Shown here: piece after piece, positions 1 through 64,000 of the stretch | Numbering within the stretch: the stretch's first letter is position 1 | How the letters are laid out: every line of letters starts with the position of its first letter | Assembly: GCF_000504285.1 (NCBI RefSeq) | Contig: NZ_KI632511.1 | Location: forward strand, 6,678,154-6,742,153 | Origin: Actinospica robiniae DSM 44927 | Lineage (GTDB): Bacteria; Actinomycetota; Actinomycetes; Streptomycetales; Catenulisporaceae | Length of the DNA: 64,000 bases | Direction: 5' to 3' | The notes under the pieces: generated by a model | Told to the model about the DNA's origin: nothing | Databases searched by the model: none | What the model saw: the letters and a program-made list of their open reading frames with translations, nothing else | Translations under genes and position numbers: made by a program

Positions 1-797
1 GCCTCGGTACTGGGCTGGGAATACAGCACCGCGTTGGTGCAGTCGGGGATCGACCAGTGGGGCTCGTGTGACGTGGTCGCCACCCAGGCGTGCTCGAGGT
101 CCACGCTGTTCTCCGGCTCGACTTGGGCAACTTGTTCGTGCTGCCCGGCGGCAAAGACCATGATGCAGCCTGGCCCGGTCGTCTGGTCGTAGACGAACGG
201 CCCGCCTCCTGCGGCGGCCTCGGATTCGGTGGGACTGGTCTCTGTTTGGACCACGGGGGTGGGGGCCCGGTGGCCATACAGGCTCAGAGAAATTGCGGCC
301 GCGGCACCCAGCGCAAGACTCACTCCCAGCAGCGGAAGGCCCGCCATCCGCCGCTGAGCTCTAGGGCGCGGCCGCGCGGCGGGATCGGACCGGCTGAGCA
401 CGAACGCGGCGCGCGGAACGGGATAAGCCTGCTCCAACGCTCGGACCGGCGGCAAAGGGCTCGCTAGCACCAGCTCTGCGCCGGTCGCATGCTGCGGCCG
501 CTCCTCTGGCGCGGCTTCGAAAAGCTCGGCATCAAGCTCGCTGCGCGCCTGCGCCAGCCGCTTGCTCCACCACTGCGCCTCACCACCGCACGCCCGCACG
601 AAGGCTGCCATCACATGTTCGGACGGCAGCTCATGACCAGCCACAGCGGCCGCCAAGGCACTTTTCGACGCATCACATCGCAGCGCCATCTTCCAGAACG
701 GCAGCTCACCGGCTGCGGCCCGCAGGGCCCGCAGCTCACACGCGAAACGTTCGACCACCCCGCCGGCCGGGTCCAACGGCCTCATCCTGCGCCCCAC
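1..797 (-). CDS. Membrane-anchored helix-turn-helix protein, partial at left edge
   Basis: The frame is open from the GTG at 797 to the window edge, so the C-terminus is missing. An AGGAGG lies 5 nt before this GTG; an in-frame ATG follows at 785. The first ~90 residues read like the degenerate XRE-type domain common in actinomycete regulators (ELRALRAAAGELPFWKMA, then a second helix pair ending QWWSKRLAQAR). After a Pro/Arg-rich linker comes one hydrophobic segment (GLPLLGVSLALGAAAAISL), then a T/S/P-rich stretch and an apparently extracytoplasmic part with two cysteines in the visible portion (PGCIMV, PDCTNAV). The layout suggests cytoplasmic DNA binding linked to an outside domain. It diverges from the exported protein at 943 and shares with it a promoter region carrying repeated boxes. 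Function is inferred from architecture only. Confidence 0.75.
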   Translation of the reverse strand, partial: MGRRMRPLDPAGGVVERFACELRALRAAAGELPFWKMALRCDASKSALAAAVAGHELPSEHVMAAFVRACGGEAQWWSKRLAQARSELDAELFEAAPEERPQHATGAELVLASPLPPVRALEQAYPVPRAAFVLSRSDPAARPRPRAQRRMAGLPLLGVSLALGAAAAISLSLYGHRAPTPVVQTETSPTESEAAAGGGPFVYDQTTGPGCIMVFAAGQHEQVAQVEPENSVDLEHAWVATTSHEPHWSIPDCTNAVLYSQPSTE

Positions 798-818
798 GAA
801 GTCCTCCTACTGTTCGAT

Positions 819-868
819 CTGGACAATCACACGTACCGAATTGTCCAGAACACTATGCACTGGACAAT
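819..868. promoter_or_regulatory. Three TGGACAAT-type boxes in a divergent promoter
   Basis: CTGGACAAT occurs at 819-827 and 860-868, and its exact reverse complement ATTGTCCAG at 840-848. The last two make a perfect inverted repeat with 9-nt arms and an 11-nt spacer. The boxes lie between the start of the leftward HTH protein and the rightward exported protein, so they are plausible operators for autoregulation. Confidence 0.6.
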
Positions 869-942
869 CAGACCCCTTCAATAGGTCGCATCGGGGCGCG
901 GTCGAGCGACTCTGGCACAGACCGACAACGAAAGGCATCCAC

Positions 943-1401
943 ATGAAGCTGAGGAACATTTCAATGCTTGGCGCGGCCACCGCAGTGGCCGTCTTAGGCG
1001 CAAGTGTGATCGCCGCGGCACCCGCCCAAGCCTCCACCGGGGGTGGCTACTCGGGCTGGAGCGGCGAGTTCGGAGCCAGCTTCTCGCAGGTGCGAAGTCG
1101 CATCTGGGTATCCGGTAGCACGCTCTACGGTGCGGTCTACTGGTCGCCGGTCCCGAGCGGCGCGGGGGACTCGTGCACGACGGACCTCAAGATCCGCGAT
1201 GACACGACCGGCACGTTCGTCGAAGTCGTGGACAACAGCTGCGTCTCGACCGTAACGAAGACCTGGCGTCCCACCGCGGGCCACCACTACCACGTCTACG
1301 GGTACGTCAGCTACTCAGACCCTTGGAGTTGCGAGTTCGGTCCCGTAGCGAATTGCGCACCTCAAATCAACATCCCGAACAGCCCGGAGCTCTACGGCTG
1401 A
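943..1401 (+). CDS. Small exported protein, unknown function
   Basis: 152 residues. The ATG at 943 opens a clear Sec-type signal peptide: MKLRNIS, a hydrophobic core of about 20 residues, then an AxA-like end near PAQAS. The mature part is about 120 residues, rich in Ser, Gly, Tyr and Trp, with four cysteines (GDSCTT, DNSCVS, WSCEFG, NCAPQ), which suggests two disulphides. No catalytic motif is visible. The Shine-Dalgarno is weak (GAAAGG about 8 nt upstream). It is the first of three consecutive exported cysteine-containing proteins and faces the HTH/membrane regulator across a repeat-bearing promoter. A frame upstream of 943 is open, but it would bury the signal peptide. Confidence 0.8.
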   Translation: MKLRNISMLGAATAVAVLGASVIAAAPAQASTGGGYSGWSGEFGASFSQVRSRIWVSGSTLYGAVYWSPVPSGAGDSCTTDLKIRDDTTGTFVEVVDNSCVSTVTKTWRPTAGHHYHVYGYVSYSDPWSCEFGPVANCAPQINIPNSPELYG

Positions 1402-1474
1402 AAGACGACGCCGTCCGCACGCGCATGACATGAGGTTTACATTTTATGAATCGGATCGTCCAACCGGAGTGGTC

Positions 1475-2008
1475 TTGAACAGTTTGCGCACCGCCGCATC
1501 CCTTGCCCTCGCCGCCGCGCTCGGCGGCATCCCGCTCGTCACGTTCGGCGCGCCGTCCGCTTCGGCGGCGGCCGGCTGCTCCACCCGTGGATGCGCCAGC
1601 TACGACCCCTACGCCGAGAGTTGCACAGCTGCCTCGTCCATCACGAAGACCTACACGTCCGGTGCCGCGGTGGCCACGGTGGTCAACGAGTACTCCTCCG
1701 TCTGCAAAGCGAACTGGGTCTTCGCGTACGAGAACACTTCAGCCCAGAACGCCGGCTGGACCCTCTCACTCTCCATCTCCACCACCGACTCCTCCGGCGC
1801 ATCCGAGTCCATGTGTGGACCCAGCCCGATCCTGGAAACCGACCCTGGCTCGGCGAACATCATCGAGGTCTGTCGAGGCACCTACGGTGGCGCCACAGGC
1901 TGGCCGATGTGGACCGACATGGTCGACGGAACGAACAAGAGCTACGCAACGCTCAAGGTCTTCAGCTCTGCGGGAAAGACGATCGCCTCGGTGTCCGATC
2001 CGCAATAG
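1475..2008 (+). CDS. Small exported cysteine-containing protein, unknown function
   Basis: 177 residues from the TTG at 1475, which has GGAG 5 nt upstream and gives a compact signal peptide (NSLRTAASLALAAALGG, cleavage after SASAAA). The same frame is open to an ATG at 1430 and a GTG at 1469; these add residues before the signal peptide and look less likely. The mature chain has six cysteines (AGCSTRGCASYD, ESCTAA, SVCKANW, SMCGPS, EVCRGT) and many Ser/Thr, as in extracellular proteins. No recognised domain. It follows the 943 gene by about 70 nt in the same direction and may share its transcript. Confidence 0.7.
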   Translation: MNSLRTAASLALAAALGGIPLVTFGAPSASAAAGCSTRGCASYDPYAESCTAASSITKTYTSGAAVATVVNEYSSVCKANWVFAYENTSAQNAGWTLSLSISTTDSSGASESMCGPSPILETDPGSANIIEVCRGTYGGATGWPMWTDMVDGTNKSYATLKVFSSAGKTIASVSDPQ

Positions 2009-2158
2009 CAGGGCGTATGCCGCATAACCCAGGCAGCAGCGTCCCTGGTCTCCAGTCGGTTAACTGCGCCGTCGACTCGCGGTCGCGGCCGACCAGGCGA
2101 CCCGCTCCACTACACACCGCGCGCAGGCTGCGGGCGGGCGGCCGAGGCCGCCCGCCGC

Positions 2159-2183
2159 GAACAGTCCCGAGCTCTACGGCTGA
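2159..2183 (+). repeat. Copy of the 3' end of the first exported gene
   Basis: These 25 nt match 1377-1401 at 23 of 25 positions, including the codons for SPELYG and the stop. No coding sequence like the 943 gene precedes it, so it looks like the last trace of a duplicated or recombined copy. Confidence 0.55.
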
Positions 2184-2298
2184 GCGAGGACACCTGCCAC
2201 GAGTGCGCAGGTTCAGCATCCGGATGGGCGCTTCACTCCGCGAGTAAGTGGCGCCTGGACCGATAAGTGCTCACATCTACCCTTGGAGGAATTCCCAC

Positions 2299-2670
2299 AT
2301 GCATGTCCTGAGAACTGCTGGGTCCCGAAAGCGGCTCCGGGTCCTTGGCGTGTTCACGGCCGCCGCCGCGCTCACGATCGCGGCGCCGGGCGCCCAGGCT
2401 GCCGTCATCCACCCCGCCAGCAGCCCCGCCCTATCCGTCTGTAACTGGCACCCCGGCAACGACTCGCACGACCCCGACTTCAGCGGCACCGATCTCATCT
2501 ACGGCTCCGGCTGCAGGGGCACTCAGGCCCTGTGGGGGGACTACGTGGTGGTCCACTGCTACACGTACAGCGGCGGACAGAAGTGGTACTACCTCTACGA
2601 TGCCGCGAACGGGGTGACGGGCTGGGAGAACGCCAACAGCGTATCGGGCCTCTCCCCGCAAGCCTGCTGA
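2299..2670 (+). CDS. Small exported protein with four cysteines, unknown function
   Basis: 123 residues. The ATG at 2299 follows GGAGGA with good spacing. The signal peptide runs MHVLRTAGSRKRLRVL, a hydrophobic Ala-rich core, then GAQAAV. The mature part of about 85 residues has four cysteines (SVCNWH, GSGCRG, VHCYTY, PQAC at the C-terminus) and a Trp/Tyr-rich middle (KWYYLYDAANGVTGWENA) that resembles small SH3-like or cell-wall-associated extracellular folds; this is a resemblance only. It is third in the row of exported proteins. An upstream in-frame GTG/ATG is possible but lacks a ribosome site. Confidence 0.75.
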   Translation: MHVLRTAGSRKRLRVLGVFTAAAALTIAAPGAQAAVIHPASSPALSVCNWHPGNDSHDPDFSGTDLIYGSGCRGTQALWGDYVVVHCYTYSGGQKWYYLYDAANGVTGWENANSVSGLSPQAC

Positions 2671-3162
2671 TACCGCAAGCAGCTCCAACTCCCGCCTCGC
2701 ACGCCCCGATAGCCCGCTTCGGCCGGGGGTGCGAGGCGATAGCTGGTGGCCCCTCGAGCAGGGCGCATCGGCGCGAACGGCAAGCCGACTGGAAGAAGTC
2801 CCAAGCGCACCGCGCAGCCTCGGCCGGAAATATCCTCAGCCGCGGGCGGTGCGGCCGGGCCGGGCCGGGTCCGCCCGCGCCGTGCGGACGCGGTCGAACG
2901 GGAGGCGGAGGATCATCGACGGCTACCGCTACCACCCCTGGGACCTGGTGTAGGCGCCCACGGGGAAGTCGGGCTAATTATGGATCGGCAGGCCGACGAG
3001 CCAGAAGAGCATGTTTCATCACCCAGCCAGCTGGCTCAAGCGAGTATCGCCGGGCTCGTACAGCAGCGCCGCCAACAGGTCATATCCGGGCCTGGCTCGA
3101 CGAGAACCCGTGGTGACCGCAAAAACGGCCAATGTCCGGATTCGTGAGATCTGGCAGGCGAG
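2671..3162. other. Intergenic, no convincing gene
   Basis: About 490 bp between the last exported protein and the left end of the mobile element. Several overlapping frames are open by chance in this GC-rich DNA, but none has a ribosome site, a recognisable product or typical composition. Confidence 0.5.
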
Positions 3163-3194
3163 AGGCCAGGGGTAAGTTTCCTTGGCTCCGCAAG
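3163..3194 (+). repeat. Left attachment-site-like repeat
   Basis: Lies about 190 bp beyond the 3' end of the integrase gene. It shares CAGGGGT, a spacer, and CCTTGGCTCC with the tRNA 3' fragment near 30815-30846, although the middle differs and is 2 nt shorter. It is too degenerate to be a tRNA itself. Confidence 0.4.
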
Positions 3195-3197
3195 AAT

Positions 3198-3230
3198 GGG
3201 TCCCCGGCTCAGGTTCTGAGCCGGGAACCC
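3198..3230. terminator. Hairpin next to the left att-like site
   Basis: A 15-bp stem with one mismatch (GGGTCCCCGGCTCAG pairing with 3216-3230) and a 3-nt loop. It is placed to end the leftward integrase transcript. Confidence 0.5.
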
Positions 3231-3381
3231 TTCGTAGGCCCTTGTCCTACTGATCCGGGCCAGCCGCCGTGCGCGGCCGCATGGAGGCGGTTGCGCGGGT
3301 GGACGGCGTGCGGGCGGCCCGGGGCCGGTGCGGTTTGCTCGGTCGTCCGTAGCTGTTGCGTGCCTGTGTGGTCCTCGCCTG

Positions 3382-4917
3382 TTACCAGTGGTTCGAGTCC
3401 GTGGTGTCGTCGGTGTTGTTGAGGGCGAGTTGGTCGGCGATGCCGTCGGAGACGGAGCGGAGGACTTCGTCGGTGACGGTGGTGTAGAGGTCGCTGGTGA
3501 TGGATTCGCTGGCGTGTCCGAGCATGGCGGAGACGTCTTTCATGGCGGCGCCTGCGGATCGGGCGAGGGTCGCAGCCATGTGGCGCAGGTCGTGGAAGCG
3601 GATGGGGGGAAGGTCTGCTTCCTTGGTCAGGAGGCGGAACTGGTCGAGGACCCATTCGGGTTTGAGGTGGCCGCCGTCGGGGTCCTGGAAGATCGGCAGG
3701 GCGTCGTGCCATTGCCAGCCCATCTCGGCGTAGAACGCCTGCTGCTGCTTGCGCAGCCTGGCGAGGTCGACCAGTACGGCTCGCGGGAGGAACACGGTGC
3801 GTTCGCCGGCCTCGGTCTTGACGGGCGCGACGGTGATCTGTCTGCCGTATTGGACGACCTGTTTGCAGATGGTCAGGCCGCCGGTGGCGAAGTCGAGGTC
3901 GACCCAGCACACCGCGATGCTCTCGCCGCGGCGAGTGCCGACGCACATCACGAGTGTGGCCATGTGTCCGACCGGGTGCGCGCGGGTCCGTTTGATGAAC
4001 TGGCGGCCCTGGGCGGCGGTCCAGACCATGACGGTGCTGGGGGTGGCGCCGGTGCGCTGCCATTCGCGTACCCGCGGTTCGGTCCAGAGCATGGCGATGG
4101 CTTTGCGGGCGTGGGGCAGTTCGATCAGGGATGCGACGTTGATCAGGGTCGGGTAGCGCTTGCGGGCGCAGTTCAGGGCGGCGCGCAGGGCGGCGCGGAT
4201 CCGGTTGAAGGTGACCGGGCCTGGGACGGGTTCGAAGTTGCCAAGCTGTGTGCGCTGTGCGCGGGCGAGCCGGGCTCCGGCGTGATCGCCCGCTGCCCGC
4301 AGGTCCTTGGCGACTTGCGTCAACTCTTTGCGGAGCGTGTTACGTTCCTCGGCTTCCGTCGCGGCCTGCGCGTACTGGGTGAAGGCTTCCTGTACCTGTC
4401 CGACGCGCAGGCGGGAGAGGCGGATGTGGCCGAGGGTGGGGACGAGGTAGGTCTCGACGTAGAGGCTGTAGTTGCGCAGCGTCGCCTCGGCCCAGATGCT
4501 GCGGCGTTCTTGCAGCCAGGTGCGCAGGAAGTCGGCCAGGAGGGGGTCTTCGTCCAGCGGGGTAGCGAGCTTGATCTTGGCGCGGAGCTCGTCGGTGCTG
4601 GGCAGCACGGCGCCTTCGCGCAGGAGCGGCTTGATCAGCTGGGCGATCTGGTGGCGGGCTCGGCCGGGTTCGTCGGCGTCGGCGGCGACCTCCAGCAGGT
4701 CCTTGATCTTCTTGAGGGTCGCGGCGGCCTTGTCCTTCGTCTCGAATCCGGCGCGGCGCAGGTGGACGCGTTCGCCGGCGGCGTCGGTGTTCACCTCCAA
4801 CTGCAGGGTCCAGGATCCGTGGCCTGGAGTCCTTTTGAGTTTCGGGCAACTGGCGCCCACCAGCTTTCCGTCGCTGTTCTTGCAGAAACAGCGCTTGTAG
4901 AGCGCTCCGCTGTTCAT
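3382..4917 (-). CDS. int: Tyrosine site-specific recombinase (integrase)
   Basis: 511 residues, a usual length for phage/ICE integrases of actinomycetes. It catalyses integration and excision of the element between att sites. The N-terminal ~60 residues carry a short arm-type DNA-binding segment with cysteines (YKRCFCKN). A core-binding (SAM-like) domain follows at roughly 150-250. The catalytic domain shows the active-site set in order: Arg in GTRRGESIAV (~327), HDLRH (~442), LGH and the nucleophile Tyr in SDLYTTV (~475). The gene is read leftward towards the att-like repeat at 3163. Upstream are a strong hairpin and an excisionase-like gene in the same direction. The start ATG at 4917 is the first in frame. 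Confidence 0.93.
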   Translation of the reverse strand: MNSGALYKRCFCKNSDGKLVGASCPKLKRTPGHGSWTLQLEVNTDAAGERVHLRRAGFETKDKAAATLKKIKDLLEVAADADEPGRARHQIAQLIKPLLREGAVLPSTDELRAKIKLATPLDEDPLLADFLRTWLQERRSIWAEATLRNYSLYVETYLVPTLGHIRLSRLRVGQVQEAFTQYAQAATEAEERNTLRKELTQVAKDLRAAGDHAGARLARAQRTQLGNFEPVPGPVTFNRIRAALRAALNCARKRYPTLINVASLIELPHARKAIAMLWTEPRVREWQRTGATPSTVMVWTAAQGRQFIKRTRAHPVGHMATLVMCVGTRRGESIAVCWVDLDFATGGLTICKQVVQYGRQITVAPVKTEAGERTVFLPRAVLVDLARLRKQQQAFYAEMGWQWHDALPIFQDPDGGHLKPEWVLDQFRLLTKEADLPPIRFHDLRHMAATLARSAGAAMKDVSAMLGHASESITSDLYTTVTDEVLRSVSDGIADQLALNNTDDTTDSNHW

Positions 4918-4990
4918 CGTCTGGCACCTGTCCGTGCGGGGGGTCGGTCGGTTGTGCGCCCTGTTGTCTTCGGCCCGCTCGTTGGCCGCC

Positions 4991-5030
4991 CGGGCCGGGA
5001 ACCCGCAGTGGCCTGCGGGTTTCCGGCCCG
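4991..5030. terminator. Long hairpin between excisionase and integrase genes
   Basis: An 18-bp stem with one mismatch (4991-5008 with 5013-5030) and a 4-nt loop in the gap between the 5056 gene and int. It may limit read-through from the upstream excisionase gene into int. Confidence 0.5.
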
Positions 5031-5055
5031 GGATGGGCTTAGGGGCTTAAGGTGA

Positions 5056-5439
5056 TCAAAGGGCGCGTGGTCCATCGACGCTCGCTCGGCCGACGGGGCG
5101 CAACCCCGGGCGCGGAGGTTCTCCGGCCGTGCGCGTGCGGCCGGTCACCGCCCCGGCCCCGGCCGCCGCCGCATCGCCCGCTGCGGCTCCGGCCGCCGCT
5201 GCGTGCATGGCGGGTGCGGAGGCGGGCGCGGTGATGCCGAGGTAGGCCAGCAGCGCCGTGGTCGGAACGCGCAGGCTGGTGCCGATCCGGTGAACCGGCA
5301 CGGGGAACTGGTCGGCCTCGACGAGCCGGTAGGCGGTGCTCGGGCTGATGCCGAGCCACGCGGCGCTCGCCCGCAGCCCGAGGACGGGCGGGAGTGATGC
5401 GGCGTCGGCCAGCTTCGGGGTGTTCGCCGGCGAGTGCAT
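5056..5439 (-). CDS. Excisionase-type helix-turn-helix protein
   Basis: 127 residues from the ATG at 5439; the frame is open further upstream but without typical composition. A MerR/Xis-like winged helix spans roughly residues 20-60 (LRASAAWLGISPSTAYRLVE, then PVHRIGTSLRVPTTAL), the pattern of DNA-binding excisionase proteins. A long Ala/Gly-rich tail follows, probably disordered. It lies directly upstream of int in the same direction, the standard place for a recombination directionality factor that bends DNA at att and favours excision. The ribosome site is weak (AAGAAG about 10 nt upstream). A second protein of the same kind is at 5721. Confidence 0.75.
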   Translation of the reverse strand: MHSPANTPKLADAASLPPVLGLRASAAWLGISPSTAYRLVEADQFPVPVHRIGTSLRVPTTALLAYLGITAPASAPAMHAAAAGAAAGDAAAAGAGAVTGRTRTAGEPPRPGLRPVGRASVDGPRAL

Positions 5440-5720
5440 ATAGTTCAGTCTTCTTTCTAGAGGATCTGCTTGAGGATCTGGACGTCTTCGTACACGCTCA
5501 AGGGGCACGGGCAGCTCGGTGAGCACTGCGCTGCTGCGCCACGGTCGAGCCGTGACCGGAGTTATCTCGCCCGGTGTGAGTAGCAGGCGGCCGCTGTTGC
5601 GGTGGGCGAGGTTCTGCGGTGCTTCGAGTGCCGATGGTCGGTCTGACTATCGGCCCGATGTGGCCGGCCCTGCCATCGACAACCACCTCCTTGGCGGGAG
5701 TGTCGCTGGCACGCTGGTGA

Positions 5721-5933
5721 TCAGCAGTCGATCCTGAGGATCTTGAGCAGCGGTACCGTCGGGACTCGCAGCGCCGTGCCGATGCGCACCACCGGTACCG
5801 GCAGGGCGTTCTTGGCGGCGAGCGCGTAGGCGGTGGTGCGGCCGATACCGAGGTACCTGGCGGCGGTAATCAGGTCGATCATCGGTGGCAGATCCTGCGC
5901 GCCGCTGATCGTGGGGGGCTGGGTCGCGTTCAT
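5721..5933 (-). CDS. Second excisionase-type helix-turn-helix protein
   Basis: 70 residues and almost nothing but the DNA-binding domain: MIDLITAARYLGIGRTTAYALA, then PVPVVRIGTALRVPTVPLLKIL, the classic excisionase-family helix-turn-helix and wing. It is similar in pattern to the 5056 product (both have R-I-G-T-x-L-R-V-P-T), so the two are probably paralogues. Its start overlaps the stop of the methyltransferase gene by 4 nt (ATGA), so it is translationally coupled to it. It could be a directionality factor or a transcriptional regulator; the sequence does not decide. Confidence 0.75.
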   Translation of the reverse strand: MNATQPPTISGAQDLPPMIDLITAARYLGIGRTTAYALAAKNALPVPVVRIGTALRVPTVPLLKILRIDC

Positions 5934-6949
5934 GCCGACTGCTCCCGGCTGAGGATGATCAGATCTTCATGCTGGATGCCTGCGCGGGGGATGCCTGCGG
6001 CGATTGCGTCGCGTACGCCTTTGATCTGCATGAAGGAGAGGTGCGCGACGAGGCGCTCCTGGCTGCGGTAGCGGGTGGCGCCGCCGGTGCAGCCGCAGCC
6101 GCAGGAGGCGGGGTCCTCGAGGTCGGATGCCTCGCAGCGCGCCAGCAAAGCCGCACAGCGTTCGACCGGGACGAGCCCGGCTGCTTTGCCGGCGGTGATC
6201 ACAGCTGAGGGCAGGTCGATCAGGACGCCTTCGCGTCGCCAGGGGCGGGCGGTGACCGCGACGTACGCCCCGGGGGCGAGCAGGGGCTCGGCGGCCTGGA
6301 GGATGCGGGTGAAGCCGGCGAGCAGTTCCCGCGGGGGCCGGTGGGCGAGGTTGCGTCGGTCGCGCGAGTAGCGCTGGTCGTACTTCTCGACCGGCCCGGC
6401 GTGCCCGGCGCGGCCGTCGACGTGGACTTGTCCGTGGCAGGACGGGCCGTAGGGCGGTGAGGTCAGCAGCAGCTTGACCCGGCCCCGCGCTGCTTCGATC
6501 AGCTGGTCGGGGAGGTGGCGAGCATCGGCGTTCCAGACGAATCCGGCGCCGGTCGCGCCCTCGGTGCGGGCGTGATTGATGCCGCGCTGCGCCAAGGCGG
6601 TCCACTGCTTCTCGTACTCGACGCCGACGGCGTTGCGCCCGGCGTGCATCGCTTCGATCAGGGTGGTGCCGATCCCGCACATGGGGTCCAGGACGAGGTC
6701 CCCGGGAGCGGTGTAGGTCTCGATGACGTGGCGCGCGATGGCCGGGAGCATGCGGGCGGGGTGTTTGACGCTCTCGGGCAGGTAGCGGCCTTGGCGTTGG
6801 GTCTTGGAGACCTGCTGTCCGGTGCACAGCACCGAGGCCGGGCGGACGGTGCGGCGCTCGGCCTCGCACCAGTGTTCCATCCCGGGCAGCGGCTGCTGCC
6901 TGTCGCAGGACCGAGACTCGTACGGTCGGTCGTGGTCGTCGAAGTGCAT
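5930..6949 (-). CDS. DNA methyltransferase, SPPY type
   Basis: 339 residues. SAM-dependent amino-methyltransferase acting on adenine N6 or cytosine N4. The SAM-binding motif is VLDPMCGIGTTLIEA (about residue 85) and the catalytic motif LLTSPPYGP (about 150). The catalytic motif comes after the SAM motif, as in beta-like or D12-like orders. A cysteine-rich patch near the end (CGCGCTGG) could bind metal. The ATG at 6949 has GGAG 6 nt upstream; another ATG sits at 6955. No restriction endonuclease is next to it, so it is more likely an orphan that protects the element in new hosts. It forms an operon with the 6973 gene upstream and the HTH gene downstream. Confidence 0.85.
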   Translation of the reverse strand: MHFDDHDRPYESRSCDRQQPLPGMEHWCEAERRTVRPASVLCTGQQVSKTQRQGRYLPESVKHPARMLPAIARHVIETYTAPGDLVLDPMCGIGTTLIEAMHAGRNAVGVEYEKQWTALAQRGINHARTEGATGAGFVWNADARHLPDQLIEAARGRVKLLLTSPPYGPSCHGQVHVDGRAGHAGPVEKYDQRYSRDRRNLAHRPPRELLAGFTRILQAAEPLLAPGAYVAVTARPWRREGVLIDLPSAVITAGKAAGLVPVERCAALLARCEASDLEDPASCGCGCTGGATRYRSQERLVAHLSFMQIKGVRDAIAAGIPRAGIQHEDLIILSREQSA

Positions 6950-6972
6950 CTGCATCTCCAGTGTCGGCGCGG

Positions 6973-7692
6973 TTAGGCGAGGAAGGCGAGCAGGTCGGAG
7001 TGCACGCGGCGGTGGCGGGGCTGGATCTTCGCGTGGCGTGGCGGGTTGCGTTCGGCGCCGTCGCGGGCGGAGAGGGGTTCGGTCAGCAGCCGGGTGTGGA
7101 CGATGACGAAGTGCTGGAGGTAGCCGAGTCCGGCGTGCCGGGCCTGCTGGACGTAGGGTCCGGCGGGGTCGAGCATTCCGGCCTGGTTGATCGCCTGGTG
7201 GGTGTGCACGAGCACGACGCCTCCCGGCCGCACGGCCTCGCGTAGCACCCGGAAGTACGCTGCGGCCGCCTCGGTCACGGCGGTCGGCTCGTACTCGAGC
7301 GGGTCCGCGATCACGAGGGCGGCGTCCAGGCCGGGGATCGGTTCGGCGCCGTGGTGGATCTGCCCGTTGTTCATCCACTCCGGCGCCCAGTCGGTGGGGA
7401 TGACGTCGAGGTCGACGCGGCTCGGGCCGGGCCCGTGGCTGATGCCGAGGTTCCCGCCGTTCGGCAGAAACTGCGCGGCGATCCGTACGAGTGCCCAGGT
7501 GGGCAGTTCGGATTCGTCGACCACCGAGGCGCCGGGGCCTCCGGCCGGGGGCAGCCAGACGCTGTGGCTGATGCCGGGACTGCCTCCCTCGGGGACGAAG
7601 TGGCCCGGGTTCACGGTCGCGGGGACCCGGACCTTGACCAGGGTGCGGCCGAGGCCGGGGACCCGGTCATCGTTGTGGTTCTCGTGGTACAT
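6973..7692 (-). CDS. Methyltransferase-like protein with degenerate motifs
   Basis: 239 residues; ATG at 7692 after GAAGGA. Not firmly recognised. The C-terminal half looks like a Rossmann methyltransferase core: LDAALVIADPLEYEP where a DPPY-type motif would sit, then a helix and strand (AYFRVLREAVRPGGVVLVHTH), but no intact SAM motif or SPPY is seen. The N-terminal half has two similar blocks (GGSPGISHSVWLPP and GGNLGISHGPGPSR), suggesting an internal repeat. It is co-transcribed with the genuine methyltransferase just downstream (23 nt gap), so it may be a target-recognition or inactive partner subunit. Confidence 0.6.
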   Translation of the reverse strand: MYHENHNDDRVPGLGRTLVKVRVPATVNPGHFVPEGGSPGISHSVWLPPAGGPGASVVDESELPTWALVRIAAQFLPNGGNLGISHGPGPSRVDLDVIPTDWAPEWMNNGQIHHGAEPIPGLDAALVIADPLEYEPTAVTEAAAAYFRVLREAVRPGGVVLVHTHQAINQAGMLDPAGPYVQQARHAGLGYLQHFVIVHTRLLTEPLSARDGAERNPPRHAKIQPRHRRVHSDLLAFLA

Positions 7693-7834
7693 CGTCGGTC
7701 CTTCGTGGACCTGCTTGCGCCGTCCTGAGGGATCGGCACGACCCATAGAAGAAGAAGACCGGAGCCTCGGCCGGTAACCAGTCTCGAACCGCTCAAGGCC
7801 CGGGTTCACTCGCGCGGGTGAAGCTCCGGAAACT

Positions 7835-7995
7835 CGGTGTGCAGATCCGGTGTGCACGCGGTTCGCACACGGACCACGCCGTCGTCCAACCTCTGACATG
7901 TCGCCCGGTCGGCCCGTGCGCCCGGGTCCGCACATGGCCGCACATCGGTCTCAGGACTCGAAGTCGCACGGTTTTGCACACGGTCTGCACATGCG
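7835..7995. repeat. Cluster of GCACA(C/T) / TGTGCA motifs in a divergent intergenic region
   Basis: CGGTGTGCA occurs twice (7835-7843, 7848-7856). On the other strand GCACAC/GCACAT occurs near 7865, 7930, 7940, 7976 and 7987. They lie between the leftward methylation/integration operon and the rightward transfer operon. Spacing is irregular. An operator array or an origin of transfer are both possible. Confidence 0.45.
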
Positions 7996-8067
7996 GTGGC
8001 CGAGAACAGTCCTCGCTGGAGGCACACCGCTCCCGGCCTCGCCTCTTCGGACAGGAAGACCACGCCC

Positions 8068-8961
8068 GTGAACCCGAACTTCCCTGCCATCTCCTGCGAC
8101 CGCCCCGCCCGCCCCGGCCGGACCACGCGTAAGTCCGGCGACTGCACCCAGGCGCGCACCGCTCCGGCGTCGGCGGCGCGGGTGCGTCGCCTGGCTGCCG
8201 GGTCGGCGTATCCGCAGATCGCGGCCGCCCACGCCGCGGCGCTCTCGGTGATCGAGCGCGGAGACCTGCGCGCTGTTCCCGTCAGTGCACACGTGAGCGT
8301 GTCGGTGGCCGAGCTGCACAGGTTCCTAATCGCGCCCGAGCGCACGGGGGCCGAGGTGGATGCGGCGTGGGAGGTGCTGATCGATCGGGCCCGGCACGAG
8401 GGCGACTGGCAGCTTGTCGCGCTCGGGATCGTCGCGCCGCGCCTAGCCCAGATCGCCGCGCGCACAGCGGGGCGCGTGTACGTCGAGCTGCGTGAGGAGA
8501 TCGCAGCCGCAGTACAGGGCGCGTTCACGGAGGCGCTGTTGACCGTGACTCCGGACTCGCGGCGCGGCCTGATCGTACATCAGCTGCTGCGTCGGGCTCA
8601 GGCGGCCGGACAGAAGGTGGTCGACCAGCGTCAGGCCGCGTACAGGCGCCAGCCCACCGAGACCGAGCGCGAGGATCACCTGCCGGCCCCGGGCTCGGTC
8701 GGCCGGGCCGCGAACCACCCCGATCTCGCGCTCGCACGGCTGGTCGGACGTGGCGTGATCACCAAGGATGAGGCGGAACTGATCGGGCGTCACCGCATCG
8801 AGGGGGCGACGCTGCGCCGGCTCGGGGCCGAGCGCGGCTGGTATCCGATGCAGACCACCAGGGCGCTGCGCGCGGCCGAACACAAGGTCGCCTGCGCGCT
8901 CGGGCACGTCCAGCGCGAAGCGGGCCGGGGTGCAGAGATGGGCGACACAGGGGTCTGCTGA
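8068..8961 (+). CDS. Sigma-region-4-like DNA-binding protein at head of transfer operon
   Basis: 297 residues from the GTG at 8068 (AGGAAG about 10 nt upstream); another in-frame GTG lies at 7996, so the start is uncertain. The C-terminal ~60 residues (LARLVGRGVITKDEAELIGRHRIEGATLRRLGAERGW, given here in outline) have the helix-turn-helix pattern of sigma-70 region 4 or a LuxR-like domain. The N-terminal part is Ala/Arg-rich and mostly helical. No -10-recognition region is apparent, so a role as a full sigma factor is doubtful; a regulator of the downstream T4SS genes fits the position. About 270 bp separate it from the pilin-like gene. Confidence 0.6.
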   Translation: MNPNFPAISCDRPARPGRTTRKSGDCTQARTAPASAARVRRLAAGSAYPQIAAAHAAALSVIERGDLRAVPVSAHVSVSVAELHRFLIAPERTGAEVDAAWEVLIDRARHEGDWQLVALGIVAPRLAQIAARTAGRVYVELREEIAAAVQGAFTEALLTVTPDSRRGLIVHQLLRRAQAAGQKVVDQRQAAYRRQPTETEREDHLPAPGSVGRAANHPDLALARLVGRGVITKDEAELIGRHRIEGATLRRLGAERGWYPMQTTRALRAAEHKVACALGHVQREAGRGAEMGDTGVC

Positions 8962-9235
8962 TCATTCTTTTGCCGGGTCAGCGTCCGGCGCTGTTACGGC
9001 GCCGGGGCGTCGTTCTTCTTCTACTACGGAGGCGCTTTTTATCGCCCCACGGTATCTGTCCGGCCGCCGCCGGCGAGGATCCCTCTCTGGGGCCTGCGAC
9101 CGGCACGACCCAGCCATCCGCTACCAGCGAACAGCGGACCCGCCCGCCACCTCGAGAGTCAGCCCTCGCGGCGGCGGCCGGACAGGCACCCTCCCTCCTC
9201 TTGAATTCCCTTTGATCGTGGAAGGAGCCTGTCGC

Positions 9236-9517
9236 GTGCTGCTGTCCACCGCGGCCACCGCGCACCCGACCGTGCTGGCGGTCGCTTCGATTCCGCAGGT
9301 CATCACGAACATCACCAACGTGGTCGCCGGGTTGCTGGCCGGCGCGGCCACGCTGTCTCTGACCGTCGGGGGACTGCGGCATCTGCTGTCGGCCGGGGAC
9401 CCGGGGGAGGTCTCAGCCGCCAAACGCGCCTATAAGGAGGCCGCGTTCGGCTACCTGATCGCGGTGCTCGCTCCGGCTCTGGTCGCCCTGCTCAAGACGG
9501 TCGTGGGGGCGAGCTGA
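9236..9517 (+). CDS. VirB2/TrbC-like pilin-type membrane protein
   Basis: 93 residues from a GTG with GAAGGAG 8 nt upstream. It has two hydrophobic segments (NVVAGLLAGAATLSLTVGG and FGYLIAVLAPALVALLKTVV) separated by a short charged loop with SAGDPGEVSAAKRAYKEA. This loop is a hallmark of VirB2-like and related pilin or channel proteins next to T4SS genes in Gram-positive elements. No long signal peptide is visible. Its stop overlaps the start of the next gene (TGATG), so translation is coupled. Confidence 0.75.
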   Translation: MLLSTAATAHPTVLAVASIPQVITNITNVVAGLLAGAATLSLTVGGLRHLLSAGDPGEVSAAKRAYKEAAFGYLIAVLAPALVALLKTVVGAS

Positions 9518-11571
9518 TGGGCGCGCCCCGCGACATTCGAGCCGGTATCAGGCTATTACCCCGTCGCCTGCCGGCACGCGTGGCCGTGCTCGGCGCCATC
9601 GTGCTCACGGCGCTTGCTCCCACCCTCGCGCGCGCCGACCCCCTGCCAGCACCGCCCCCGCCTACGTCCACGTCGGCGCCTGTAGTCACTCCGCCGGCTC
9701 CGACAGTGAAGCCCTCGACGGATGCGCACGGCTGTCCGATCCCTCCGGCCGGCCCGATGCGCGACGGCAAGCCGCTGCCAAATCCCCAGACCGGTGCGTC
9801 GCCGTCTCCGGAATACCCGAAGGCCGGGACTCCGGGCAACTGCCGTCCTGTTGCACCGAACCTGAGCAGGCCGCAGCAGATCCCGAACGCGAACCCGCTC
9901 GGGTCGGGGCCGTCGTGGTGGGATATCCCGGGCCAGATCGAGCAGGCCATCAACACGTGGATCGGGGATCTCGCGCAGGCCGCCCTCGCTCCGGTCTTGG
10001 GCCTGTTCACGGTGGCGCTGCTGACCGAGCCGGCCCTCACCAGCGGCCGGATCGCGCAGCTCTGGCAGGCAAACGTGGTGCTCGCGGACTCCTTCTATGT
10101 CCTCTACGTGCTCTTCGGCGGCCTGCTGGTCATGGGCTACGGCACGGTGCAGAACCGGTACACCGCCGGGCAGATCCTGCCGCGACTCGTGCTCGGCATC
10201 ATTGCTTCGAACCTCTCGCTCCCGGTGATTGGGCTGGTCGTCGAGTTCACCGGCGCGCTGGCGGGTGCGCTGTGGGACCAGCCGCTGGATCCGGCCGGGG
10301 TGGGGGATCAGGTCGTCCAGGTGATCGTCGCTCTGATCCTGATGCCGGACGGGCTCACCCAGATCGTGATAGCGCTCTTCGCGCTCGTGATCTGTGTTCT
10401 CGCGCTCGCCGTTCTGGTCACGTGCGCCGCGCGGATCGCCGCGCTGATACTGCTCACGAGCCTGGCACCGCTGATGCTGGCCACGCACGCACTGCCGGGG
10501 ATCGACGGGTGCGCGCGCCTGTGGTGGCGGTGCATGGCCGCGGTCCTGGGCACACAGATCCTCCAGACCCTGACGTTCATGCTGATGCTGCAGGTCTTTT
10601 GCGACCGGCACGCCGCGATCCTGGTGTTCCCCACCACCAGCGGGATCACCGACTTCCTGGTCGGGACGGCCCTGCTGCTCATCATGCTCAAGATCCCGGG
10701 CTGGATGAACCGCACGGCGCTCGGGCACTCCCCGCGCACGTTCATCGGCCAGGTGCTGCGTACGGCGGCTGTTGCCGCGGTCGGCTATCGGCTCGGGGTG
10801 CCCGGTGCCTACAGCACCCGTAGGCTGGCCAGTCGCATGGTCGTGAGCCGGATGCGTGGCGGCGGTTCCGGGCCGGCCGACTCGCTGCAGCTGCGCCCGC
10901 GAAGCCCACGCGGCCCCGGACCGGCGCCTGTCGGCGGGTACCGCCGGATGCCGGGGGCGGACAGCAGCGCGCTGATCCGTGCGGCCGCGCGAAACAACGG
11001 CGGGAACCTGGCGGCAGCGGCCCGGCAGGTTAATGCGATCGGTGCGGCGAAGTTGCCGCCCACAGGGGGAGCGGGCCCGAGTACCTCGCCGACATCGAGC
11101 AGCAGGCTCAAGCCGACCGGTGGGCGCGGGTTCGGATCCTCCCGCGGATCGCACGCCTCGGGGCAGCTGGCCCTGTGGCCGGTGCCGAAAGGACAGGTCG
11201 TGCCGCAGCCGTGGAGCGTGCCGCAGCCGGCCGAATCGACCTCCCCGCCCCCGGCTGCATCATGGCCGGGTCAACTCCAGCTTCCCGGGTTCCCCAGGAC
11301 GCCGCCGCACCCCTCGGGTCCGTTCCCGACCCGGTGGCGCAACGTCCCGGCTTACACGATCCCGCGTGAGCATCGCGTCGCGCCGCCGCCGAAGCTCCCG
11401 GAGCCCAAGCCGTTGCTCGCGCCGCGCCCGCAGGACTTCCCCGGCCAAGCGCCGCTGATCACCGTTCGCGCGGCGAAGGCGCAGAGCAGCCAGCGCCCGC
11501 CCAAGCGCACGCGCCCGAACCTCGCCGTGCGCTTCCTCGCCCCCGACTTTCCCGCCGACGGAGACTCCTGA
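9517..11571 (+). CDS. VirB6/TrbL-like polytopic T4SS membrane protein
   Basis: 684 residues. A signal-like N-terminus is followed by a Pro-rich extracytoplasmic stretch (to ~130), then six or so membrane segments between ~150 and 420 (VLGLFTVALL, LYVLFGGLLVMGYG, LVLGIIASNLSLPVIGLVV, VIALFALVICVLALAVLV, LILLTSLAPLMLATHAL, LVGTALLLIMLKIPGWM), then a long Pro/Arg/Ser-rich cytoplasmic tail. The LTSLAPLMLATHALPG segment is typical of TrbL/VirB6 proteins in actinobacterial T4SS loci. It is likely the inner-membrane channel for DNA transfer. It overlaps both neighbours by one base. Confidence 0.8.
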   Translation: MGAPRDIRAGIRLLPRRLPARVAVLGAIVLTALAPTLARADPLPAPPPPTSTSAPVVTPPAPTVKPSTDAHGCPIPPAGPMRDGKPLPNPQTGASPSPEYPKAGTPGNCRPVAPNLSRPQQIPNANPLGSGPSWWDIPGQIEQAINTWIGDLAQAALAPVLGLFTVALLTEPALTSGRIAQLWQANVVLADSFYVLYVLFGGLLVMGYGTVQNRYTAGQILPRLVLGIIASNLSLPVIGLVVEFTGALAGALWDQPLDPAGVGDQVVQVIVALILMPDGLTQIVIALFALVICVLALAVLVTCAARIAALILLTSLAPLMLATHALPGIDGCARLWWRCMAAVLGTQILQTLTFMLMLQVFCDRHAAILVFPTTSGITDFLVGTALLLIMLKIPGWMNRTALGHSPRTFIGQVLRTAAVAAVGYRLGVPGAYSTRRLASRMVVSRMRGGGSGPADSLQLRPRSPRGPGPAPVGGYRRMPGADSSALIRAAARNNGGNLAAAARQVNAIGAAKLPPTGGAGPSTSPTSSSRLKPTGGRGFGSSRGSHASGQLALWPVPKGQVVPQPWSVPQPAESTSPPPAASWPGQLQLPGFPRTPPHPSGPFPTRWRNVPAYTIPREHRVAPPPKLPEPKPLLAPRPQDFPGQAPLITVRAAKAQSSQRPPKRTRPNLAVRFLAPDFPADGDS

Positions 11572-12494
11572 TGAATCCCGCTACCCCGCGTCCGGTGCCG
11601 GTGCCTGCGAACATCGAGGTCGACGCGCGCCTCGCCGGGCCGTTTACCGCCCGGCAGTGCGCGATCCTCGCGGTCACCGCGGCGTTCGCGCTCGCCGAGG
11701 GCGAGGCTCTGCGCGCCATCTCGTGTCTCTCGCCCGTGGTCGTGATCGCCGCTGTGGCGCCGGTGGTGTTCGCGGGATGCCTGCTGGCGCTGGTCAAGCC
11801 CGGCGGCGTGTCGGCCGACCGGCTGCTGTGCGCCGCGATCAGGTATCTGCGGACCGCTCGCACGCGGGCCAGCGCTGCGCCGCGTGTCGCGCTACCCGAC
11901 GGGGTCGCCCGCCTCGTGCCGCTCTATCAGCACATCGACGAACAGGACGGGGCCGGTGTCGTCGAGCTCGACGGCCAGGAGGCCGCCGTAGTGATCGAAG
12001 CGCGGCCGCGCTGCCTGCAGCTCGCCGACGCCGACGAGGCCCGCGCGGTGCTGGTGGCGATTGGAACCGTGCTGGCCGCGCAGTCCGGGTCCTTTTGCCT
12101 CTCCACGCTCACCGAGCGCGTCAGCCTGGACGAGCGTGCCCAGATCGCAGCCGAGACCGCCGAACTCCTCACCACACCCCAGCTCGCTGATCTCGCCAGA
12201 CGGCAGGCCGAACACGTGCGCGACCTGGCCGGCGGCCGCGAGCTGTGGCACCGCAGACACCTGATTACGATCCGAGAGGCGGGTGCCGGGGCGCCGACTC
12301 GTGCCGCACATCGCGCCCGAGCCACGACGCAGTTACTGGAATCCTGCGGAATCAAGTCCCGTGTCCTGGATCCGGCCGAGTTGACCGCGCTGCTCATCGC
12401 AGCCTGCGCACCCGAGCGTTCTTTCCTTCCAAAACGCCTCGCGCCGCCCGGCCGTCCGGTCACGGCACGCCTCTTGATCTTGGAGCAGGAATGA
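11571..12494 (+). CDS. PrgI-family T4SS membrane protein (VirB3-like position)
   Basis: 307 residues. The N-terminus is the PrgI pattern: PVPANIEVDARLAGPFTARQ, followed by two close membrane segments, as in proteins that sit beside VirB4 in Gram-positive conjugation systems. The rest (from ~100) is a soluble domain without obvious motifs. It may hold VirB4 at the membrane. It starts inside the stop of the preceding gene and ends with an ATGA overlap with virB4, so the three proteins are made together. Confidence 0.78.
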   Translation: MNPATPRPVPVPANIEVDARLAGPFTARQCAILAVTAAFALAEGEALRAISCLSPVVVIAAVAPVVFAGCLLALVKPGGVSADRLLCAAIRYLRTARTRASAAPRVALPDGVARLVPLYQHIDEQDGAGVVELDGQEAAVVIEARPRCLQLADADEARAVLVAIGTVLAAQSGSFCLSTLTERVSLDERAQIAAETAELLTTPQLADLARRQAEHVRDLAGGRELWHRRHLITIREAGAGAPTRAAHRARATTQLLESCGIKSRVLDPAELTALLIAACAPERSFLPKRLAPPGRPVTARLLILEQE

Positions 12495-14176
12495 GTGCCG
12501 TGGCGTCCCCGGCCGGTATCCACATCCATCCACGTTCTGTGGAAATCGACGGCGTCCACGCGACCACGTTGGCGGTGACCGGCTATCCGGCCGAGGTGCT
12601 GCCCGGCTGGCTCGAAGCGCTCACCGCGTATCCCGCGCGCCTCGACGTCGCCCTGCACGCCGAATCGGTCCCCCCACAGATCGCCGCGGACAGACTGCGC
12701 AGGCGCCGCACCCGGCTAGAAGCCGGGCGCCGCGAGGGTGCGGGCCGAGGCCGGATCGATGACCCACAGGTCGAATCCGCCGCCCAGGACGCGGCCGAGC
12801 TCGCCGGGCGCATCGCCCGGTCTGAGACGAAACTGTTCACCGCCGGCCTCTACCTGACCTGCTACGCGGAGTCGGCCGAGGATCTCGCGCACCTCGTCGG
12901 CGACGTGAAGGCGCTGCTCTCGGCCTCGCTCACGACCGTGCAATCACCGACGTTCCGCATCCTCGCGGCCTGGCAGGCCACGCTGCCGGGCGGACCGGAC
13001 CGCATCGGGCAGGTCAGGATCCTCGATACCGCCGCGCTCGCGGCATGCGCGCCGCTGACCAGCCCCGAGATCGGCGACGAAGAATCGCTCTCGGTTACGG
13101 CCGTGTTCGCGGGGCTCTCGGCGGTCACCGGCGCTCCGGTGTTCCGCGACCGCTGGGCCGAGGTGAACCACAATAGCCTGATTCTCGGCGCGTCCGGGGC
13201 CGGGAAGTCGTACCTGGCCAAGACAGACCTAATCAGGGAGCTGTGTACGGGAACGGTCGGGACGGTGATCGACCCGGAGGGCGAGTACGTCGCGCTGGCC
13301 GAGGCCGTCGGCGGCCGGATCATCGAGCTCGGCCTGCCCGGCGGCGCGCTGAACGTGCTCGAGCTCCCGCACCCGGATGCGGCAGGGCCCTGCGAGCTGG
13401 CGAGCCGGGTGCTGGACCTGCACGCCCTGTGCGCGGTACTCATCGGTACCGAGCGCGCAGAGCGGCTGCGCCCGGCCTTGGACCGGGCCGCGATGAACGC
13501 CTACCGCACAGCCGGGATCAGCGAGGACACCTCGACCTGGGTACGCCCGGCACCGGACCTCGCCGCCGTCGCGCAGCAGGCGGCCGCAGGGTTCGACCCC
13601 GCTTCGATGGAACTGGCCGGGCTCCTTGAGCCGTATGCGGCCGGGTCGTACGCCGCGCCGTTCAACCGCGCAGAGCCTGAGCGCGAGGGCGAGGCGCCGC
13701 TGACGGTGTACACGCTGCGGCACCTGCCCGACGCGCTGCGACCGGCGGGAATAATGCTGGTGCTCTCGCGGATCTGGAGCGAAGCGCGTCGCGGTGAGCG
13801 CCGGCGGATGCTGCTGATCGACGAGGTCTGGCAGCTGCTTCAGGAGCCGGACGCCGCACGGTTCGTGCTGCGGTTAGCGAAATCCGCGCGCAAGTATCGG
13901 CTTGGGCTCTCCCTCGCCACCCAGGACGTCGGCGACCTTCTCGCTTCGGACCTCGGCACGGCGGTGGCGTGCAACGCGGCGATCCAGATCCTGCTCGGCC
14001 AGGCGCCCCAAGCCCTCGCGCGCGTCACCGACGCTTTCGACCTCACGGCGGGTGAGCGCGACTTCGTGGCCACCGCGCCGCGCGGCTACGCCCTGCAGCG
14101 CACCCGCGCCGGACGCACGGCCCTCGCCGTGATCGCCACCCCCGACGAAGAACCGTTCCTGCACACCGGCATCTGA
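12491..14176 (+). CDS. VirB4-type conjugation ATPase
   Basis: 561 residues. The ATPase powers T4SS assembly and substrate transfer at the membrane. The Walker A motif is ILGASGAGKSYLAK (about residue 233), followed by a strand with IDPEGEY; Walker B is RMLLIDEVWQLLQE (about 440). The final part shows TQDVGDLLASDLGTAVACN, the sensor-like region of VirB4/TraC. The ATG at 12491 overlaps the preceding stop. The protein is rather short for VirB4 (often 600-800), with a compact N-terminal domain. Confidence 0.9.
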   Translation: MSAVASPAGIHIHPRSVEIDGVHATTLAVTGYPAEVLPGWLEALTAYPARLDVALHAESVPPQIAADRLRRRRTRLEAGRREGAGRGRIDDPQVESAAQDAAELAGRIARSETKLFTAGLYLTCYAESAEDLAHLVGDVKALLSASLTTVQSPTFRILAAWQATLPGGPDRIGQVRILDTAALAACAPLTSPEIGDEESLSVTAVFAGLSAVTGAPVFRDRWAEVNHNSLILGASGAGKSYLAKTDLIRELCTGTVGTVIDPEGEYVALAEAVGGRIIELGLPGGALNVLELPHPDAAGPCELASRVLDLHALCAVLIGTERAERLRPALDRAAMNAYRTAGISEDTSTWVRPAPDLAAVAQQAAAGFDPASMELAGLLEPYAAGSYAAPFNRAEPEREGEAPLTVYTLRHLPDALRPAGIMLVLSRIWSEARRGERRRMLLIDEVWQLLQEPDAARFVLRLAKSARKYRLGLSLATQDVGDLLASDLGTAVACNAAIQILLGQAPQALARVTDAFDLTAGERDFVATAPRGYALQRTRAGRTALAVIATPDEEPFLHTGI

Positions 14177-14207
14177 ACCCGCCGCCTAACCAGAGAAGGC
14201 CGCACCC

Positions 14208-16697
14208 ATGATGAACCTGCACACTGACCCCTTCGCTGTGCTCGCCCCGGCCGGCTGGCTGACGTCCGCACTGCGCGAAGCGAGGGCTCTGGCCATCCGG
14301 GACTGGCCGCAAGTCTCGATCACCGCCGCATTCTCGGCCTACAGCGCGACCGCGACCGTGAGCCGGACACGCCGCCACAGAAGGAACCAGCTGCTGACCG
14401 GGGCACGCGTGCTGGAGATCGCCTGCCCGCCCGAATCCTCCCCGTCAGGTGCGGTCACGCTGTGGAGCAACCTGCTCGGGCTGCACCGGCCCCGCTCCGC
14501 CCGGCTCATCCACGGCCAGCCGCACGTCGCGTTCGAATACGTCTTCACCGGCCGTGAGCTCTCGATCCGGATGTGGGTGCCCGGCCGGGTCCCGCCGCGG
14601 ATGGTCGAGCGCGCGATCGAGGCGGCCTGGCCCGGCGCCCGCGCGAAAGCACTCGACCTGCCCCTCTCCCCGCTGCCCCCGGCCGGCCCCGGCGACGCGG
14701 TGACCGGCGGGCGGCTCGTGCTCGCGCGTACCGAGGCGCTCCCGTTGAACGTCAAGCACGACGCCGATCCCCTGCGCGCCTTGATCGGCGCGGGAACTGC
14801 GCTGGGTGCGGGTCAGGGTGCGTGCGTGCAGGTACTGGCCCGACCCGCCTCCAGCCGGCGGGTCGCGCGTGCACGCCACCGGCTACGCCGCCTGGAAGGC
14901 AAGCAGTACGCCACGGCCACATCCATGCTCTTCGACACCCTTACTCCCGGCCGCGCCGACGGCGCCAGGCCGAGCGCGTTCATGGACGCGCGCCTGGTCG
15001 CCGACGCCCGAGCCGCAGCCGGCAAGCTCGCCGGCCCCCTGTACGAGGCGGAGATCCGCTACGCCGCTCTCGCCCCGGGCACCGACCGCAACAGCATCCA
15101 CCGGAATCAGCGCGTGTGCCGCCGCACCTGCGACGGCGCCCCGATGGCCCAGGCCCGCGGTACCGCGCACGCGCTGGCGTCGGCCACCTGCGTGTACGCC
15201 GAGCGCAACTTCCTGCGCCGTCGCCGACTGCCGGACCCGGCCCGCCGTGTCCAACTGCGTGACATGGACCGTAGTCAGCTCTTCTCGGTCGCCGAACTCG
15301 CCGCGCTGGCGCATCTGCCGTGGGACGTCAACGCCCCGGGACTAACCAGGGCCGGTGCCCGGGCGACCGCGCCCGCCCCGGCGCTGCCCACGGGCGGTGA
15401 CGGCGGCGCGAAAGTGCTCGGGGACGCGGATGCGGGTCCGGCGCGAGCGGTCGCGCTTCCGGTGGCCGACGCACGCCAGCACGTGCACATGCTGGGCAAG
15501 ACCGGGTCGGGCAAGTCCACGCTGCTGGTGAACCTGATCCTGCAAGACGCCGAAGCCGGGCGCGGCCAGGTCGTGATCGACCCGATGGGCGACCTCGTCA
15601 GCAATGTCATCGACCGGCTACCCGGTGCGGCACTCAACCGCCCGGTCGTGCTGTTCGACCCCTGCGACGAGACGGTGCCGGTGCCGCGGGTGAACATGCT
15701 CGACGGCGCCGAACCCTACCTGGCCACGGACCACCTGGTCGGGATCTTCTCGAAGATCTACAGCGGGTTCTGGGGGCCGCGCACCGACGATCTGCTGCGC
15801 GCAGCCTGCCTGACGCTGATGCAGGCGGACCGGGCGCGGGCGGACCTGCCGTTCCCCACGCTGGCCGAGGTACCGGAACTCCTGACAGACGCGCGGATCC
15901 GACGCCGCTACACCGACGCGCTCCGTTACGACCGACACCGGGTTCTGCTGAACTTCTGGGCCGGCTACGAGCAGCACTCCGAGGCAGCCCGCGCCCAGCT
16001 CACGGCGCCTCTGCTCAACAAGCTGCGCGGGTTCCTGATGCGCGACTACCCGGCCAGGGTCATCGCGTCCGGGCCCACCGACATCGACATGCAGGCCGTG
16101 CTCTCCGGCGGGCTGCTGCTCGCGCGGCTGCCCAAGGGCGTGCTGGGGGAGGAGACCTCGCGGCTGCTCGGCAGCTTCCTGATCGCCAAGACCTGGCAGG
16201 GCGCCACCGCCCGCGCGGCCCTGAGCCCGGATACGCACCGGCCGGACGCGACGCTGATCGTCGATGAGGCGCACACCTATCTCAACCTGCCGCTGCGGGT
16301 GGAGGACATGCTCGCCGAGGCGCGCGGCTACCGCCTCTCGCTCATGCTCGCGCACCAGGACCTCGGGCAGCTGCCGGCCGCTATGCGGGAGGCGATCTCC
16401 GCGAACGCCCGCAGCAAGATCTACTTCAATACCTCGCCCGAGGACGCCGCGAAGCTCGCCAAGCACACCTACCCGAACCTCGGCGAACACGACCTGTCCC
16501 GACTCGGCGCGTACCAGGCCGCCGTCCGCCTCGTGGTCGGCGGAGACGAACAGCCCGCGTGCACCCTGGCGACCAGACCCATGCCGCCGGCCATCCCCGG
16601 CCGCGCAACCGAGCTACGTACGCGACTGGCCGGCAACGGCGGCCCTTCCGAGACCACCAGCAGCACCGGCACCACCGAGCAGGAGGTACCCTCATGA
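14208..16697 (+). CDS. VirD4/TraG-like coupling ATPase
   Basis: 829 residues. It likely brings the DNA substrate to the channel. The N-terminal ~400 residues lack motifs and contain no strong membrane segment, unlike classical VirD4, so it may rely on partners for membrane attachment. Walker A is HMLGKTGSGKSTLL (about 427), the following strand gives VVIDPMGDLV, and Walker B is ATLIVDEAHTYLN (about 683), then MLAHQDLGQLP. This order is that of the TraG/VirD4 and HerA-like hexameric motor family. Either of two ATG codons at 14208/14211 could start it. It ends with an ATGA overlap with the next gene. Confidence 0.87.
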   Translation: MMNLHTDPFAVLAPAGWLTSALREARALAIRDWPQVSITAAFSAYSATATVSRTRRHRRNQLLTGARVLEIACPPESSPSGAVTLWSNLLGLHRPRSARLIHGQPHVAFEYVFTGRELSIRMWVPGRVPPRMVERAIEAAWPGARAKALDLPLSPLPPAGPGDAVTGGRLVLARTEALPLNVKHDADPLRALIGAGTALGAGQGACVQVLARPASSRRVARARHRLRRLEGKQYATATSMLFDTLTPGRADGARPSAFMDARLVADARAAAGKLAGPLYEAEIRYAALAPGTDRNSIHRNQRVCRRTCDGAPMAQARGTAHALASATCVYAERNFLRRRRLPDPARRVQLRDMDRSQLFSVAELAALAHLPWDVNAPGLTRAGARATAPAPALPTGGDGGAKVLGDADAGPARAVALPVADARQHVHMLGKTGSGKSTLLVNLILQDAEAGRGQVVIDPMGDLVSNVIDRLPGAALNRPVVLFDPCDETVPVPRVNMLDGAEPYLATDHLVGIFSKIYSGFWGPRTDDLLRAACLTLMQADRARADLPFPTLAEVPELLTDARIRRRYTDALRYDRHRVLLNFWAGYEQHSEAARAQLTAPLLNKLRGFLMRDYPARVIASGPTDIDMQAVLSGGLLLARLPKGVLGEETSRLLGSFLIAKTWQGATARAALSPDTHRPDATLIVDEAHTYLNLPLRVEDMLAEARGYRLSLMLAHQDLGQLPAAMREAISANARSKIYFNTSPEDAAKLAKHTYPNLGEHDLSRLGAYQAAVRLVVGGDEQPACTLATRPMPPAIPGRATELRTRLAGNGGPSETTSSTGTTEQEVPS

Positions 16698-17701
16698 CCC
16701 GCACCCACGCCGGCAATGACACCGCCGTCCCCCTCGAGCCGCCCGCAAAGAGACGCGGTGGCTCGAGCAACTACCCGGCGCCCGTCGACGGCCTCGCCTA
16801 CATCCTGTTTCGCACGACACCTCGGGACCGGTGGCTGCTCGCGATGCTCGGCGAGCACCGGCTGCTGACCGCGATGCAGATCCACGCCCTGGCCTTCACC
16901 CGTGCCCGCACCATGAACTACCGTCTGGCCCAGTTGCGCGAGCTCGGATTGCTCGACCGGTTCCGGACGCTCAGTGCCTCCTGGTGCGGGGCGCAGTGCT
17001 ACCGCTACATCCTCGGCCCGCGCGGTGCGCTGCTGGCCGCGGCCGCGCACGACATGACCCCGAAGGAATACGGATACAACCACGCGAAACTGCTGCGGCA
17101 AGGCGCGCGCCCGGATCTCGCGCACACCATCGGGCTGACCGACGCACTCGTCTCCCTAGCCGCACGCGCGCAGCTCGCGGCGTGGTGGAACCAGTACACG
17201 TGCATGAGGCTGTGGGGGGATCTGATCCGCCCCGACGCCTACGCGGTGCACCGAGACCCGATGACGGAGAAGGAGTTCGGGTTCTTCTTCGAGCATGACA
17301 CCGGCAGTGAACACCTGCCGCAGCTGGCCGAGAAGAGCGCGGGATACGCGCGCTACGCGGCGGCCTACGGCGGGTACCGCCCGATCCTGATCCAGCTGCC
17401 CGACACCGAACGCGAACACCGGCTGCACGGCAGACTCGCGAAGACCCCGAACGCGGCCGGGCTGCCGATCGCCACCACCGTCACCGCCCCCGCCGAACGC
17501 TCCACCGCGCAGCTCCACGAACTCGGCGCCCAGCTGGCCGGACCGGCCTGGAGGCCGCTCGGCGAGGACACGCGCCTGACGCTCGCGCAGATTCCCGGCC
17601 ACTTCACGGACCGAGGGATCAAGCTCCTCGCCCCGCTCATGGATGACCGCGCAGTGCGCGCCCCGGTCCCCATCGCGCCGAAACTCACCAGCCAGCGGTA
17701 G
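16694..17701 (+). CDS. Replication-relaxation family protein
   Basis: 335 residues; ATG at 16694 with AGGAGG 7 nt upstream, overlapping the coupling-protein stop. The N-terminal winged helix (LLAMLGEHRLLTAMQIHALAF, then LAQLRELGLLDRF) and following domain match the replication-relaxation family of actinobacterial plasmids and ICEs. A region with FGFFFEHDTGSEHLPQLAEK carries the acidic/His cluster usual in the family. It probably acts at the origin of transfer or replication. In the absence of a recognised relaxase it is a candidate DNA-processing protein, but no tyrosine-relaxase or HUH motif is seen. Confidence 0.75.
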   Translation: MTRTHAGNDTAVPLEPPAKRRGGSSNYPAPVDGLAYILFRTTPRDRWLLAMLGEHRLLTAMQIHALAFTRARTMNYRLAQLRELGLLDRFRTLSASWCGAQCYRYILGPRGALLAAAAHDMTPKEYGYNHAKLLRQGARPDLAHTIGLTDALVSLAARAQLAAWWNQYTCMRLWGDLIRPDAYAVHRDPMTEKEFGFFFEHDTGSEHLPQLAEKSAGYARYAAAYGGYRPILIQLPDTEREHRLHGRLAKTPNAAGLPIATTVTAPAERSTAQLHELGAQLAGPAWRPLGEDTRLTLAQIPGHFTDRGIKLLAPLMDDRAVRAPVPIAPKLTSQR

Positions 17702-17720
17702 CTCTCAAAGGGAGATGTGC

Positions 17721-18335
17721 GTGCTTGCCAGAGCCGGGATCGCCGCCGGTGCACTCGTCCTCTGCTTCCTGCTGCTGATTGCAGCCGTAGCGGCCGCAGT
17801 CTTCAGCCTGCTCAGCGGCGGATTGCTCGGCTCCGGCGACCTCGGCGGCACCCCGCAGCTCAGTGACGACTACGGGCCGATCACCTGCCGCCTCGACGGC
17901 GGCATCCACGGCGGCGGGCTGAACCTGAGTGCGCAGCAGGCCGCCAATGCCGCCGTCATCAACCAGGTCGCTCTCGACGACGGCATCGCGCCGTCCGGCC
18001 GCGCCGTCGTCATCGCGCTGGCCACGGCGATGCAGGAATCGAGCCTCTACAACCTCGACCACGGCGACCGCGACAGCCTGGGGCTGTTCCAGCAACGCCC
18101 GTCCCAGGGCTGGGGCACCCCCACGCAAATCATGAACCCCGCCTACGCGGCCGAGCAGTTCTACATTCATCTTCAGCGCGTCCGGTCCTGGTGGAGCATC
18201 CCGCTGTGGCAGGCCGCCCAGGCCGTACAGCGCTCCGGCCTGCCGACGGCATACCAGAAATGGCAGCGGAAAGCCGAGGTCCTCCAACAATTCCTCGCAG
18301 CCGACCCCGACATCTGCGGACCCGCTAAAGAATGA
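17721..18335 (+). CDS. Exported lysozyme-like (transglycosylase-type) protein
   Basis: 204 residues from the GTG at 17721 (GGAG 6 nt upstream); an ATG at 17715 sits on the ribosome site. One N-terminal membrane segment (IAAGALVLCFLLLIAAVAAAVF) anchors or exports it. The outside part has the pattern of lysozyme-like folds in actinobacterial T4SS loci: VVIALATAMQESSLYN, then GDRDSLGLFQQRPSQGWG, then NPAYAAEQFYIHL. The Glu in QESS is the probable catalytic acid. It is likely to open peptidoglycan locally for the conjugation channel. Last gene of the coupled transfer operon. Confidence 0.75.
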   Translation: MLARAGIAAGALVLCFLLLIAAVAAAVFSLLSGGLLGSGDLGGTPQLSDDYGPITCRLDGGIHGGGLNLSAQQAANAAVINQVALDDGIAPSGRAVVIALATAMQESSLYNLDHGDRDSLGLFQQRPSQGWGTPTQIMNPAYAAEQFYIHLQRVRSWWSIPLWQAAQAVQRSGLPTAYQKWQRKAEVLQQFLAADPDICGPAKE

Positions 18336-18591
18336 CCGCAGGCGACGCGTTACGCGCATCCGGCCGCGAAATCCGCCGTGAAGAACCTTCGCCGCCCAGG
18401 GGTATTCATACGCCCACGATATTCGACGAACCGCTATCGTTGAAAGCATAATGCGGCCCCGGCAAAACGGGTCCGACCATCAATTCGGCCGTCGCGTCTA
18501 CCGCCCCCGGCCTTCCGACGCTGCCGAGCCCCAGGGCCGTAGCCTCTGGCGGCAGCCGACCGAGAGAGGGAAGAGACGAGGAAGCGAATCA

Positions 18592-18927
18592 ATGTACAGC
18601 TACCCAGAACCCGCTCGCCCTGACCTCCACCCTGAGCCCGGCGCTGAGCCCCGCCCTGGGCTCCTCGCTCCTGAAGGAGGGGTAGGCATCTGCATACGCA
18701 CAGTTCGGCGGCCATGTGCAGGGCGCGCCCGGCCGGGACTGATAGGTCGTAGTCGACCTATCTGCGCGATACAGCCCGCCCCGCGCATACAGCCTCCGGC
18801 GCACGCAAGCCGCTCGCATCCCCTCTGTCCTCATCCCCGCCCCCTCCAGCCCGCCGGCGCGGCCGGCGCCGCGACGAGCCCGAGTCTGGCCGGATCCAGC
18901 GACGAGCCGGGCGACACCGAACGCTGA
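18592..18927 (+). CDS. Doubtful small proline-rich protein
   Basis: 111 residues starting MYSYPEPARP, with GAGGAA 8 nt before the ATG. The product is Pro/Ala/Arg-rich with no domain or membrane segment and could be a chance frame. A perfect inverted repeat (18741-18762) lies inside it. It is listed because it has a plausible ribosome site within an otherwise empty 745-bp stretch (18336-19080) of the element. Confidence 0.25.
   Translation: MYSYPEPARPDLHPEPGAEPRPGLLAPEGGVGICIRTVRRPCAGRARPGLIGRSRPICAIQPAPRIQPPAHASRSHPLCPHPRPLQPAGAAGAATSPSLAGSSDEPGDTER
18741..18762. promoter_or_regulatory. Perfect 9-bp inverted repeat, operator-like
   Basis: GATAGGTCG at 18741-18749 and CGACCTATC at 18754-18762 with a 4-nt spacer. 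It is small and AT-richer than its surroundings, as for a dimeric repressor site. It lies about 320 bp upstream of the winged-helix gene at 19081. Confidence 0.45.
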
Positions 18928-19080
18928 TACTCGGAGCCCGGAATTCCTATTTCCCGGCGTTTCCGAGAATCATCCGAAGGACGTACCCGTATCAGTTGAC
19001 TTCGTTAATTGCGCGGGAATAGCGTCCATGGCACCGGTTGACCCGACCGGCCCGCGAATCAATGGAAAGCGAGTACTGAC

Positions 19081-19692
19081 ATGAGCGACACGACCACCGC
19101 CGCACCGGCCAACCCCTATACGGCCATGGCCGCGCCCATCCGCGCGGCGTTCACCGCCGCTATGAGCCCGTACACCAACGCGGAGGCCACCGCCCCGGCC
19201 GGACTGACCGGCATCCTGATGGAGGCGGTGACCGCCGCCGAACCGACCGCGGAGTTGATCGGCATGCTGTGCCAGCTGCTCACTGCGGCCGAGCCGGACG
19301 CCGAGACTCTCTCGATCATGCACCGGGCCATGGGCGCGGCACTGGGTCTGGGCACCGCCCCGGTACCGGCCCGGGCCGTGCGTACCGGGGCTGCGGCTTC
19401 CCGCCCGGCCTCGACCGGTACGGGCGGCGGTGCTCGCCCGGGGTCGATCGGCGCACGGATCCTGGAGGTGTTCGCCGCGAGCCCCGGCGCGCAGTTCACG
19501 GTGACCGAACTGGCCCACGAGCTGGGTAACGGCACCGGCGCCACGGGCGCGGCCATCTCGGGTCTGATCAACCGGGGCGAGATCGTCATGGCGGGCGAGC
19601 ACCCCCGCCGCTACACGGCACCCGCAGCCACGCCCGCCACGGCGGCCGCTTCCCCGGCCGACGGCGAGGAGGACGCGCCCGCCGCCGCGTAG
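19081..19692 (+). CDS. Winged-helix-tailed protein of the element
   Basis: 203 residues. The first 100 residues are Ala/Thr-rich helices without a known domain. Residues ~120-185 form a winged helix: GARILEVFAASPGAQFTVTE, then AISGLINRGEIVMAGEHPRRY, ending in an acidic Ala-rich tail. The same C-terminal plan occurs in the 24016 product, hinting at a shared regulatory family. AAAGCGAG precedes the ATG by about 7 nt. A hairpin follows. Confidence 0.65.
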   Translation: MSDTTTAAPANPYTAMAAPIRAAFTAAMSPYTNAEATAPAGLTGILMEAVTAAEPTAELIGMLCQLLTAAEPDAETLSIMHRAMGAALGLGTAPVPARAVRTGAAASRPASTGTGGGARPGSIGARILEVFAASPGAQFTVTELAHELGNGTGATGAAISGLINRGEIVMAGEHPRRYTAPAATPATAAASPADGEEDAPAAA

Positions 19693-19715
19693 CGACGCAC
19701 GACAACGGAACCGGC

Positions 19716-19738
19716 CGCGCCTACCCTTAATAGGCGCG
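19716..19738. terminator. Hairpin after winged-helix gene
   Basis: CGCGCCTA (19716-19723) pairs with TAGGCGCG (19731-19738) around a 7-nt AT-containing loop, 24 bp after the stop codon of the 19081 gene. Confidence 0.4.
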
Positions 19739-19993
19739 CCCGGTCCGGTCGTACCCTACCGGCCCAACTCACGCCCCACCCGCAGGTTCCGCCCTCGGCG
19801 TGCCCGCCGCCGCTTAGCCGTTCCACGCAGGCCGAGCCGATTCTCGAGCCGTCCAGCCGAAATCCGGCGCGTGCCATCTCGACCCGTCGCGGTCCCCTGA
19901 TCTCCTGCCGCCTTGCCCCGACCCTGCTTCCCGGCGTCGCGTGGTGGCGGGTGCCCTGAAACACATCACCCTTCAGTAAAGGAATGCTCTGTT

Positions 19994-20551
19994 ATGACTT
20001 CTACCCGTACCCCTGCCCGCACCGGCCGTCGCACCGGCGGCCCTGACGCCCTCGTCGCCGAATCGGCCCCGGACCACACCACCGCCCCTGCCGCTGTGCG
20101 CATGGTGCCCGCGTATGCGGCCGGTTGCGGCCTGCCCGAGACGGCCCTTAACGCCGGTGCCGAGTTCCGTCGCGGGCAGGATGAGAACGAGACCGGCTGG
20201 GCCGTCAGCCCGGACGGTCACCTGCGCGTCGAGTTCGCGCCCGAGTCCAGCCGCTACGCGGGCAACCCGATGGGCGGGCTGTGGCTGGTCACCTACACCG
20301 ATCCCGAGGCGCCGCGGGGCGGGTGGCGCGCGCAGTTCGGGGACAACTGCCCCGCCGAGGCGATCGCGGCGTTCGTCAAGGCCCTGGCGATCCCCGGCGG
20401 CCTGGACCCCGACCGCGCCGATACGGACCAGGCCGAGGCCCGGATCACCGTCGAGATCAGCACCGGTATCGCTGAGGCGGCGGCGGAAGAGCAGGCGCAA
20501 CCGGACACGCAGCCGGAGCCCGCCCAGGCCACCGCTCCCGCCGACCGGTAG
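19994..20551 (+). CDS. DUF317-like protein
   Basis: 185 residues; ATG at 19994 with AAGGA about 10 nt upstream. The core (ETGWAVSPDGHLRVEFAPES, then GGLWLVTYTDPEAPRGGWRAQF, then PAEAIAAFVKALA) follows the DUF317 pattern found in Streptomyces plasmids and integrative elements. Function unknown. The C-terminus is Ala/Glu/Pro-rich and probably unstructured. Confidence 0.6.
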   Translation: MTSTRTPARTGRRTGGPDALVAESAPDHTTAPAAVRMVPAYAAGCGLPETALNAGAEFRRGQDENETGWAVSPDGHLRVEFAPESSRYAGNPMGGLWLVTYTDPEAPRGGWRAQFGDNCPAEAIAAFVKALAIPGGLDPDRADTDQAEARITVEISTGIAEAAAEEQAQPDTQPEPAQATAPADR

Positions 20552-20763
20552 CGGCCACGCCGCACCCGCCGCCCGGCCCTATGTTGACGGGCCGGACGGC
20601 GGGCCCGCCACGGCCCCGCCCTACCGGCTCACCGCAGCCGCTGCGGGCAGCTGAGCCGGTCACCTCCCGCCGCATATCAGAGGGCCGCGAATCCAGGCAC
20701 GGTGCGCCTTCCCGCTCCTGCCCTATCTCCCCTGTTCACGCCGAACCTTCCTGGAGCCATGCC

Positions 20764-21162
20764 ATGACCGACCGCGACGCCGGGTCGCAGTACACGCAGA
20801 CACCGCCCCAGCCTCCCCGCTCAGGGCCCGTACCACCGACTCGCACGCAGCTGCGTGCCGCGGCCGCATGGGTCACGACGCTGGCCCACCAGCACCGCGC
20901 AAGGCTGGCTGAGAGCAGCCTGCCGCTCGTGCAACCGGACCTGCACTGGCTGCTGCGCGCCCACATCGCCCCGGCTTTCACGCTCGCCGGCCTGCACCTC
21001 GGCCCGGCCTCGCAACGGTGCGTGCTGCGGCTCGTGCTCGCCGCCCTGCAGGACGCCGCGGCTGTGCGTCCCGCGGAACTCGGCTTCTACCTGGAGTCGG
21101 TCACGACCGCGCAGCAGCTGGAGCTTCTCGCCGTCGCTCACCGGTCTCTGGCCGACGCATGA
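20764..21162 (+). CDS. Small helical element protein, unknown
   Basis: 132 residues; the ATG at 20764 has GGAG 8 nt upstream. After a Pro-rich N-terminus the chain is predicted mostly helical (LRAAAAWVTTLAHQHRARL, HWLLRAHIAPAFTLAGLHLG, VLRLVLAALQDAAAV). No motif is recognised. It is one of four consecutive small rightward genes (20764-22956) typical of the accessory part of actinomycete elements. Confidence 0.55.
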   Translation: MTDRDAGSQYTQTPPQPPRSGPVPPTRTQLRAAAAWVTTLAHQHRARLAESSLPLVQPDLHWLLRAHIAPAFTLAGLHLGPASQRCVLRLVLAALQDAAAVRPAELGFYLESVTTAQQLELLAVAHRSLADA

Positions 21163-21263
21163 ACCGCTCCGGAGCGCGCGAGCGGGCCCCGCCACGGCCC
21201 CGCCGTCCGCACAGCACAACCTGATCTGCGAATGACTCGAACTGGAAAAGGAGAACCCCGACC

Positions 21264-21728
21264 TTGAACACGACCTCTACCCCACACGCTGCCGCTCCCG
21301 ATCTGCGGGGCTGGCTCGAACGGGAGGGTTGGACGATCGAGCAGCCCTGCCCGTGCACTCCCGCGTCCACCACGCCGCCGTTCCGCGCGGCGTCGCCGTG
21401 CGGACGCTTGGTCCTGGACGCCGCGGACCCGTACGAGACCGGCCGCTACATCTACAGCCTGCGCCCCGCCTCCGGCCTCGGGTCGTGGGTGCTGGCCATG
21501 GCGGAGGAACCGGCGCCCTCGGTCCTGGACGCACTGCGCGATGCGCTCGACGACGTCGCGGCCGCATCAGAGGCCTGCGGTACCGAGTCGCCCAGGCAGG
21601 TGCCCGAAGGCCTCGACGTCCTCGACCTCGCTCTGCGTCAGGTCCCCCGAGAAGTGGTCGCCATCTACCTGCACGTCGGCGAGTGCGCCGACGCCGCCGG
21701 TAGCGGCGAAGCGGAGGAGGGCCGGTGA
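21264..21728 (+). CDS. Small unknown protein of the element
   Basis: 154 residues from a TTG with AAGGAG 10 nt upstream. It contains LRGWLEREGWTIEQPCPC and a GRYIYSLRPASGLGSWVLAM strand region, giving an alpha/beta impression; Cys clusters in PCPCTP. No known domain. Its last 4 nt overlap the start of the next gene (GTGA), so the two are co-translated. Confidence 0.55.
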   Translation: MNTTSTPHAAAPDLRGWLEREGWTIEQPCPCTPASTTPPFRAASPCGRLVLDAADPYETGRYIYSLRPASGLGSWVLAMAEEPAPSVLDALRDALDDVAAASEACGTESPRQVPEGLDVLDLALRQVPREVVAIYLHVGECADAAGSGEAEEGR

Positions 21729-22225
21729 ACCGCCCGCACGTGACCGCCCGGGAAGCCGAGGAACTGTTCGAGCGCTGGTATGACAGCGTCGCGCATCGCG
21801 TGCGCGAGGCCGCCGCGAAGGCCCGGGGCCGCCGCGACCGGCACCGCAGCGACCTCGAGGACCTGCACCGCGACCTCGGATCGGTGGAGTTGCGCTGGCT
21901 GCTCGAGCCCGAGCCGGAAGCCCGGCCCGGCACTGCGGGCCAAGCGGTGGCCGAGGCAGACAGGTTCCTGGCCGAGGCCGAGCAGCACCACGCCTGGGGC
22001 GCGCACAAGGCCGCGATCGTCTGGCTCCAGCAGGCGTACATCGCCGCGAACCAGGCCCTCGAGTGGGCCGAGACGACCGCGTCGCCCGAGGTGCGTTACG
22101 AACTCGCCGACGGCCCTCTCCTGCCGGGGCCCGGGCCACGCTTGCGAGCCGATTCCGATACGGACCGGCCCGATGATCCTGACGGCCCCGGCCCGCGCCT
22201 GCAGATCCCCCACCAGCGCAGCTGA
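21725..22225 (+). CDS. Small charged helical protein of the element
   Basis: 166 residues from a GTG overlapping the previous stop. It is rich in Glu, Arg and Ala with long amphipathic helices (REAEELFERWYDSVAHRVREA, HRSDLEDLHRDLGSVELRWL, AWGAHKAAIVWLQQAYIAANQ) and probably forms coiled coils. The C-terminus is Pro/Asp-rich. No recognised domain. Confidence 0.55.
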   Translation: MNRPHVTAREAEELFERWYDSVAHRVREAAAKARGRRDRHRSDLEDLHRDLGSVELRWLLEPEPEARPGTAGQAVAEADRFLAEAEQHHAWGAHKAAIVWLQQAYIAANQALEWAETTASPEVRYELADGPLLPGPGPRLRADSDTDRPDDPDGPGPRLQIPHQRS

Positions 22226-22371
22226 TCCTGGGCCCATCGGGGCGACCGGCCTGTCGAGGCGCAAAAGCGCGGACCGGACTCAGGCTAAGTGAGTCCGGGC
22301 CGCGCCCGCCCACGCTACCGGTTCCGCCTTCTTCGTCCGTCGAACGACACAAGGAGAAGGACCGCTTCACC

Positions 22372-22956
22372 ATGAACCACTGCTCCAACAACGTTCCACC
22401 CCCCAGCCAGGAAAGCCGAGCCCTGATCACCGCGCTCGTCGGTGACGGCTGGGAAGTGTGGTACACGGCTCCGCGCCCGCAGGTACAGACCGCACGGCTC
22501 GTCAGCCCGGACGACCTGCTGCACATGACCATCGACCAGAACATCCTCGACGGATCCGCCCACATCCGCATGGGCATTCTGCCCGGCGGCAGCGGCGAAC
22601 CGGCGCACTGGCGCGCCTGTGATCCCGCGCCGTCCTCCGCGTTGTGGCGGGCGGCGGCGCGCGCCGCTCTCCACGCGCAGGACGGGACACACCGACCCGC
22701 CCTCTACCCCGGGGAGGTGCTCGTGCGACTGGGCTGGGTGTACAGCAAGACACGCCGGGACGGGCGGGTCGTGGAGGAGTACACCTGCCTGTCCACCAAC
22801 CGGAGCCTGACCTATCACTACTCGGCGCGCGGCGCGCCCGCGCTATGGACCATCACCCGGCCCGAGACCTCGATCGGCGTCGCGGTCACCGCTGCGGAAC
22901 CCTACGCTCTGCCCGCCCTCGTGCTCGCCCTGATCCTCGAGGCACCCGATAACTAA
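22372..22956 (+). CDS. Unknown protein of the element
   Basis: 194 residues. It starts MNHCSNNVPPPSQESRALI. Alternating strands (GDGWEVWYTAPRPQVQTARLV, EVLVRLGWVYSKTRRDGRVV, LTYHYSARGAPALWTITRPE) suggest a beta-rich fold, with a closing hydrophobic helix. AAGGAGAAGG lies about 9 nt before the ATG. No domain recognised. Last of the small-gene run before the DUF2637 gene. Confidence 0.55.
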   Translation: MNHCSNNVPPPSQESRALITALVGDGWEVWYTAPRPQVQTARLVSPDDLLHMTIDQNILDGSAHIRMGILPGGSGEPAHWRACDPAPSSALWRAAARAALHAQDGTHRPALYPGEVLVRLGWVYSKTRRDGRVVEEYTCLSTNRSLTYHYSARGAPALWTITRPETSIGVAVTAAEPYALPALVLALILEAPDN

Positions 22957-23061
22957 TCAGCCTGCAGATACACAGCCCGGCCCGGAGCGGTGACCGCCCG
23001 AGCCGGGCTCCTCGCTCGGATCGGCCGCACAAACACAAACCCGACCAGGCAGGAGAACAGA

Positions 23062-23925
23062 TTGCAGTCGGCACACCCGGTCCACAGCCCGTGGGTCAGC
23101 AGGACACATCTCGTCGCGCTGGCCGTCGCCACGCTCCTGGCCGGCGCCATCGCCGGCATCGGCATGCTCGCCTCCTTCCACACGGTCAGCACACGGATTC
23201 GGCCGAGTTTCAAGGGCTGGGCCTGGACCGTGCCGGTCACCCTCGATGCGAGTATCGCCTCCTTCAGCATCCTCGAGCTCGTGCTGCTCAGGCTGGCGTT
23301 GCCCCACATCCTGGCGAGGATCGCGGTCTACGCCGCCACGGCCGCCACCGTCTACCTCAACACCCGGGACATTACTGCTGGAGGCGACCGCGCCCAGCTG
23401 ATCGCGCACGCCGCGATGCCCTGTGTCTGGGCGCTGTACATCGAGCTCCTGCGCAGCGGAGCCGCCGCCCTCACCCGCCGCGAACGACACGACGCCGAGC
23501 ACCCCGTCCTCGCCCTCCTGCTCGCACCCAAGCCGGTCCTGGCCGACTGGAGGCGCGGCATCCTCGCCCCGGCCGCGCCGTCGCGGCCGCGCGTGCCGAA
23601 AATGTCCGCTGGGTGCGGACATTTTCGTCCGCGCCCCGACCTGCACGTACGTGCCGTGCGCGATAGTGCGGACATTTTCCCCTCACCGGATCAGCAGACC
23701 GCCCAGACCGCTGCGCCACCAGTCTTGGACGGCTCGCCGGCATCGACCCTCTCTGCTCCCTTACCTGCGGATCAGCCCTCGCGCGTCGGCAAGGGCCGCG
23801 GGCTGACCGGCCGCCCCGCCGTCCTCGACCTCGCCCACCGCCAACCGGAACTGAGCAGCGCACAGATCGCCGAGCGGCTGAACCTCGCCCCCCGCACCGT
23901 GCGCCGCCACCTCGGGGGCCGGTAA
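23062..23925 (+). CDS. DUF2637 membrane protein with C-terminal helix-turn-helix
   Basis: 287 residues from a TTG with AGGAG 6 nt upstream. Four membrane segments in the first ~140 residues (LVALAVATLLAGAIAGIGML, TVPVTLDASIASFSILELVL, LARIAVYAATAATVYL, LIAHAAMPCVWALYIELL) match the DUF2637/Spd-like family tied to spread of conjugative elements in mycelium. A linker of about 90 residues follows, then a helix-turn-helix (LSSAQIAERLNLAPRTVRRHL) at the end. The linker DNA carries an exact palindrome and a third copy of its arm (23598-23679), so the gene may contain its own or a partner's binding site. Confidence 0.75.
   Translation: MQSAHPVHSPWVSRTHLVALAVATLLAGAIAGIGMLASFHTVSTRIRPSFKGWAWTVPVTLDASIASFSILELVLLRLALPHILARIAVYAATAATVYLNTRDITAGGDRAQLIAHAAMPCVWALYIELLRSGAAALTRRERHDAEHPVLALLLAPKPVLADWRRGILAPAAPSRPRVPKMSAGCGHFRPRPDLHVRAVRDSADIFPSPDQQTAQTAAPPVLDGSPASTLSAPLPADQPSRVGKGRGLTGRPAVLDLAHRQPELSSAQIAERLNLAPRTVRRHLGGR
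23598..23679. repeat. Palindrome plus third copy inside the DUF2637 gene
   Basis: GAAAATGTCCGC (23598-23609) and GCGGACATTTTC (23615-23626) are exact reverse complements around a 5-nt spacer; GCGGACATTTTC recurs at 23668-23679. AT-rich runs like AAAAT are rare in this coding DNA, which argues for a non-coding role. Confidence 0.65.
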
Positions 23926-24015
23926 GCCACGGCCCTGCCGCCGGTCATCCACACGTCACAGACACCGCGCGTACGCCCCGTTCCAGGGCGTACGCGGTGC
24001 CGTTATGCGCATCGA

Positions 24016-24723
24016 CTACTCCGGGTCGTGCGCCGCCGTGAACCTCAGCGGCGCCTGACACGAGCACAACGCTTCGCCCTTCGCAGCCAGCCGCTTGCAC
24101 GCGTTGACCACCGCGCCCTGCGATCGACCGCCAAGCATCCGCGCCAACTGCAGCGGGCTGAGCTCCTCTTCGGGTCGTGACCGCAGCAGCTCGAGCACCA
24201 GCTCCTGAAGCCCGCCAGCCGCCAGCCGCGGCGGGGCAGCGTCCCGGCGCGGTCCCGGCGAGGCCGGAGGCGTTGAGCTCGCGGCGTGCATCCGTGCCGA
24301 CTGTCGGGATGGCGGAGGCGTCGGCATCGACGGCTCCGCTGTCTGCAGCTTCGCAGCGGCGCCTGGCTCCCTTCTCGGTTCGAGCGTTGCCAGCGATGTC
24401 TCGTACGCCTCGGGCACCGGCGACCAGAGATCCGGCGTGCTCGTCTTCACATCACCGCGCTCGCGTCGGGCCCAGCCCGCCCGCTCGAGTTGACCGAGCA
24501 CCCGGTTCGCCGATTCCCGTCCGGTCCCGACGGCGTTAGCGAGCTGCCGCGCGGTGACCGCGGATTCCGCCGCGCACAACACGGCCCACACACCCCGCGA
24601 CACCGGGCCGCCCGACACACCCCCGGGCCACCCGTTCGGCGCGGGGCCGCCACGCCCCACAGCGGCGCGTACGGCCCCCGCCGCCGCGCCCGTGCCGCCC
24701 CGTCCCTCCGCGTGATCGAACAT
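24016..24723 (-). CDS. Protein with two winged-helix domains
   Basis: 235 residues from the ATG at 24723 (GGAAGG about 11 nt upstream). A first winged helix at ~45-110 (VSRGVWAVLCAAESAVTARQ, then QLERAGWARRERGDVK) resembles MarR/ROK-type domains. A Pro-rich linker leads to a second at ~170-235 (LQELVLELLRSRPEEELSPL, then CKRLAAKGEALC). It is read against its neighbours. It may be a regulator of the element; related in its tail to the 19081 product. Confidence 0.6.
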   Translation of the reverse strand: MFDHAEGRGGTGAAAGAVRAAVGRGGPAPNGWPGGVSGGPVSRGVWAVLCAAESAVTARQLANAVGTGRESANRVLGQLERAGWARRERGDVKTSTPDLWSPVPEAYETSLATLEPRREPGAAAKLQTAEPSMPTPPPSRQSARMHAASSTPPASPGPRRDAAPPRLAAGGLQELVLELLRSRPEEELSPLQLARMLGGRSQGAVVNACKRLAAKGEALCSCQAPLRFTAAHDPE

Positions 24724-24958
24724 CGCGTAATCCGCCTTCCCGTGCCGCGTGATCCGGGGCCGACCGGCCCCGCGACCACATGCACGCTCGGCCCGCATAC
24801 GGCGTCAAGACCCTTCGTCACACCCCCGCGCGCGGCATCACCCGATCCGGTGAACGGCGGCGAAGAACCTTGGTTGCCCATCCCCGTGCGGACGGCACCA
24901 CGACGTCGTGCGGCCGCCCCGGCCGCGCCGCCGCCGCACCGCACGGAAAGGGCCGACC

Positions 24959-25453
24959 ATGCCCGAGCGCCCCGCCCTCCCAGCAACGCAGACCACGAAC
25001 GAGCCCGGAGCCTGCCCCGCCGCCTGCCTCGCCTCGGATCGTTCCTGGCGCGAGCTGACCGCACCTCTCGCGGCGGACGACCGCGCCGCCGTCAGCGCGC
25101 TGCGCCACCTCGCACACTCCGCGCTCACCGCGTGGGGAGTCACCGCTGAACAAGCCGAGGATGTGGTCGTGGTCCTATCCGAACTGGTGACCAACGCGCT
25201 GCGCCACACCGACGGCCCCACTCGCGTCCGCCTGCGCGGCCACGCCGACCAGCTCATCCTGGACGTCGCCGACACCAGCCTGTCCCTGCCCGATTTCGAG
25301 ACCGGCCCCGACGATGACGAGGACCAGCCGCACGGCTTCGGCCTGGCATTGATCGCCTCGTACCTGGCCGAGACCCTCATGGTCACTCAGCATCCCGAAT
25401 GCGGGAAGACCGTCACAGCTACCTTCACGATCAAAGCGGCCGCTGAACGCTGA
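24959..25453 (+). CDS. ATP-binding protein of the anti-sigma (RsbW-like) type
   Basis: 164 residues; ATG at 24959. A single HATPase_c domain of the GHKL family: N-box VVVLSELVTNALRH (~75), G1 box LDVADTS (~100), G2 box HGFGLALIASYLAET (~125). No histidine-phosphorylation domain is present, so it fits the small serine-kinase/anti-sigma regulators very common in Streptomyces. No sigma factor or anti-anti-sigma partner is next to it. It converges on the prepilin peptidase gene with a 4-nt gap. Confidence 0.82.
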   Translation: MPERPALPATQTTNEPGACPAACLASDRSWRELTAPLAADDRAAVSALRHLAHSALTAWGVTAEQAEDVVVVLSELVTNALRHTDGPTRVRLRGHADQLILDVADTSLSLPDFETGPDDDEDQPHGFGLALIASYLAETLMVTQHPECGKTVTATFTIKAAAER

Positions 25454-25457
25454 ACGG

Positions 25458-25937
25458 TTACGGCAACGCGGCCAGCAGTAGTGCCAGCCACGCCCCGAGA
25501 ACCAGGAACGGGCCGTAAGGCAGCATCCTGCGCCGGTCGGCCTTGTGCGCCAGTAGCAGTACCGCGCCGAACACGCCGCCGGCCACCGTTCCCAGGGCCA
25601 CGCCCGCGAACACGGTCGCCGGTCCGACCCAGCCGAGAAAGAGCCCGAGCAGCCCGACCAGTCGCACATCGCCGCGCCCGAGCCCGCTCATCTTGTGCAA
25701 CAGAAAGAATGCCCCGAGCAGTGCCCCCGCCGAGGCCAGCGCGAAGGTTAGGCGGTACCAGGAGCCAGAGCACGCAGCAGCGCAGGCCAATAGCGCCAGG
25801 CCAGTCCAGGCGACGGGGTGCAGCAGGCGGTTGGGCAGCCGTATCGTGCGCGCGTCGATCATCGCGAGCACCGCCGTCCCGACCAGGAACACCGCGAACC
25901 CAGCCATCTCGAACCCGTACGCCAAAAACCTGAACAC
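25458..25937 (-). CDS. Prepilin peptidase (A24 family), small form
   Basis: 159 residues. An aspartic membrane peptidase that cleaves type IV-like prepilin leaders. The two catalytic aspartates are seen in AMIDART (~30) and in the GxGD-type motif GLGRGDVRL (~90). There are about six membrane segments and no N-terminal methylase domain, as in the small archaeal and TadV/CpaA-like forms. The GTG at 25937 lacks a clear ribosome site; an ATG at 25907 is an alternative. No type IV pilin or Tad gene is seen in the window, so its substrate is unknown. Confidence 0.8.
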   Translation of the reverse strand: MFRFLAYGFEMAGFAVFLVGTAVLAMIDARTIRLPNRLLHPVAWTGLALLACAAACSGSWYRLTFALASAGALLGAFFLLHKMSGLGRGDVRLVGLLGLFLGWVGPATVFAGVALGTVAGGVFGAVLLLAHKADRRRMLPYGPFLVLGAWLALLLAALP

Positions 25938-26330
25938 AGCGACGCAACGTAGCCGAGGTCTTCGTCCGCAGCTCGCACACCACGCCGAACCGGCCCGGGT
26001 CGGTCACATAGCGCAGCCGGCGTAGGGCACCGTGGCCTATGACCTGCTAACACTGCGGGCGAGGCCTCAGTGGTGGTGGGGCTCGTTGAAGGTGTAGGTC
26101 GAGGCTCGGGTCGGATGTCGGTGCGCTTCTCGGGTGTCTCCTCATAAGGTCTGAGCGGCGTGCCGGAGAAGGCTCCCGTGCAGGTCCCGGTCGCACTATT
26201 CCCCGTGTTCCGGCTTCAGTTGTGCCGGTATGAGGCTCGCCGAGGCTCAAGGGCAGGGGCACACGTGAGCCCCCGGTGTTTCGAGGCGACCGGGGGCTCG
26301 ACACGGAGAGTCCGCTGTATTCGAGGTCGC
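25938..26330. other. Intergenic stretch, no gene found
   Basis: About 390 bp between the start of the prepilin peptidase and the end of the broken PKD/lectin gene. Frames are short or shadows. On the minus strand a short STYTFNEPHHH-like tail near 26065-26110 may be debris of another gene. Confidence 0.4.
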
Positions 26331-27405
26331 TCAGTCCTCGGCCACCGCGAACGTCACAGGCTTGCCATCGGCGCGCTGGGTCGTCATGGTGATGTTCGCC
26401 GGGGTCCCCCAGCTTTCGACCATGGGCGTTCCGCCGTACTCCAGCTCCCAGTGGCCGTCGGGGTAGCGCACCGCGTAGACGACCGCGCCTGCGGCGTTGA
26501 CGATCCTCATGACGCTTTCGCCGGTGCCGGCCGCGCTGCCGAAAACGGACGAAGAGGTGATGGAGACCGCGCTGACGGCCCCGATTCCCGAGGGAACGCC
26601 CCAGCCCTGCTTCTGCCAGGAGCCGTTGGCGTTGCGGAGGTTGTGCTTCATGACGCCGGTGGAGGTGACCTCCAGGATCTGCGAGGAGCCGTCGGGCATG
26701 CCGGCGATGCTCGCATCCACGATCTTGACGCCGGGCTGGGGCAGCGGGCGCCATCCCTGCCAGGAGCCGTTGGCGTTGCGGATGTTGTGCATCAGTACGC
26801 CGCTGGTGGTGATGGCGACGAGCTGGCTCGAGCCGTTGGGCATGGCGGTGATCGATGCGCGCACGAAGCCGGTGGATCCGGCCGGGCTGCCCCAGCCGCT
26901 GGTCTGCCAGCTGCCGTTGGCGTTGCGCACGGTGTGCCAGAGCTGGCCGGTCGAGGAGATCGTGATCAGCTGGGACGCGCCGTTGGGCATGCCCGCGATG
27001 CCGACCCATTTGGCTTTCACGCCGGCCGGCAGGCTCAGCGTCTGCCAGTTCTGCCACGTGTAGCCCTCACCGCTGCCGGTGGCGAGCTCCACCTTGCCGC
27101 TGGTCGTGGCCGCCAGGAGCTGGTCGCTGTTGTTGGGCAGCGAGGTGACAGCCGACTGGATGAGCCCGGCGGATCCGGCCGGGGTAGTGCCGCCGTCCAC
27201 TGTGACCAGGGTGCCGGGAATCGGCGCGGCGGTGGTGAACTTCGTTGACGTCGTCGCGGTGTGGCCGCCCGCGTCGGTCACGGTCTCAGTGATCGTGTAC
27301 GTGCCGGGCTTGTTGTAGGTGTGGGTGGCGTACGCAGTAGGGCTGGTCTCGGTTTTGGTGGGTGAGCCGTCGCCGAAGTCGTAGGTCACGCTGGTGGTGT
27401 TCCCG
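26331..27405 (-). pseudogene. Truncated PKD-domain and lectin-repeat protein
   Basis: Only the C-terminal ~355 residues remain. They begin with a PKD domain (VTYDFGDGSPTKTE, then HTYNKPGTYTITETVTDAGG), followed by about five repeats of ~45 residues. Each repeat carries a GMPNGSSQLVAITTSG core and three of them NANGSWQ, a beta-propeller of the tectonin/PLL-lectin kind. Such proteins are exported and bind surfaces or sugars. The signal peptide and upstream part are gone: at about 27400 the sequence switches abruptly to an IS256 transposase on the other strand. The open frame continuing beyond that point is antisense to the transposase. Confidence 0.8.
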
Positions 27406-28392
27406 GAAACCGGGGAGCGCAGGCGCTTCTCCTCGGCGATTCTGCCGCCGTGGGCGCGCAAGTCCCCGAGGATCGCGGAGGTGCTGCCGCTGCTGTACCT
27501 GCACGGTCTGTCGACCGGGGACTTCGTTCCGGCGCTCGAGCAGTTCCTCGGCTCGGCCGCGGGCCTCTCCCCGGCCAGTGTGACCCGGCTGACCGTGCAG
27601 TGGCAGGCGGACCGCGCCGCCTTCCTGGAGCGCGACCTGTCCAAGGTCGACTACGTCTATATCTGGGCGGACGGCGTTCACCTGCGCATTCGCCTGGGCG
27701 AGAGCAAAGCCTGCGTGCTGGTGCTGATCGGGGTGCGCGCCGACGGGACCAAGGAACTGATCGCGATGGACGAGGGCTACCGCGAGTCCGGCGAGTCCTG
27801 GGCCGCCCTCTTGCGTGACTGTGGCCGCCGCGGGATGCGGGCCCCGGTCCTGGCGGTGGGCGACGGGGCGCTCGGGTTCTGGAACGGGCTACGCGAGGTG
27901 TTCCCCGACACCCGGGAGCAGCGCTGCTGGGTACATAAAACAGCGAACATACTGGACGCACTCCCCAAGTCCGCGCAGCCGGCGGCGGAAAAGGCCCTGG
28001 CAGAGATCTGGGGCGCCGAAGACAAGGACCACGCCCAGGCCGCGATCCACGCGTTCGACAAGGCGTACGGCGCGAAGTTCCCCAAGGCCGTCAAGAAAGT
28101 CACCGACGACGAGGACGTGCTGCTGGCGTACTACGACTACCCCGCGGAGCACTGGATCCACTTACGGACCACGAATCCCATCGAGTCCACGTTCGCCACC
28201 GTCCGGCTGCGCACCAAGGTAACCCGGGGCGCCGGCTCCCGCGCCGCCGGACTGGCCATGACATTCAAGCTGATCGAGTCCGCCCAATCGCGGTGGCGCG
28301 CCGTGAACGCGCCCCACCTGGTCGCACTCGTGCGTGCCGGAGCCCGGTTCGAACGCGGGATCCTGCTCGAACGTCAGGAGGCTGCGGCATGA
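27396..28392 (+). pseudogene. IS256-family transposase, 5'-truncated
   Basis: About 330 C-terminal residues survive, from PETGERRRFSSAILPPWARK onward. The catalytic triad is intact: Asp in WADGVHLRIRL, Asp in VGDGALGFWNG, Glu in TTNPIESTFATVR. IS256 proteins usually have 400 or more residues, so the N-terminal DNA-binding part is lost. The break coincides with the break of the PKD/lectin gene, so one deletion removed both 5' ends. Its 3' end overlaps the start of the SMI1/KNR4-like gene. Confidence 0.85.
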
Positions 28393-28934
28393 GTGCTCCC
28401 CATGGGCGACCGGCGACCCCGATCCGGCCCGATGCCGGCTGGCTGGCCGCATGGCGCAAGGACGTCGAGGCCGCACTCGGAAGGCTGCTGCCCGGCTTCG
28501 AAGACCACTTCGGCTATCCGCCCGGCGAAAACACGATCCAGGATCCAGACCCGGACGGCCTCACCGCGGCGCAGCACCTGGCCGCGCACCCGGGCGTTAC
28601 CGCAGTACTGCCGCACTTCTATCGACACGTCGGCGAGGTGATGCTCGCAGACATCGGCAACGCCTACGTCATCCACCCGGCCACGCACGTCCTGCGCGAC
28701 CTGGCCGAGGACGGCCCGATCCCGCTCGGCGACGCCGGCGCGGGAACACTCTTCGCCACCGACGGCGGCGGCATCCACTTCGCCATCGCCACCGACGGCA
28801 CCGTCCACCGCTCTACCGCCGCCAGCCGCGACAGCGACTTCCACCCCGTTACCGCCGACCTCCAGGACTTCCTCGACCAGCTTCGCCGCGCCGTCATCCG
28901 CTTCGTCCAGACGGGCACACCCGGGGACCTATGA
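28389..28934 (+). CDS. SMI1/KNR4-like protein
   Basis: 181 residues; the ATG at 28389 has AGGAGG 7 nt upstream, and both lie inside the end of the transposase frame (ATGA overlap). The middle (ADIGNAYVIHPATHVLRDL, then FATDGGGIHFAIATDGTVHR, then DFLDQLRRAVIRFV) follows the SMI1/KNR4 pattern, a fold widely used for immunity proteins against secreted toxins and for other partner-binding roles. No toxin gene is recognisable next to it. The N-terminal ~40 residues are unusual for the family. Confidence 0.65.
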   Translation: MSAPHGRPATPIRPDAGWLAAWRKDVEAALGRLLPGFEDHFGYPPGENTIQDPDPDGLTAAQHLAAHPGVTAVLPHFYRHVGEVMLADIGNAYVIHPATHVLRDLAEDGPIPLGDAGAGTLFATDGGGIHFAIATDGTVHRSTAASRDSDFHPVTADLQDFLDQLRRAVIRFVQTGTPGDL

Positions 28935-29100
28935 ACAAACAGATCCACAACTATTGACTATTTCTCCCGCGCGGCGGTCCTAAAAGCCGTTGCAGAGGTG
29001 ATCCGCGCGATGCGTGGGAGGCGTAAATGATGGCCCGTCATCTAGGTCGCTTTTGCTCCCAGGTTCTTGCCGTTAGAGGCAAGTTTCGCGTCGTGCCTGG

Positions 29101-29548
29101 TCAGGCTGCTGTGAGTCTGGCCAGGTTGATGGTGTGGGTGACGTGTCGGTCGAGGGTGTCGGGGGGTTGGCGTATCTCGGGTGGGGCGGGTGGCCGGTCG
29201 GCGGCCATGAGCGGGCGTAGCCGGCGGTTGTGGAGTTTGGTGTAGAACACGGCGAAGCGCTGGCCGTCGGGGGTGATCCGGTAGGCGTTGGTGCCTTCGA
29301 TGTGGAGTCGACACACTTGAACCGGCGCACCGTCGCCGTGATCCGGACCCGCCGACCACCGCAGGGCAGATCGGACAGTTGACACCGGTAACGGGCGTGG
29401 ACGCGACGCGAGCGCTGCCCACAGCACGAGCAGGCAGCGTCAGGCGCTTTCGCCCGCACGCGAAACCACACGATGCTCCCGTCGATCGCGACATCGTCAA
29501 CCGTCACGCCCGCGAACTGCGGAAACAGTCCGTCAATATCCTGTGATA
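29101..29548 (-). pseudogene. Chimeric transposase debris (ISL3 N-terminus plus an unrelated tail)
   Basis: From 29548 leftward the sequence encodes the start of an ISL3-type transposase (LFPQFAGVTVDDVAIDG, then zinc-finger cysteines CSCCGQRSRRVHARYRC and VRRFKC). It has no in-frame ATG and stops matching after about 75 residues near 29312. A different frame then gives a 70-residue tail (HIEGTNAYRITPDGQRFAVF, then NLARLTAA) ending at 29101, which reads like the C-terminal winged-helix tail of another mobile-element protein. Neither piece is functional. Confidence 0.6.
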
Positions 29549-29810
29549 TGCACGCAAGCCATCCTGGCCGAGAACGCGCGGCATGCCGCGCACGACACGC
29601 CGACCAGCCGGATCACGTGATCAGCGCCAGAGCCCTCAACCGTGTCGACTCCAGCCCGCGCGCCGCATCGTCACCGATCACACACTCCCGGCTCGCGGGC
29701 CCTTCGCCGACTTGACCTTCCTGTCCGGGGGGCGTTCCAGGGGAAGGGCGTGAGGTCGGGGGCGGGCCAGTCGGTGCCCGCCGCTCCCTGCGCCGATATC
29801 GCTCCGGTGT

Positions 29811-29816
29811 TATATT
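29811..29816 (+). promoter_or_regulatory. -10 element for a leaderless toxin transcript
   Basis: TATATT ends 6 nt before the GTG start of the toxin gene. Transcription would begin at or next to the start codon, giving a leaderless mRNA, which is common in actinomycetes. No clear -35 is seen. Confidence 0.5.
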
Positions 29817-29822
29817 GGTGGG

Positions 29823-30212
29823 GTGTGGGAGATCGTGCTGCTTGAGTCGGTCGAGGAGTGGTTCCTCGAACTGGCGAAGTCGGACCCCGGCTCGGCAGAC
29901 CAGGTCGAACATGCGATTGATCTGCTCGCGGAGCATGGGCCGACGCTGGGTCGTCCGTTGGTGGACAGTCTCGCTCATGCCCGGCTGCATAACCTCAAGG
30001 AGTTGCGTCCTGGTTCGGCTGGTTCGGGCGAGATCAGGATCGTTTTCGCGTTCGATCCGTTCCGGCAGGCGGTGTTCCTGGTGGCGGGTGACAAGTCGGG
30101 GCAGTGGGCGGCCTGGTATCGGAGTGCGGTGCCGTTGGCTGAGCAGCGGTACGCGGAGTATCTGGAGCAGGAGAAGCGCAGGCGTCAGGAGAGCGGAGGG
30201 ATGGGAGAATGA
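29823..30212 (+). CDS. HigB/RelE-type toxin
   Basis: 129 residues from a GTG without Shine-Dalgarno. The fold pattern of phage Gp49/HigB-like RelE toxins is clear: VWEIVLLESVEEWFLELAKSD (in outline), AIDLLAEHGPTLGRPLVDSL, LKELRPGSAGSGEIRIVFAF, then VFLVAGDKSGQWAAWYR. These ribonucleases cut mRNA on the ribosome. Its stop overlaps the antitoxin start (ATGA), so the pair is co-translated with the toxin first, the order of the HigBA type. It sits at the right end of the element, where addiction modules often help retention. Confidence 0.87.
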   Translation: MWEIVLLESVEEWFLELAKSDPGSADQVEHAIDLLAEHGPTLGRPLVDSLAHARLHNLKELRPGSAGSGEIRIVFAFDPFRQAVFLVAGDKSGQWAAWYRSAVPLAEQRYAEYLEQEKRRRQESGGMGE

Positions 30213-30535
30213 GGACGTCGTCGTGGGATGAGGTCAAGCGTCGCCGTCGCGAGATCGATCCGGGGGCCGATGATCCGGGGCGCCGGGCGGCTGCCGCTTT
30301 GGCCGTCGACACCTTCGTCGCCGGCCATCATCTCGCCGAGTTGCGTAAGACGATCGGGATGTCGCAAGCTGAGGTCGCCGCGTTCCTCGGCGTCTCGCAG
30401 GCCAGGGTCTCGGACATCGAGCGCGGGCGTGCGGCGACCATCGAACTCGACACGCTCCGAGCCTATGCGCAAGCTCTCGGTGGCGTGCTGGATATCACCG
30501 TCCGCGTCGGACCCCACTCGGTCAAAGTTGCCTGA
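30209..30535 (+). CDS. HigA-type XRE antitoxin
   Basis: 108 residues. A Cro/C1-type helix-turn-helix covers ~45-100 (LAELRKTIGMSQAEVAAFLG, then QARVSDIERG). The N-terminal 40 residues are charged (WDEVKRRRREIDPGADDPGR) and should wrap the toxin. It probably represses the shared promoter at 29811 together with the toxin. It overlaps the toxin gene by 4 nt. Confidence 0.88.
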   Translation: MRTSSWDEVKRRRREIDPGADDPGRRAAAALAVDTFVAGHHLAELRKTIGMSQAEVAAFLGVSQARVSDIERGRAATIELDTLRAYAQALGGVLDITVRVGPHSVKVA

Positions 30536-30814
30536 TCGCGAAGCGATCAGAGTCGGTACGTCGTCGTCGCCAGGTCGCCGACTGTTCCCGGACTACAAAC
30601 CCCGGAGCGCCGGGCGGCTACGGACCGTGCCGCGGGCGCGCTAATCGGCCGCGGGGCACGAGCGGGTAACGAGTGGATAAGGTGCGAACCGTGGCAACTG
30701 TTCGGTATCGGATGGACGGGTACGATTGTCGTCGGCGCATGTCACGGAATGATCGGCGATCGAAGGTAAAGCTTGCGGACCAAAGATATTCGTGGCCTGG
30801 TACCTGGCAGACAA

Positions 30815-30847
30815 AAGGTCAGGGGTTCGAATCCCCTTGGCTCCACA
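30815..30847 (+). tRNA. 3' fragment of a tRNA gene (probable right attachment site)
   Basis: The T arm is intact (AGGGG TTCGAAT CCCCT) and is followed by the acceptor strand TGGCTCC and A. The matching 5' acceptor strand GGAGCCA and the D and anticodon arms are absent upstream, so this is not a functional tRNA. Such 3' ends are left or carried by elements that integrate into tRNA genes. A strong hairpin follows. The amino-acid identity cannot be read. Confidence 0.75.
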
Positions 30848-30850
30848 GAA

Positions 30851-30889
30851 ATCAGGGCCGGTAACCACTTGGTGGTTACCGGCCCTGAT
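30851..30889. terminator. Perfect 18-bp hairpin after the tRNA fragment
   Basis: ATCAGGGCCGGTAACCAC (30851-30868) pairs fully with 30872-30889 around a 3-nt loop. Its position 4 nt beyond the tRNA 3' end is that of a tRNA terminator. Confidence 0.75.
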
Positions 30890-30942
30890 GGCGTCTATAC
30901 ACCCGAGTTCTACACCAACGGCTAGGAATCGGGCGCTGCCGC

Positions 30943-31308
30943 CTACGACGTGTATGGCCGCCAGAGGGCTGCGTCGTCCTGCGAAAGCGCAGGCCCAGGC
31001 GCAGGCACCGGCCCAGCCACTGCCATTTCCACAGCCCCGGGCACGTCGACGGGCGCGGGGGTCGGATGTGGCTGCGGCTGCGGCCGGGTGGCGGGGGCGG
31101 AGAGGTCGGGGGCTGGGACGATGCGGCCGAAGGCGGCGAGGCGGTCGTGGTGTCGGCGCAGGCTTGAGATGGTCAGGGTGGTCATGCAGAGGGCCACGAT
31201 CGTGACGCTGGCGAGCAGGATCAGGTGCGCGACGTCCTTGACTCGGGTCAGCGCCAGCACGGCGGCCAGCGCGAGCAGGATGACGCCGGCGCCCTTGAAT
31301 GGGTTCAC
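30943..31308 (-). CDS. Small membrane protein linked to glycosyltransferase
   Basis: 121 residues from a GTG at 31308. Two membrane segments (GAGVILLALAAVLALT and LILLASVTIVALCMTTLTI) in the first half, then a cytoplasmic Pro-rich tail. Not recognised by family. It follows the glycosyltransferase gene by 13 nt in the same direction and is probably an accessory subunit of the same polysaccharide machinery. Confidence 0.65.
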   Translation of the reverse strand: MNPFKGAGVILLALAAVLALTRVKDVAHLILLASVTIVALCMTTLTISSLRRHHDRLAAFGRIVPAPDLSAPATRPQPQPHPTPAPVDVPGAVEMAVAGPVPAPGPALSQDDAALWRPYTS

Positions 31309-31321
31309 TGCCTTACCTTCG

Positions 31322-32494
31322 CTATTTCCAGGCCGAGACGCGGGTCAGGTAGGACTTTGCGATCGATGACACCAGCCAGTAGGTGCGGATCACGGTGTAG
31401 CAGAGCTCTGGTACGAGTGACGCTTCGATGAGCATCGCCTTCCAGCCGAGGTTGGTCACCCGCAGCGCCGGATAGACGATCCAGAACATGAACAGCGCCC
31501 AGAAGAACGGATTGAGCGTGAATCCGTGCTGGGCGGCGAGGGTGAGTTCGACGGAGCCGAATCCGAAGATGTAGGCGGCGCCGATGAGGCCCATGATGAT
31601 TGCGGCGATGGAGTGCCAGGTGAACCTGGTCACGCCGCGGGCGCGCAGTGTGTCGATGGTGCCTCGGCTCCAGCGCTCGCGCTGGTGCAGCAGTTCACGC
31701 AGGGTCGGCATGAGGTCGGTGTAGGCGATGCAGAACTGGTTGGCCGTCACCTTCCAGCCCGACTCCTTCAGGGCCAGCGTGGTCTCGTAGTCCTCGACCA
31801 GGTTGCTGTGGTCCTCCCAGAACACCTCGCCGCGCCAGTCGAGCAGGCTCTGCAGCGCTTCGCCGCGGTAGAACGAGCCGGCGCCGGACATCGTGTGCAC
31901 GTCCCGGCGGTAGCGGGCGTTGGCGGCGCGGCCGTACTCGATGATCTGCATGCCGAGCAGGTATCGCTGCCAGGTGCTGCGCCACAAGCCGGTGCGGCCG
32001 AGGCAGGCGGCGCTGACGCCGCCGAGTCCCGGGTCCGAGGCGAGTACGTTGCGGGCCCGCTCGATGAACGACGGGTGCAGTTCGGTGTCGGCGTCCATGA
32101 CGAGGATGTGGCGCACGCGTCCGGCGAGCGGGCCGCCGGTGCCTTCGGCGAGCCAGCGGATGCCGTAGTTGAGCGCGCCCGCCTTCTTGTGCGGGTTGTG
32201 CGGCACGTTGAGTACGACCGTCTCCGGACTGCCCGGCTCGGCCGCGAAGGTCTGGGCGAAGTGCTCGGTGCGGTCGGTCGAGTTGTTGACCACCACGAGG
32301 ATCAGGTCGGGGCGCCGGGTCTGAGCGGCCAGGGAACGAAGTGCCGTGAAGACGCCGGCTTCCTCGTTGCGGGCCGGCACTATCGCCACTGTGTCGCATA
32401 GCGCCTTCGCGTTGCCGTACGCGTCGGCGCCGACGCGCCCGCGCCGGTGGCGGCTGGCTCCCGAGACGCGCAGCGCGTCGGCCGTCGAGGACAT
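31322..32494 (-). CDS. Family 2 glycosyltransferase, processive polysaccharide-synthase type
   Basis: 390 residues. A GT-A domain comes first: VAIVPARNEEAGVFTALRSL, VMDADTELHP (DxD, ~132), LVEDYETTLALKESGW (catalytic ED), and QRERWSRGT (Q/RxxRW, ~270). Two to three membrane segments follow (IAAIIMGLIGAAYIFGF, FFWALFMFWIVYPAL). This is the layout of cellulose, hyaluronan and poly-GlcNAc synthases, with a short N-terminus. The sugar cannot be deduced. A small membrane protein follows; an anchored protein with carbohydrate-binding and GH16-like parts is divergent, so a secreted glucan is a reasonable guess. Confidence 0.85.
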   Translation of the reverse strand: MSSTADALRVSGASRHRRGRVGADAYGNAKALCDTVAIVPARNEEAGVFTALRSLAAQTRRPDLILVVVNNSTDRTEHFAQTFAAEPGSPETVVLNVPHNPHKKAGALNYGIRWLAEGTGGPLAGRVRHILVMDADTELHPSFIERARNVLASDPGLGGVSAACLGRTGLWRSTWQRYLLGMQIIEYGRAANARYRRDVHTMSGAGSFYRGEALQSLLDWRGEVFWEDHSNLVEDYETTLALKESGWKVTANQFCIAYTDLMPTLRELLHQRERWSRGTIDTLRARGVTRFTWHSIAAIIMGLIGAAYIFGFGSVELTLAAQHGFTLNPFFWALFMFWIVYPALRVTNLGWKAMLIEASLVPELCYTVIRTYWLVSSIAKSYLTRVSAWK

Positions 32495-32799
32495 CTCCCC
32501 GCGCCCTCCCGATTCCGTGCAGCATGAAGTGACACCCGGGCCTAGGCGTCAGCAGTTGGAGCGGGATCTGAGAACTGTCAGGGCTCTCGGATTCGCGCGT
32601 TCAGATGATCGCATGCGCGGCCGAGGGTAAATCGGCGGCAAAGCGAATCGTACGTTAAGTTATGGCAACCATCTGATTGACGAGTTTATGCGGGTGGACC
32701 ACTGCTGACGGCTATATCAAACTCCGCTACGATCTGTTCGCCCCATGCGATAATCCGTCTTGGGCATCGAAATTTTTGCCGTCCTCTGAGGAGCGATCC
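32495..32799. promoter_or_regulatory. AT-richer divergent promoter region
   Basis: About 305 bp between the glycosyltransferase and the CBM/GH16-like gene, markedly less GC-rich than the surroundings. A GATAAT hexamer at 32749-32754 could be a -10 for the rightward gene; no matching -35 is evident. No gene is seen in it. Confidence 0.4.
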
Positions 32800-34299
32800 G
32801 TGGGCTCGCCCCGCCGCCGCAAGTCGCGCCGCCGCGCGAGCAAAGTGCTGATTCCTCTGCTAGCCGTCGCCCTGATCGCCGGTGTCGCCGCGCTCTATCC
32901 GGTGTGGCGCTCGGTCTGGCGCTCTGCAGACGCGCACCCGGCCGCGGCGGTGAAGCCTCCCATGCTCACTGTCGAGTACCGGACCCCGGCCGGCACTGCC
33001 GACGCCGCGGCGGCCGCACCACAGCTCGTGGTGGTCAACACCTCGACCGAGTCGATATCGCTCGCCGACGTCACCCTCCGCTACTACTTCGCCGGACACG
33101 ACGCCGCCGCCTTCGCCTTCAACTGCCTGCAGGCAGGGGTCGGCTGCTCCAACGTGACGGGCACCATCGGCAAGCTCGACCTCGCCACCTCGGGCGCCGA
33201 CCACTATCTGCAGATCGGCTTCAGCGCGAGCGCCGGCACGATCAAGCCGGGCCAGGACAGTCAGGGCGTCGAGCTCCAGCTCTACCGCGTCGACCATGAG
33301 AGCCTCACCCAGACCGGCGACTGGTCGTTCGACCCCTCGATCACGACTTACAAGCCCTTCAGCCGAGTCACGGGCTACCTTCGCGGAGCCCTCGTATGGG
33401 GCGAGGCGCCGGACGGCGACAGCCCCACGGGTGCAAGCAGCAGCACCGCGAACCCCGCCTCCTCCGCAACGGCTGCGCCGACGATCCAGGCATCTGCCGC
33501 GCCGGATGTGCCGGCCGCGACGGTGTTCGACGATTTCCATTACACCGGCGCGAGCGACCCGGCGTTGGCTGCCCACGGCTGGCAGGCGCGCACCGGAGCC
33601 GGTGGCCCGGGTATCGAGGGCACCTGGGCTGCCTCAGGTGTCAGCTTCCCGTCTGTCGCCTCCGCCCAGGGCGGCCAAGCGCTGCAGCTGAAGGCCTCGA
33701 CCGACGGGGCCAAGGCCGGCACGGCCCAGGCCGAGCTGCAGAGCGCCGGCACGCCGTACTTCACCGGGACCTACGCGGCGAGGATCTACTTCAGCGATGG
33801 CCCGGCAGTCGGCCCCGACGGCGACCACGTCAACGAGTCCTTCTATCCGATCTCGGCCGACCCGAACTCGCCGAAGTACAGCGAACTCGATAACGAGTAC
33901 ATGCCCAACGGCGGCTGGGGCGCTCCCGGACCCGCGTTCGACAACACCAGCTGGTACAGCGCGGAAAACAATGACCGCGCCACCCACCGGACCTACCGCA
34001 GCCTGCACGGCTGGCACACCATGATGATCACCGCTGTGGACGGCAAGGTCACCTACTCCGTTGACGGCAAGACCCTGTTCACCAGTAGCGGCAAGTACTA
34101 CCCGCGCGAAGGCATGGGAATCCACTTCAGCGACTGGTTCATCGACTTGCCCTTCACCGGCCAGCGCAGCTGGGACATGGACGTCAACTGGTTCTACTAC
34201 AAGGCCGGACAGGCGGTGCCCTACCAGGACGTGCAGCAGGCTGTCGCGGGATACTACGCCAGCGGCACGAACTACATCGACACCCTTCCCAAGAGCTGA
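32800..34299 (+). CDS. Membrane-anchored protein with CBM3-like and GH16-like domains
   Basis: 499 residues from the GTG at 32800 (GAGGAG 7 nt upstream); the frame is open further upstream without a ribosome site. A basic N-terminus and one membrane segment (VLIPLLAVALIAGVAALYPVW) anchor it outside the cell. Residues ~55-200 resemble a family-3 cellulose-binding module (LTVEYRTPAG, LADVTLRYYFAG, YLQIGFSASAGTIKPGQDS). After a Ser/Ala linker, ~240-490 form a concanavalin-type domain with the GH16-type signature SELDNEYMPNG (E-x-D-x-E) and a Trp-rich core. It may cut or remodel the glucan made by the divergent glycosyltransferase. Substrate unproven. Confidence 0.78.
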   Translation: MGSPRRRKSRRRASKVLIPLLAVALIAGVAALYPVWRSVWRSADAHPAAAVKPPMLTVEYRTPAGTADAAAAAPQLVVVNTSTESISLADVTLRYYFAGHDAAAFAFNCLQAGVGCSNVTGTIGKLDLATSGADHYLQIGFSASAGTIKPGQDSQGVELQLYRVDHESLTQTGDWSFDPSITTYKPFSRVTGYLRGALVWGEAPDGDSPTGASSSTANPASSATAAPTIQASAAPDVPAATVFDDFHYTGASDPALAAHGWQARTGAGGPGIEGTWAASGVSFPSVASAQGGQALQLKASTDGAKAGTAQAELQSAGTPYFTGTYAARIYFSDGPAVGPDGDHVNESFYPISADPNSPKYSELDNEYMPNGGWGAPGPAFDNTSWYSAENNDRATHRTYRSLHGWHTMMITAVDGKVTYSVDGKTLFTSSGKYYPREGMGIHFSDWFIDLPFTGQRSWDMDVNWFYYKAGQAVPYQDVQQAVAGYYASGTNYIDTLPKS

Positions 34300-34323
34300 C
34301 CGAGAGCTGACAGCGGGGCCGGG

Positions 34324-35127
34324 CTAGCTGCCGAGGCTGTCGTGGCGGCACTGCTCGCCCAGGAGGGCTCCGCCGAAGACGACGAAGCCGACGGCGACCA
34401 ACCACGTGACGACGATGAGGACGATGCCTACGGAGCCGTAGGTGTTGGCGGAGTCGACGACCATGGGGGCGAAGACGAGCTTGGAGAAGAGGCGCAGGCC
34501 GAAGAGGCCGACCGTGGTGAGGACGGCGCCGGGGAGGAGGGCGCGCCAGGGGACTCTTCTGCCGAGCAGGACCCACTGGCCCCACCAGAACAGCATGACC
34601 CAGCAGATGCCGCGGATGAGGCCGACCCAGGCGTGGACGCTGTGGGAGCTCAGGGCCACCACGTACAGCTGGCCGGTGAGCGTCGCGAGCCAGAGGGTCT
34701 GCTGCCACAGGCGGTGGCGCATCTGCGGGCGCAGGTTCCAGACCTTCTCGTAGCCGGACTGGAAGCTGGAGGCGAAGCTCTGGCCGAAGACGCAGATGAC
34801 CGCAAGGCCGAGGGCGTCGGTGCTGCTCAGCGCGCCGCGGGTGCGCTCGAACAGCCCCTTGACGATGCTCTCGGACTGGCCGGACAGGCCCATGCCGTCG
34901 ACGACCCACTGGCCGAAGCCGCCGTAGTCCACGGGCGAGACGTCCGCGATGACGATGAGCAGGGGCATCATGGCGACGAAGCCGAGGGCGGCGAAGCCCA
35001 GCGCTCGGTGCATCAGCTCGAGCTCGGATGAGCGGCGGTTCACCCGGACGGTGTGGATGACGGCTGGGTGGTCGGGCCAACGGCTCTGTGTCCAGCTGCG
35101 CTTCCAGCTGCGTCGTCGGGCCCACAT
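34324..35127 (-). CDS. YihY/BrkB-family membrane protein
   Basis: 267 residues; ATG at 35127 with GGAGG 9 nt upstream. About six membrane helices; typical segments are FAALGFVAMMPLLIVIADVS, FGQSFASSFQSGYEKVWNLR and the end TYGSVGIVLIVVTWLVAVGFVVFGG. The family is of unknown transport or lipid-related function; older RNase BN naming is wrong. It converges with the GH16-like gene (24 bp gap). Confidence 0.82.
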   Translation of the reverse strand: MWARRRSWKRSWTQSRWPDHPAVIHTVRVNRRSSELELMHRALGFAALGFVAMMPLLIVIADVSPVDYGGFGQWVVDGMGLSGQSESIVKGLFERTRGALSSTDALGLAVICVFGQSFASSFQSGYEKVWNLRPQMRHRLWQQTLWLATLTGQLYVVALSSHSVHAWVGLIRGICWVMLFWWGQWVLLGRRVPWRALLPGAVLTTVGLFGLRLFSKLVFAPMVVDSANTYGSVGIVLIVVTWLVAVGFVVFGGALLGEQCRHDSLGS

Positions 35128-35341
35128 GCTCGATCGGCCTCCGGGAACGGGGCTTTTGGGCGATGGTACGCAACGGGGTGGGGTGCTGGCTCGGCGGCGC
35201 GCGGACGACGTCTTGCGGGGAGTCGGGGTGCAGCGGTGGGACAGTAATCTTCGAGGATTAATTGCGCCGGTTGACTGCGGCTGTTCGCGGTTGGTTCGGC
35301 TCTGGGGCACGAGGCGCCGTGGTGGCGCGAGGGGGTGCGGC

Positions 35342-35839
35342 ATGGGCGGCACGGGTGCGGCGGGCGAGGACGAAGCGGGGCGGGCGCACCGGCGGTTGGC
35401 GGTGGAGCTGAACAACGCGACGTGGGACTTGCTCGATGGCGGGTTGTCGGAGCGGAGCGCGCTGGCGGAGCAGGAGCGGGCGCTCTATGGGGCCTACGCC
35501 TCCACCTACCACTGGCTTCAGGTCGGCACCGTGGCCAACCACGGGCGAGGGGAGTACCTGATCGCGACGGTCGGGGTGACGGTCGGGCGTCTGGACGTGG
35601 CGGCTGCTCATGCGGCGCGGTACGCGGAGCTCGTTTCTTCGCATGCTGACGCGTTCGCGGATTGGGACCGGGCCTTCCTCGCGGAGCTGCTGGCTCGGGT
35701 GGCGGCTCGGTCGGGGGCTGCGGATGCCGAATCGCTCCGCTCGGCTGCCGTGCGGCTCGCTTCGGCCGTTGTGGGCGACGAGGACCGGCGGAACTGTTTG
35801 GCGCGGCTGGAGGCGGGGCCTTGGGGAGCAGTGGGGTAG
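35342..35839 (+). CDS. Unknown helical protein
   Basis: 165 residues; ATG at 35342 with an AGGGGG-type site. The chain is Ala-rich and helical, with a motif-like middle (YGAYASTYHWLQVGTVANHG and GRLDVAAAHAARYAELVSSH, then AFADWDRAFLAELLARVAA) reminiscent of TPR-like proteins. No catalytic residues recognised. It converges on the EACC1-like gene (24 bp gap). Confidence 0.6.
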   Translation: MGGTGAAGEDEAGRAHRRLAVELNNATWDLLDGGLSERSALAEQERALYGAYASTYHWLQVGTVANHGRGEYLIATVGVTVGRLDVAAAHAARYAELVSSHADAFADWDRAFLAELLARVAARSGAADAESLRSAAVRLASAVVGDEDRRNCLARLEAGPWGAVG

Positions 35840-35863
35840 AGCCGGGAGTGGGGAGTAGGGCGG

Positions 35864-36193
35864 CTACTCGGGGACGAGGGCGGCGATGGCCTCTATGGCG
35901 TTGATCGAGGACTCGGTCACGGTCACGGCCGCCCTGCCTGCGCGGCCCGCTTCGGCTTCGAAGGTGACGGGGCACACCTCCGTGCTGCGGCGGGAGCTGC
36001 GCCAGGCGGCGTAGGACTGGGCGAGGCCGCGTAGGCCGGCGACGCCGGTGATGGTGGCGGTGACGGCTTGGGCGGGGATCAGAGCGATCCGCGTGCCGGG
36101 GTCGAGGTGCGCGTGCGCGTCGGCGTCGAGCCAGCGGTAGAGGGAGAAGAGCGCAAGGGGATCAGCTATGAGGATCCTGATTTCGGTGGGCAT
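35864..36193 (-). CDS. EACC1-like (effector-associated constant component) protein
   Basis: 109 residues. The order matches the EACC1 pattern of predicted actinobacterial conflict and secretion systems: N-terminal strand EIRILIADP, LFSLYRWLDADAHAHL, a central helix GLRGLAQSYAAWRSSRR, then a strand pair VTFEAEAGRAGRAAVTV. In such loci it accompanies a variable effector or caspase-like partner; here no such partner is adjacent. The assignment rests on pattern only and could be a generic small alpha/beta protein. Confidence 0.45.
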   Translation of the reverse strand: MPTEIRILIADPLALFSLYRWLDADAHAHLDPGTRIALIPAQAVTATITGVAGLRGLAQSYAAWRSSRRSTEVCPVTFEAEAGRAGRAAVTVTESSINAIEAIAALVPE

Positions 36194-36242
36194 GCGCGCT
36201 CCCTCACCCCGACGCCGGCTCCGAACCTGCGCGCAGCATAGC

Positions 36243-36261
36243 GCGCGGTAGGGGGACTACC
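36243..36261. terminator. Short hairpin upstream of the SCO2400-like gene
   Basis: GCGGTAG and CTACCGC flank a 5-nt loop. It lies just upstream of the EACC1-like start, so it could equally be an operator. Confidence 0.3.
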
Positions 36262-36420
36262 GCTGAGTGCGCACGCCGTGCCTTGACCCGAATTTCCCTC
36301 GGCTTTACCGCCCGGTGACCGTACGGTGCTGGATCTGGCTCAGCCCGCTTGGCAGGATGCAGAAAGCTGACCACACAGCCGCATTGCTCGCACTGGCACG
36401 GAAATGGCTCGGGGCTCGAC

Positions 36421-37278
36421 GTGAACTACTGCAAGACCTGTCGCAGACACCTGAACGGTGCCGTCTCCTGCCCCGGCTGCGGGGCCACCACCGGAGTCGA
36501 GGTCGAGCGCGTTCAGGACGTGCGCTCGACGGTGCGGATGCCGCGGATACGGGAGGACGCGGGGGCGCCGGAGGCGGCGATCCCGGCGGTTGACGCAGAG
36601 CTCGAAGACTCGGCGGAGGCCGATGCGGCAGCGCTCGTGGAGGATGAACTTCCTGCTGAGCGGCTGCCTCAGGGCGCCGGCGAGGAGTCGGCTGACGAGG
36701 AGGAGCAGGAGAAGGCGAGCGGTTCGTCCGCGGCGCCGGAGCTGACGAGGGTCGGCGGGGCGAGGGCTCTGACCGTCACGGCGACTATGCCGATGGCCGT
36801 GCCCGACGTTCCCTTCGAAACGCAGAGGCCTGAAAGCGGTCCGCGAAGTGACGGCGGCCCACGGTCCGACGACGGGCGACGGGCGCAGCGGCAGCGCAAG
36901 TCGGGTCGGCGAGGGCTCGGGTTCGCGGTGACGGGTGGGTGCGCGGGGGTCGTCGTGTGCGCATTCCTCTTGATAGGGAACAATTCCGGCGGATCCGGCG
37001 GTTCTGCACCTTCGGGTTCGGTCTCCTCTCACTCGGCCGTGCGGTCGACGGCGGCAGGCGTGGTCGACATACCTCAGACCTCTGTCGCCGACGCTTCGCC
37101 GAGCGGATCATCGGCCTCTGTTTCGCCTTCTGCTTCACCCTCTCCTTCGCACACCACGCCGACGCGTACGGCCACGGCTTCAACCTCGGCGGCCACGCCC
37201 TCCGCGACGAAGACACATAAGAAGAGCAGCCCGTCGCCCAGTGCTTCGTCGTCGCACTTCTGCTTCCTCTTCTGCTGA
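36421..37278 (+). CDS. SCO2400-family protein: zinc ribbon, membrane segment, Ser/Thr-rich tail
   Basis: 285 residues from a GTG; no strong ribosome site. The N-terminus NYCKTCRRHLNGAVSCPGCGA is the four-cysteine zinc ribbon that defines the SCO2400-like group. An acidic middle (EESADEEEQEKAS) precedes a basic patch and one membrane helix (GFAVTGGCAGVVVCAFLLIG). The rest is a low-complexity Ser/Thr/Pro tail, ending in a CFLFC cysteine pair. Probably one end is in the cytoplasm and the tail crosses the wall. Function unknown. Confidence 0.75.
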   Translation: MNYCKTCRRHLNGAVSCPGCGATTGVEVERVQDVRSTVRMPRIREDAGAPEAAIPAVDAELEDSAEADAAALVEDELPAERLPQGAGEESADEEEQEKASGSSAAPELTRVGGARALTVTATMPMAVPDVPFETQRPESGPRSDGGPRSDDGRRAQRQRKSGRRGLGFAVTGGCAGVVVCAFLLIGNNSGGSGGSAPSGSVSSHSAVRSTAAGVVDIPQTSVADASPSGSSASVSPSASPSPSHTTPTRTATASTSAATPSATKTHKKSSPSPSASSSHFCFLFC

Positions 37279-37326
37279 AGCGACCGCGACCGCGACCGCG
37301 ACAGCGGAGGCGGAGGCAGCGACCCG

Positions 37327-38583
37327 CTACTCCTCCCGGCTGCGCAGCAACGGCGCCAGCTCGGCGAGCGTCTCGTTGAGGCGGTCGATCTCGGTGTCCG
37401 TGTTCGTCGCGGTCACCTGGACGCGGAATCCGGCCTGGTTCTTCGGCACCAGGGGGTACGCGGCGATGGTGACGTAGATGCCCCGGTCCCACAGGATCCG
37501 GGCGACTTCGTCGATGTCTGATGCCTCGCGCAGCGGCAGCTCGATCACCGGGAAGCCGCTGGTGTTCGGACTGTCCAGTCCCAGTGCACTGATTTGGTCG
37601 AGCACGCGCTTCGTCTTGCGGTACAGGTCCGCCCTGATCTGCTCGCCGCGGGCCTCGTTCACGTCGAAGCCGGCCAGCACCGTGGCCAGCGACGCGGTGG
37701 GGACGGGGCCGGAGTACAGGTACGGCGCTGCGGCGAACTTCAGCAGCTCCTTCGTCTCCGTCGGCAGAGCCATGAACGCCAGCAGCGACGAGTACGCCTT
37801 CGAGAATCCGCCGACGAGGATCATGCCGTCGTAGCTCTCGCCGAGGTGGCGCACGACGCTGTTGCCGCGGGCGCCGTAGGGGGAGGTCTCGTCCTCCCGC
37901 CGCTCGCCGATCACGCCGAAGCCGTGGGCGTCGTCCACGTACAGCGTCGCGCCGGTGGCACGGCAGATCTTGGCGATGCGCGGCAGGTCCGGCGGATTTC
38001 CCGTCATGCTGTTGATGCCGTCCATGCACACCAGGCGCGGCTTGTCCCTCGGGGCCTGGCGCAGCAGGTCGCCGAGCTGGTCGAGCTCGCCGGCGTGCCA
38101 GCGGTGCAGCTGGGCGCCCTGGCCCTTGGCCACCGAGCAGCCGTCGAAGATGGTGCGGTGCGCCTGCGCCTCGCACAGGACCGTGCCGTGTTCGGCCAGC
38201 ACCGGGATCGCGGTCAGGTGGATGGTGGTGATCGTGGGGAGCACGAGCGTGTCGGGGGCGGCCAGCAGCTCGGTCAGGCGTTCCTCGATCTCGGGGTACA
38301 GCCGCGGGTTTCCGAGCAGGCGCGACCAGCTGGGGTGGGTGCCCCAGCGCGCGATCTGCTCCTGCGGCGCCGCCATGATCTCCGGGTCGAGGTCGAAGCC
38401 GAGGTAGTTGCAGGAGGCGAAGTCGGCCAGCCAGTGGTCGCCGATCCGGATCATCCGGCCGTCGATCTCGTCGATGACCGCGTCGAAGAAGTGCGTGTCC
38501 TGCTTGAGTCGGGCCAGCTCCTGCCAGCGCGGGGCCGGGGCCCTGGTGTCGTTCGCCTTGGGTGCGCCGCTTGCGCTGTTCAT
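37327..38583 (-). CDS. Alpha-oxoamine synthase family PLP enzyme
   Basis: 418 residues. The fold-type-I PLP enzymes of this family (BioF, Kbl, HemA, serine palmitoyltransferase, CqsA) join an amino acid and an acyl-CoA with loss of CO2. Marks seen: FASCNYLGFDLDPEI, LYVDDAHGFGVIGE (Asp and His stacking PLP), and GGFSKAYSS with the Schiff-base Lys near 260. No biotin or heme genes are nearby. Its start overlaps the stop of the GGDEF-EAL gene (ATGA), so both are made together. A role in making a small amino-ketone signal or a lipid base is possible; substrate unknown. Confidence 0.85.
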   Translation of the reverse strand: MNSASGAPKANDTRAPAPRWQELARLKQDTHFFDAVIDEIDGRMIRIGDHWLADFASCNYLGFDLDPEIMAAPQEQIARWGTHPSWSRLLGNPRLYPEIEERLTELLAAPDTLVLPTITTIHLTAIPVLAEHGTVLCEAQAHRTIFDGCSVAKGQGAQLHRWHAGELDQLGDLLRQAPRDKPRLVCMDGINSMTGNPPDLPRIAKICRATGATLYVDDAHGFGVIGERREDETSPYGARGNSVVRHLGESYDGMILVGGFSKAYSSLLAFMALPTETKELLKFAAAPYLYSGPVPTASLATVLAGFDVNEARGEQIRADLYRKTKRVLDQISALGLDSPNTSGFPVIELPLREASDIDEVARILWDRGIYVTIAAYPLVPKNQAGFRVQVTATNTDTEIDRLNETLAELAPLLRSREE

Positions 38584-41000
38584 CTTTCCCGTCCTTCCAC
38601 CTGAGCGGTGATGGCCGCGACCCGGTCGATCGGGACCGCGGAGGAATAGAGGTACCCCTGGCCGAAGGAACAGCCCATTTCGCGCAGCAGCTGTTGCTGC
38701 TGCTCGGTCTCCACACCCTCGGCCACCACGTCGATGCCGAGGGCGGAGGCGACCGTCACAATGCCCTGCAACAGCGCCAGATGGCCCTGGTCCTCGCCGA
38801 TCCGGTCCACGAAGGACTTGTCGGCCTTCAGGATGTGGATGCTCAGATCGCGCAGATAGGCGATGGACGAGTAGCCGGTGCCGAAGTCGTCCACGGCGAT
38901 GCGCACGCCGAGTGCGGAGAGCGCGTTGAGGTTGCGGGAGACCTCGGGGCCGTGATGGTGCAGGAACGCGGTCTCGGTGATCTCCAGGATCAGCAGCTTC
39001 GCGGGCAGGCCCTCGCTCAGCAGCTTGCGGTGGATCTCGTCGACCATGCCGTCCTCGAGGAACTGGTGGGCCGAGACGTTCACGGTGACGTGCCGGGTCT
39101 GGTCTTGCGCGCGGCCGGCGTTCCAGGCGGCCGCGTCGGCGATGGCGCGGCCGAGCACCCAGGCGCCGAGCTGGATGATCTGGCCGGTCTCCTCGGCCAG
39201 CGGGATGAACTGGTCCGGCGGGAGCAGGCCGAGTTCGGGATGCTGCCAGCGCACCAGGGCCTCGAATCCGGCGACGCGCAGGGGGCCGGACAGCCGCACG
39301 ATCGGCTGGTAGGCGAGGAAGACCTCTTCCCGCTCGATCGCCAGGTCCAGGCTGGTGCGCAGCCGCATCCGCTCCATCGCCGCCTCGTAGAGCTGCGGCT
39401 GGTAGCGGCGCCAGATGGCTTTGCCGTCGGCCTTGGCCTCGTACAGGGCGAGGTCCGCGTTGCGCAGCAGGATGTCGGCGGCGTCCTCGCCCTCGTCCTC
39501 GACCAGCGGCGTGGCGTCCGCGCTGGTGGCGACGCCGATGCTGGCCCGTACGTCGGATTGGGCGTCCCAGATCAGGAACGGCGCGCTGAAGGTGCGGATC
39601 AGCCGTGCGGCCAGGGCCTCGGCGCCGTCGGGCGGGGAACCGTCGGCGAGCAGCACGGCGAACTCGTCGCCGCCGAAGCGGGCGGCGAGGTCGCCGGGGC
39701 GCACGGCGGCCTTGAGCCGTCCGGCGGCGGCCTTGAGCAGTTCGTCCCCGGCGCGGTGGCCGAGGGTGTCGTTGACCTCTTTGAAGTTGTCCAGGTCGAT
39801 CAGCAGCATGCACACTTCGCCGCCGGACTCCCGCACCCGGCCGAACGCCCGTTCGGCGCGCTCCTGGAACTTGGCCCGGTTGGCCAGGCCGGTGAGCGCG
39901 TCGTGGTACGCCCGGTTGCGCAGCTCGCGCAGCATGGCCCGGCTCTGCGCGAGGCTCTCCTGCTGGCGCAGCTGGCGGCCCTGCAGGGAGAGCCGGATGA
40001 TGACGAGGATGAACATGACCGCCGAGAACACGGCGATGACCGGCGCGTCGTGCAGGCTGCGTTTGAGCGCTTCGAACAGCAGCAGCGCGGGGGCGATCAG
40101 GGCGGTGACCGCGAGCGGGAAGACGCGGCCGGTGGCGAGCGGGCCGCCGCGCAGGTTGGGGCGGGTCAGGTCGATCATCGAGGGGTGCAGCGCGGCGCAG
40201 GCCCAGCTGATGTAGAACACCACCCAGCCGAGGTCGGCGGGCGAGCCGACGTGCCAGGTGCCGTAGAGCCGCACGGTCAGGTACGCGATGTCCGAGGTCA
40301 TCAGGCCGAGCGAGCCGACCACGAGCAGGATGGCCGAGGGCCCGCGCACGCCGCCGCCGGTGAGCAGCCGCAGGATGACCACGAGCAGCAGGACGTCGCC
40401 GATGGGGTAGCCGACCGAGACGGCGCTGTTGAACCACGGCACCGACCTCTGGTTGACCGTCGGGGTGATGATGAACACCCAGATGATCAGGGTCAGGCCC
40501 GCGGCCAGCAATAGCGCGTCGACCAGCGCGGTGACGTCGCGGTCCGGATTGCGCAGCCGGACCATCATGATGATCCCGCCGGCCGCCAGCGGATAGGTGA
40601 ACAGGTAGGACGCGTCCGCGACGGAGGGGAAGGGCTCGTTCTGGTGGAAGACGTCGGTCAGGACGTTGTAGATCGTGTCGCCGTTGATCAGCGTGAACAT
40701 CGCCAGGGCGAGCAGGTACCAGGGCAGGCGCTTGTCGGGATGGTTGAGCCGGGTGCCGACCAGCGTGGCGGCGGAGCAGCACAGCCCCAGGGTCGCCCAG
40801 ACCGGCAGCTGCCACTGCGGCTTGGCGTAGTAGATGATCACCACCAGCGCCATCGCCGCGGCGAACCAGATGGTGGCGTACTCCATCACCGGGCGCACGG
40901 CGTCGCGGGCGCGGTCGGGATCGGGATCGGGGCCGTCGTCGGTCGCGGGCGTGGCGATGCGCTCGACGTCCAGCGCCTCACCGCCGCCTGTCCGTGCCAT
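38580..41000 (-). CDS. Membrane GGDEF-EAL protein (cyclic di-GMP turnover)
   Basis: 806 residues. About eight to nine membrane helices fill residues 40-320 and form an integral-membrane sensor. The GGDEF domain (~370-530) keeps the active signature RFGGDEFAVLL (~440). The EAL domain (~545-800) keeps GFEALVRWQHP (~580), NVSAHQF, ILEITETAF and the DDFGTGYSS loop with KADKSFV. Both activities could therefore be present. In streptomycetes cyclic di-GMP controls development. The start at 41000 has no strong ribosome site; a later ATG at the MEYATIWF position is possible. Confidence 0.9.
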   Translation of the reverse strand: MARTGGGEALDVERIATPATDDGPDPDPDRARDAVRPVMEYATIWFAAAMALVVIIYYAKPQWQLPVWATLGLCCSAATLVGTRLNHPDKRLPWYLLALAMFTLINGDTIYNVLTDVFHQNEPFPSVADASYLFTYPLAAGGIIMMVRLRNPDRDVTALVDALLLAAGLTLIIWVFIITPTVNQRSVPWFNSAVSVGYPIGDVLLLVVILRLLTGGGVRGPSAILLVVGSLGLMTSDIAYLTVRLYGTWHVGSPADLGWVVFYISWACAALHPSMIDLTRPNLRGGPLATGRVFPLAVTALIAPALLLFEALKRSLHDAPVIAVFSAVMFILVIIRLSLQGRQLRQQESLAQSRAMLRELRNRAYHDALTGLANRAKFQERAERAFGRVRESGGEVCMLLIDLDNFKEVNDTLGHRAGDELLKAAAGRLKAAVRPGDLAARFGGDEFAVLLADGSPPDGAEALAARLIRTFSAPFLIWDAQSDVRASIGVATSADATPLVEDEGEDAADILLRNADLALYEAKADGKAIWRRYQPQLYEAAMERMRLRTSLDLAIEREEVFLAYQPIVRLSGPLRVAGFEALVRWQHPELGLLPPDQFIPLAEETGQIIQLGAWVLGRAIADAAAWNAGRAQDQTRHVTVNVSAHQFLEDGMVDEIHRKLLSEGLPAKLLILEITETAFLHHHGPEVSRNLNALSALGVRIAVDDFGTGYSSIAYLRDLSIHILKADKSFVDRIGEDQGHLALLQGIVTVASALGIDVVAEGVETEQQQQLLREMGCSFGQGYLYSSAVPIDRVAAITAQVEGRER

Positions 41001-41064
41001 GCGTCGACCACCGTCTGCCCGTTGACGTCCCCTTCAAGGAGATCATCAGGGGGCGCGCGGGGCA

Positions 41065-41101
41065 ACGCGGGCGGTCCGCCGGACTGACGGACCGCCCGCG
41101 T
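41065..41101. terminator. Terminator after the chitinase gene
   Basis: A perfect 14-bp stem (41065-41078 with 41088-41101) and a 9-nt loop, between the stop of the chitinase and the start of the next leftward gene. Confidence 0.65.
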
Positions 41102-41149
41102 CACCTGGGGCGATGTGGCTGTCGTGGTGCGGCTACCGGCGCCGGCGGC

Positions 41150-43222
41150 TCACCCGGTCAGGGAGAAGTCGTCCGCGTAGTAGGTGCCCTCGCCGTACCA
41201 GCCGTGCACGTACACGGTCAGTGAGGTCTGGGACGCGCCGGTGGTGATGCTCAGCGAGAGGGGCTGGTAGCCGCCGGCGCTCGGGGTCCAGTTGTCGCCG
41301 CCGCCGGTGTCTCCGATGAAGACGTAGGCGCCCTCGACGTACCCGCTGAGTGTGTAGGTGTGGTTGGGCGAGACGGTGACGGTCTGCGTGCACTGGGCGT
41401 CGTCCGAGTTGGACGCGGCGCCGGAGAGCGCGTGGCTGCCGGAGTGCACCGGCGAGCCGACCACCGAGTCCACGCTCGAGCAGGTCCAGCCGGTCAGGCT
41501 GCCGGCCTCGAAGCCCGGGTTGGTCAGCAGGTTGCCGCCGGAGCCCGTGCCGGTGGAGCTCGCGCTGGGGCTGGCCGAAGCGCTCTTCGAGGGGGAAGCA
41601 CTGGCCGACGCCGACGCGCTGGCCGAGGCGCTGGCCGACGCGGAGGCGCTCGCGGACGCGGACTTGCTCGCGCTCGCGGAGGCGCTGGAGGTCGGCGGCG
41701 CGGTCGGGCAGCTGCTCGCGGAGCCGTTCATGTCGGTCACGGCGTCGTTGAACAGCGTCGTGCCCGGGTCGAGGTCGTAGAGCGAGAACATCATGAAGCC
41801 GCCGTATCCGTTGCAGTGCACGTAGTTCGCCTGCGTCTGGATGGACTGGGCGGATTCGCCTCCGTAGAAGTTCGTCCCGTCATAGAAGTAGGCCGAATCG
41901 GTGACGGGATCCCAGTACGTGTCCGCGGAGTTGGCGACGACGTTCTCGATCTCCTTGTACATCGCCACGCCTGGGACGGCCCCGGACAAGGTCTGCCCGG
42001 CCGATGGTCCGGATGCCGTCTGATAGAGCCCGTGGTTCGAGCCAGCCGCCACCCCGGTCCAGCCGCGGTAGTAGAACGGGATGCCCACTAAGAGTTTGCT
42101 CGCCGGGAAGCCGCCGGTGATCCCGTATTGGGAGTCCCCGCTGCTCCAGGCTCTCATCGCGTTGTCGATGCTGTAGGTCTCGCTCCCGCCGGCCGCCGGG
42201 GTCTCGGGCGAGTTCGGGTTGGCGAACAGCGGGTTCTGCTCGTCGGTCGGGCCGGTCGCGTTCCAGGCGCCGTACATGTCGTAGGTCATGACGTCGCCGA
42301 AGGTCAGGTACTGGCCGATCTGGCTGGTCTGGATCTTGTCGATCTTGTCCTGGCCGCCCGGCAGCGCGGCGGCGAGGGCGTAGGTCTTGCCGTTGGCGGT
42401 GCCGGCCGTGTTGAGCTCGCTGCGGAACTCGGCCAGCAGGGCGGTGTAGTCGGCGGTGTCGTTGGGGGAGGTGATGTTGCCGAGGTGGCCGCCGGTCGAA
42501 TCGGGGTACTCCCAGTCGATGTCGAAGCCGTCGAAGATCCCGGCCGCCGAGCCGGTGCCGCCGTAGCCGTTCTCCACCGGGAGGTTGCCGTTGATGAACA
42601 TGTTGATGCAGGAGGAGACGAAGGCCTGCCGGGAGCTCGCGCTGGCCGCCATCGGGGAGAAGTACTTCGAGTAGGTCCAGCCGCCGATGGAGAGCAGGAT
42701 CTTGAGGTTCGGGTACTTCGCCTTGAGTTCCTTGAGCTGGTTGAAGTTGCCCTCGATCGCCTGGTTGTAGACGTCGGCGGTGCCCGAGACGGAGTTGGCC
42801 GCGCTGTAGCTCATGCCGTAGTCGGCGACCGCGTCCTCGGCTCCGTCGCCGGCGTTCGGGTCGTTCTCGCCGGCCGGGTCGGGGTCGGTGGCCTTCGTGT
42901 TCTCGAAGCAGGTGTAGGGCGCGGTGTTGCTGATGTTCTCGAAGTCGTAGATCAGGTAGTTCAGCTTGCCCGCGATGCCCTCGGTGTCGAGGTCCTTGAG
43001 GTAGAAGGCGTTCTGGTAGACGGACCACTGGTCGTAGTAGGCGACCTTGAGTCCGCCGGTGGTGGCCGCGGCCGGGACCGCTCCGGTGCCGGCGGTGGCC
43101 GCGGCGGCCGAGCCGGCCCCGGCGGCGCCCGCGGCGACCAGGCCGGTGGCGACGAGGGCGGCGCACGCCATCGCCGCCGCGGCGCTCCGGCCGCGGCTGA
43201 GCATGGATGATCGGAATCGCAT
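41150..43222 (-). CDS. Secreted GH18 chitinase with C-terminal binding module
   Basis: 690 residues; ATG at 43222 with AGGAG just upstream. Signal peptide to about residue 42. The catalytic barrel (~55-510) shows ILLSIGGWTYSKYF and the GH18 motif FDGFDIDWEYP with the proton-donor Glu238, plus DVMTYDMYGAW and GYGGFMMFSLYDLDPG. A Ser/Ala repeat linker (~520-580, (SA)n and KSASASP) follows, then a jelly-roll carbohydrate module of the CBM4/9/16-like kind (NLLTNPGFEAGSLTGWTCSS). It degrades chitin to oligosaccharides outside the cell. Two DasR-like boxes lie 106-145 bp upstream, so GlcNAc control is likely. Confidence 0.93.
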   Translation of the reverse strand: MRFRSSMLSRGRSAAAAMACAALVATGLVAAGAAGAGSAAAATAGTGAVPAAATTGGLKVAYYDQWSVYQNAFYLKDLDTEGIAGKLNYLIYDFENISNTAPYTCFENTKATDPDPAGENDPNAGDGAEDAVADYGMSYSAANSVSGTADVYNQAIEGNFNQLKELKAKYPNLKILLSIGGWTYSKYFSPMAASASSRQAFVSSCINMFINGNLPVENGYGGTGSAAGIFDGFDIDWEYPDSTGGHLGNITSPNDTADYTALLAEFRSELNTAGTANGKTYALAAALPGGQDKIDKIQTSQIGQYLTFGDVMTYDMYGAWNATGPTDEQNPLFANPNSPETPAAGGSETYSIDNAMRAWSSGDSQYGITGGFPASKLLVGIPFYYRGWTGVAAGSNHGLYQTASGPSAGQTLSGAVPGVAMYKEIENVVANSADTYWDPVTDSAYFYDGTNFYGGESAQSIQTQANYVHCNGYGGFMMFSLYDLDPGTTLFNDAVTDMNGSASSCPTAPPTSSASASASKSASASASASASASASASASASASPSKSASASPSASSTGTGSGGNLLTNPGFEAGSLTGWTCSSVDSVVGSPVHSGSHALSGAASNSDDAQCTQTVTVSPNHTYTLSGYVEGAYVFIGDTGGGDNWTPSAGGYQPLSLSITTGASQTSLTVYVHGWYGEGTYYADDFSLTG

Positions 43223-43327
43223 GGTGCTCCTGGGTGCAAGAGGTGGGTGATCTCCGCGGCCCAGCGTGCGCGCGCCTCGCGTTGGCCTCTTTATCCGTGT
43301 ACTGCCGCCGGATGGCCGAGTCAAGGG

Positions 43328-43366
43328 AATGGACTAGACCAATCTTGGACGCGGTGGTCGAGACCA
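43328..43366. promoter_or_regulatory. Two DasR-type (dre-like) boxes upstream of chitinase
   Basis: AATGGACTAGACCAAT at 43328-43343 and TGGTCGAGACCA at 43355-43366 resemble the palindrome TGGTCTAGACCA bound by the GlcNAc regulator DasR in streptomycetes, differing from the 12-bp core by one base each. Confidence 0.7.
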
Positions 43367-43416
43367 GGCTCGGTTGAACCGCTCCTAACTGCGTCTTAAG
43401 GCGGCGCTGGAAAACC

Positions 43417-43451
43417 CGAAGGGCTGAAGCTGACACAGCCTCAGCCCTTCG
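43417..43451. terminator. Terminator of the phosphonate-type ABC operon
   Basis: CGAAGGGCTGA (43417-43427) pairs exactly with TCAGCCCTTCG (43441-43451), about 40 bp after the stop of the ATPase gene. Confidence 0.6.
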
Positions 43452-43489
43452 CGGCGACGATCGGCCCGTCCCGATCGGGCTCGTCCCGA

Positions 43490-44656
43490 TCAGCCCTGCG
43501 CGACCTGCTCGCCGCCGTCCTCGACCGCGAGCACCGGACGCGGCGCCGGGAGCAGCCGCACGCACGAGCCCACCGGGAACTCGGCGGCGCGGTGCGAGGC
43601 GAGGTCCGCCTTCGCCTCCGTGCCGTCGCCGAGCCGCACGGTCAGCCGGGTGATCGCGCCCAGGAACGTCGCCATCAGCACCTGGCCCACGCCCGCTTCC
43701 GCCGCGTCGGCCGAGCCGGGCTCGGCCGTCGGCGCCGGCTCCAGGTCCAGGCCCTCCGGGCGGATCAGCACCTTGACCTTCGTGCCGGCGGCCGGGCAGA
43801 CGCCGTCCACCGGCAGCTCCCGACCGGCCACCCGCACCCGGCCGGGCTCCAGGATCTGGCCCGGCAGGTGGTTCATGGTGCCGACGAACTGGGCCACGAA
43901 CGCGGTGGCCGGACGGTCGTAGAGCTCGGCCGGGGCCGCGCACTGCTCCAGCGAGCCGGAGCGCATGACCGCGACCCGGTCCGCCATCGACAGCGCCTCC
44001 TCCTGGTCGTGCGTGACGAACAGGGTGGTGATGCCGAACTCCTGCTGGATCCGGCGGATCTCCTCGCGCAGCTGCAGCCGCACCTTCGCGTCGAGGGCGG
44101 AGAGCGGCTCGTCGAGCAGCAGCACCTTCGGCCGCACCGCCAGCGCGCGGGCCAGCGCGACCCGCTGCTGCTGGCCGCCGGAGAGCTGGTGCGGGTAGCG
44201 GTCGCCCATCCCGGCCATGCCCACGAGCTCGAGCAGCTCGGCCGCCTGCCCGCCCCGCTCGCCCGCGCCGATCTTGCGCAGCCGCGGGCCGAAGCCGACG
44301 TTCTGGGCCGCCGTCAGATGCGGGAAGAGGCTGTAGGACTGGAAGACCATGCCCATGTCCCGCTTGGCCGCGGACAGCTTGGTCAGCTCCTTGCCGTCGA
44401 GCCGCACCGTGCCCTGGTCCGGGCTGTCGAAGCCGGCCACGATCCGCAGCGCGGTGGTCTTGCCGCAGCCGGATGGGCCGAGCAGCGCCACCAGCTCGCC
44501 CGGGGCCAGCGCCAGGTCGAACCCGGCCAGGGCGCGGGTGGCGCCGAAGGAGCGGTGCAGCCCGGACAGCTCCAGGCCCACGCCGCGGGCCGGCGCGGCG
44601 GCGGCCTCGGACCGGCGGGGGGCGGACTGGTCGGGGGCGGGGACGGTCGCGGTCAT
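43490..44656 (-). CDS. ABC importer ATP-binding protein (phosphonate/AEP type)
   Basis: 388 residues. Walker A LLGPSGCGKTTALRI, Q-loop VFQSYSLFPH, signature LSGGQQQRVALARA, Walker B VLLLDEPLSALD and switch His in FVTHDQEEALSM are all intact. A C-terminal TOBE-like regulatory domain (~260-385) is present, as in the PotA/FbpC/PhnT group. Start ATG at 44656 overlaps the permease stop. Energises the importer formed with the two permeases upstream. Confidence 0.93.
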   Translation of the reverse strand: MTATVPAPDQSAPRRSEAAAAPARGVGLELSGLHRSFGATRALAGFDLALAPGELVALLGPSGCGKTTALRIVAGFDSPDQGTVRLDGKELTKLSAAKRDMGMVFQSYSLFPHLTAAQNVGFGPRLRKIGAGERGGQAAELLELVGMAGMGDRYPHQLSGGQQQRVALARALAVRPKVLLLDEPLSALDAKVRLQLREEIRRIQQEFGITTLFVTHDQEEALSMADRVAVMRSGSLEQCAAPAELYDRPATAFVAQFVGTMNHLPGQILEPGRVRVAGRELPVDGVCPAAGTKVKVLIRPEGLDLEPAPTAEPGSADAAEAGVGQVLMATFLGAITRLTVRLGDGTEAKADLASHRAAEFPVGSCVRLLPAPRPVLAVEDGGEQVAQG

Positions 44657-45561
44657 GCGGAACTCCGGTCGGTGCCGACGACGGCGCGGCGGCCGCCGAG
44701 GAAGGAGACGAGGAACAGCACTGCCCAGGACAGCAGCAGGCTGAGCAGCGAGACGGCCGGGGCCAGCTGGCCGCTCTGGGCGCCCTGGCTGTCCTCGACG
44801 ATCCACACCGAGAACGGCTGGAACTGCAGGATCGAGGAGATCGTGTACTCGCCGAAGACCAGCGCCAGGGTCAGGATCGCCCCGGAGAGCAGGCCGACGC
44901 GCAGGTTCGGGATCACCGCCCGCCAGATCGTCACCGGCCAGGACGCGCCGAGTCCGCGCGCCGCCTCCACCAGCGTGCGCAGGTCCACCGTGCGCAGGCT
45001 CGCGTCGAGTGAGCGGTAGGCGAACGGCATCGCGATCAGGACGTAGACGATCGGCAGGATCCACGGCGTGTTCGGGTCGCGCAGGTCCACCGAGAGCTGG
45101 AACAGCGGCGTGCCGGGGTCGTGGTCGGTGCCCCAGCCGAGCACCGTGTTCACGCCGACGACCAGGGCCACCGGGGAGAGCACCAGAGGCACCATGGCCA
45201 GCGATTCGAGCACCGGCCGCAGCTTCGGCAGCCGCAGCTGTACCGCGATCATCGCCGGGATCAGCAGGACGTATTCGAGCACGATGGTCAGCAGCGCGAC
45301 CTTGAAGGTGAACCAGACGCTGCTCGCGAAGCCCTGCGCGCCGAACATCTGGCCGTAGGGGGAGAGGCTGAAGTGGTGTGTGCGCGAGTTGTACACGGTG
45401 AACCAGAAGCACGCGGCGAGCGGCACCACGAAGTAGATCGCGAGCAGGCCGAGCACCGCGCCGCGCCACCACCGCACCCGGCGCAGGTCGATCCGCCCGG
45501 AGCTTGCCGCGGGCCCGGGCGCCGCCGCGGCGGCGGGCTCGGTCTCGGTGAGCGTCGTCAT
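44653..45561 (-). CDS. ABC importer permease 2
   Basis: 302 residues, six membrane helices. The EAA loop that contacts the ATPase is seen in LVEAARGLGASWPVTIWRAVIPNLRVGLLSG. The N-terminal 30 residues are Ala/Thr-rich and cytoplasmic. It overlaps by 4 nt both the gene before it and the ATPase gene after it. Confidence 0.9.
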   Translation of the reverse strand: MTTLTETEPAAAAAPGPAASSGRIDLRRVRWWRGAVLGLLAIYFVVPLAACFWFTVYNSRTHHFSLSPYGQMFGAQGFASSVWFTFKVALLTIVLEYVLLIPAMIAVQLRLPKLRPVLESLAMVPLVLSPVALVVGVNTVLGWGTDHDPGTPLFQLSVDLRDPNTPWILPIVYVLIAMPFAYRSLDASLRTVDLRTLVEAARGLGASWPVTIWRAVIPNLRVGLLSGAILTLALVFGEYTISSILQFQPFSVWIVEDSQGAQSGQLAPAVSLLSLLLSWAVLFLVSFLGGRRAVVGTDRSSA

Positions 45562-46415
45562 GATTCCAGCCACTTCGCGCTGCGTCGCCGCAGCGGCAGG
45601 TAGACGGCCATCATCAGGCCGCAGACGATGATCGTGTTCAGTGCCAGCGCCATGCCCAGGTTCGCCTGGTTCGCGATCACGTTGCCGGAGAGCACCGATG
45701 CGATCTGGGTGGTGACCAGCGGGACCGTGCCGCTGCTCAAAGCGCGCGCGGTGGCGTAGGCGGCGAACGCGGAGCCGAAGCAGAGCACGAATCCGCCGAG
45801 TGCGGACGGCAGCAGCAGCGGACCGCCGATGTAGCGCCAGTACTGCCAGGCCGAGCCGCCGAGATTGGCCGCTGCCTCCCGCCACTGCCGGCGCAGGCCG
45901 TCCAGGGCCGGGAGGGTGGTGAGCACCATGAGCGGCACCATGAAGTACGGGTAGACCACGAGCAGGCCGGCGAAGGTGCCGAGCTGGAAGCTCGGCCACA
46001 CGGCGTTGAGCCAGGACAGGAACACCCCGCCGGTGCCGATGGTGGCGATGAAGCAGAAGGCCAGCGGGATGCCGCCGAAGTTGGCCAGCACGCCGGAGGC
46101 GGTGAGCACCGCCTGCTTGAGGTACCGGCCGCGGGACTGCGCGATCGCGTACGCCGCGAACAGGCCGACCACCGCGGAGATCACGGCGGTCAGCAGGGAC
46201 AGGCGCAGCGAGCTGAGCATCCCGGTGAGGTAGATCCCGTGCCAGGAGGTGGTGAAGTTCGAGGCCGTGAAGTGGTTGACGCCGGTGATCGGGTCGGGGC
46301 TCTGGATGCCCTCCCAGATCAGCGCCCACACCGGCAGCCCCAGCGCGACAGCGCAGTACCCGAGGAGCGGCAGGACCGCTCCCCAGGCACCGAGCTTCTT
46401 ACCGGATCGAGCCAT
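45558..46415 (-). CDS. ABC importer permease 1
   Basis: 285 residues, six membrane helices; the coupling loop is REAAANLGGSAWQYWRYIGGPLLLPS. Start ATG at 46415 shares one base with the stop of the binding-protein gene (TAATG). Pairs with the second permease to form the channel. Confidence 0.9.
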   Translation of the reverse strand: MARSGKKLGAWGAVLPLLGYCAVALGLPVWALIWEGIQSPDPITGVNHFTASNFTTSWHGIYLTGMLSSLRLSLLTAVISAVVGLFAAYAIAQSRGRYLKQAVLTASGVLANFGGIPLAFCFIATIGTGGVFLSWLNAVWPSFQLGTFAGLLVVYPYFMVPLMVLTTLPALDGLRRQWREAAANLGGSAWQYWRYIGGPLLLPSALGGFVLCFGSAFAAYATARALSSGTVPLVTTQIASVLSGNVIANQANLGMALALNTIIVCGLMMAVYLPLRRRSAKWLES

Positions 46416-47575
46416 TAGCCGAGAGCCGCGGCCCAGGCGGAGGTCAGCGCGGCCTGCGCCGTGTTCTGCTGGTCGGTGGTGGGCAGGTTGGCTGTGCCGG
46501 TCACCGAGGGCAGGTTCTTCTCGTCGGTGGCGTCCAAGGTGCCGGCCGTCTGCATCGCCTCGAACTCGGCCGGACGGGCGAAGCCGCCCATGAAGTCGTT
46601 CTGGCCGGTCGCGCTGTAGAGGTACTCCTCCCACAGCCGCGCGGCGGCCGGGTGCGGGGCGTACTTGTTGATGGCCTGGTCGTAGTAGGCCGAGTAGAGG
46701 CCGTCACTCGGGATCGAGACGGTCAGGTCGATGCCCTTGGCCTTGAGGTCGGCGGCGAACTGCGAGTTGTTGAACTCCCAGTCGATGGTGATCGGGGTGG
46801 CGCCGGACTCGATGGTGGACTCGGTGTCCGTGGTGGCGTTGTACTCGCCGTTCTGCTTGAGCTTCTTGAAGAAGTCGATGCCCGGCTGGATGTTGCTCAG
46901 CGAGCCGCCCTGGGCCAGCGAGGCCGCCCACACGGCCGAGAACGCGGCGTTGGCGCTGGTCGGGTCGCCGGAGATGGCGACCTTGCCCTTGTAGGAGGCC
47001 ACGTTCGCCGGGTTGATCAGGTCGGCGAAGGTCGTCGGGCACGGAGCCGGGGCGACCTTGGAGGCGTCGCAGGCGATGGAGATGTAGCCGCCGTAGTCGC
47101 CGTACCAGGTGCCGTTCGCGTCCTTGAGGTCGGCCGGGATGGAGGACCACGAGGAGACCTCGTACGGCGCGAACAGCTTGGTGTTCGGCACCGCGTGCGA
47201 GTTGCCGACGTCGAGCACGTCCGGCGCGGTGGACAGGCCCTTGTCGGAGGTGACGGCGGTGATCTCGTCACCGGAGGAGCCGTTGGGGTTGGCGTCGTTG
47301 ATCTTGATGCCGTACTTCGCGGTGAAGTCGTCCATGAGCTTGCCGTAGTTGGCCCAGGTGCGCGGGAGGGTGATGACGTTGAGCGTCCCCTCCTTCTTCG
47401 CCTCGGCGACCAGGGCGTTCATGCCGCCGGCGGCGGAGGCCGAGGCGACGGTGTTCCAGTTGACGGAACCGGATCCGCCGGAGGCGTCGGAGCCGGAGGA
47501 CTTGCTAGAGCTGCAGGCGGAGGCGGCCAGCGTCACGGCGGCGGCCGCGCAGGCGAGCTTGGCTATGCGGTGCAT
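46415..47575 (-). CDS. Substrate-binding lipoprotein (2-aminoethylphosphonate-type)
   Basis: 386 residues. A lipoprotein signal (LACAAAAVTLAASACSS, lipobox Cys at ~20) tethers it outside. The mature chain is of the PhnS/FbpA-like class-1 extracellular binding group (NVITLPRTWANYGKLMDDFT, APDVLDVGNSHAVPNTK, ATPITIDWEFNNSQF). It heads the transport half of the operon. Context with phosphonatase-like and FAD genes points to 2-aminoethylphosphonate or a relative as ligand; this is inferred. Confidence 0.85.
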   Translation of the reverse strand: MHRIAKLACAAAAVTLAASACSSSKSSGSDASGGSGSVNWNTVASASAAGGMNALVAEAKKEGTLNVITLPRTWANYGKLMDDFTAKYGIKINDANPNGSSGDEITAVTSDKGLSTAPDVLDVGNSHAVPNTKLFAPYEVSSWSSIPADLKDANGTWYGDYGGYISIACDASKVAPAPCPTTFADLINPANVASYKGKVAISGDPTSANAAFSAVWAASLAQGGSLSNIQPGIDFFKKLKQNGEYNATTDTESTIESGATPITIDWEFNNSQFAADLKAKGIDLTVSIPSDGLYSAYYDQAINKYAPHPAAARLWEEYLYSATGQNDFMGGFARPAEFEAMQTAGTLDATDEKNLPSVTGTANLPTTDQQNTAQAALTSAWAAALG

Positions 47576-47664
47576 CGAATGATCAGCCTTCTGTGAGAAG
47601 AGGGAGGAAACGGTGCGTGGTCGGTGGAGCGTGGAGCGGGAATCGGTAGCGGGAGTTCGGGGTG

Positions 47665-48363
47665 TCACGGGTGGAGCTGTCGGGCGTGCTCGCGCAGCAG
47701 GTCCGGGAACTCGGCCACCTGGCCCAGCACTCGGGTAGCGCCGGCTGCGAGGAGCGCCGCGCGGTCGTGCGCGCCGGTGAGCACGCCCGCGACGATGGGG
47801 GCTCCGGCGGCGAGGCCGGAGCGGATGTCGGAGGCCGTGTCGCCGAGGACGGCCACGGCCCGGGGCTCGTCGTCGGCCAGGCGGGCCGCGGCGGCGAGGA
47901 TCATGTCCGGGTGCGGGCGGCCGCGGCCGCCGACCTCCCCGGGGGTGAGCGAGAGGTCGACCAGGCCGCGCCAGCCGAGGTGCTCGAGCAGCGCGTCGGC
48001 GGTGGCCCGGGAGAAGCCCGTGGTCAGCGCGACGGCCACGCCCTCGGACCGCAGCGCGGCGAAGGCCTCCTCGGCTCCCGGCAGCGCGCGGGTGAGCTCC
48101 ACCCGCGCGCCGTAGGCGAGCTCGAAGGCCGCATTCCCCTCCTGCGCGGCCTGCTCGTCGCCCGGGAACAGGGCGCGGAAGACAGTGATCTTCGATTCGC
48201 CCATGGTGTCCACGACGTACTCGGTCATCCGCTCCCGCTCGGCCGTCTCGGTCACCCGGAGGGTGTCGAGGGCGGCCGAGAAGGCGGCCAGAACGAGGCC
48301 GTCGTCGGCCACGGTGGTGCCGGCCATGTCCAGGCAGGCCAAGCGGATGGCGGCGGTACTCAT
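47665..48363 (-). CDS. Phosphonatase-like HAD hydrolase
   Basis: 232 residues. HAD motifs: nucleophile in ACLDMAGTTVADDG (Asp12), motif II LTTGFSR, and the acidic pair in VLGDTASDIRSG. The DMAGTT and overall plan match the phosphonatase-like group that occurs beside FAD oxidoreductases of the TIGR03364 type. It may cleave the C-P bond of a phosphono-aldehyde formed by its partner. True phosphonoacetaldehyde hydrolase uses a Lys Schiff base in its cap; no clear equivalent could be placed. It overlaps the FAD gene by 4 nt. Confidence 0.82.
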   Translation of the reverse strand: MSTAAIRLACLDMAGTTVADDGLVLAAFSAALDTLRVTETAERERMTEYVVDTMGESKITVFRALFPGDEQAAQEGNAAFELAYGARVELTRALPGAEEAFAALRSEGVAVALTTGFSRATADALLEHLGWRGLVDLSLTPGEVGGRGRPHPDMILAAAARLADDEPRAVAVLGDTASDIRSGLAAGAPIVAGVLTGAHDRAALLAAGATRVLGQVAEFPDLLREHARQLHP

Positions 48364-49478
48364 GCGGATTCCAACTCGTCGAAGGTCTCCCCGGCGATCC
48401 CGGGGGAGCAGGTCATGCCGCGGCCGCCGGGCGCGGTCACGGCGATCACGCCGGGCCGGACCCGCGAGCGGTGGTAGAGCGCGCCGTCGGTGGTCTCGCT
48501 GTAGACCCCGGCCCAGCGCCGGCGCACCGGCGGCAGCGGCCGGCCGAGCAGGGCCTCGGCGACCTCGCGCAGGTGGGTGTAAGGGGCCTCCTCGACGGCG
48601 AAGTCGAAGGGCTCGTCGTAGGCGTGCGTGTCGCCGATGGTCAGGCCGCCGTCCGCGCGCTGGACCATGAGCAGCTGCATCCGGTGCGCGGCGGCGATCG
48701 GCGCCTGCGGGCCGAGCCGGTCGAGGCCGGCGTCCCGGTAGGCGGGGTAGTAGCGGAAGGAGTCGCCGTCGGCGACCGAGGTGGTCAGCTCCTCGCCGAG
48801 CGGCTCGGTCTGCATCATCTGCAGCCGGCAGCGGCGGATCGGCGCGGCGCTCAGGTGCGCCCCGGCGACGCCGGTCAGCGCCGCGCCGGTGGCGAGCACC
48901 ACCACGTCGCCCCGGTGCGTCTCACCGGTGTGGTCGAGCACCGCGTGGTCCTCGAGGTCGACCGCCTGCCGGCCCGGCAGCCAGGTGTAGCCCGGGAACG
49001 CGGACAGCCGCTCGCGCACCGCGCCGAGCACCTGGCCCGGTTCGACCGAGCCGTCCTCGGTGGCGAGCAGGCCGCCGAGGAGTTCTCCGCGCAGGGCCGG
49101 GTTGGCCTTGCGCACCTCCTCGGCGTCGAGGTAGGTGAACCCGTGCTCGGCGGCGTGCGGGCCGGCCGCGGCGGACTTGGCCACGGCGGCCTCGGCCTCG
49201 TCGCGCACCACGGTGATCGAGCCGCGCGGACGGAAGCCGACGCCGGGCACGTCCTGGGCGATCTCGGCCCAGCGCTTGCGGGCGCGGCGGGCGAGCGCGA
49301 GTTCGGCGCCGTCGGCCCGGCCGGAGACCCAGACGAGTCCGAAGTTGCGCACCGAGGCGCCGCGGGGGCCCGCCTCGCGCTCCAGGTGCACCACTTCGTA
49401 CCCGCGCAGGCAGGCCTCGTACGCGTGCATGGTGCCGAGGACTCCGCCTCCGACCACGATCATCCGGGCTGACGCCAC
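48360..49478 (-). CDS. FAD-dependent oxidoreductase of the phosphonate-associated (TIGR03364) group
   Basis: 372 residues from the GTG at 49478 (GGAG about 10 nt upstream); an ATG at 49463 has no ribosome site. D-amino-acid-oxidase fold: nucleotide motif MIVVGGGVLGTMHAYEACLR, GASVRNFGLVWVSGR, and C-terminal TAPGGRGMTCSPGIAGE closing the FAD site. Members of this group are found next to phosphonatase-like hydrolases and phosphonate importers, and are thought to oxidise aminophosphonates to the aldehyde the hydrolase needs. First gene of the operon. Confidence 0.87.
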   Translation of the reverse strand: MASARMIVVGGGVLGTMHAYEACLRGYEVVHLEREAGPRGASVRNFGLVWVSGRADGAELALARRARKRWAEIAQDVPGVGFRPRGSITVVRDEAEAAVAKSAAAGPHAAEHGFTYLDAEEVRKANPALRGELLGGLLATEDGSVEPGQVLGAVRERLSAFPGYTWLPGRQAVDLEDHAVLDHTGETHRGDVVVLATGAALTGVAGAHLSAAPIRRCRLQMMQTEPLGEELTTSVADGDSFRYYPAYRDAGLDRLGPQAPIAAAHRMQLLMVQRADGGLTIGDTHAYDEPFDFAVEEAPYTHLREVAEALLGRPLPPVRRRWAGVYSETTDGALYHRSRVRPGVIAVTAPGGRGMTCSPGIAGETFDELESA

Positions 49479-49527
49479 GTTACGTTCACTCCACCCACAT
49501 CTGCCGTGCGGCGACAGGACACGAACC

Positions 49528-49636
49528 TGTCTGGACAAGTGGATTTAGCCGGGCGGAGGTGGCCGGGTGGTGAACGAGGACCGATCTTCCGGTGGAGGCT
49601 GGCGCAATAACTGCTCCGGGGCCGGTTGGACCAGTG
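49528..49636. promoter_or_regulatory. Candidate GntR operators between divergent genes
   Basis: TGTCTGGACA (49528-49537) is a TGTC-NN-GACA palindrome of the sort bound by GntR/UTRA proteins. TGGACAAGTG (49532-49541) recurs as TGGACCAGTG at 49627-49636. They lie between the start of the FAD gene and the start of the regulator. Confidence 0.5.
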
Positions 49637-49763
49637 CGACGGTCGTAGGCCACACTCATCAACGGGCCGGTTCTCGCGGTACGGTCGTGCGCTACACGGT
49701 GCGCCGGCGCGGCCGGTTCCGAGGAGGGACCGGGCGTCGGCGCGAGGCGGAGAGAAGGGTGAG

Positions 49764-50507
49764 ATGGCGGCGCGTTACCAGCAGATCGCGCAGGAGCTGC
49801 GGGAGGCGATCCGGCAGGGCACCTACGCGATCGGCACGCTGCTGCCCTCGGAGGGCGAGCTCGCGGCGCGGTACCGGGTCTCGCGCGGGACGGTCCGTCA
49901 GGCCGTCGCAGCGCTCGAACAGGACGGCTCGGTGGCGGTGCGTCAGGGCGCGCGCCGGGTGGTGCTCGGGGAGGTGCCCACCAACAGTTTCGCCGAGATG
50001 CAGAGCTTCTCCATGTGGGCGGTCAGCCGCGGCCACCACCCGGGCGCGGTGGTGCTGAGCGCGGCGAAGGGGCCCTCGACCGAGGACGAGGCGGCCCGGA
50101 TGCGGGTGCCGCTGGGCGATCCGGTGCTGCGGCTCAACCGGGTGCGCACCCTGGACGGGGATCCGGTGATGGTCGAGCGGTCCTTCTTCCCGGAGTCGGT
50201 GGCCGACCACATCCTGGCGATGGACCTGACCGCGGGCTCGATCACCGAGCAGCTGACCGGGCTCGGCTTCGTGCACGCCCACGGCGACCACCTGATCGAC
50301 GCGGTCTCGGCCGGCACGCTCGACGCCAGGCTGCTCGGCGTGCGCCGGGGCAGCCCGCTGCTGCGCCAGCGCTGGCTCGCCTCCTCGCCCACCGGCCAGC
50401 CGCTGGCCTGGTCGGAGGACAGCTACCGGGCCGACGCGGTGATCATCAGCGTGCGCAACTCGATGTCTGCCAACACCCTGGCGCGCTTGTCCGGGCGTCG
50501 CGCGTAG
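49764..50507 (+). CDS. GntR-family regulator with UTRA domain
   Basis: 247 residues; ATG at 49764 after AAGGG. Winged helix at 1-70 (YQQIAQELREAIRQGTYAIG, LAARYRVSRGTVRQAVAALE), then a UTRA effector domain (~85-240) with VLRLNRVRTLDGDPVMVERSF and AWSEDSYRADAVIISVRNS. This HutC/PhnF subfamily usually represses a divergent catabolic or transport operon; here the phosphonate-type operon. The effector is unknown. Confidence 0.9.
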   Translation: MAARYQQIAQELREAIRQGTYAIGTLLPSEGELAARYRVSRGTVRQAVAALEQDGSVAVRQGARRVVLGEVPTNSFAEMQSFSMWAVSRGHHPGAVVLSAAKGPSTEDEAARMRVPLGDPVLRLNRVRTLDGDPVMVERSFFPESVADHILAMDLTAGSITEQLTGLGFVHAHGDHLIDAVSAGTLDARLLGVRRGSPLLRQRWLASSPTGQPLAWSEDSYRADAVIISVRNSMSANTLARLSGRRA

Positions 50508-50562
50508 GGCTCACCGACGGGCCGGGAGCGCGTCGGAGTACGCGGCGTAGTACGTTCCGGGC

Positions 50563-51009
50563 GTGGAGGGGGAGCAGCGTGCCCATCGGGTCGGCCGGGA
50601 TCTCGTGCTGGTCGGCGAACAGGGCATCGAGCTGCGCCGGGCCAGGCGCGCACCGGTGTCGGTGCCGTGGGCCGCGATCGGGTTGCTCCGTGAGGAGACA
50701 GGCGGCGATCCGCGGAGGAAGGTGCTGCGCGTTCATCTGCACGACGGCCGCATTCTCGACTTGCCCGCGCCGGCGGAGTCCGCCGAGATCCTCAAGGCCT
50801 GGCGTAGAAGCTACGCCACGCGCGGTCCGAATCCGCACGACTCGGTTCCGCTGGATTTCCGTCGCGCCACCGCGCAGCAGGTCGATCTCGCCGACCTCGC
50901 GGACGCGGTGCCGGGCGAGACCCCGGAAGACGACGTGACCGCCTATCAGGCCGCCGCTCTCATGCGGATGCGGAGGTGGACGCAGCGGCTCAAGCGGCCG
51001 CGCGGCTGA
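50563..51009 (+). CDS. Unknown small protein
   Basis: 148 residues from a GTG. Beta-rich first half (RDLVLVGEQGIELRRARRAP, VPWAAIGLLREE, VLRVHLHDGRILDLPAPAES) in the style of a PH-like domain, then a charged tail ending RRWTQRLKRPRG. No recognised family. It is close behind the regulator gene but probably separate in function; it converges on the MscS gene with a 7-bp gap. Confidence 0.6.
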   Translation: MEGEQRAHRVGRDLVLVGEQGIELRRARRAPVSVPWAAIGLLREETGGDPRRKVLRVHLHDGRILDLPAPAESAEILKAWRRSYATRGPNPHDSVPLDFRRATAQQVDLADLADAVPGETPEDDVTAYQAAALMRMRRWTQRLKRPRG

Positions 51010-51016
51010 CGGCGGC

Positions 51017-51979
51017 TCAGGGGACGGCGACGAGCTCTATCCCGGCGGCGTCCAGCGCGAGCTTGATCCGGGCCCGCAGCTCCCGCGCCACCTCGTAGTT
51101 CTTCTGCGGGGCGGTGCGCGCCTGGACCCTGATGACCACGGCGCCGCCGTTGAGGTTCTCGATGCCCATCACCTGCGGCGGCTGGTCGTCGAGGAAGCGC
51201 GGGCGCCAGTGCTCGTCCTCGTACATGTCCTCGACCATGACCGTGAGCACCTCGTGCACGCGCCCGACATCCTCGCCGTAGTGCACCGGGACGTCCACCA
51301 CCGCCCGGCTCCAGCCCTGGGACTGGTTGCCCACCCGGGTGATCGAGCCGTTGCGCACATACCAGATCTCGCCGTCGGCGTCGCGCAGCTTGGTCACCCG
51401 CAGTCCCACCTCGAGCACCGTGCCCTTGGCCAGGCCCGTGTCCACCACGTCGCCGACGCCGTACTGGTCCTCGAGGATCATCGAGACGCCGGCCAGGAAG
51501 TCCGTGATCAGGTCCCGGGCGCCGAGGCCGATCGCGACGCCCACGGCGGAGACCGAGGCCAGGATCGGGGTGATCGGGATGTGCAGCACCGAGATCACCA
51601 TGAGCAGGCCCACGCCGAAGATGACCGAGGAGGCCACCGACCGCAGTACCGAGCCCATCGCCTGGGTGCGCTGTCGGGCCCGCTCGTAGGCCACCAGCCC
51701 GGAGCCCTCGAGCAGCCGGCCGGCCCGCGACTCGGCCACCTGCGTGGTGTGCCGCACGATCCGGTTGATCGAGCGGGTGACGAAGGCGCGCAGCAGGACG
51801 CAGCCGACGATGACGCAGAGGATCTGCACTCCGTCACCGAGCAGTACCGAACCGTGAGCGGAGAGCCAGTTCGCCGCCTTGCCCGGATCGACCTCGATCG
51901 GGTTCACGCCCGTGCTGCTGGGCGACGGGGACGGCGACAGCGAGGCGGCCGCGAACAGCGTGGTCACAGGTCCGCTCAC
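51017..51979 (-). CDS. MscS-family mechanosensitive channel
   Basis: 320 residues from the GTG at 51979 (GGAGAGAG just upstream). Three membrane helices, with the pore helix GVAIGLGARDLITDFLAGVSMILEDQYGVGD in outline, including the Gly/Ala packing of MscS TM3. A beta domain follows (TVLEVGLRVTKLRDADGEIWYVRNGSI), then an alpha/beta C-terminus. It releases solutes on hypo-osmotic shock. Confidence 0.88.
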   Translation of the reverse strand: MSGPVTTLFAAASLSPSPSPSSTGVNPIEVDPGKAANWLSAHGSVLLGDGVQILCVIVGCVLLRAFVTRSINRIVRHTTQVAESRAGRLLEGSGLVAYERARQRTQAMGSVLRSVASSVIFGVGLLMVISVLHIPITPILASVSAVGVAIGLGARDLITDFLAGVSMILEDQYGVGDVVDTGLAKGTVLEVGLRVTKLRDADGEIWYVRNGSITRVGNQSQGWSRAVVDVPVHYGEDVGRVHEVLTVMVEDMYEDEHWRPRFLDDQPPQVMGIENLNGGAVVIRVQARTAPQKNYEVARELRARIKLALDAAGIELVAVP

Positions 51980-52189
51980 CCTCTCTCCGGCTCGACCCGA
52001 CCCCCGACACGTTAGCGGATCGACTCCTACCGGTGGCCGGGTGTCCATCGGCCCGACCGCGGCCTGCGGCAATAATCTTTCCACACTGCGTGAAAACACA
52101 GTGGCGCGGGAACAACACCGAAAGCCACACTAGATGCGGCTAAGCATGATGCCCTGAGAAGGGCGACGCGGTCGGGTGTGTGATCGTGG

Positions 52190-52215
52190 GAACGTACGTA
52201 TCAGTACGGACGTTC
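52190..52215. promoter_or_regulatory. Near-perfect 11-bp inverted repeat upstream of HNH gene
   Basis: GAACGTACGTA and TACGGACGTTC (one mismatch) flank TCAG, in the 385-bp divergent region between the MscS channel and the HNH gene. It has the size of a dimeric regulator site; no further gene is seen in this stretch. Confidence 0.4.
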
Positions 52216-52364
52216 CGGCGAACCCGGCGCGCGGCGGAGGGGCCATGGTTCCGTCATGGCCGTACCGCCCGCGGGTTCGAAGCCGACGGACACAGCGTCG
52301 TCAGTCGAGGGGTACCCGGAGTCCGGTGCGAGCCACGTGCCGGGCACTGACCAAGGAGCCCCAG

Positions 52365-53039
52365 TTGCCTCATACGCTGGTCCTGAACGCGTCCTATGAA
52401 CCTCTGTGCGTCGTGCCGCAGCGCCGCGCGGTGGTCCTCGTCCTCAATCGCAAGGCCGTCACCCTCGAGGGCACCGGAGCCTCGCTGCACGCCGCCGGAG
52501 CCCGCGGCGTCGGCTGGGAGCTGCCGGCGCCCTCGGTGGTCAAGCTCACCCGTTACGTGCGCGTGCCGCTGCGGCGCGGCGTGCCGCTCACCCGCCGGGC
52601 GATCTTCGCCCGCGACGGCGGCCGCTGCGTGTACTGCGACGCGCCCGCCACGAGCGTGGACCACGTGATCCCGCGTTCCCGCGGGGGCCAGCACGCCTGG
52701 GACAACGTCGTCTCCTCCTGCCGCCGCTGCAACCACGTCAAGGCCGACCGGCCGCTGCCGGAGCTCGGCTGGCGGATGAAGCGGACACCGGTGCAGCCCA
52801 ACGGTTCGGCCTGGCGGATCCTGTCCTCCGGCCGCACCGACCAACGGTGGCTGCCGTACCTGCGCGGGTACGGCGTCGACCTGGAACTGCTGCCGTTCGA
52901 GCCGCAAGGGCCGGACGGCGTTTCCATTCCGATAGGCGTCCCGGCTGTCCAGGGCGGACCGATCGCGACCGCGGTGGCGATCGTCGCGGCCCCCGCCCCG
53001 GCTCCGACCGCCGGCCCCGTCACTCCGTTGGCCGCCTGA
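52365..53039 (+). CDS. HNH endonuclease, conserved actinobacterial type
   Basis: 224 residues from a TTG with AAGGAG 6 nt upstream; the product then begins PHTLVLNASYEPLCVVPQRR, the standard start of this family. HNH motif with zinc cysteines at ~87-130: CVYCDAPATSVDHVIPRSRG and SSCRRCNHVKADR. Widely conserved in Actinobacteria; the cellular role is not established. A Pro/Ala tail closes it. Confidence 0.88.
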   Translation: MPHTLVLNASYEPLCVVPQRRAVVLVLNRKAVTLEGTGASLHAAGARGVGWELPAPSVVKLTRYVRVPLRRGVPLTRRAIFARDGGRCVYCDAPATSVDHVIPRSRGGQHAWDNVVSSCRRCNHVKADRPLPELGWRMKRTPVQPNGSAWRILSSGRTDQRWLPYLRGYGVDLELLPFEPQGPDGVSIPIGVPAVQGGPIATAVAIVAAPAPAPTAGPVTPLAA

Positions 53040-53062
53040 CCCGACCCGAGATCGCAGCCACC

Positions 53063-53095
53063 CGCCCCGGACCGCGCCAGCCGCGGTCCGGGGCG
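53063..53095. terminator. Terminator after the HNH gene
   Basis: A perfect 14-bp stem, CGCCCCGGACCGCG (53063-53076) with 53082-53095, and a 5-nt loop, 24 bp after the stop. Confidence 0.7.
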
Positions 53096-53252
53096 CGGCG
53101 TGTCCGGCGCGCCCCCGCTTCATCATGGTGTGGATACTCCGCTTGTGACTCTCGCCTCTTCGGCCGGGAACACGCTGCTCGGAGCCGGTGCGCCCGGGGT
53201 CCGGCGGCGGGGCGCCACTTTCGCCCGGGGCCGGAACGCGACAGAATGAAGC

Positions 53253-55313
53253 ATGAGCCCAGGGCCCGATCTGATGGCGCTCGCTCGCGCCTACGGCATT
53301 TCGACCGAATACCACGACTGGCGCGGCCGCCGGATCGAGGTGGCCTCGGCCACCCTGATCGCCGTCCTCGCCGCCTTCGGGGTGGACGCCTCCAGTCCCG
53401 AGAGCTGTCGCAGTGCCCTGCATACGCGCCGAGCGCGACGGGCGCTGCCGGCCTCGGTGGTGCTGCGCGCGGAGGCCGGCGCCGCCAACGGACGCGGCAC
53501 CGAGGTGACCGCGATCGGCCCGGCCGACTCGTCCCCGCGGCTGTGGATCGAACTCGAGGACGGCAGCCGCCGGTACGACCTGGCCAACGTGCGTTCGCGC
53601 CCGGGCCCGGCGCACGACCAGGTCGAGTACGACTTCGCCCTGCCGGCCGGCCTCCCGCTCGGCTGGCACCGGCTCACCGGCACCTGGGCCGGGCGCACGC
53701 TCTCCTGCCCGCTCGCGGTCGCGCCGCACCGGCTGGACACCGGCGCCGAGCGCGGCCGGGCCTGGGGGCTCTCGCTGCAGCTGCACGCGGTGCGCTCGCG
53801 CCAGTCCTGGGGCATGGGAGACCTCGAAGACCTCGCCCAGCTCGCCCTGGTGGCCGGGCAGGACCTCGGCGCCGGCTTCCTGGTGGTCAATCCGCTGCTG
53901 GCCTCCAGCGGCGTCGAGCCGATCGACCCCTCGCCGTACCTGCCGGCCTCGCGCCGCTACCCGGACCCCGCGCACCTGCGGGTCGAGTCCACCTTCGAGT
54001 ACGCGTACGCGCCGGCCGAGGTGCGCTCGCGCATCGACGAGCTCGGCCAGGACCTGCGCAAGGCGAACCCGTCCGGCGACCTGCTCGACCGGGACCTGGT
54101 GTGGGAGGCGAAGATCCAGGCGCTGCGGCTGCTGCGGGACCTGCCGCCGGCCTTCCGCGGCCCGGGCCGGGACGCCGACTACCGCGCGTTCCTGCGGCGG
54201 GAGGGCGCCGCGCTGCGCACCCACGCCACCTGGATGACCATCGTGGCCGTGCACGGCACGCACACCGAGGACTGGCCGGACGCTCTCGCCGACCCGCACA
54301 GCCCGCAGACCCGGGCCTGGCAGCGCGCCGAGGCGGCCGAGATCGAGCTGCACTGCTGGATGCAGTGGCTGCTCGACGAGCAGTTCGCCGCCGCCCGCGC
54401 CGCCTGCGAGCGCGCCGGCATGCCCTACGGCGTCATCCACGACCTGCCCATCGGCGCCCAGGCCGACGGCGCCGACGTCTGGTCCGACCCCGAGGTCTAC
54501 GCGCACGGGGTGACCGTGGGCGCGCCGCCGGACGAGTTCAACCAGTCCGGCCAGAACTGGGCCTCGCGCCCCTGGCGGCCGGACAAGCTGGCCGAGACCG
54601 GCTACCTGCCCTACCGCCAGATCCTCACCAACGCGCTGCGCCACGCCCACGGCCTGCGGATCGACCACGTGATGGGCCTGTTCCGGCTGTGGTGGATCCC
54701 GGAGGGCTTCAGCCCGGATCAGGGCACGTACGTCAGTTACGACCACGAGGCGATGCTCGGCGTGCTCACGCTCGAGGCGTACCGCGGCGAGGCGCTGCTG
54801 ATCGGCGAGGACCTCGGCACGGTCGAGCCCTGGGTGCGCGCGGAGCTGGCCGGCCGCGGGATCCTGGGCACCAGCGTGCTCTGGTTCGAGCGCGACGAGG
54901 ACACCGGCCGGCCGCTGCACGCGGCCGAGTGGCGCTCGGCCTGCCTGGCCACGGTCACCACGCACGACCTGCCGCCGACCGCGCAGGTGCTGGCCGGCGA
55001 GGCCTTCGACGCCGAGGACTGGCTCGAGTCGCTGCGCCGGGAGGGCCTGCTGCGCCGCGGCGCGGGCGAGCCGGAGACGGTGGACGCGCTGCACCGGTAC
55101 CTGGCCTGGACTCCGGCCCGGCTGGTCGGCGTCTACCTGCCCGACGCGGTCGGCGACCGGCGCCCGCACAACCTGCCGGGCACCGACGGCGACGCGTACC
55201 CCAACTGGCGCTATCCGCTCGCCGACGGCACCGGCGCGCCGGTGCTCCTGGAGGACCTGGCGACCAACGCGCGGGTGCGCTCGCTCGCGCGGGCGCTGCG
55301 GGCGCTCGGCTAG
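53253..55313 (+). CDS. malQ: 4-alpha-glucanotransferase (amylomaltase)
   Basis: 686 residues, with the N-terminal extension usual for actinobacterial MalQ. GH77 transfers maltosyl segments between glucans. Active-site regions: HGLRIDHVMGLFRLWW (nucleophile Asp ~468), LLIGEDLGTVEPWVR (acid/base Glu ~516), VTTHDLPPTAQ (Asp ~570). The 250s loop region lies around SPYLPASRRYPDP. The gene stands alone between a terminator and the next small gene. Confidence 0.93.
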   Translation: MSPGPDLMALARAYGISTEYHDWRGRRIEVASATLIAVLAAFGVDASSPESCRSALHTRRARRALPASVVLRAEAGAANGRGTEVTAIGPADSSPRLWIELEDGSRRYDLANVRSRPGPAHDQVEYDFALPAGLPLGWHRLTGTWAGRTLSCPLAVAPHRLDTGAERGRAWGLSLQLHAVRSRQSWGMGDLEDLAQLALVAGQDLGAGFLVVNPLLASSGVEPIDPSPYLPASRRYPDPAHLRVESTFEYAYAPAEVRSRIDELGQDLRKANPSGDLLDRDLVWEAKIQALRLLRDLPPAFRGPGRDADYRAFLRREGAALRTHATWMTIVAVHGTHTEDWPDALADPHSPQTRAWQRAEAAEIELHCWMQWLLDEQFAAARAACERAGMPYGVIHDLPIGAQADGADVWSDPEVYAHGVTVGAPPDEFNQSGQNWASRPWRPDKLAETGYLPYRQILTNALRHAHGLRIDHVMGLFRLWWIPEGFSPDQGTYVSYDHEAMLGVLTLEAYRGEALLIGEDLGTVEPWVRAELAGRGILGTSVLWFERDEDTGRPLHAAEWRSACLATVTTHDLPPTAQVLAGEAFDAEDWLESLRREGLLRRGAGEPETVDALHRYLAWTPARLVGVYLPDAVGDRRPHNLPGTDGDAYPNWRYPLADGTGAPVLLEDLATNARVRSLARALRALG

Positions 55314-55382
55314 CATCCGCTGCCCCCTGCGAACGGCCTACCTGCCTGCGAGACCGGATCCGGAGTCGAGTAACGTTGGGCT

Positions 55383-55760
55383 GTGACTATCACAACGCCA
55401 TCGCGCCGAGCGGTGCGGGCCGGAACCGTGGTCGCGCTCACCAGTGCGCCGCTGCTGGCCGCCACTTCGGCGTTCGCAGCCAACTTCCAAGGCGAGGACC
55501 CCGGTCCGCGCCTGTCCGTCCTGCAGACCCTCGGGATCTTCCTCGGCATCCCGATCGCCCTGTTCCTGATCATCGCGTTCCTGGTGATGCTCCCGGGCTG
55601 GGTGCGCGGCGACCGCAACCGGTCCGAGGTCGGCTGGGACGAGCAGAGCGCGGCCAAGGCCCGCGAGGAACTGCGCACCGGCAGCCTGCCGCAGACCGGG
55701 GAAGACAAGGCCAAGGCCGGCAGCTCGAGCGGGACCGGCGGGGCAAGTGGCTCCTGGTGA
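55383..55760 (+). CDS. Small membrane protein, unknown
   Basis: 125 residues from a GTG. A cleavable-looking signal (VVALTSAPLLAATSAFAANF), one membrane helix (TLGIFLGIPIALFLIIAFLVMLPGW) and a charged Gly/Ser-rich cytoplasmic tail. It precedes the DUF5130-like gene by 7 nt, a pairing also common in streptomycetes, so both may act together. Confidence 0.7.
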   Translation: MTITTPSRRAVRAGTVVALTSAPLLAATSAFAANFQGEDPGPRLSVLQTLGIFLGIPIALFLIIAFLVMLPGWVRGDRNRSEVGWDEQSAAKAREELRTGSLPQTGEDKAKAGSSSGTGGASGSW

Positions 55761-55767
55761 GGCGGCG

Positions 55768-56115
55768 ATGACGATCGAATCCGGGCAGATCCAGCGGGCG
55801 ATCAAGCTCGCGGAGCGGCGCACCGGCCTGAACTGGTCGGTGTTCGTCGGCGACCTCGGCACCGAGCCGCGGACCGAGGCGCTGACCCGGCACGGCGCCC
55901 TCGGGCCGGCCGCGGCCGAGTCGGTGCTGGTCGCGGTGGACCCGGCGCACCGCAAGCTGGAGATCGTGACCGGCGCCCGGGCCCGCAAGCGGCTGGACGA
56001 CCGGTCCTGCGCGCTGGCCGCCGCGTCGATGGCGGGCACCTTCGCGGTCCGCGACCTCGACGGCGGCATCGCCCGAGGCATCCTCGCGCTGGTCGAGCAC
56101 GTGCGCCGCGGCTGA
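55768..56115 (+). CDS. DUF5130-like (TPM-type) protein
   Basis: 115 residues from the ATG at 55768; an earlier GTG at 55747 is possible. Contains IQRAIKLAERRTGLNWSVFV, VLVAVDPAHRKLEIVTGARA and CALAAASMAGTFAVRDLDGG, matching the DUF5130 family, related in plan to the TPM domain. No catalytic function known. Confidence 0.78.
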   Translation: MTIESGQIQRAIKLAERRTGLNWSVFVGDLGTEPRTEALTRHGALGPAAAESVLVAVDPAHRKLEIVTGARARKRLDDRSCALAAASMAGTFAVRDLDGGIARGILALVEHVRRG

Positions 56116-56332
56116 AGCCCGCTCCGGCCCCTTCCGGCCTCGCCCGTCCGCCACACCGGACGCGCGGGGCCGTAGTTTTTCGCCCGCTGTTCCCGCCCGC
56201 TGTTCTGCGCCCCGGATCGCACCGATCCGGCGGCCGCGCCTTCCCAAGCTTGTTACCGGCCAGTAGGATCCCGGTCGAGAGCGCCGACTGACCCTCCCAG
56301 CGGCGACCGAACAGCGGAAGGTGCCCTGCGTC

Positions 56333-58324
56333 ATGTCTGCGAGCAGCGGGAAGCGCGACCGGCCCTGGGTGATGCGCACCTACGCGGGCCACTCCACCCC
56401 GGCCGAGTCCAACGCCCTCTACCGGCGCAACCTGGCCAAGGGGCAGACCGGCCTGTCCGTGGCCTTCGACCTGCCCACCCAGACCGGCTACGACGCCGAC
56501 GCGGAGCTCGCCTCGGGCGAGGTCGGCAAGGTCGGCGTGCCGATCGCGCACCGCGGCGACCTGGCCCGGCTGTTCGAGGGCATCCCGCTGGCCGAGATGA
56601 ACACCTCGATGACGATCAACGCCACCGCCATGTGGCTGCTCGCGCTCTACCAGGTCGTGGCCGAGGAACAGGGTGCTGATCCGGCGCTGCTGGCCGGCAC
56701 CACACAGAACGACATCGTCAAGGAGTACCTCTCCCGCGGCACCTACGCGTTCCCGCCGGCTCCGTCGCTGCGGCTGACCACGGACATGATCTGCTACACC
56801 GTCAGCGCCCTGCCGAAGTGGAACCCCATCAACATCTGCAGCTACCACCTGCAGGAGGCCGGCGCCCGGCCGGTGCAGGAGATCGCCTACGCGCTCTCCA
56901 CCGCCATCACCGTGCTCGACGCCGTGCGCGACTCCGGGCAGGTCCCGGCCGACCGCTTCGACCGGGTGGTGGAGCGCATCTCCTTCTTCGTGAACGCCGG
57001 AGTGCGTTTCGTCGAAGAACTCTGCAAGATGCGTGCCTTCACCCGGCTGTGGGACGAGATCACGCGTGAGCGCTACGGCGTCACCGATGCCGCCGCACGC
57101 CGCTTCCGCTACGGAGTACAGGTCAATTCACTGGGCCTGACGGAGGCCCAGCCGGAGAACAACGTCGCGCGCATCGTGCTGGAGATGCTGGCCGTGACGC
57201 TCTCCAAGGGCGCCCGGGCCCGTGCCGTGCAGCTGCCCGCCTGGAACGAGGCGCTCGGCCTGCCGCGGCCTTGGGACCAGCAGTGGTCCCTGCGTCTGCA
57301 GCAGGTCCTCGCGTTCGAGTCGGATCTGCTCGAGCACGGCGACCTGTTCGACGGCTCCCACGTGATCGAGGCCGAGACCACGGCGCTCATCGACGCGGCG
57401 CGCGAGGAGATGGGCAAGATCGAGGACATGGGCGGGATCGTCGCCGCGGTCGAGTCCGGTTATCTCAAGGCCCAGCTCGTCTCCGCGCACGCCGAGCGCC
57501 GGGCCCGGATCGAGTCCGGCGAGCAGATCGTGGTCGGGGTCAACGCCTTCCGGGAGACCGAGCCCAATCCGCTCACCGCCGACCTCGACGCCGCCATCCA
57601 GACCGTGGACGCGGCCGTCGAGCAGGAAGCCGCCGACGCCCTGATCCGCTGGCGCGCGTCCCGGGAGGCCGCCGCCGTCGACGCGGCGCTCGCCCGGCTG
57701 CGTAAGGACGCTGTCGATCAGGGCACGAACCTGATGCCCGCGACCCTGCAGTGCGCCCGGGCCGGGGTGACCACGGGGGAGTGGGCCGGAGCGCTGCGCG
57801 AGGTCTTCGGCGAGTTCCGTGCCCCGACCGGCGTCGCCGCGGCGGCTGTGGGCACCCAGGTCTCGGCCGAACTCGCCGAGCTGCGCGCGCGGGTGCGCGC
57901 GGAGGGCGAGCGGCGCGGTCGCAGACCCCGGATGCTGGTCGGGAAACCGGGCCTGGACGGGCATTCCAACGGCGCCGAGCAGATCGCGGTGCGGGCCAGG
58001 GACGCCGGCTTCGAAGTGGTCTACCAGGGCATCCGGCTCACCCCGGCGCAGATAGCCGCGGCCGCCGTGGCGGAGGACGTGGACGTGGTGGGCCTGTCCG
58101 TGCTCTCCGGCTCGCACCTGCGCCTGGTGCCGAACGTGCTGCGGCTGCTCGCGGAATCCGGCGCGGGCGACGTGCCGGTCGTGGTCGGCGGGATCATCCC
58201 CGAGGCCGACGCGGAAGCCTTGCTCGCCCAGGGTGTCAAAGCCGTGTTCACCCCGCGCGACTACGACTTGACCACGATTCTGGGGCGAGTGCTGGACGTG
58301 CTCGGCCGGCCCGCCCTCGACTGA
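56333..58324 (+). CDS. meaA: Ethylmalonyl-CoA mutase (MeaA type)
   Basis: 663 residues. A coenzyme-B12 isomerase that converts ethylmalonyl-CoA to methylsuccinyl-CoA in acetyl-CoA assimilation. The barrel domain opens with MRTYAGHSTPAESNALYRRN and AFDLPTQTGYDAD. The C-terminal B12-binding domain (~530-660) has KPGLDGHSNGAEQIA (DxHxxG, lower-ligand His ~541) and the later VVVGGIIP. The single-chain length and sequence fit MeaA rather than the two-subunit methylmalonyl-CoA mutase. A 3-hydroxybutyryl-CoA dehydrogenase 4.6 kb downstream supports the pathway; crotonyl-CoA carboxylase is not in view. Confidence 0.88.
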   Translation: MSASSGKRDRPWVMRTYAGHSTPAESNALYRRNLAKGQTGLSVAFDLPTQTGYDADAELASGEVGKVGVPIAHRGDLARLFEGIPLAEMNTSMTINATAMWLLALYQVVAEEQGADPALLAGTTQNDIVKEYLSRGTYAFPPAPSLRLTTDMICYTVSALPKWNPINICSYHLQEAGARPVQEIAYALSTAITVLDAVRDSGQVPADRFDRVVERISFFVNAGVRFVEELCKMRAFTRLWDEITRERYGVTDAAARRFRYGVQVNSLGLTEAQPENNVARIVLEMLAVTLSKGARARAVQLPAWNEALGLPRPWDQQWSLRLQQVLAFESDLLEHGDLFDGSHVIEAETTALIDAAREEMGKIEDMGGIVAAVESGYLKAQLVSAHAERRARIESGEQIVVGVNAFRETEPNPLTADLDAAIQTVDAAVEQEAADALIRWRASREAAAVDAALARLRKDAVDQGTNLMPATLQCARAGVTTGEWAGALREVFGEFRAPTGVAAAAVGTQVSAELAELRARVRAEGERRGRRPRMLVGKPGLDGHSNGAEQIAVRARDAGFEVVYQGIRLTPAQIAAAAVAEDVDVVGLSVLSGSHLRLVPNVLRLLAESGAGDVPVVVGGIIPEADAEALLAQGVKAVFTPRDYDLTTILGRVLDVLGRPALD

Positions 58325-58354
58325 CTTGCCCGAGGCCTCAAGTGCGGTGAGGAG

Positions 58355-58402
58355 AAAGCCGGATGCCCGGCGACCCCACCAGGTCGCCGGGCATCCGGCT
58401 TT
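58355..58402. terminator. Perfect 21-bp bidirectional terminator
   Basis: The arms 58355-58375 and 58382-58402 are exact reverse complements with a 6-nt loop, flanked by AAA on the left and TTT on the right of the stem. It serves both converging genes, meaA and the 58435 gene. Confidence 0.85.
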
Positions 58403-58434
58403 CGTGCTGCGCTACCGCGGCGACGGCCTTCGGA

Positions 58435-58752
58435 TCAGGCGTCGGCCTTCTCGGCGTCGGCGGCGTCCGGGATGTCGTGTGCCTTGATGAAGTCGTCGCC
58501 GAGCACCTCGTGGGCGGCCTTGAGGTGGTCGAGGTCGACCTCGCCGTGCTCCGCGGCGTGCCCGTCGAGGGCGCCGAGGATGCGGTCGACGGGCCCGTGC
58601 GTGCCGCCGAGGCGCTGCTCGGCGTACACGGCGACGCCCAGCTTCAGGAAGAGCTTGGCGCCGTGCCGGTGGGTGTTCCATTCCTCGATGGTGTGCTGGG
58701 TCTCGTCGAGAGCCTTCTCGGAGACTTCCAGCGCCTTGGCTATAAAGCTCAT
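58435..58752 (-). CDS. Small helical protein, unknown
   Basis: 105 residues; ATG at 58752 with GAGGA 6-7 nt upstream. Helical and charged (ALEVSEKALDETQHTIEEWN, AKLFLKLGVAVYAEQRLGG, HLKAAHEVLGDDFIKAHDIP). No family recognised. It converges on meaA. Confidence 0.65.
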   Translation of the reverse strand: MSFIAKALEVSEKALDETQHTIEEWNTHRHGAKLFLKLGVAVYAEQRLGGTHGPVDRILGALDGHAAEHGEVDLDHLKAAHEVLGDDFIKAHDIPDAADAEKADA

Positions 58753-59049
58753 CGCGGTCCTCACAATCCGTGGAGGGCGGTTGGCGCTCCCCCTCTTTGC
58801 ATGAACATGTGCTTGCCAGCGCACTTTACTCCACAAAAGGTGACGGGGCGTAGGGTCGAGCGCCGGGGAGTGCGGCGAACGGTCACGCGATTCCGTACGC
58901 CGTTTCCCGTCGACTCCCGATGGGCTGTCATCTGCCTTATGGGGCAAACGAATCCCGCGGTGGGGCGGGCATTGGCGGCGGTCCGGGCGGTCACCGTGCT
59001 CGGCGGTCTGCGCGTGGTGATGACGGTCGATCAGTTGGCGGACTATGCC

Positions 59050-60673
59050 CAATGCCGCTCACGGTAGATTGATCATGCGGTGAGTTCGAGGTTTCCCGTG
59101 CTGATCCGTCCCGGATGCAGCACTTGGCGTGCCGGCGGGAGGTTGGCGATGCGTAGGGTCGGCGGCCCGGCGTGGCGTACCCCGACATCAGTGGCCTTCT
59201 TCACGGCGTACTGGTTGTGACGTGCCCGTTTGACCACGCGCGGGTAGGAACGGTGGCGCCGCTCGCGATGCAGCTCGCGCGGTGCGGTGATCTCCGTGTT
59301 GAACCGCTCGAGCAGGGCCGCCAGGCCCTCAGGGGGAAAAGGCCGCCGGATCATCGATCCGGCGGCGGATGATGCGGACCGCGTTGGTGAACTTCACCCG
59401 GTCCGGGTCGATGTCCGCCTCGGTCGCGGCCCGACAGATCAGGGAGTTGATCGCATAGTGGGTGAGCAGGTAGCCGTAGAGCTCCTGGATCACCATGTCA
59501 GGGCTCTGGGACCGCATGACCTTCCCCGGTCCCCGTAGAACCGTCTTGGCCTGCGCGTTCGCCTGCTCGTGCTCCCACCGCTCGTGATATCCCGCCGCCA
59601 GCAGCGCGGCCGGGGCACTGCGCGCATCCAGCAGCGTCGTCAGCAGGCAAAACAGCTCCCGCTCCCCAGCGGTGCCCCGGTCCGCCACCTCGTACTCCAC
59701 CACCCGAACCAGCCGCGCGCGATCCTCGAACTCCTCCAGATCCGCCCCCGCCCGAGCCGCCGCCAGGACCTGCTCACGGACCTTCGCCGAGGTACGCGAC
59801 GCGAACACCACCGAGGTGTACGAGCCGTCCCCGAGCTTGGCGACCAGCGGCAGCGCAATCGTGTCACCCAGGCGCCACAGCAGCTCAGCACCCGTCTGCG
59901 ACGCCTGACACCAGTCGGCGAACGAGTAGAAGTTGCGATCGGCCAACAACAGCATGTCCTGGTCGAGGAACCGGTAGAGCCGACGCGCCGCGGACTGCTC
60001 CCCGCTGCCCTTGCCGCCGCACGGCCCCGCGTCCGCGCCGATCGGAGCCCGCGAGCCGCACTCGACCAACGTCACCACCCGCATCTTCGGGAACGCCGAC
60101 CGGTTGCCGCCCGAACCGGCGTACCCGAAGTACCCCGCGTTCGCCGCACTGTCCGGCACATCCCACTCGAACCCGTCGATCGAGACCATCCGCCTGCCCG
60201 CCAGCCACGCCCCCCGCGTCAGCATCCCCGCCACCGGCTGCGCAACCTGCTCGAACACCTCCCGGACCACGTCAGAACCCAGACGCTTGCGCGCCTGGGT
60301 GATCCCGCCCGACCCGGGACACTCCCACCCGGCGTCCCAACGCCCCCAATCCTTCAGGACCTCGGTCAACCGGGTCAGGACCTCCTGATAGTCCTCGTCC
60401 GCGAACAACGCCATCGCCATCGCGAAATACACCATGACATGCGCCGGAAGCTTCGCATCCGCCCGCTTCGCACCCCTGCCGAACTCCGCCACCGCGTCAT
60501 CGATCACCACACGCGGCACCGCCGCCGCCAACAACCCGACCGACACATGATCCGTCAAACGGCCCGACAGGCCCTCCACAGCACTATGCGACACCCCCCG
60601 ACCGTAACGCCCCACCAATCACCGCACGAACACACAGGTCACAAGCATGATCCCACTACGCTGAGCGGCATTG
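59050..60673. mobile_element. Complete IS4-family insertion sequence
   Basis: About 1.62 kb, bounded by the target duplication GGACTATGCC at 59040-59049 and 60674-60683. Terminal inverted repeats: CAATGCCGCTCA at the left end pairs with TGAGCGGCATTG at the right, and GATCATGC near 59080 pairs with GCATGATC near 60645, with a diverged 9-nt middle. The exact duplication and well-kept ends indicate a fairly recent insertion. Confidence 0.85.
59073..60618 (-). pseudogene. IS4-family transposase with a one-base frameshift
   Basis: Frame 1 (60618-59329, 429 residues) holds the catalytic core: Asp in MVSIDGFEWD, Asp in LLLADRNFYS, and the YREK signature YHERWEHEQANAQAK in complete spacing. It ends at RRRIDDPAAFSP. 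The missing C-terminus, EGLAALLERF to PRVVKRARHNQYAV and beyond, is encoded in the neighbouring frame down to 59073. The shift falls at a TTTTCCCCC run near 59335. One T too many would explain it; programmed shifting cannot be excluded. Confidence 0.82.
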
Positions 60674-61100
60674 GGACTATGCCGGTGCGCCGATTTCGAG
60701 TCTTGATATCGGGCTGCGCAACGGGCCGGTGCGGGCCGGGCAGCTGGAACGGATCACCCAGGGAACTCATATCGGATATCGGCATCCGGACGCGGCCTGG
60801 ACCAGTCTGCCCAGCCGCATCGAGGCGGCGCCGGCCGCGCTGGAGTTCGCGCGCTGGTACGCCGGCCGGCTCGGGTCGCTCGATCCGGCGGAGCGGGAGG
60901 CGGCCGGGCTGACGGCGCTGACGATCGCCGCCGCCGCGGCCGCGGCGGGCGACGGCGCTCTGGCGGCCCATATCCGCGGGCACTTGCGGCGACCCGGCCG
61001 GCGTTCGCGCACCGCGCTCACCGCCGCCTCGGCGCTCGCGCGCGGCTGAGGAACCCGGGAGCAGTGGAACTGAGGGACTGAGGACCGAGGAACCGAGGAA

Positions 61101-61760
61101 CTAGAACAGCCGGGCGTCGGCGTCGTCGAAACCGCGCAGCACGTCGTAGTCCAGCACCTGGCAGTTGATGCCGCGGTCCGTGGCCAGCACCCGTGCCTGC
61201 GGCTTGATCTCCTGCGCCGCGAAGATCCCGCGCACCGGGGCCAGCAGCGGGTCCCGGTTGAGCAGCTCGAGGTAGCGGGTGAGCTGCTCCACGCCGTCGA
61301 TCTCGCCGCGTCGCTTGATCTCCACGGCCACCGTCATCCCGGTCGCGTCCTTGCACAGGATGTCGACCGGGCCGATGGCCGTGGGGTATTCGCGGCGGAT
61401 CAGCCGGTAGCCCTGGCCCAGCATCTCGATCTGGACCGCGAGCAGCTCCTGCAGGTGCGACTCCACGCCGTCCTTGCGCAGGCCCGGATCCACCCCGAGC
61501 TCGTGCTGGGAGTCGTGGAAGACCTCTTCTATCGCGATCACGAGCTTCTCGCCGGCCTTGTTCGTCACCGTCCACACGCCCGGCTCCTCGCGGACCGAGC
61601 ACGGCGGGCTCATCCAGTTCAGCGGCTTGTAGGAGCCGCCGTCGGAGTGCACGAGCACCGAGCCGTCGGACTTCTGGATCAGCAGCCGCTTGGCACTGGG
61701 CAGGTGAGCGGCCAGTTTCCCGGCGTAGTCGACGCTACAGGTGGCGATGACGAGGCGCAT
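61101..61760 (-). CDS. nucS: Mismatch-specific endonuclease NucS/EndoMS
   Basis: 219 residues. It replaces MutS/MutL mismatch repair in most Actinobacteria by cutting both strands at mismatches. N-terminal beta domain [20 protein letters not shown]. The nuclease domain has the PD-(D/E)xK core [10 protein letters not shown] (Asp133) and VAVEIKRRG (Glu147, Lys149). The C-terminus ends [11 protein letters not shown], in keeping with the sliding-clamp-binding tail of the family. Confidence 0.94.
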
Positions 61761-62175
61761 CCGACTACCTTAGCCCGCTCGCTCCGGCGGCCGCCGGGGG
61801 AGCCGGGAGAATGCTCCGGAACCGGTGCCGGACCGGCGCGGAGCTGCTCCGGATCCGGGCCGGGAACCCGGCGCGATGTGATCCGGTAAGGCGCAGTTAC
61901 CTGCGCTGGCGTACGCCCCGGCGCGGCGGACTCCGCGTTCATCGTGAGATCGGACATCCGGTGACACGCGATTCCACCACCGCCCCCCGGGCAGGGTTGA
62001 GTCCCGGGCGCCGGGGTCATTCATTCCCTGTGAGCGCACGATGACGGTGGCGCCACCTCACGGAATGACGGAACAGGGCCTGCACCCGGCGGTCGGCACC
62101 GCCGTGCCCCGGACCGCCTTCCGTGTCCACGCGACCGTCCGCCACCACGGCCGTTTTGAAGGAGAGTGCTTACCG
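61761..62175. other. Divergent intergenic region
   Basis: About 415 bp between nucS and the SCO5389-like gene. No convincing gene, repeat or RNA was seen; promoters for both genes should lie here. Confidence 0.45.
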
Positions 62176-62580
62176 ATGTCCCTGGACGTCTCCCCCGACC
62201 TGTTGGCCGCCGCGGAGCGCGGAGAGGTCGCCGACCAGGAGTTCGCCGCCTGCGTGCGTGCCTCGCTGCCGTACGCCTGGCACATGATCAGCGGCCTGGC
62301 CACGCGGCTGCACGTCGAGGGCGGCCCCTTCGTCGACAACACCGTCCCGCCGAACACCCAGGAAGAGCGCGGCCAGCTGCTGCGCGCGCTCGCCTCGGAC
62401 TCGATCCGCGGCTGCCTCGAGCGCTACTTCGGGGTGCGGCTCGCCTTCCAGAACTGCCACCGGGTCGCCGTCTTCCCGGCGGCCGACGGCCAGCCGGGCA
62501 TGGAGTCCGGCGCCTATCGCCGTTTCGTCTCGCCCCGGGCCCAGTTGCTCAACCAGTCGCCGGAGTTGCGCGACTGCTGA
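62176..62580 (+). CDS. SCO5389-family protein
   Basis: 134 residues; ATG at 62176 with GGAGAG upstream. MSLDVSPDLLAAAERGEVAD, PYAWHMISGLATRL, LLRALASDSIRGCLERYFGV and LNQSPELRDC match the SCO5389 family, which lies beside nucS in streptomycetes too. Function unknown. Confidence 0.85.
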   Translation: MSLDVSPDLLAAAERGEVADQEFAACVRASLPYAWHMISGLATRLHVEGGPFVDNTVPPNTQEERGQLLRALASDSIRGCLERYFGVRLAFQNCHRVAVFPAADGQPGMESGAYRRFVSPRAQLLNQSPELRDC

Positions 62581-62712
62581 GTGACCGGCCCCGGGCGGGG
62601 CGAATCCGAGACGGGGGAGGGGGAGGCACGACGCGGTACCGAAGGGAGTGATCGGCGCAACTGTCAGAGGCTTGTGTTGGACTGCACTGGAGGGATCGAC
62701 ACCCCGGTGGGG

Positions 62713-62781
62713 AGAGACCGGTCGTGGCCGCGGCACGCGCAGTGGAGGGCGTCGTGCGGCAGAAGGCCACGACCGGTCTCT
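62713..62781. promoter_or_regulatory. Long inverted repeat between SCO5389-like and hbd genes
   Basis: AGAGACCGGTCGTGGCC (62713-62729) is the exact reverse complement of 62765-62781, with a 35-nt GC-rich loop and a TTTT run (62786-62789) shortly after. It is the main feature of the 374-bp gap 62581-62954. It is either a terminator for the upstream gene or a leader structure of the downstream gene. Confidence 0.55.
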
Positions 62782-62954
62782 GTGGTTTTCTCCCGCCGCC
62801 CCCGCCGTTGCTTGCTGCAGCGGCCGCGTGCGCGTGCCGTCGTCGATCTGTGTCGCCGCTCACACTGTCCGAGCCCGCGCCCGTCGTAGATACTGACGAG
62901 TAACCAATGGCCGTACCCTGGACCAGGGACGGTACGAGCGTGAGGGAGCCGGCA

Positions 62955-64000
62955 GTGTCGCGGGACTTCAGAACAGTGGGCGTGGTGGGCCTTGGCACGA
63001 TGGGCGCCGGGATCGCGGAGGTCCTGGCCCGCAACGGGCTGCACGTCTTCGGCGTCGAGATGGACGCCGCCTCGCTCAACCGGGGCCGCGCGCACGTGGC
63101 CCACTCCACCCGGCGGGCGGTGGCCAAGGGCAAGCTCAGCCCCGAGGACGCCGCCGCGCTGCTGGACCGGATCACCTTCACCGCCGAGCTGACCGACCTG
63201 GCCGAGGCCGACCTCGTGATCGAGGCCATCCCGGAGCGGCTCGAGCTCAAGCGCCGGCTCTTCCAGCGGCTCGACGAGATCTGCCGGCCCGAGGCCGTCT
63301 TCGCCACCAACACCTCCTCGCTCTCGGTCACCGAAATCTCGGTCGCCACCTCCCGGCCCGGCCGGGTCGTGGGCATCCACTTCTTCAACCCGGCGCCGGT
63401 GATGAAGCTGGTCGAGATCGTGCGCACGGTGGTGACCGAGCCGGACGTGCTCGCGGACGTGGAGGCGCTGGCGCGGCGGCTGGGCAAGTCCCCGGTGGTC
63501 ATCGGCGACAAGGCCGGGTTCATCGCCAACGCCCTGCTGTTCGGCTACCTCAACCACGCCGCCACCATGTACGAGGCCAGATACGCCAGTCGCGAGGACA
63601 TCGACGCGGCCATGCGCCTCGGCTGCGGCCTGCCGATGGGCCCGCTGGCGCTGCTCGACCTGATCGGGCTGGACACGGCCTACGAGATCCTCGACACGAT
63701 GTACAAGCAGTCGCGCGACCGCCTGCACGCGCCGGCCCCGATCTTCAAGCAGATGAAGACGGCCGGCCTGCTCGGCCGCAAGAGCGGCCGCGGCTTCTAC
63801 ACCTACGAGCAGCCCGGCGTGCCCACGGTCGTGCCGGACGAGGCGACGCCCGAGAGCGTCAAGCATCCGGTGCCCGGCCGCGCGATCGAGCGGATCGCCG
63901 TCGTCGGCTCGGGCACCATGGCCAACGGCATCGCCGAGGTCTGCGTCAAGGCCGGCCTCGCCACGGTCCAGATCGCGCGCGGCACCGAGAAGGCGCAGGC
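62955..64000 (+). CDS. 3-hydroxybutyryl-CoA dehydrogenase, partial at right edge
   Basis: 348 residues visible; the frame runs off the window. GTG at 62955 with GGAG 6 nt upstream. NAD-binding motif VGVVGLGTMGAGIAEVLARN, then VIEAIPERLELK, FATNTSSLSVTEI, VVGIHFFNPAPVMKLVEIV (catalytic His), and GFIANALLFGYLNHA. A second NAD-binding start, RIAVVGSGTMANGIAEVCVK, appears near residue 313, so this is the long double-domain form as in SCO5385. It acts on (S)-3-hydroxybutyryl-CoA, upstream of the ethylmalonyl-CoA route. Confidence 0.92.
   Translation, partial: MSRDFRTVGVVGLGTMGAGIAEVLARNGLHVFGVEMDAASLNRGRAHVAHSTRRAVAKGKLSPEDAAALLDRITFTAELTDLAEADLVIEAIPERLELKRRLFQRLDEICRPEAVFATNTSSLSVTEISVATSRPGRVVGIHFFNPAPVMKLVEIVRTVVTEPDVLADVEALARRLGKSPVVIGDKAGFIANALLFGYLNHAATMYEARYASREDIDAAMRLGCGLPMGPLALLDLIGLDTAYEILDTMYKQSRDRLHAPAPIFKQMKTAGLLGRKSGRGFYTYEQPGVPTVVPDEATPESVKHPVPGRAIERIAVVGSGTMANGIAEVCVKAGLATVQIARGTEKAQ

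What the first reader, a model, noticed from the sequence alone, without database searches (positions are those of the whole stretch)
37327..41000. Alpha-oxoamine synthase coupled to a membrane GGDEF-EAL protein
The two genes overlap by 4 nt, so their products are made together. The enzyme family includes CqsA-like makers of amino-ketone signals, and the partner is an integral-membrane protein with both cyclic di-GMP domains intact. This suggests a signal-synthesis and second-messenger module in a developing actinomycete, which I have not seen described.
Basis: inference. Interest (0 to 1): 0.65.

Follow-up and report, generated by a model that had tools for sequence, protein, structure and literature searches.

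The report
Signal-type enzyme wired to c-di-GMP sensor

Summary
An alpha-oxoamine synthase (AONS) overlaps a membrane GGDEF-EAL gene by 4 nt. The pairing recurs in 101 of 101 loci, reversed in two; in 44 of 131 distinct loci, all Streptomycetaceae, both are one ~1,500-aa polypeptide. One fused gene maps to cdgF of Streptomyces venezuelae, whose function is undefined in print and whose synthase domain I found unmentioned.

The enzyme forms its own AONS clade, apart from BioF, Kbl, SPT, ALAS and CqsA. In distant lineages AONS and the same membrane domain occur with histidine-kinase outputs, and in two loci the AONS is fused to a fatty acyl-AMP ligase and acyl carrier protein. An exporter or methyltransferase gene lies nearby in 88 of 131, not at the window pair.

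Best reading: the AONS makes a fatty alpha-aminoketone-type signal and the membrane domain is its receptor, like Cqs/Lqs in logic but with other parts. The association is close to certain; substrate, product and ligand role are inferred. Against it: the membrane-domain family is wider than the AONS link.

The parts
37327..38583 (-). alpha-oxoamine synthase (AONS, PLP-dependent), 418 aa
   Evidence: structure model matches AONS enzymes at Z 44 to 38
38580..41000 (-). membrane GGDEF-EAL protein, 806 aa
38580..38583 (-). ATGA overlap of stop and start codons (4 nt)
   Evidence: sequence read
39966..40886 (-). membrane sensor domain (residues 39-345), conserved partner of the AONS, proposed receptor
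   Evidence: alignment A1 of 34; AlphaFold pLDDT 88.8; the same domain carries GGDEF-EAL or histidine-kinase outputs elsewhere
39420..39911 (-). GGDEF domain (residues 364-527), motif GGDEF intact
   Evidence: translation
38643..39353 (-). EAL domain (residues 550-786), motifs intact
   Evidence: translation
37798..37800 (-). codon of K262 of the AONS, the PLP lysine by alignment
   Evidence: invariant in 18 of 18 and in the alignment with BioF, Kbl, SPT, ALAS, CqsA; role recalled
38320..38337 (-). HPSWSR signature (residues 83-88) where the reference AONS mostly have a glycine-rich loop
   Evidence: HPSW[ST]R in 119 of 131 distinct loci

Best explanation
A synthase-receptor signalling module. 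Shown from sequence: a distinct AONS clade stays beside, overlaps or is fused to a protein with one particular multi-helix membrane domain and a GGDEF-EAL (less often histidine-kinase) output. Inferred: the AONS condenses an amino acid with a fatty acyl thioester to give a lipophilic alpha-aminoketone (in some lineages then methylated or exported); this compound enters the membrane or leaves the cell and is bound by the membrane domain; binding shifts the balance of c-di-GMP synthesis and breakdown (or, with kinase outputs, a phosphorelay), linking local concentration of the product to development or metabolism.
For: Linkage 101 of 101 loci, two with reversed order; further loci with reversed, divergent or convergent order. 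Membrane domain within 7 kb in 125 of 131 distinct loci. Fusion in 44 of 131; 40 of 52 Streptomyces AONS lie in an open frame of at least 1,400 aa (one of these, G652, reads through two stops). Co-occurrence in 295 Streptomyces: both 51, AONS only 1, membrane domain only 4, neither 239, Fisher p 2.9e-51, not corrected for kinship; 50 of 52 adjacent. Output swapping on the same membrane domain beside the AONS: hybrid kinase L164, PAS-kinase-receiver L169, PAS-kinases L171/L173/L177, HisKA_3 kinases L176/L188. FAAL-ACP-AONS fusion in L164 and L165 points to a fatty acyl substrate there. MFS exporter match within 7 kb in 29 and SAM methyltransferase match in 60 of 131. Catalytic residues kept. 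Precedent that a CqsS membrane domain can drive a cyclase in answer to CAI-1: PMC4821796 (abstract and outline seen).
Against: No product, ligand or activity is known. The membrane-domain family is wider than the AONS link: 7 such genes in the window's genome, one of them beside the AONS; 20 of 20 further membrane-domain loci, picked because no strong AONS hit lay beside them, had no AONS match in the 5.6 to 13 kb held (four of the 20, from G076, G100, G186 and G273, are in genomes with an AONS elsewhere); all AONS-linked domains are not one clade (p-AU 5.8e-47). Exporter and methyltransferase are not universal, and neither matches within 7 kb of the window pair. The fatty-substrate hint comes from enzymes only 38-40% identical to the window's. 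S. venezuelae cdgF deletion gave no developmental phenotype (PMC6205966, passages). A fused synthase and receptor is odd for a signal between cells.
Confidence: 0.55

Rival explanations
1. Regulated enzyme: the membrane GGDEF-EAL protein senses some other cue and controls the attached AONS, by c-di-GMP or by shape change, so the AONS is an output that makes a lipid or secondary metabolite.
For: Fusion into one chain puts the AONS at the C-terminal, output end; metabolic neighbours (SAM methyltransferase match in 60 of 131) could belong to a product pathway; the membrane domain also occurs without any AONS.
Against: In L164, L169, L176 and L188 the AONS neighbours a kinase output on the same membrane domain with no GGDEF-EAL match in the stretch held, so c-di-GMP is not the constant; the order can reverse or be divergent.
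Confidence: 0.22
2. Lipid homeostasis: the AONS makes a sphingoid-like base for the envelope (FAAL/ACP supply, MFS flips it) and the membrane domain reads its level as feedback; no cell-to-cell signal.
For: FAAL-ACP-AONS; one AONS locus with a short-chain dehydrogenase whose many hits include ketodihydrosphingosine reductase, 126.5 bits against cut-off 400; SPT among the closest folds.
Against: Not an SPT by family cut-off (160.6 against 640, 156.9 against 500, 118 against 670) nor by tree; patchy occurrence (52 of 295 Streptomyces) is unlike a core lipid pathway.
Confidence: 0.15
3. An ordinary BioF or Kbl that happens to lie beside a GGDEF-EAL gene.
For: Same superfamily and fold.
Against: Separate clade; the genome has its own Kbl, 638.8 bits over the 460 cut-off, and a BioF-like protein, 401.4 bits against 426.45; conserved linkage.
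Confidence: 0.02

Closest known systems
CqsA/CqsS (Vibrio) and LqsA/LqsS (Legionella) alpha-hydroxyketone signalling (architecture recalled; CqsA sequence from Vibrio sp. THAF190c)
   Same: An AONS enzyme encoded beside a multi-helix membrane sensor; proposed fatty amino-ketone-type signal.
   Different: Enzyme in another AONS clade, 18% identical to the Vibrio CqsA; membrane domain without a sequence relative in the PDB at E <= 1; mostly c-di-GMP output; often one polypeptide; exporter or methyltransferase match nearby in 88 of 131 loci.
CdgF (vnz02140) of Streptomyces venezuelae, listed as 10TM-PAS-PAC-GGDEF-EAL (PMC6205966: abstract, outline, section 9 and passages seen)
   Same: By gene order the same gene as the fused G457 gene.
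   Different: The terms aminotransferase, PLP and transferase do not occur in the main text (supplements not seen); the AONS domain seen here extends it to about 1,551 aa.
Serine palmitoyltransferase
   Same: Fold (Z 44.0, rmsd 4.2, 387 aligned, 3a2b), catalytic residues, acyl thioester chemistry.
   Different: Below the SPT family cut-offs, separate in the tree.
BioF and Kbl
   Same: Fold and catalytic residues.
   Different: Separate clade; HPSW loop in place of the glycine-rich loop, about 11 residues inserted after GVIGE, other residues after the PLP lysine (SSLLAF).

Membership tests
alpha-oxoamine synthase superfamily | fold-type I PLP enzyme with AONS fold | tested here: met
   Pfam; AlphaFold model best matches are AONS enzymes, Z 44.1, rmsd 4.2, 386 aligned
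alpha-oxoamine synthase superfamily | PLP lysine, stacking histidine, D/H of the DDAHG motif, carboxylate-binding arginine | tested here: met
   H142, D217, H220, K262, R387 invariant with five reference families; roles recalled
alpha-oxoamine synthase superfamily | decarboxylative condensation of amino acid and acyl thioester | not testable with these tools
   needs an assay
CqsA (NF005526) | score over the curated cut-off | tested here: not met
   70.1 bits against 428
CqsA/LqsA | groups with CqsA in a tree | tested here: not met
   18 module rows together (98/95), CqsA on the other side (CqsA is a long branch, its place unsure; no LqsA row)
BioF (TIGR00858) | score over the curated cut-off | tested here: not met
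   175.7 against 426.45
Kbl (NF005394, TIGR01822) | score over the curated cut-off | tested here: not met
   146.7 against 460; 140.1 against 493
Serine palmitoyltransferase (NF047600, NF047599, NF047603) | score over the curated cut-off | tested here: not met
   160.6/640, 156.9/500, 118/670
bifunctional GGDEF-EAL protein | intact GGDEF and EAL motifs | tested here: met
   translation; over the distinct loci GGDEF seen in 117 and the EAL motif in 119 of 122 with a match; the others not seen in the aligned piece, cause not checked
bifunctional GGDEF-EAL protein | cyclase and phosphodiesterase activity | not testable with these tools
   needs an assay
quorum-sensing system | secreted signal and cognate receptor shown | not testable with these tools
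   only gene linkage, fusion and exporter linkage available
GPCR-like 7-helix receptors | same fold | tested here: inconclusive
   best Z 11.3, rmsd 3.9, 185 aligned, under the caution limit of 13 for helical bundles; Foldseek no E <= 0.001

The most novel reading that the evidence does not exclude
A phylum-wide family of chemical signalling systems in Actinomycetota in which an AONS makes a fatty amino-ketone signal and a dedicated multi-helix receptor domain, with interchangeable outputs (c-di-GMP turnover or phosphorelay), reads it; in Streptomyces signal maker, receptor and second-messenger enzyme are one polypeptide, and CdgF of S. venezuelae is such a protein.
Probability: 0.35. Interest if true: 0.92.

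Novelty: new variant of a known kind. Interest (0 to 1): 0.8.

Why it matters
What the N-terminal sensor domains of the S. venezuelae c-di-GMP proteins, CdgF among them, perceive is stated to be unknown (PMC6205966, passage), and c-di-GMP is reported to control development and secondary metabolites in Streptomyces (PMC6205966 abstract; PMC7026642 start of abstract in the listing). If the AONS makes the ligand, one gene would give both the signal and its sensor, and the question of what feeds c-di-GMP signalling in actinomycetes becomes directly testable, starting from the S. venezuelae cdgF deletion that PMC6205966 describes (passages). It would also carry AONS-based signalling into Actinomycetota (the known Cqs/Lqs systems are proteobacterial, recalled), with a new enzyme clade and a new receptor family.

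Tried and rejected
Chance neighbours: rejected by 101 of 101 linkage, order changes and fusion.

Ordinary BioF/Kbl: rejected. CqsA member: rejected. A PRK07505 protein stands beside the module clade in the tree, but on a long branch flagged by the program; left open.

The membrane domain as exclusive to this module: rejected. Profile A1 was trained on linked domains, so its scores favour them; I therefore did not use the phylum score ranking as evidence, and used a single Streptomyces sequence for the co-occurrence count.

A known receptor fold for the membrane domain: no sequence match in the PDB at E <= 1, no Foldseek match at E <= 0.001; the second look gave class C/T GPCRs and rhodopsins among others at Z 9 to 11, too weak to use. 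CdgC of S. venezuelae (by gene order, G457) as a close relative of this domain: only a weak match (85.6 bits against 432 for the fused gene).

Plasmid-borne copies: none at 60% identity or more among the 627 plasmid records with an AONS match; the membrane domain had no match in plasmids.

Papers: I saw no paper on this pairing in the listings; searches returned 0 papers; long listings were seen in part only (searches list 20, 20 and 10 of 1,632, 189 and 21). The library lacks most subscription journals and all preprints.

Fusion as an artefact: at 72.7% G+C a linker of the median length would stay open by chance about 36% of the time in one locus, so a single open frame proves little; 44 distinct loci in frame is the argument, but they are related, and all 44 linkers hold an in-frame ATG, GTG or TTG, so separate translation of the AONS is not excluded.
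Full report
What is there. On the minus strand of the window an 806-aa membrane GGDEF-EAL gene (38580-41000) is followed by a 418-aa alpha-oxoamine synthase gene (37327-38583); stop and start share ATGA. Pfam finds Aminotran_1_2, GGDEF and EAL, and nothing in the membrane part (in the L114 homologue only a DUF6526 hit under its cut-off). The window lies in a 9.92-Mb single-contig genome; the nearest named relative of the enzyme is in Actinospica durhamensis, 87% identical.

Conservation of the pair. The one genome-contig scan kept the best 80 of 367 relatives, all labelled with actinobacterial names (Streptomyces, Actinoplanes and relatives, Catellatospora, Dactylosporangium, Catenulispora, Kineosporia, MAGs, one of them Thermoleophilia). 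With 20 loci of unnamed relatives and the window, 101 of 101 loci carry a match to the GGDEF-EAL protein beside the enzyme, L063 and L065 only part of it. In 55 the GGDEF-EAL gene precedes the enzyme, in 44 they share one open frame (in L105 the membrane part is in another frame), in two MAGs (L091, L114) the enzyme comes first. The next most frequent neighbour cluster occurs in 25 of 101 loci. Some genomes were fetched twice; after merging identical enzymes and adding the loci there are 131 distinct loci of 143: membrane domain within 7 kb in 125, GGDEF-EAL match in 122, fused 44, domain before enzyme 59, enzyme before domain 18, opposite strands 4, no domain 6. Of the six, L063, L167 and L205 have the enzyme at a contig end, L065 has only part of the GGDEF-EAL protein, L168 has none, and L195 holds only an enzyme fragment.

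Phylum sample. A draw of 396 Actinomycetota genomes has the enzyme at E <= 1e-60 in 26; in 24 of the 25 besides the window's genome the membrane domain lies on the same contig nearby (comparison; the exception is G186). Within 295 Streptomyces, 52 have the enzyme and 55 have the membrane domain (E <= 1e-30 with one Streptomyces sequence): both 51, enzyme only 1 (G630, a fragment), domain only 4, neither 239; Fisher p 2.9e-51, which ignores kinship; 50 of 52 are adjacent. In 40 of the 52 the enzyme lies in an open frame of 1,400 aa or more, one of them (G652) only by reading through two stops.

Fusion. The S. narbonensis protein (1,546 aa) reads membrane part, PAS 499-613, GGDEF 627-783, EAL 807-1040, Aminotran_1_2 1201-1517. 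The linkers are 52 to 113 residues by my motif measure (median 63.5); each has an in-frame start-type codon, so separate translation of the enzyme cannot be excluded.

Streptomyces venezuelae. Genome G457 (8,223,505 bases, one contig) has eight GGDEF genes. Their positions fit the vnz numbers of the eight chromosomal GGDEF genes listed in PMC6205966 (table seen) with r = 0.9998 (eight of the nine positions of another genome, G572, give 0.92 or 0.85). By this inference G457 is S. venezuelae or very near it and the fused gene is cdgF, about 1,551 aa. The paper gives CdgF as 10TM-PAS-PAC-GGDEF-EAL with all key residues, detected only in the membrane fraction, among the least expressed, and not involved in development as judged by the mutant (passages); its main text has no 'aminotransferase' or 'PLP'. 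[quoted passage not shown]

The enzyme. NCBIfam scores lie far below the cut-offs: BioF 175.7 of 426, SPT 160.6 of 640, Kbl 146.7 of 460, CqsA 70.1 of 428. A tree of 39 sequences, with BioF and Kbl of E. coli and of one other species each, an SPT over its cut-off, two ALAS, a Vibrio CqsA over its cut-off, a PRK07505 protein and nine more distant hits from Streptomyces-group genomes, puts the 15 core module enzymes together (100/100), with L164, L165 and L168 (98/95), against 20 rows of the rest (100/100); PRK07505 stands beside the module clade on a long branch that the program warns about, and CqsA is a long branch too. H142, D217, H220, K262 and R387 are invariant across the families compared; the module differs by an HPSW[ST]R loop (119 of 131 loci), an insertion after GVIGE and other residues after the lysine. 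The window genome holds its own Kbl (over cut-off) and a BioF-like protein (401 of 426). The predicted structure (pLDDT 87.5) matches AONS enzymes; ThaOS, SPT, BioF and Kbl are tied near Z 43-44, CqsA 38.1.

What is constant and what varies. In deep lineages the same membrane domain carries other outputs: hybrid histidine kinase with receivers and Hpt (L164), PAS-kinase-receiver with a LuxR-type regulator after it (L169), PAS-kinases beside separate membrane GGDEF-EAL genes (L171, L173, L177), HisKA_3 kinases (L176, L188) (Pfam was run on L164, L169, L171, L176 and L188; L173 and L177 are read from their sequence). No GGDEF-EAL match lies in the stretches held for L164, L169, L176 and L188. 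So the pairing is enzyme plus membrane domain, and c-di-GMP is the usual but not the only output. In the domain tree 17 linked rows of the deep lineages form one clade (100/99) in which kinase and GGDEF-EAL outputs are mixed.

Hints on the product. In L164 and L165 the enzyme is the C-terminal part of a protein with AMP-binding, DIP2-like, phosphopantetheine and AONS domains; the first part best matches fatty acyl-AMP ligases in the PDB, such as 3kxw (named there Saframycin Mx1 synthetase B; FAAL nature recalled), FadD32, FadD23 and FadD28, and FAAL models of NCBIfam below their cut-offs. In L165 the GGDEF-EAL gene overlaps it by 4 nt if the first start codon is used. These enzymes are only 38-39% identical to the window's over the alignment, so carrying the fatty substrate over is an inference. 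An MFS_3 exporter match lies within 7 kb in 29 and a SAM methyltransferase match in 60 of 131 loci, either in 88; the methyltransferase in 43 of 44 fused ones; the exporter within 120 nt of the enzyme match in 20, 13 of them Actinoplanes-group loci, but not in the other Micromonosporaceae genera sampled. The window pair has neither.

How it most likely works. Synthase plus receptor: the enzyme makes a fatty amino-ketone-like compound, the membrane domain binds it, and c-di-GMP turnover changes. Shown: linkage, fusion, output swapping, intact catalytic residues. Inferred: substrate, product, ligand binding, direction of the effect. A CqsS membrane domain grafted on an adenylate cyclase made it answer to CAI-1 (PMC4821796, abstract), so such a receptor-to-cyclase step is possible.

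Against. The membrane domain occurs without the enzyme: 6 of 7 genes in the window genome (with about 1.5 kb of flank), and 20 of 20 loci that I fetched because no strong enzyme hit lay beside them (four of these are in genomes with the enzyme elsewhere). All linked domains together are not a clade (p-AU 5.8e-47); linked and free need 6 changes on the tree against 18.9 when shuffled. The free ones may be paralogues for other ligands, or the domain may sense something unrelated to the enzyme. In 11 Streptomyces with such extra or unlinked domains, 4 lack the enzyme. The lack of a cdgF phenotype is also unexplained.

Compared with the known. It works like CqsA/CqsS or LqsA/LqsS in outline (recalled), but it is not a member: the enzyme fails the CqsA cut-off and tree tests. 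I saw no paper on the pairing in the listings of eight searches of an open-licence library.

Noticed in passing
L193 (G652), L194 (G452), L195 (G630): Three Streptomyces carry decayed copies of the module (stops, broken frames or only a fragment of the enzyme), so it is being lost in places.
   Followed up: partly
L165:9230-12682 (-), L164:6809-10306 (+): FAAL-ACP-AONS three-domain enzymes beside membrane-domain sensors in two unnamed Actinomycetota genomes.
   Followed up: yes
L076:18567-19484 (-) and extra hits (e.g. G682:C1:1859947): Additional unlinked membrane-domain genes in 11 of 295 Streptomyces, 7 of which also have the module; the L076 one nests with the fused ones in the tree: possible extra receptors.
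   Followed up: partly
L168:593-1588 (-): A short-chain dehydrogenase directly after a diverged AONS gene (G186).
   Followed up: partly
L219:1880-4221 (+): An MFS transporter gene overlapping a PRK07505-type AONS gene on a Klebsiella plasmid; a similar annotation pair appears on a Klebsiella variicola and an E. coli plasmid.
   Followed up: no
window 41150-43324 (-): GH18 chitinase with a carbohydrate-binding domain just upstream of the pair on the same strand; a related gene sits there in Actinospica durhamensis too.
   Followed up: partly
window 12245-16697 (+): Two adjacent genes with TraG/TrwB-type ATPase matches, perhaps part of an integrated conjugative element.
   Followed up: no
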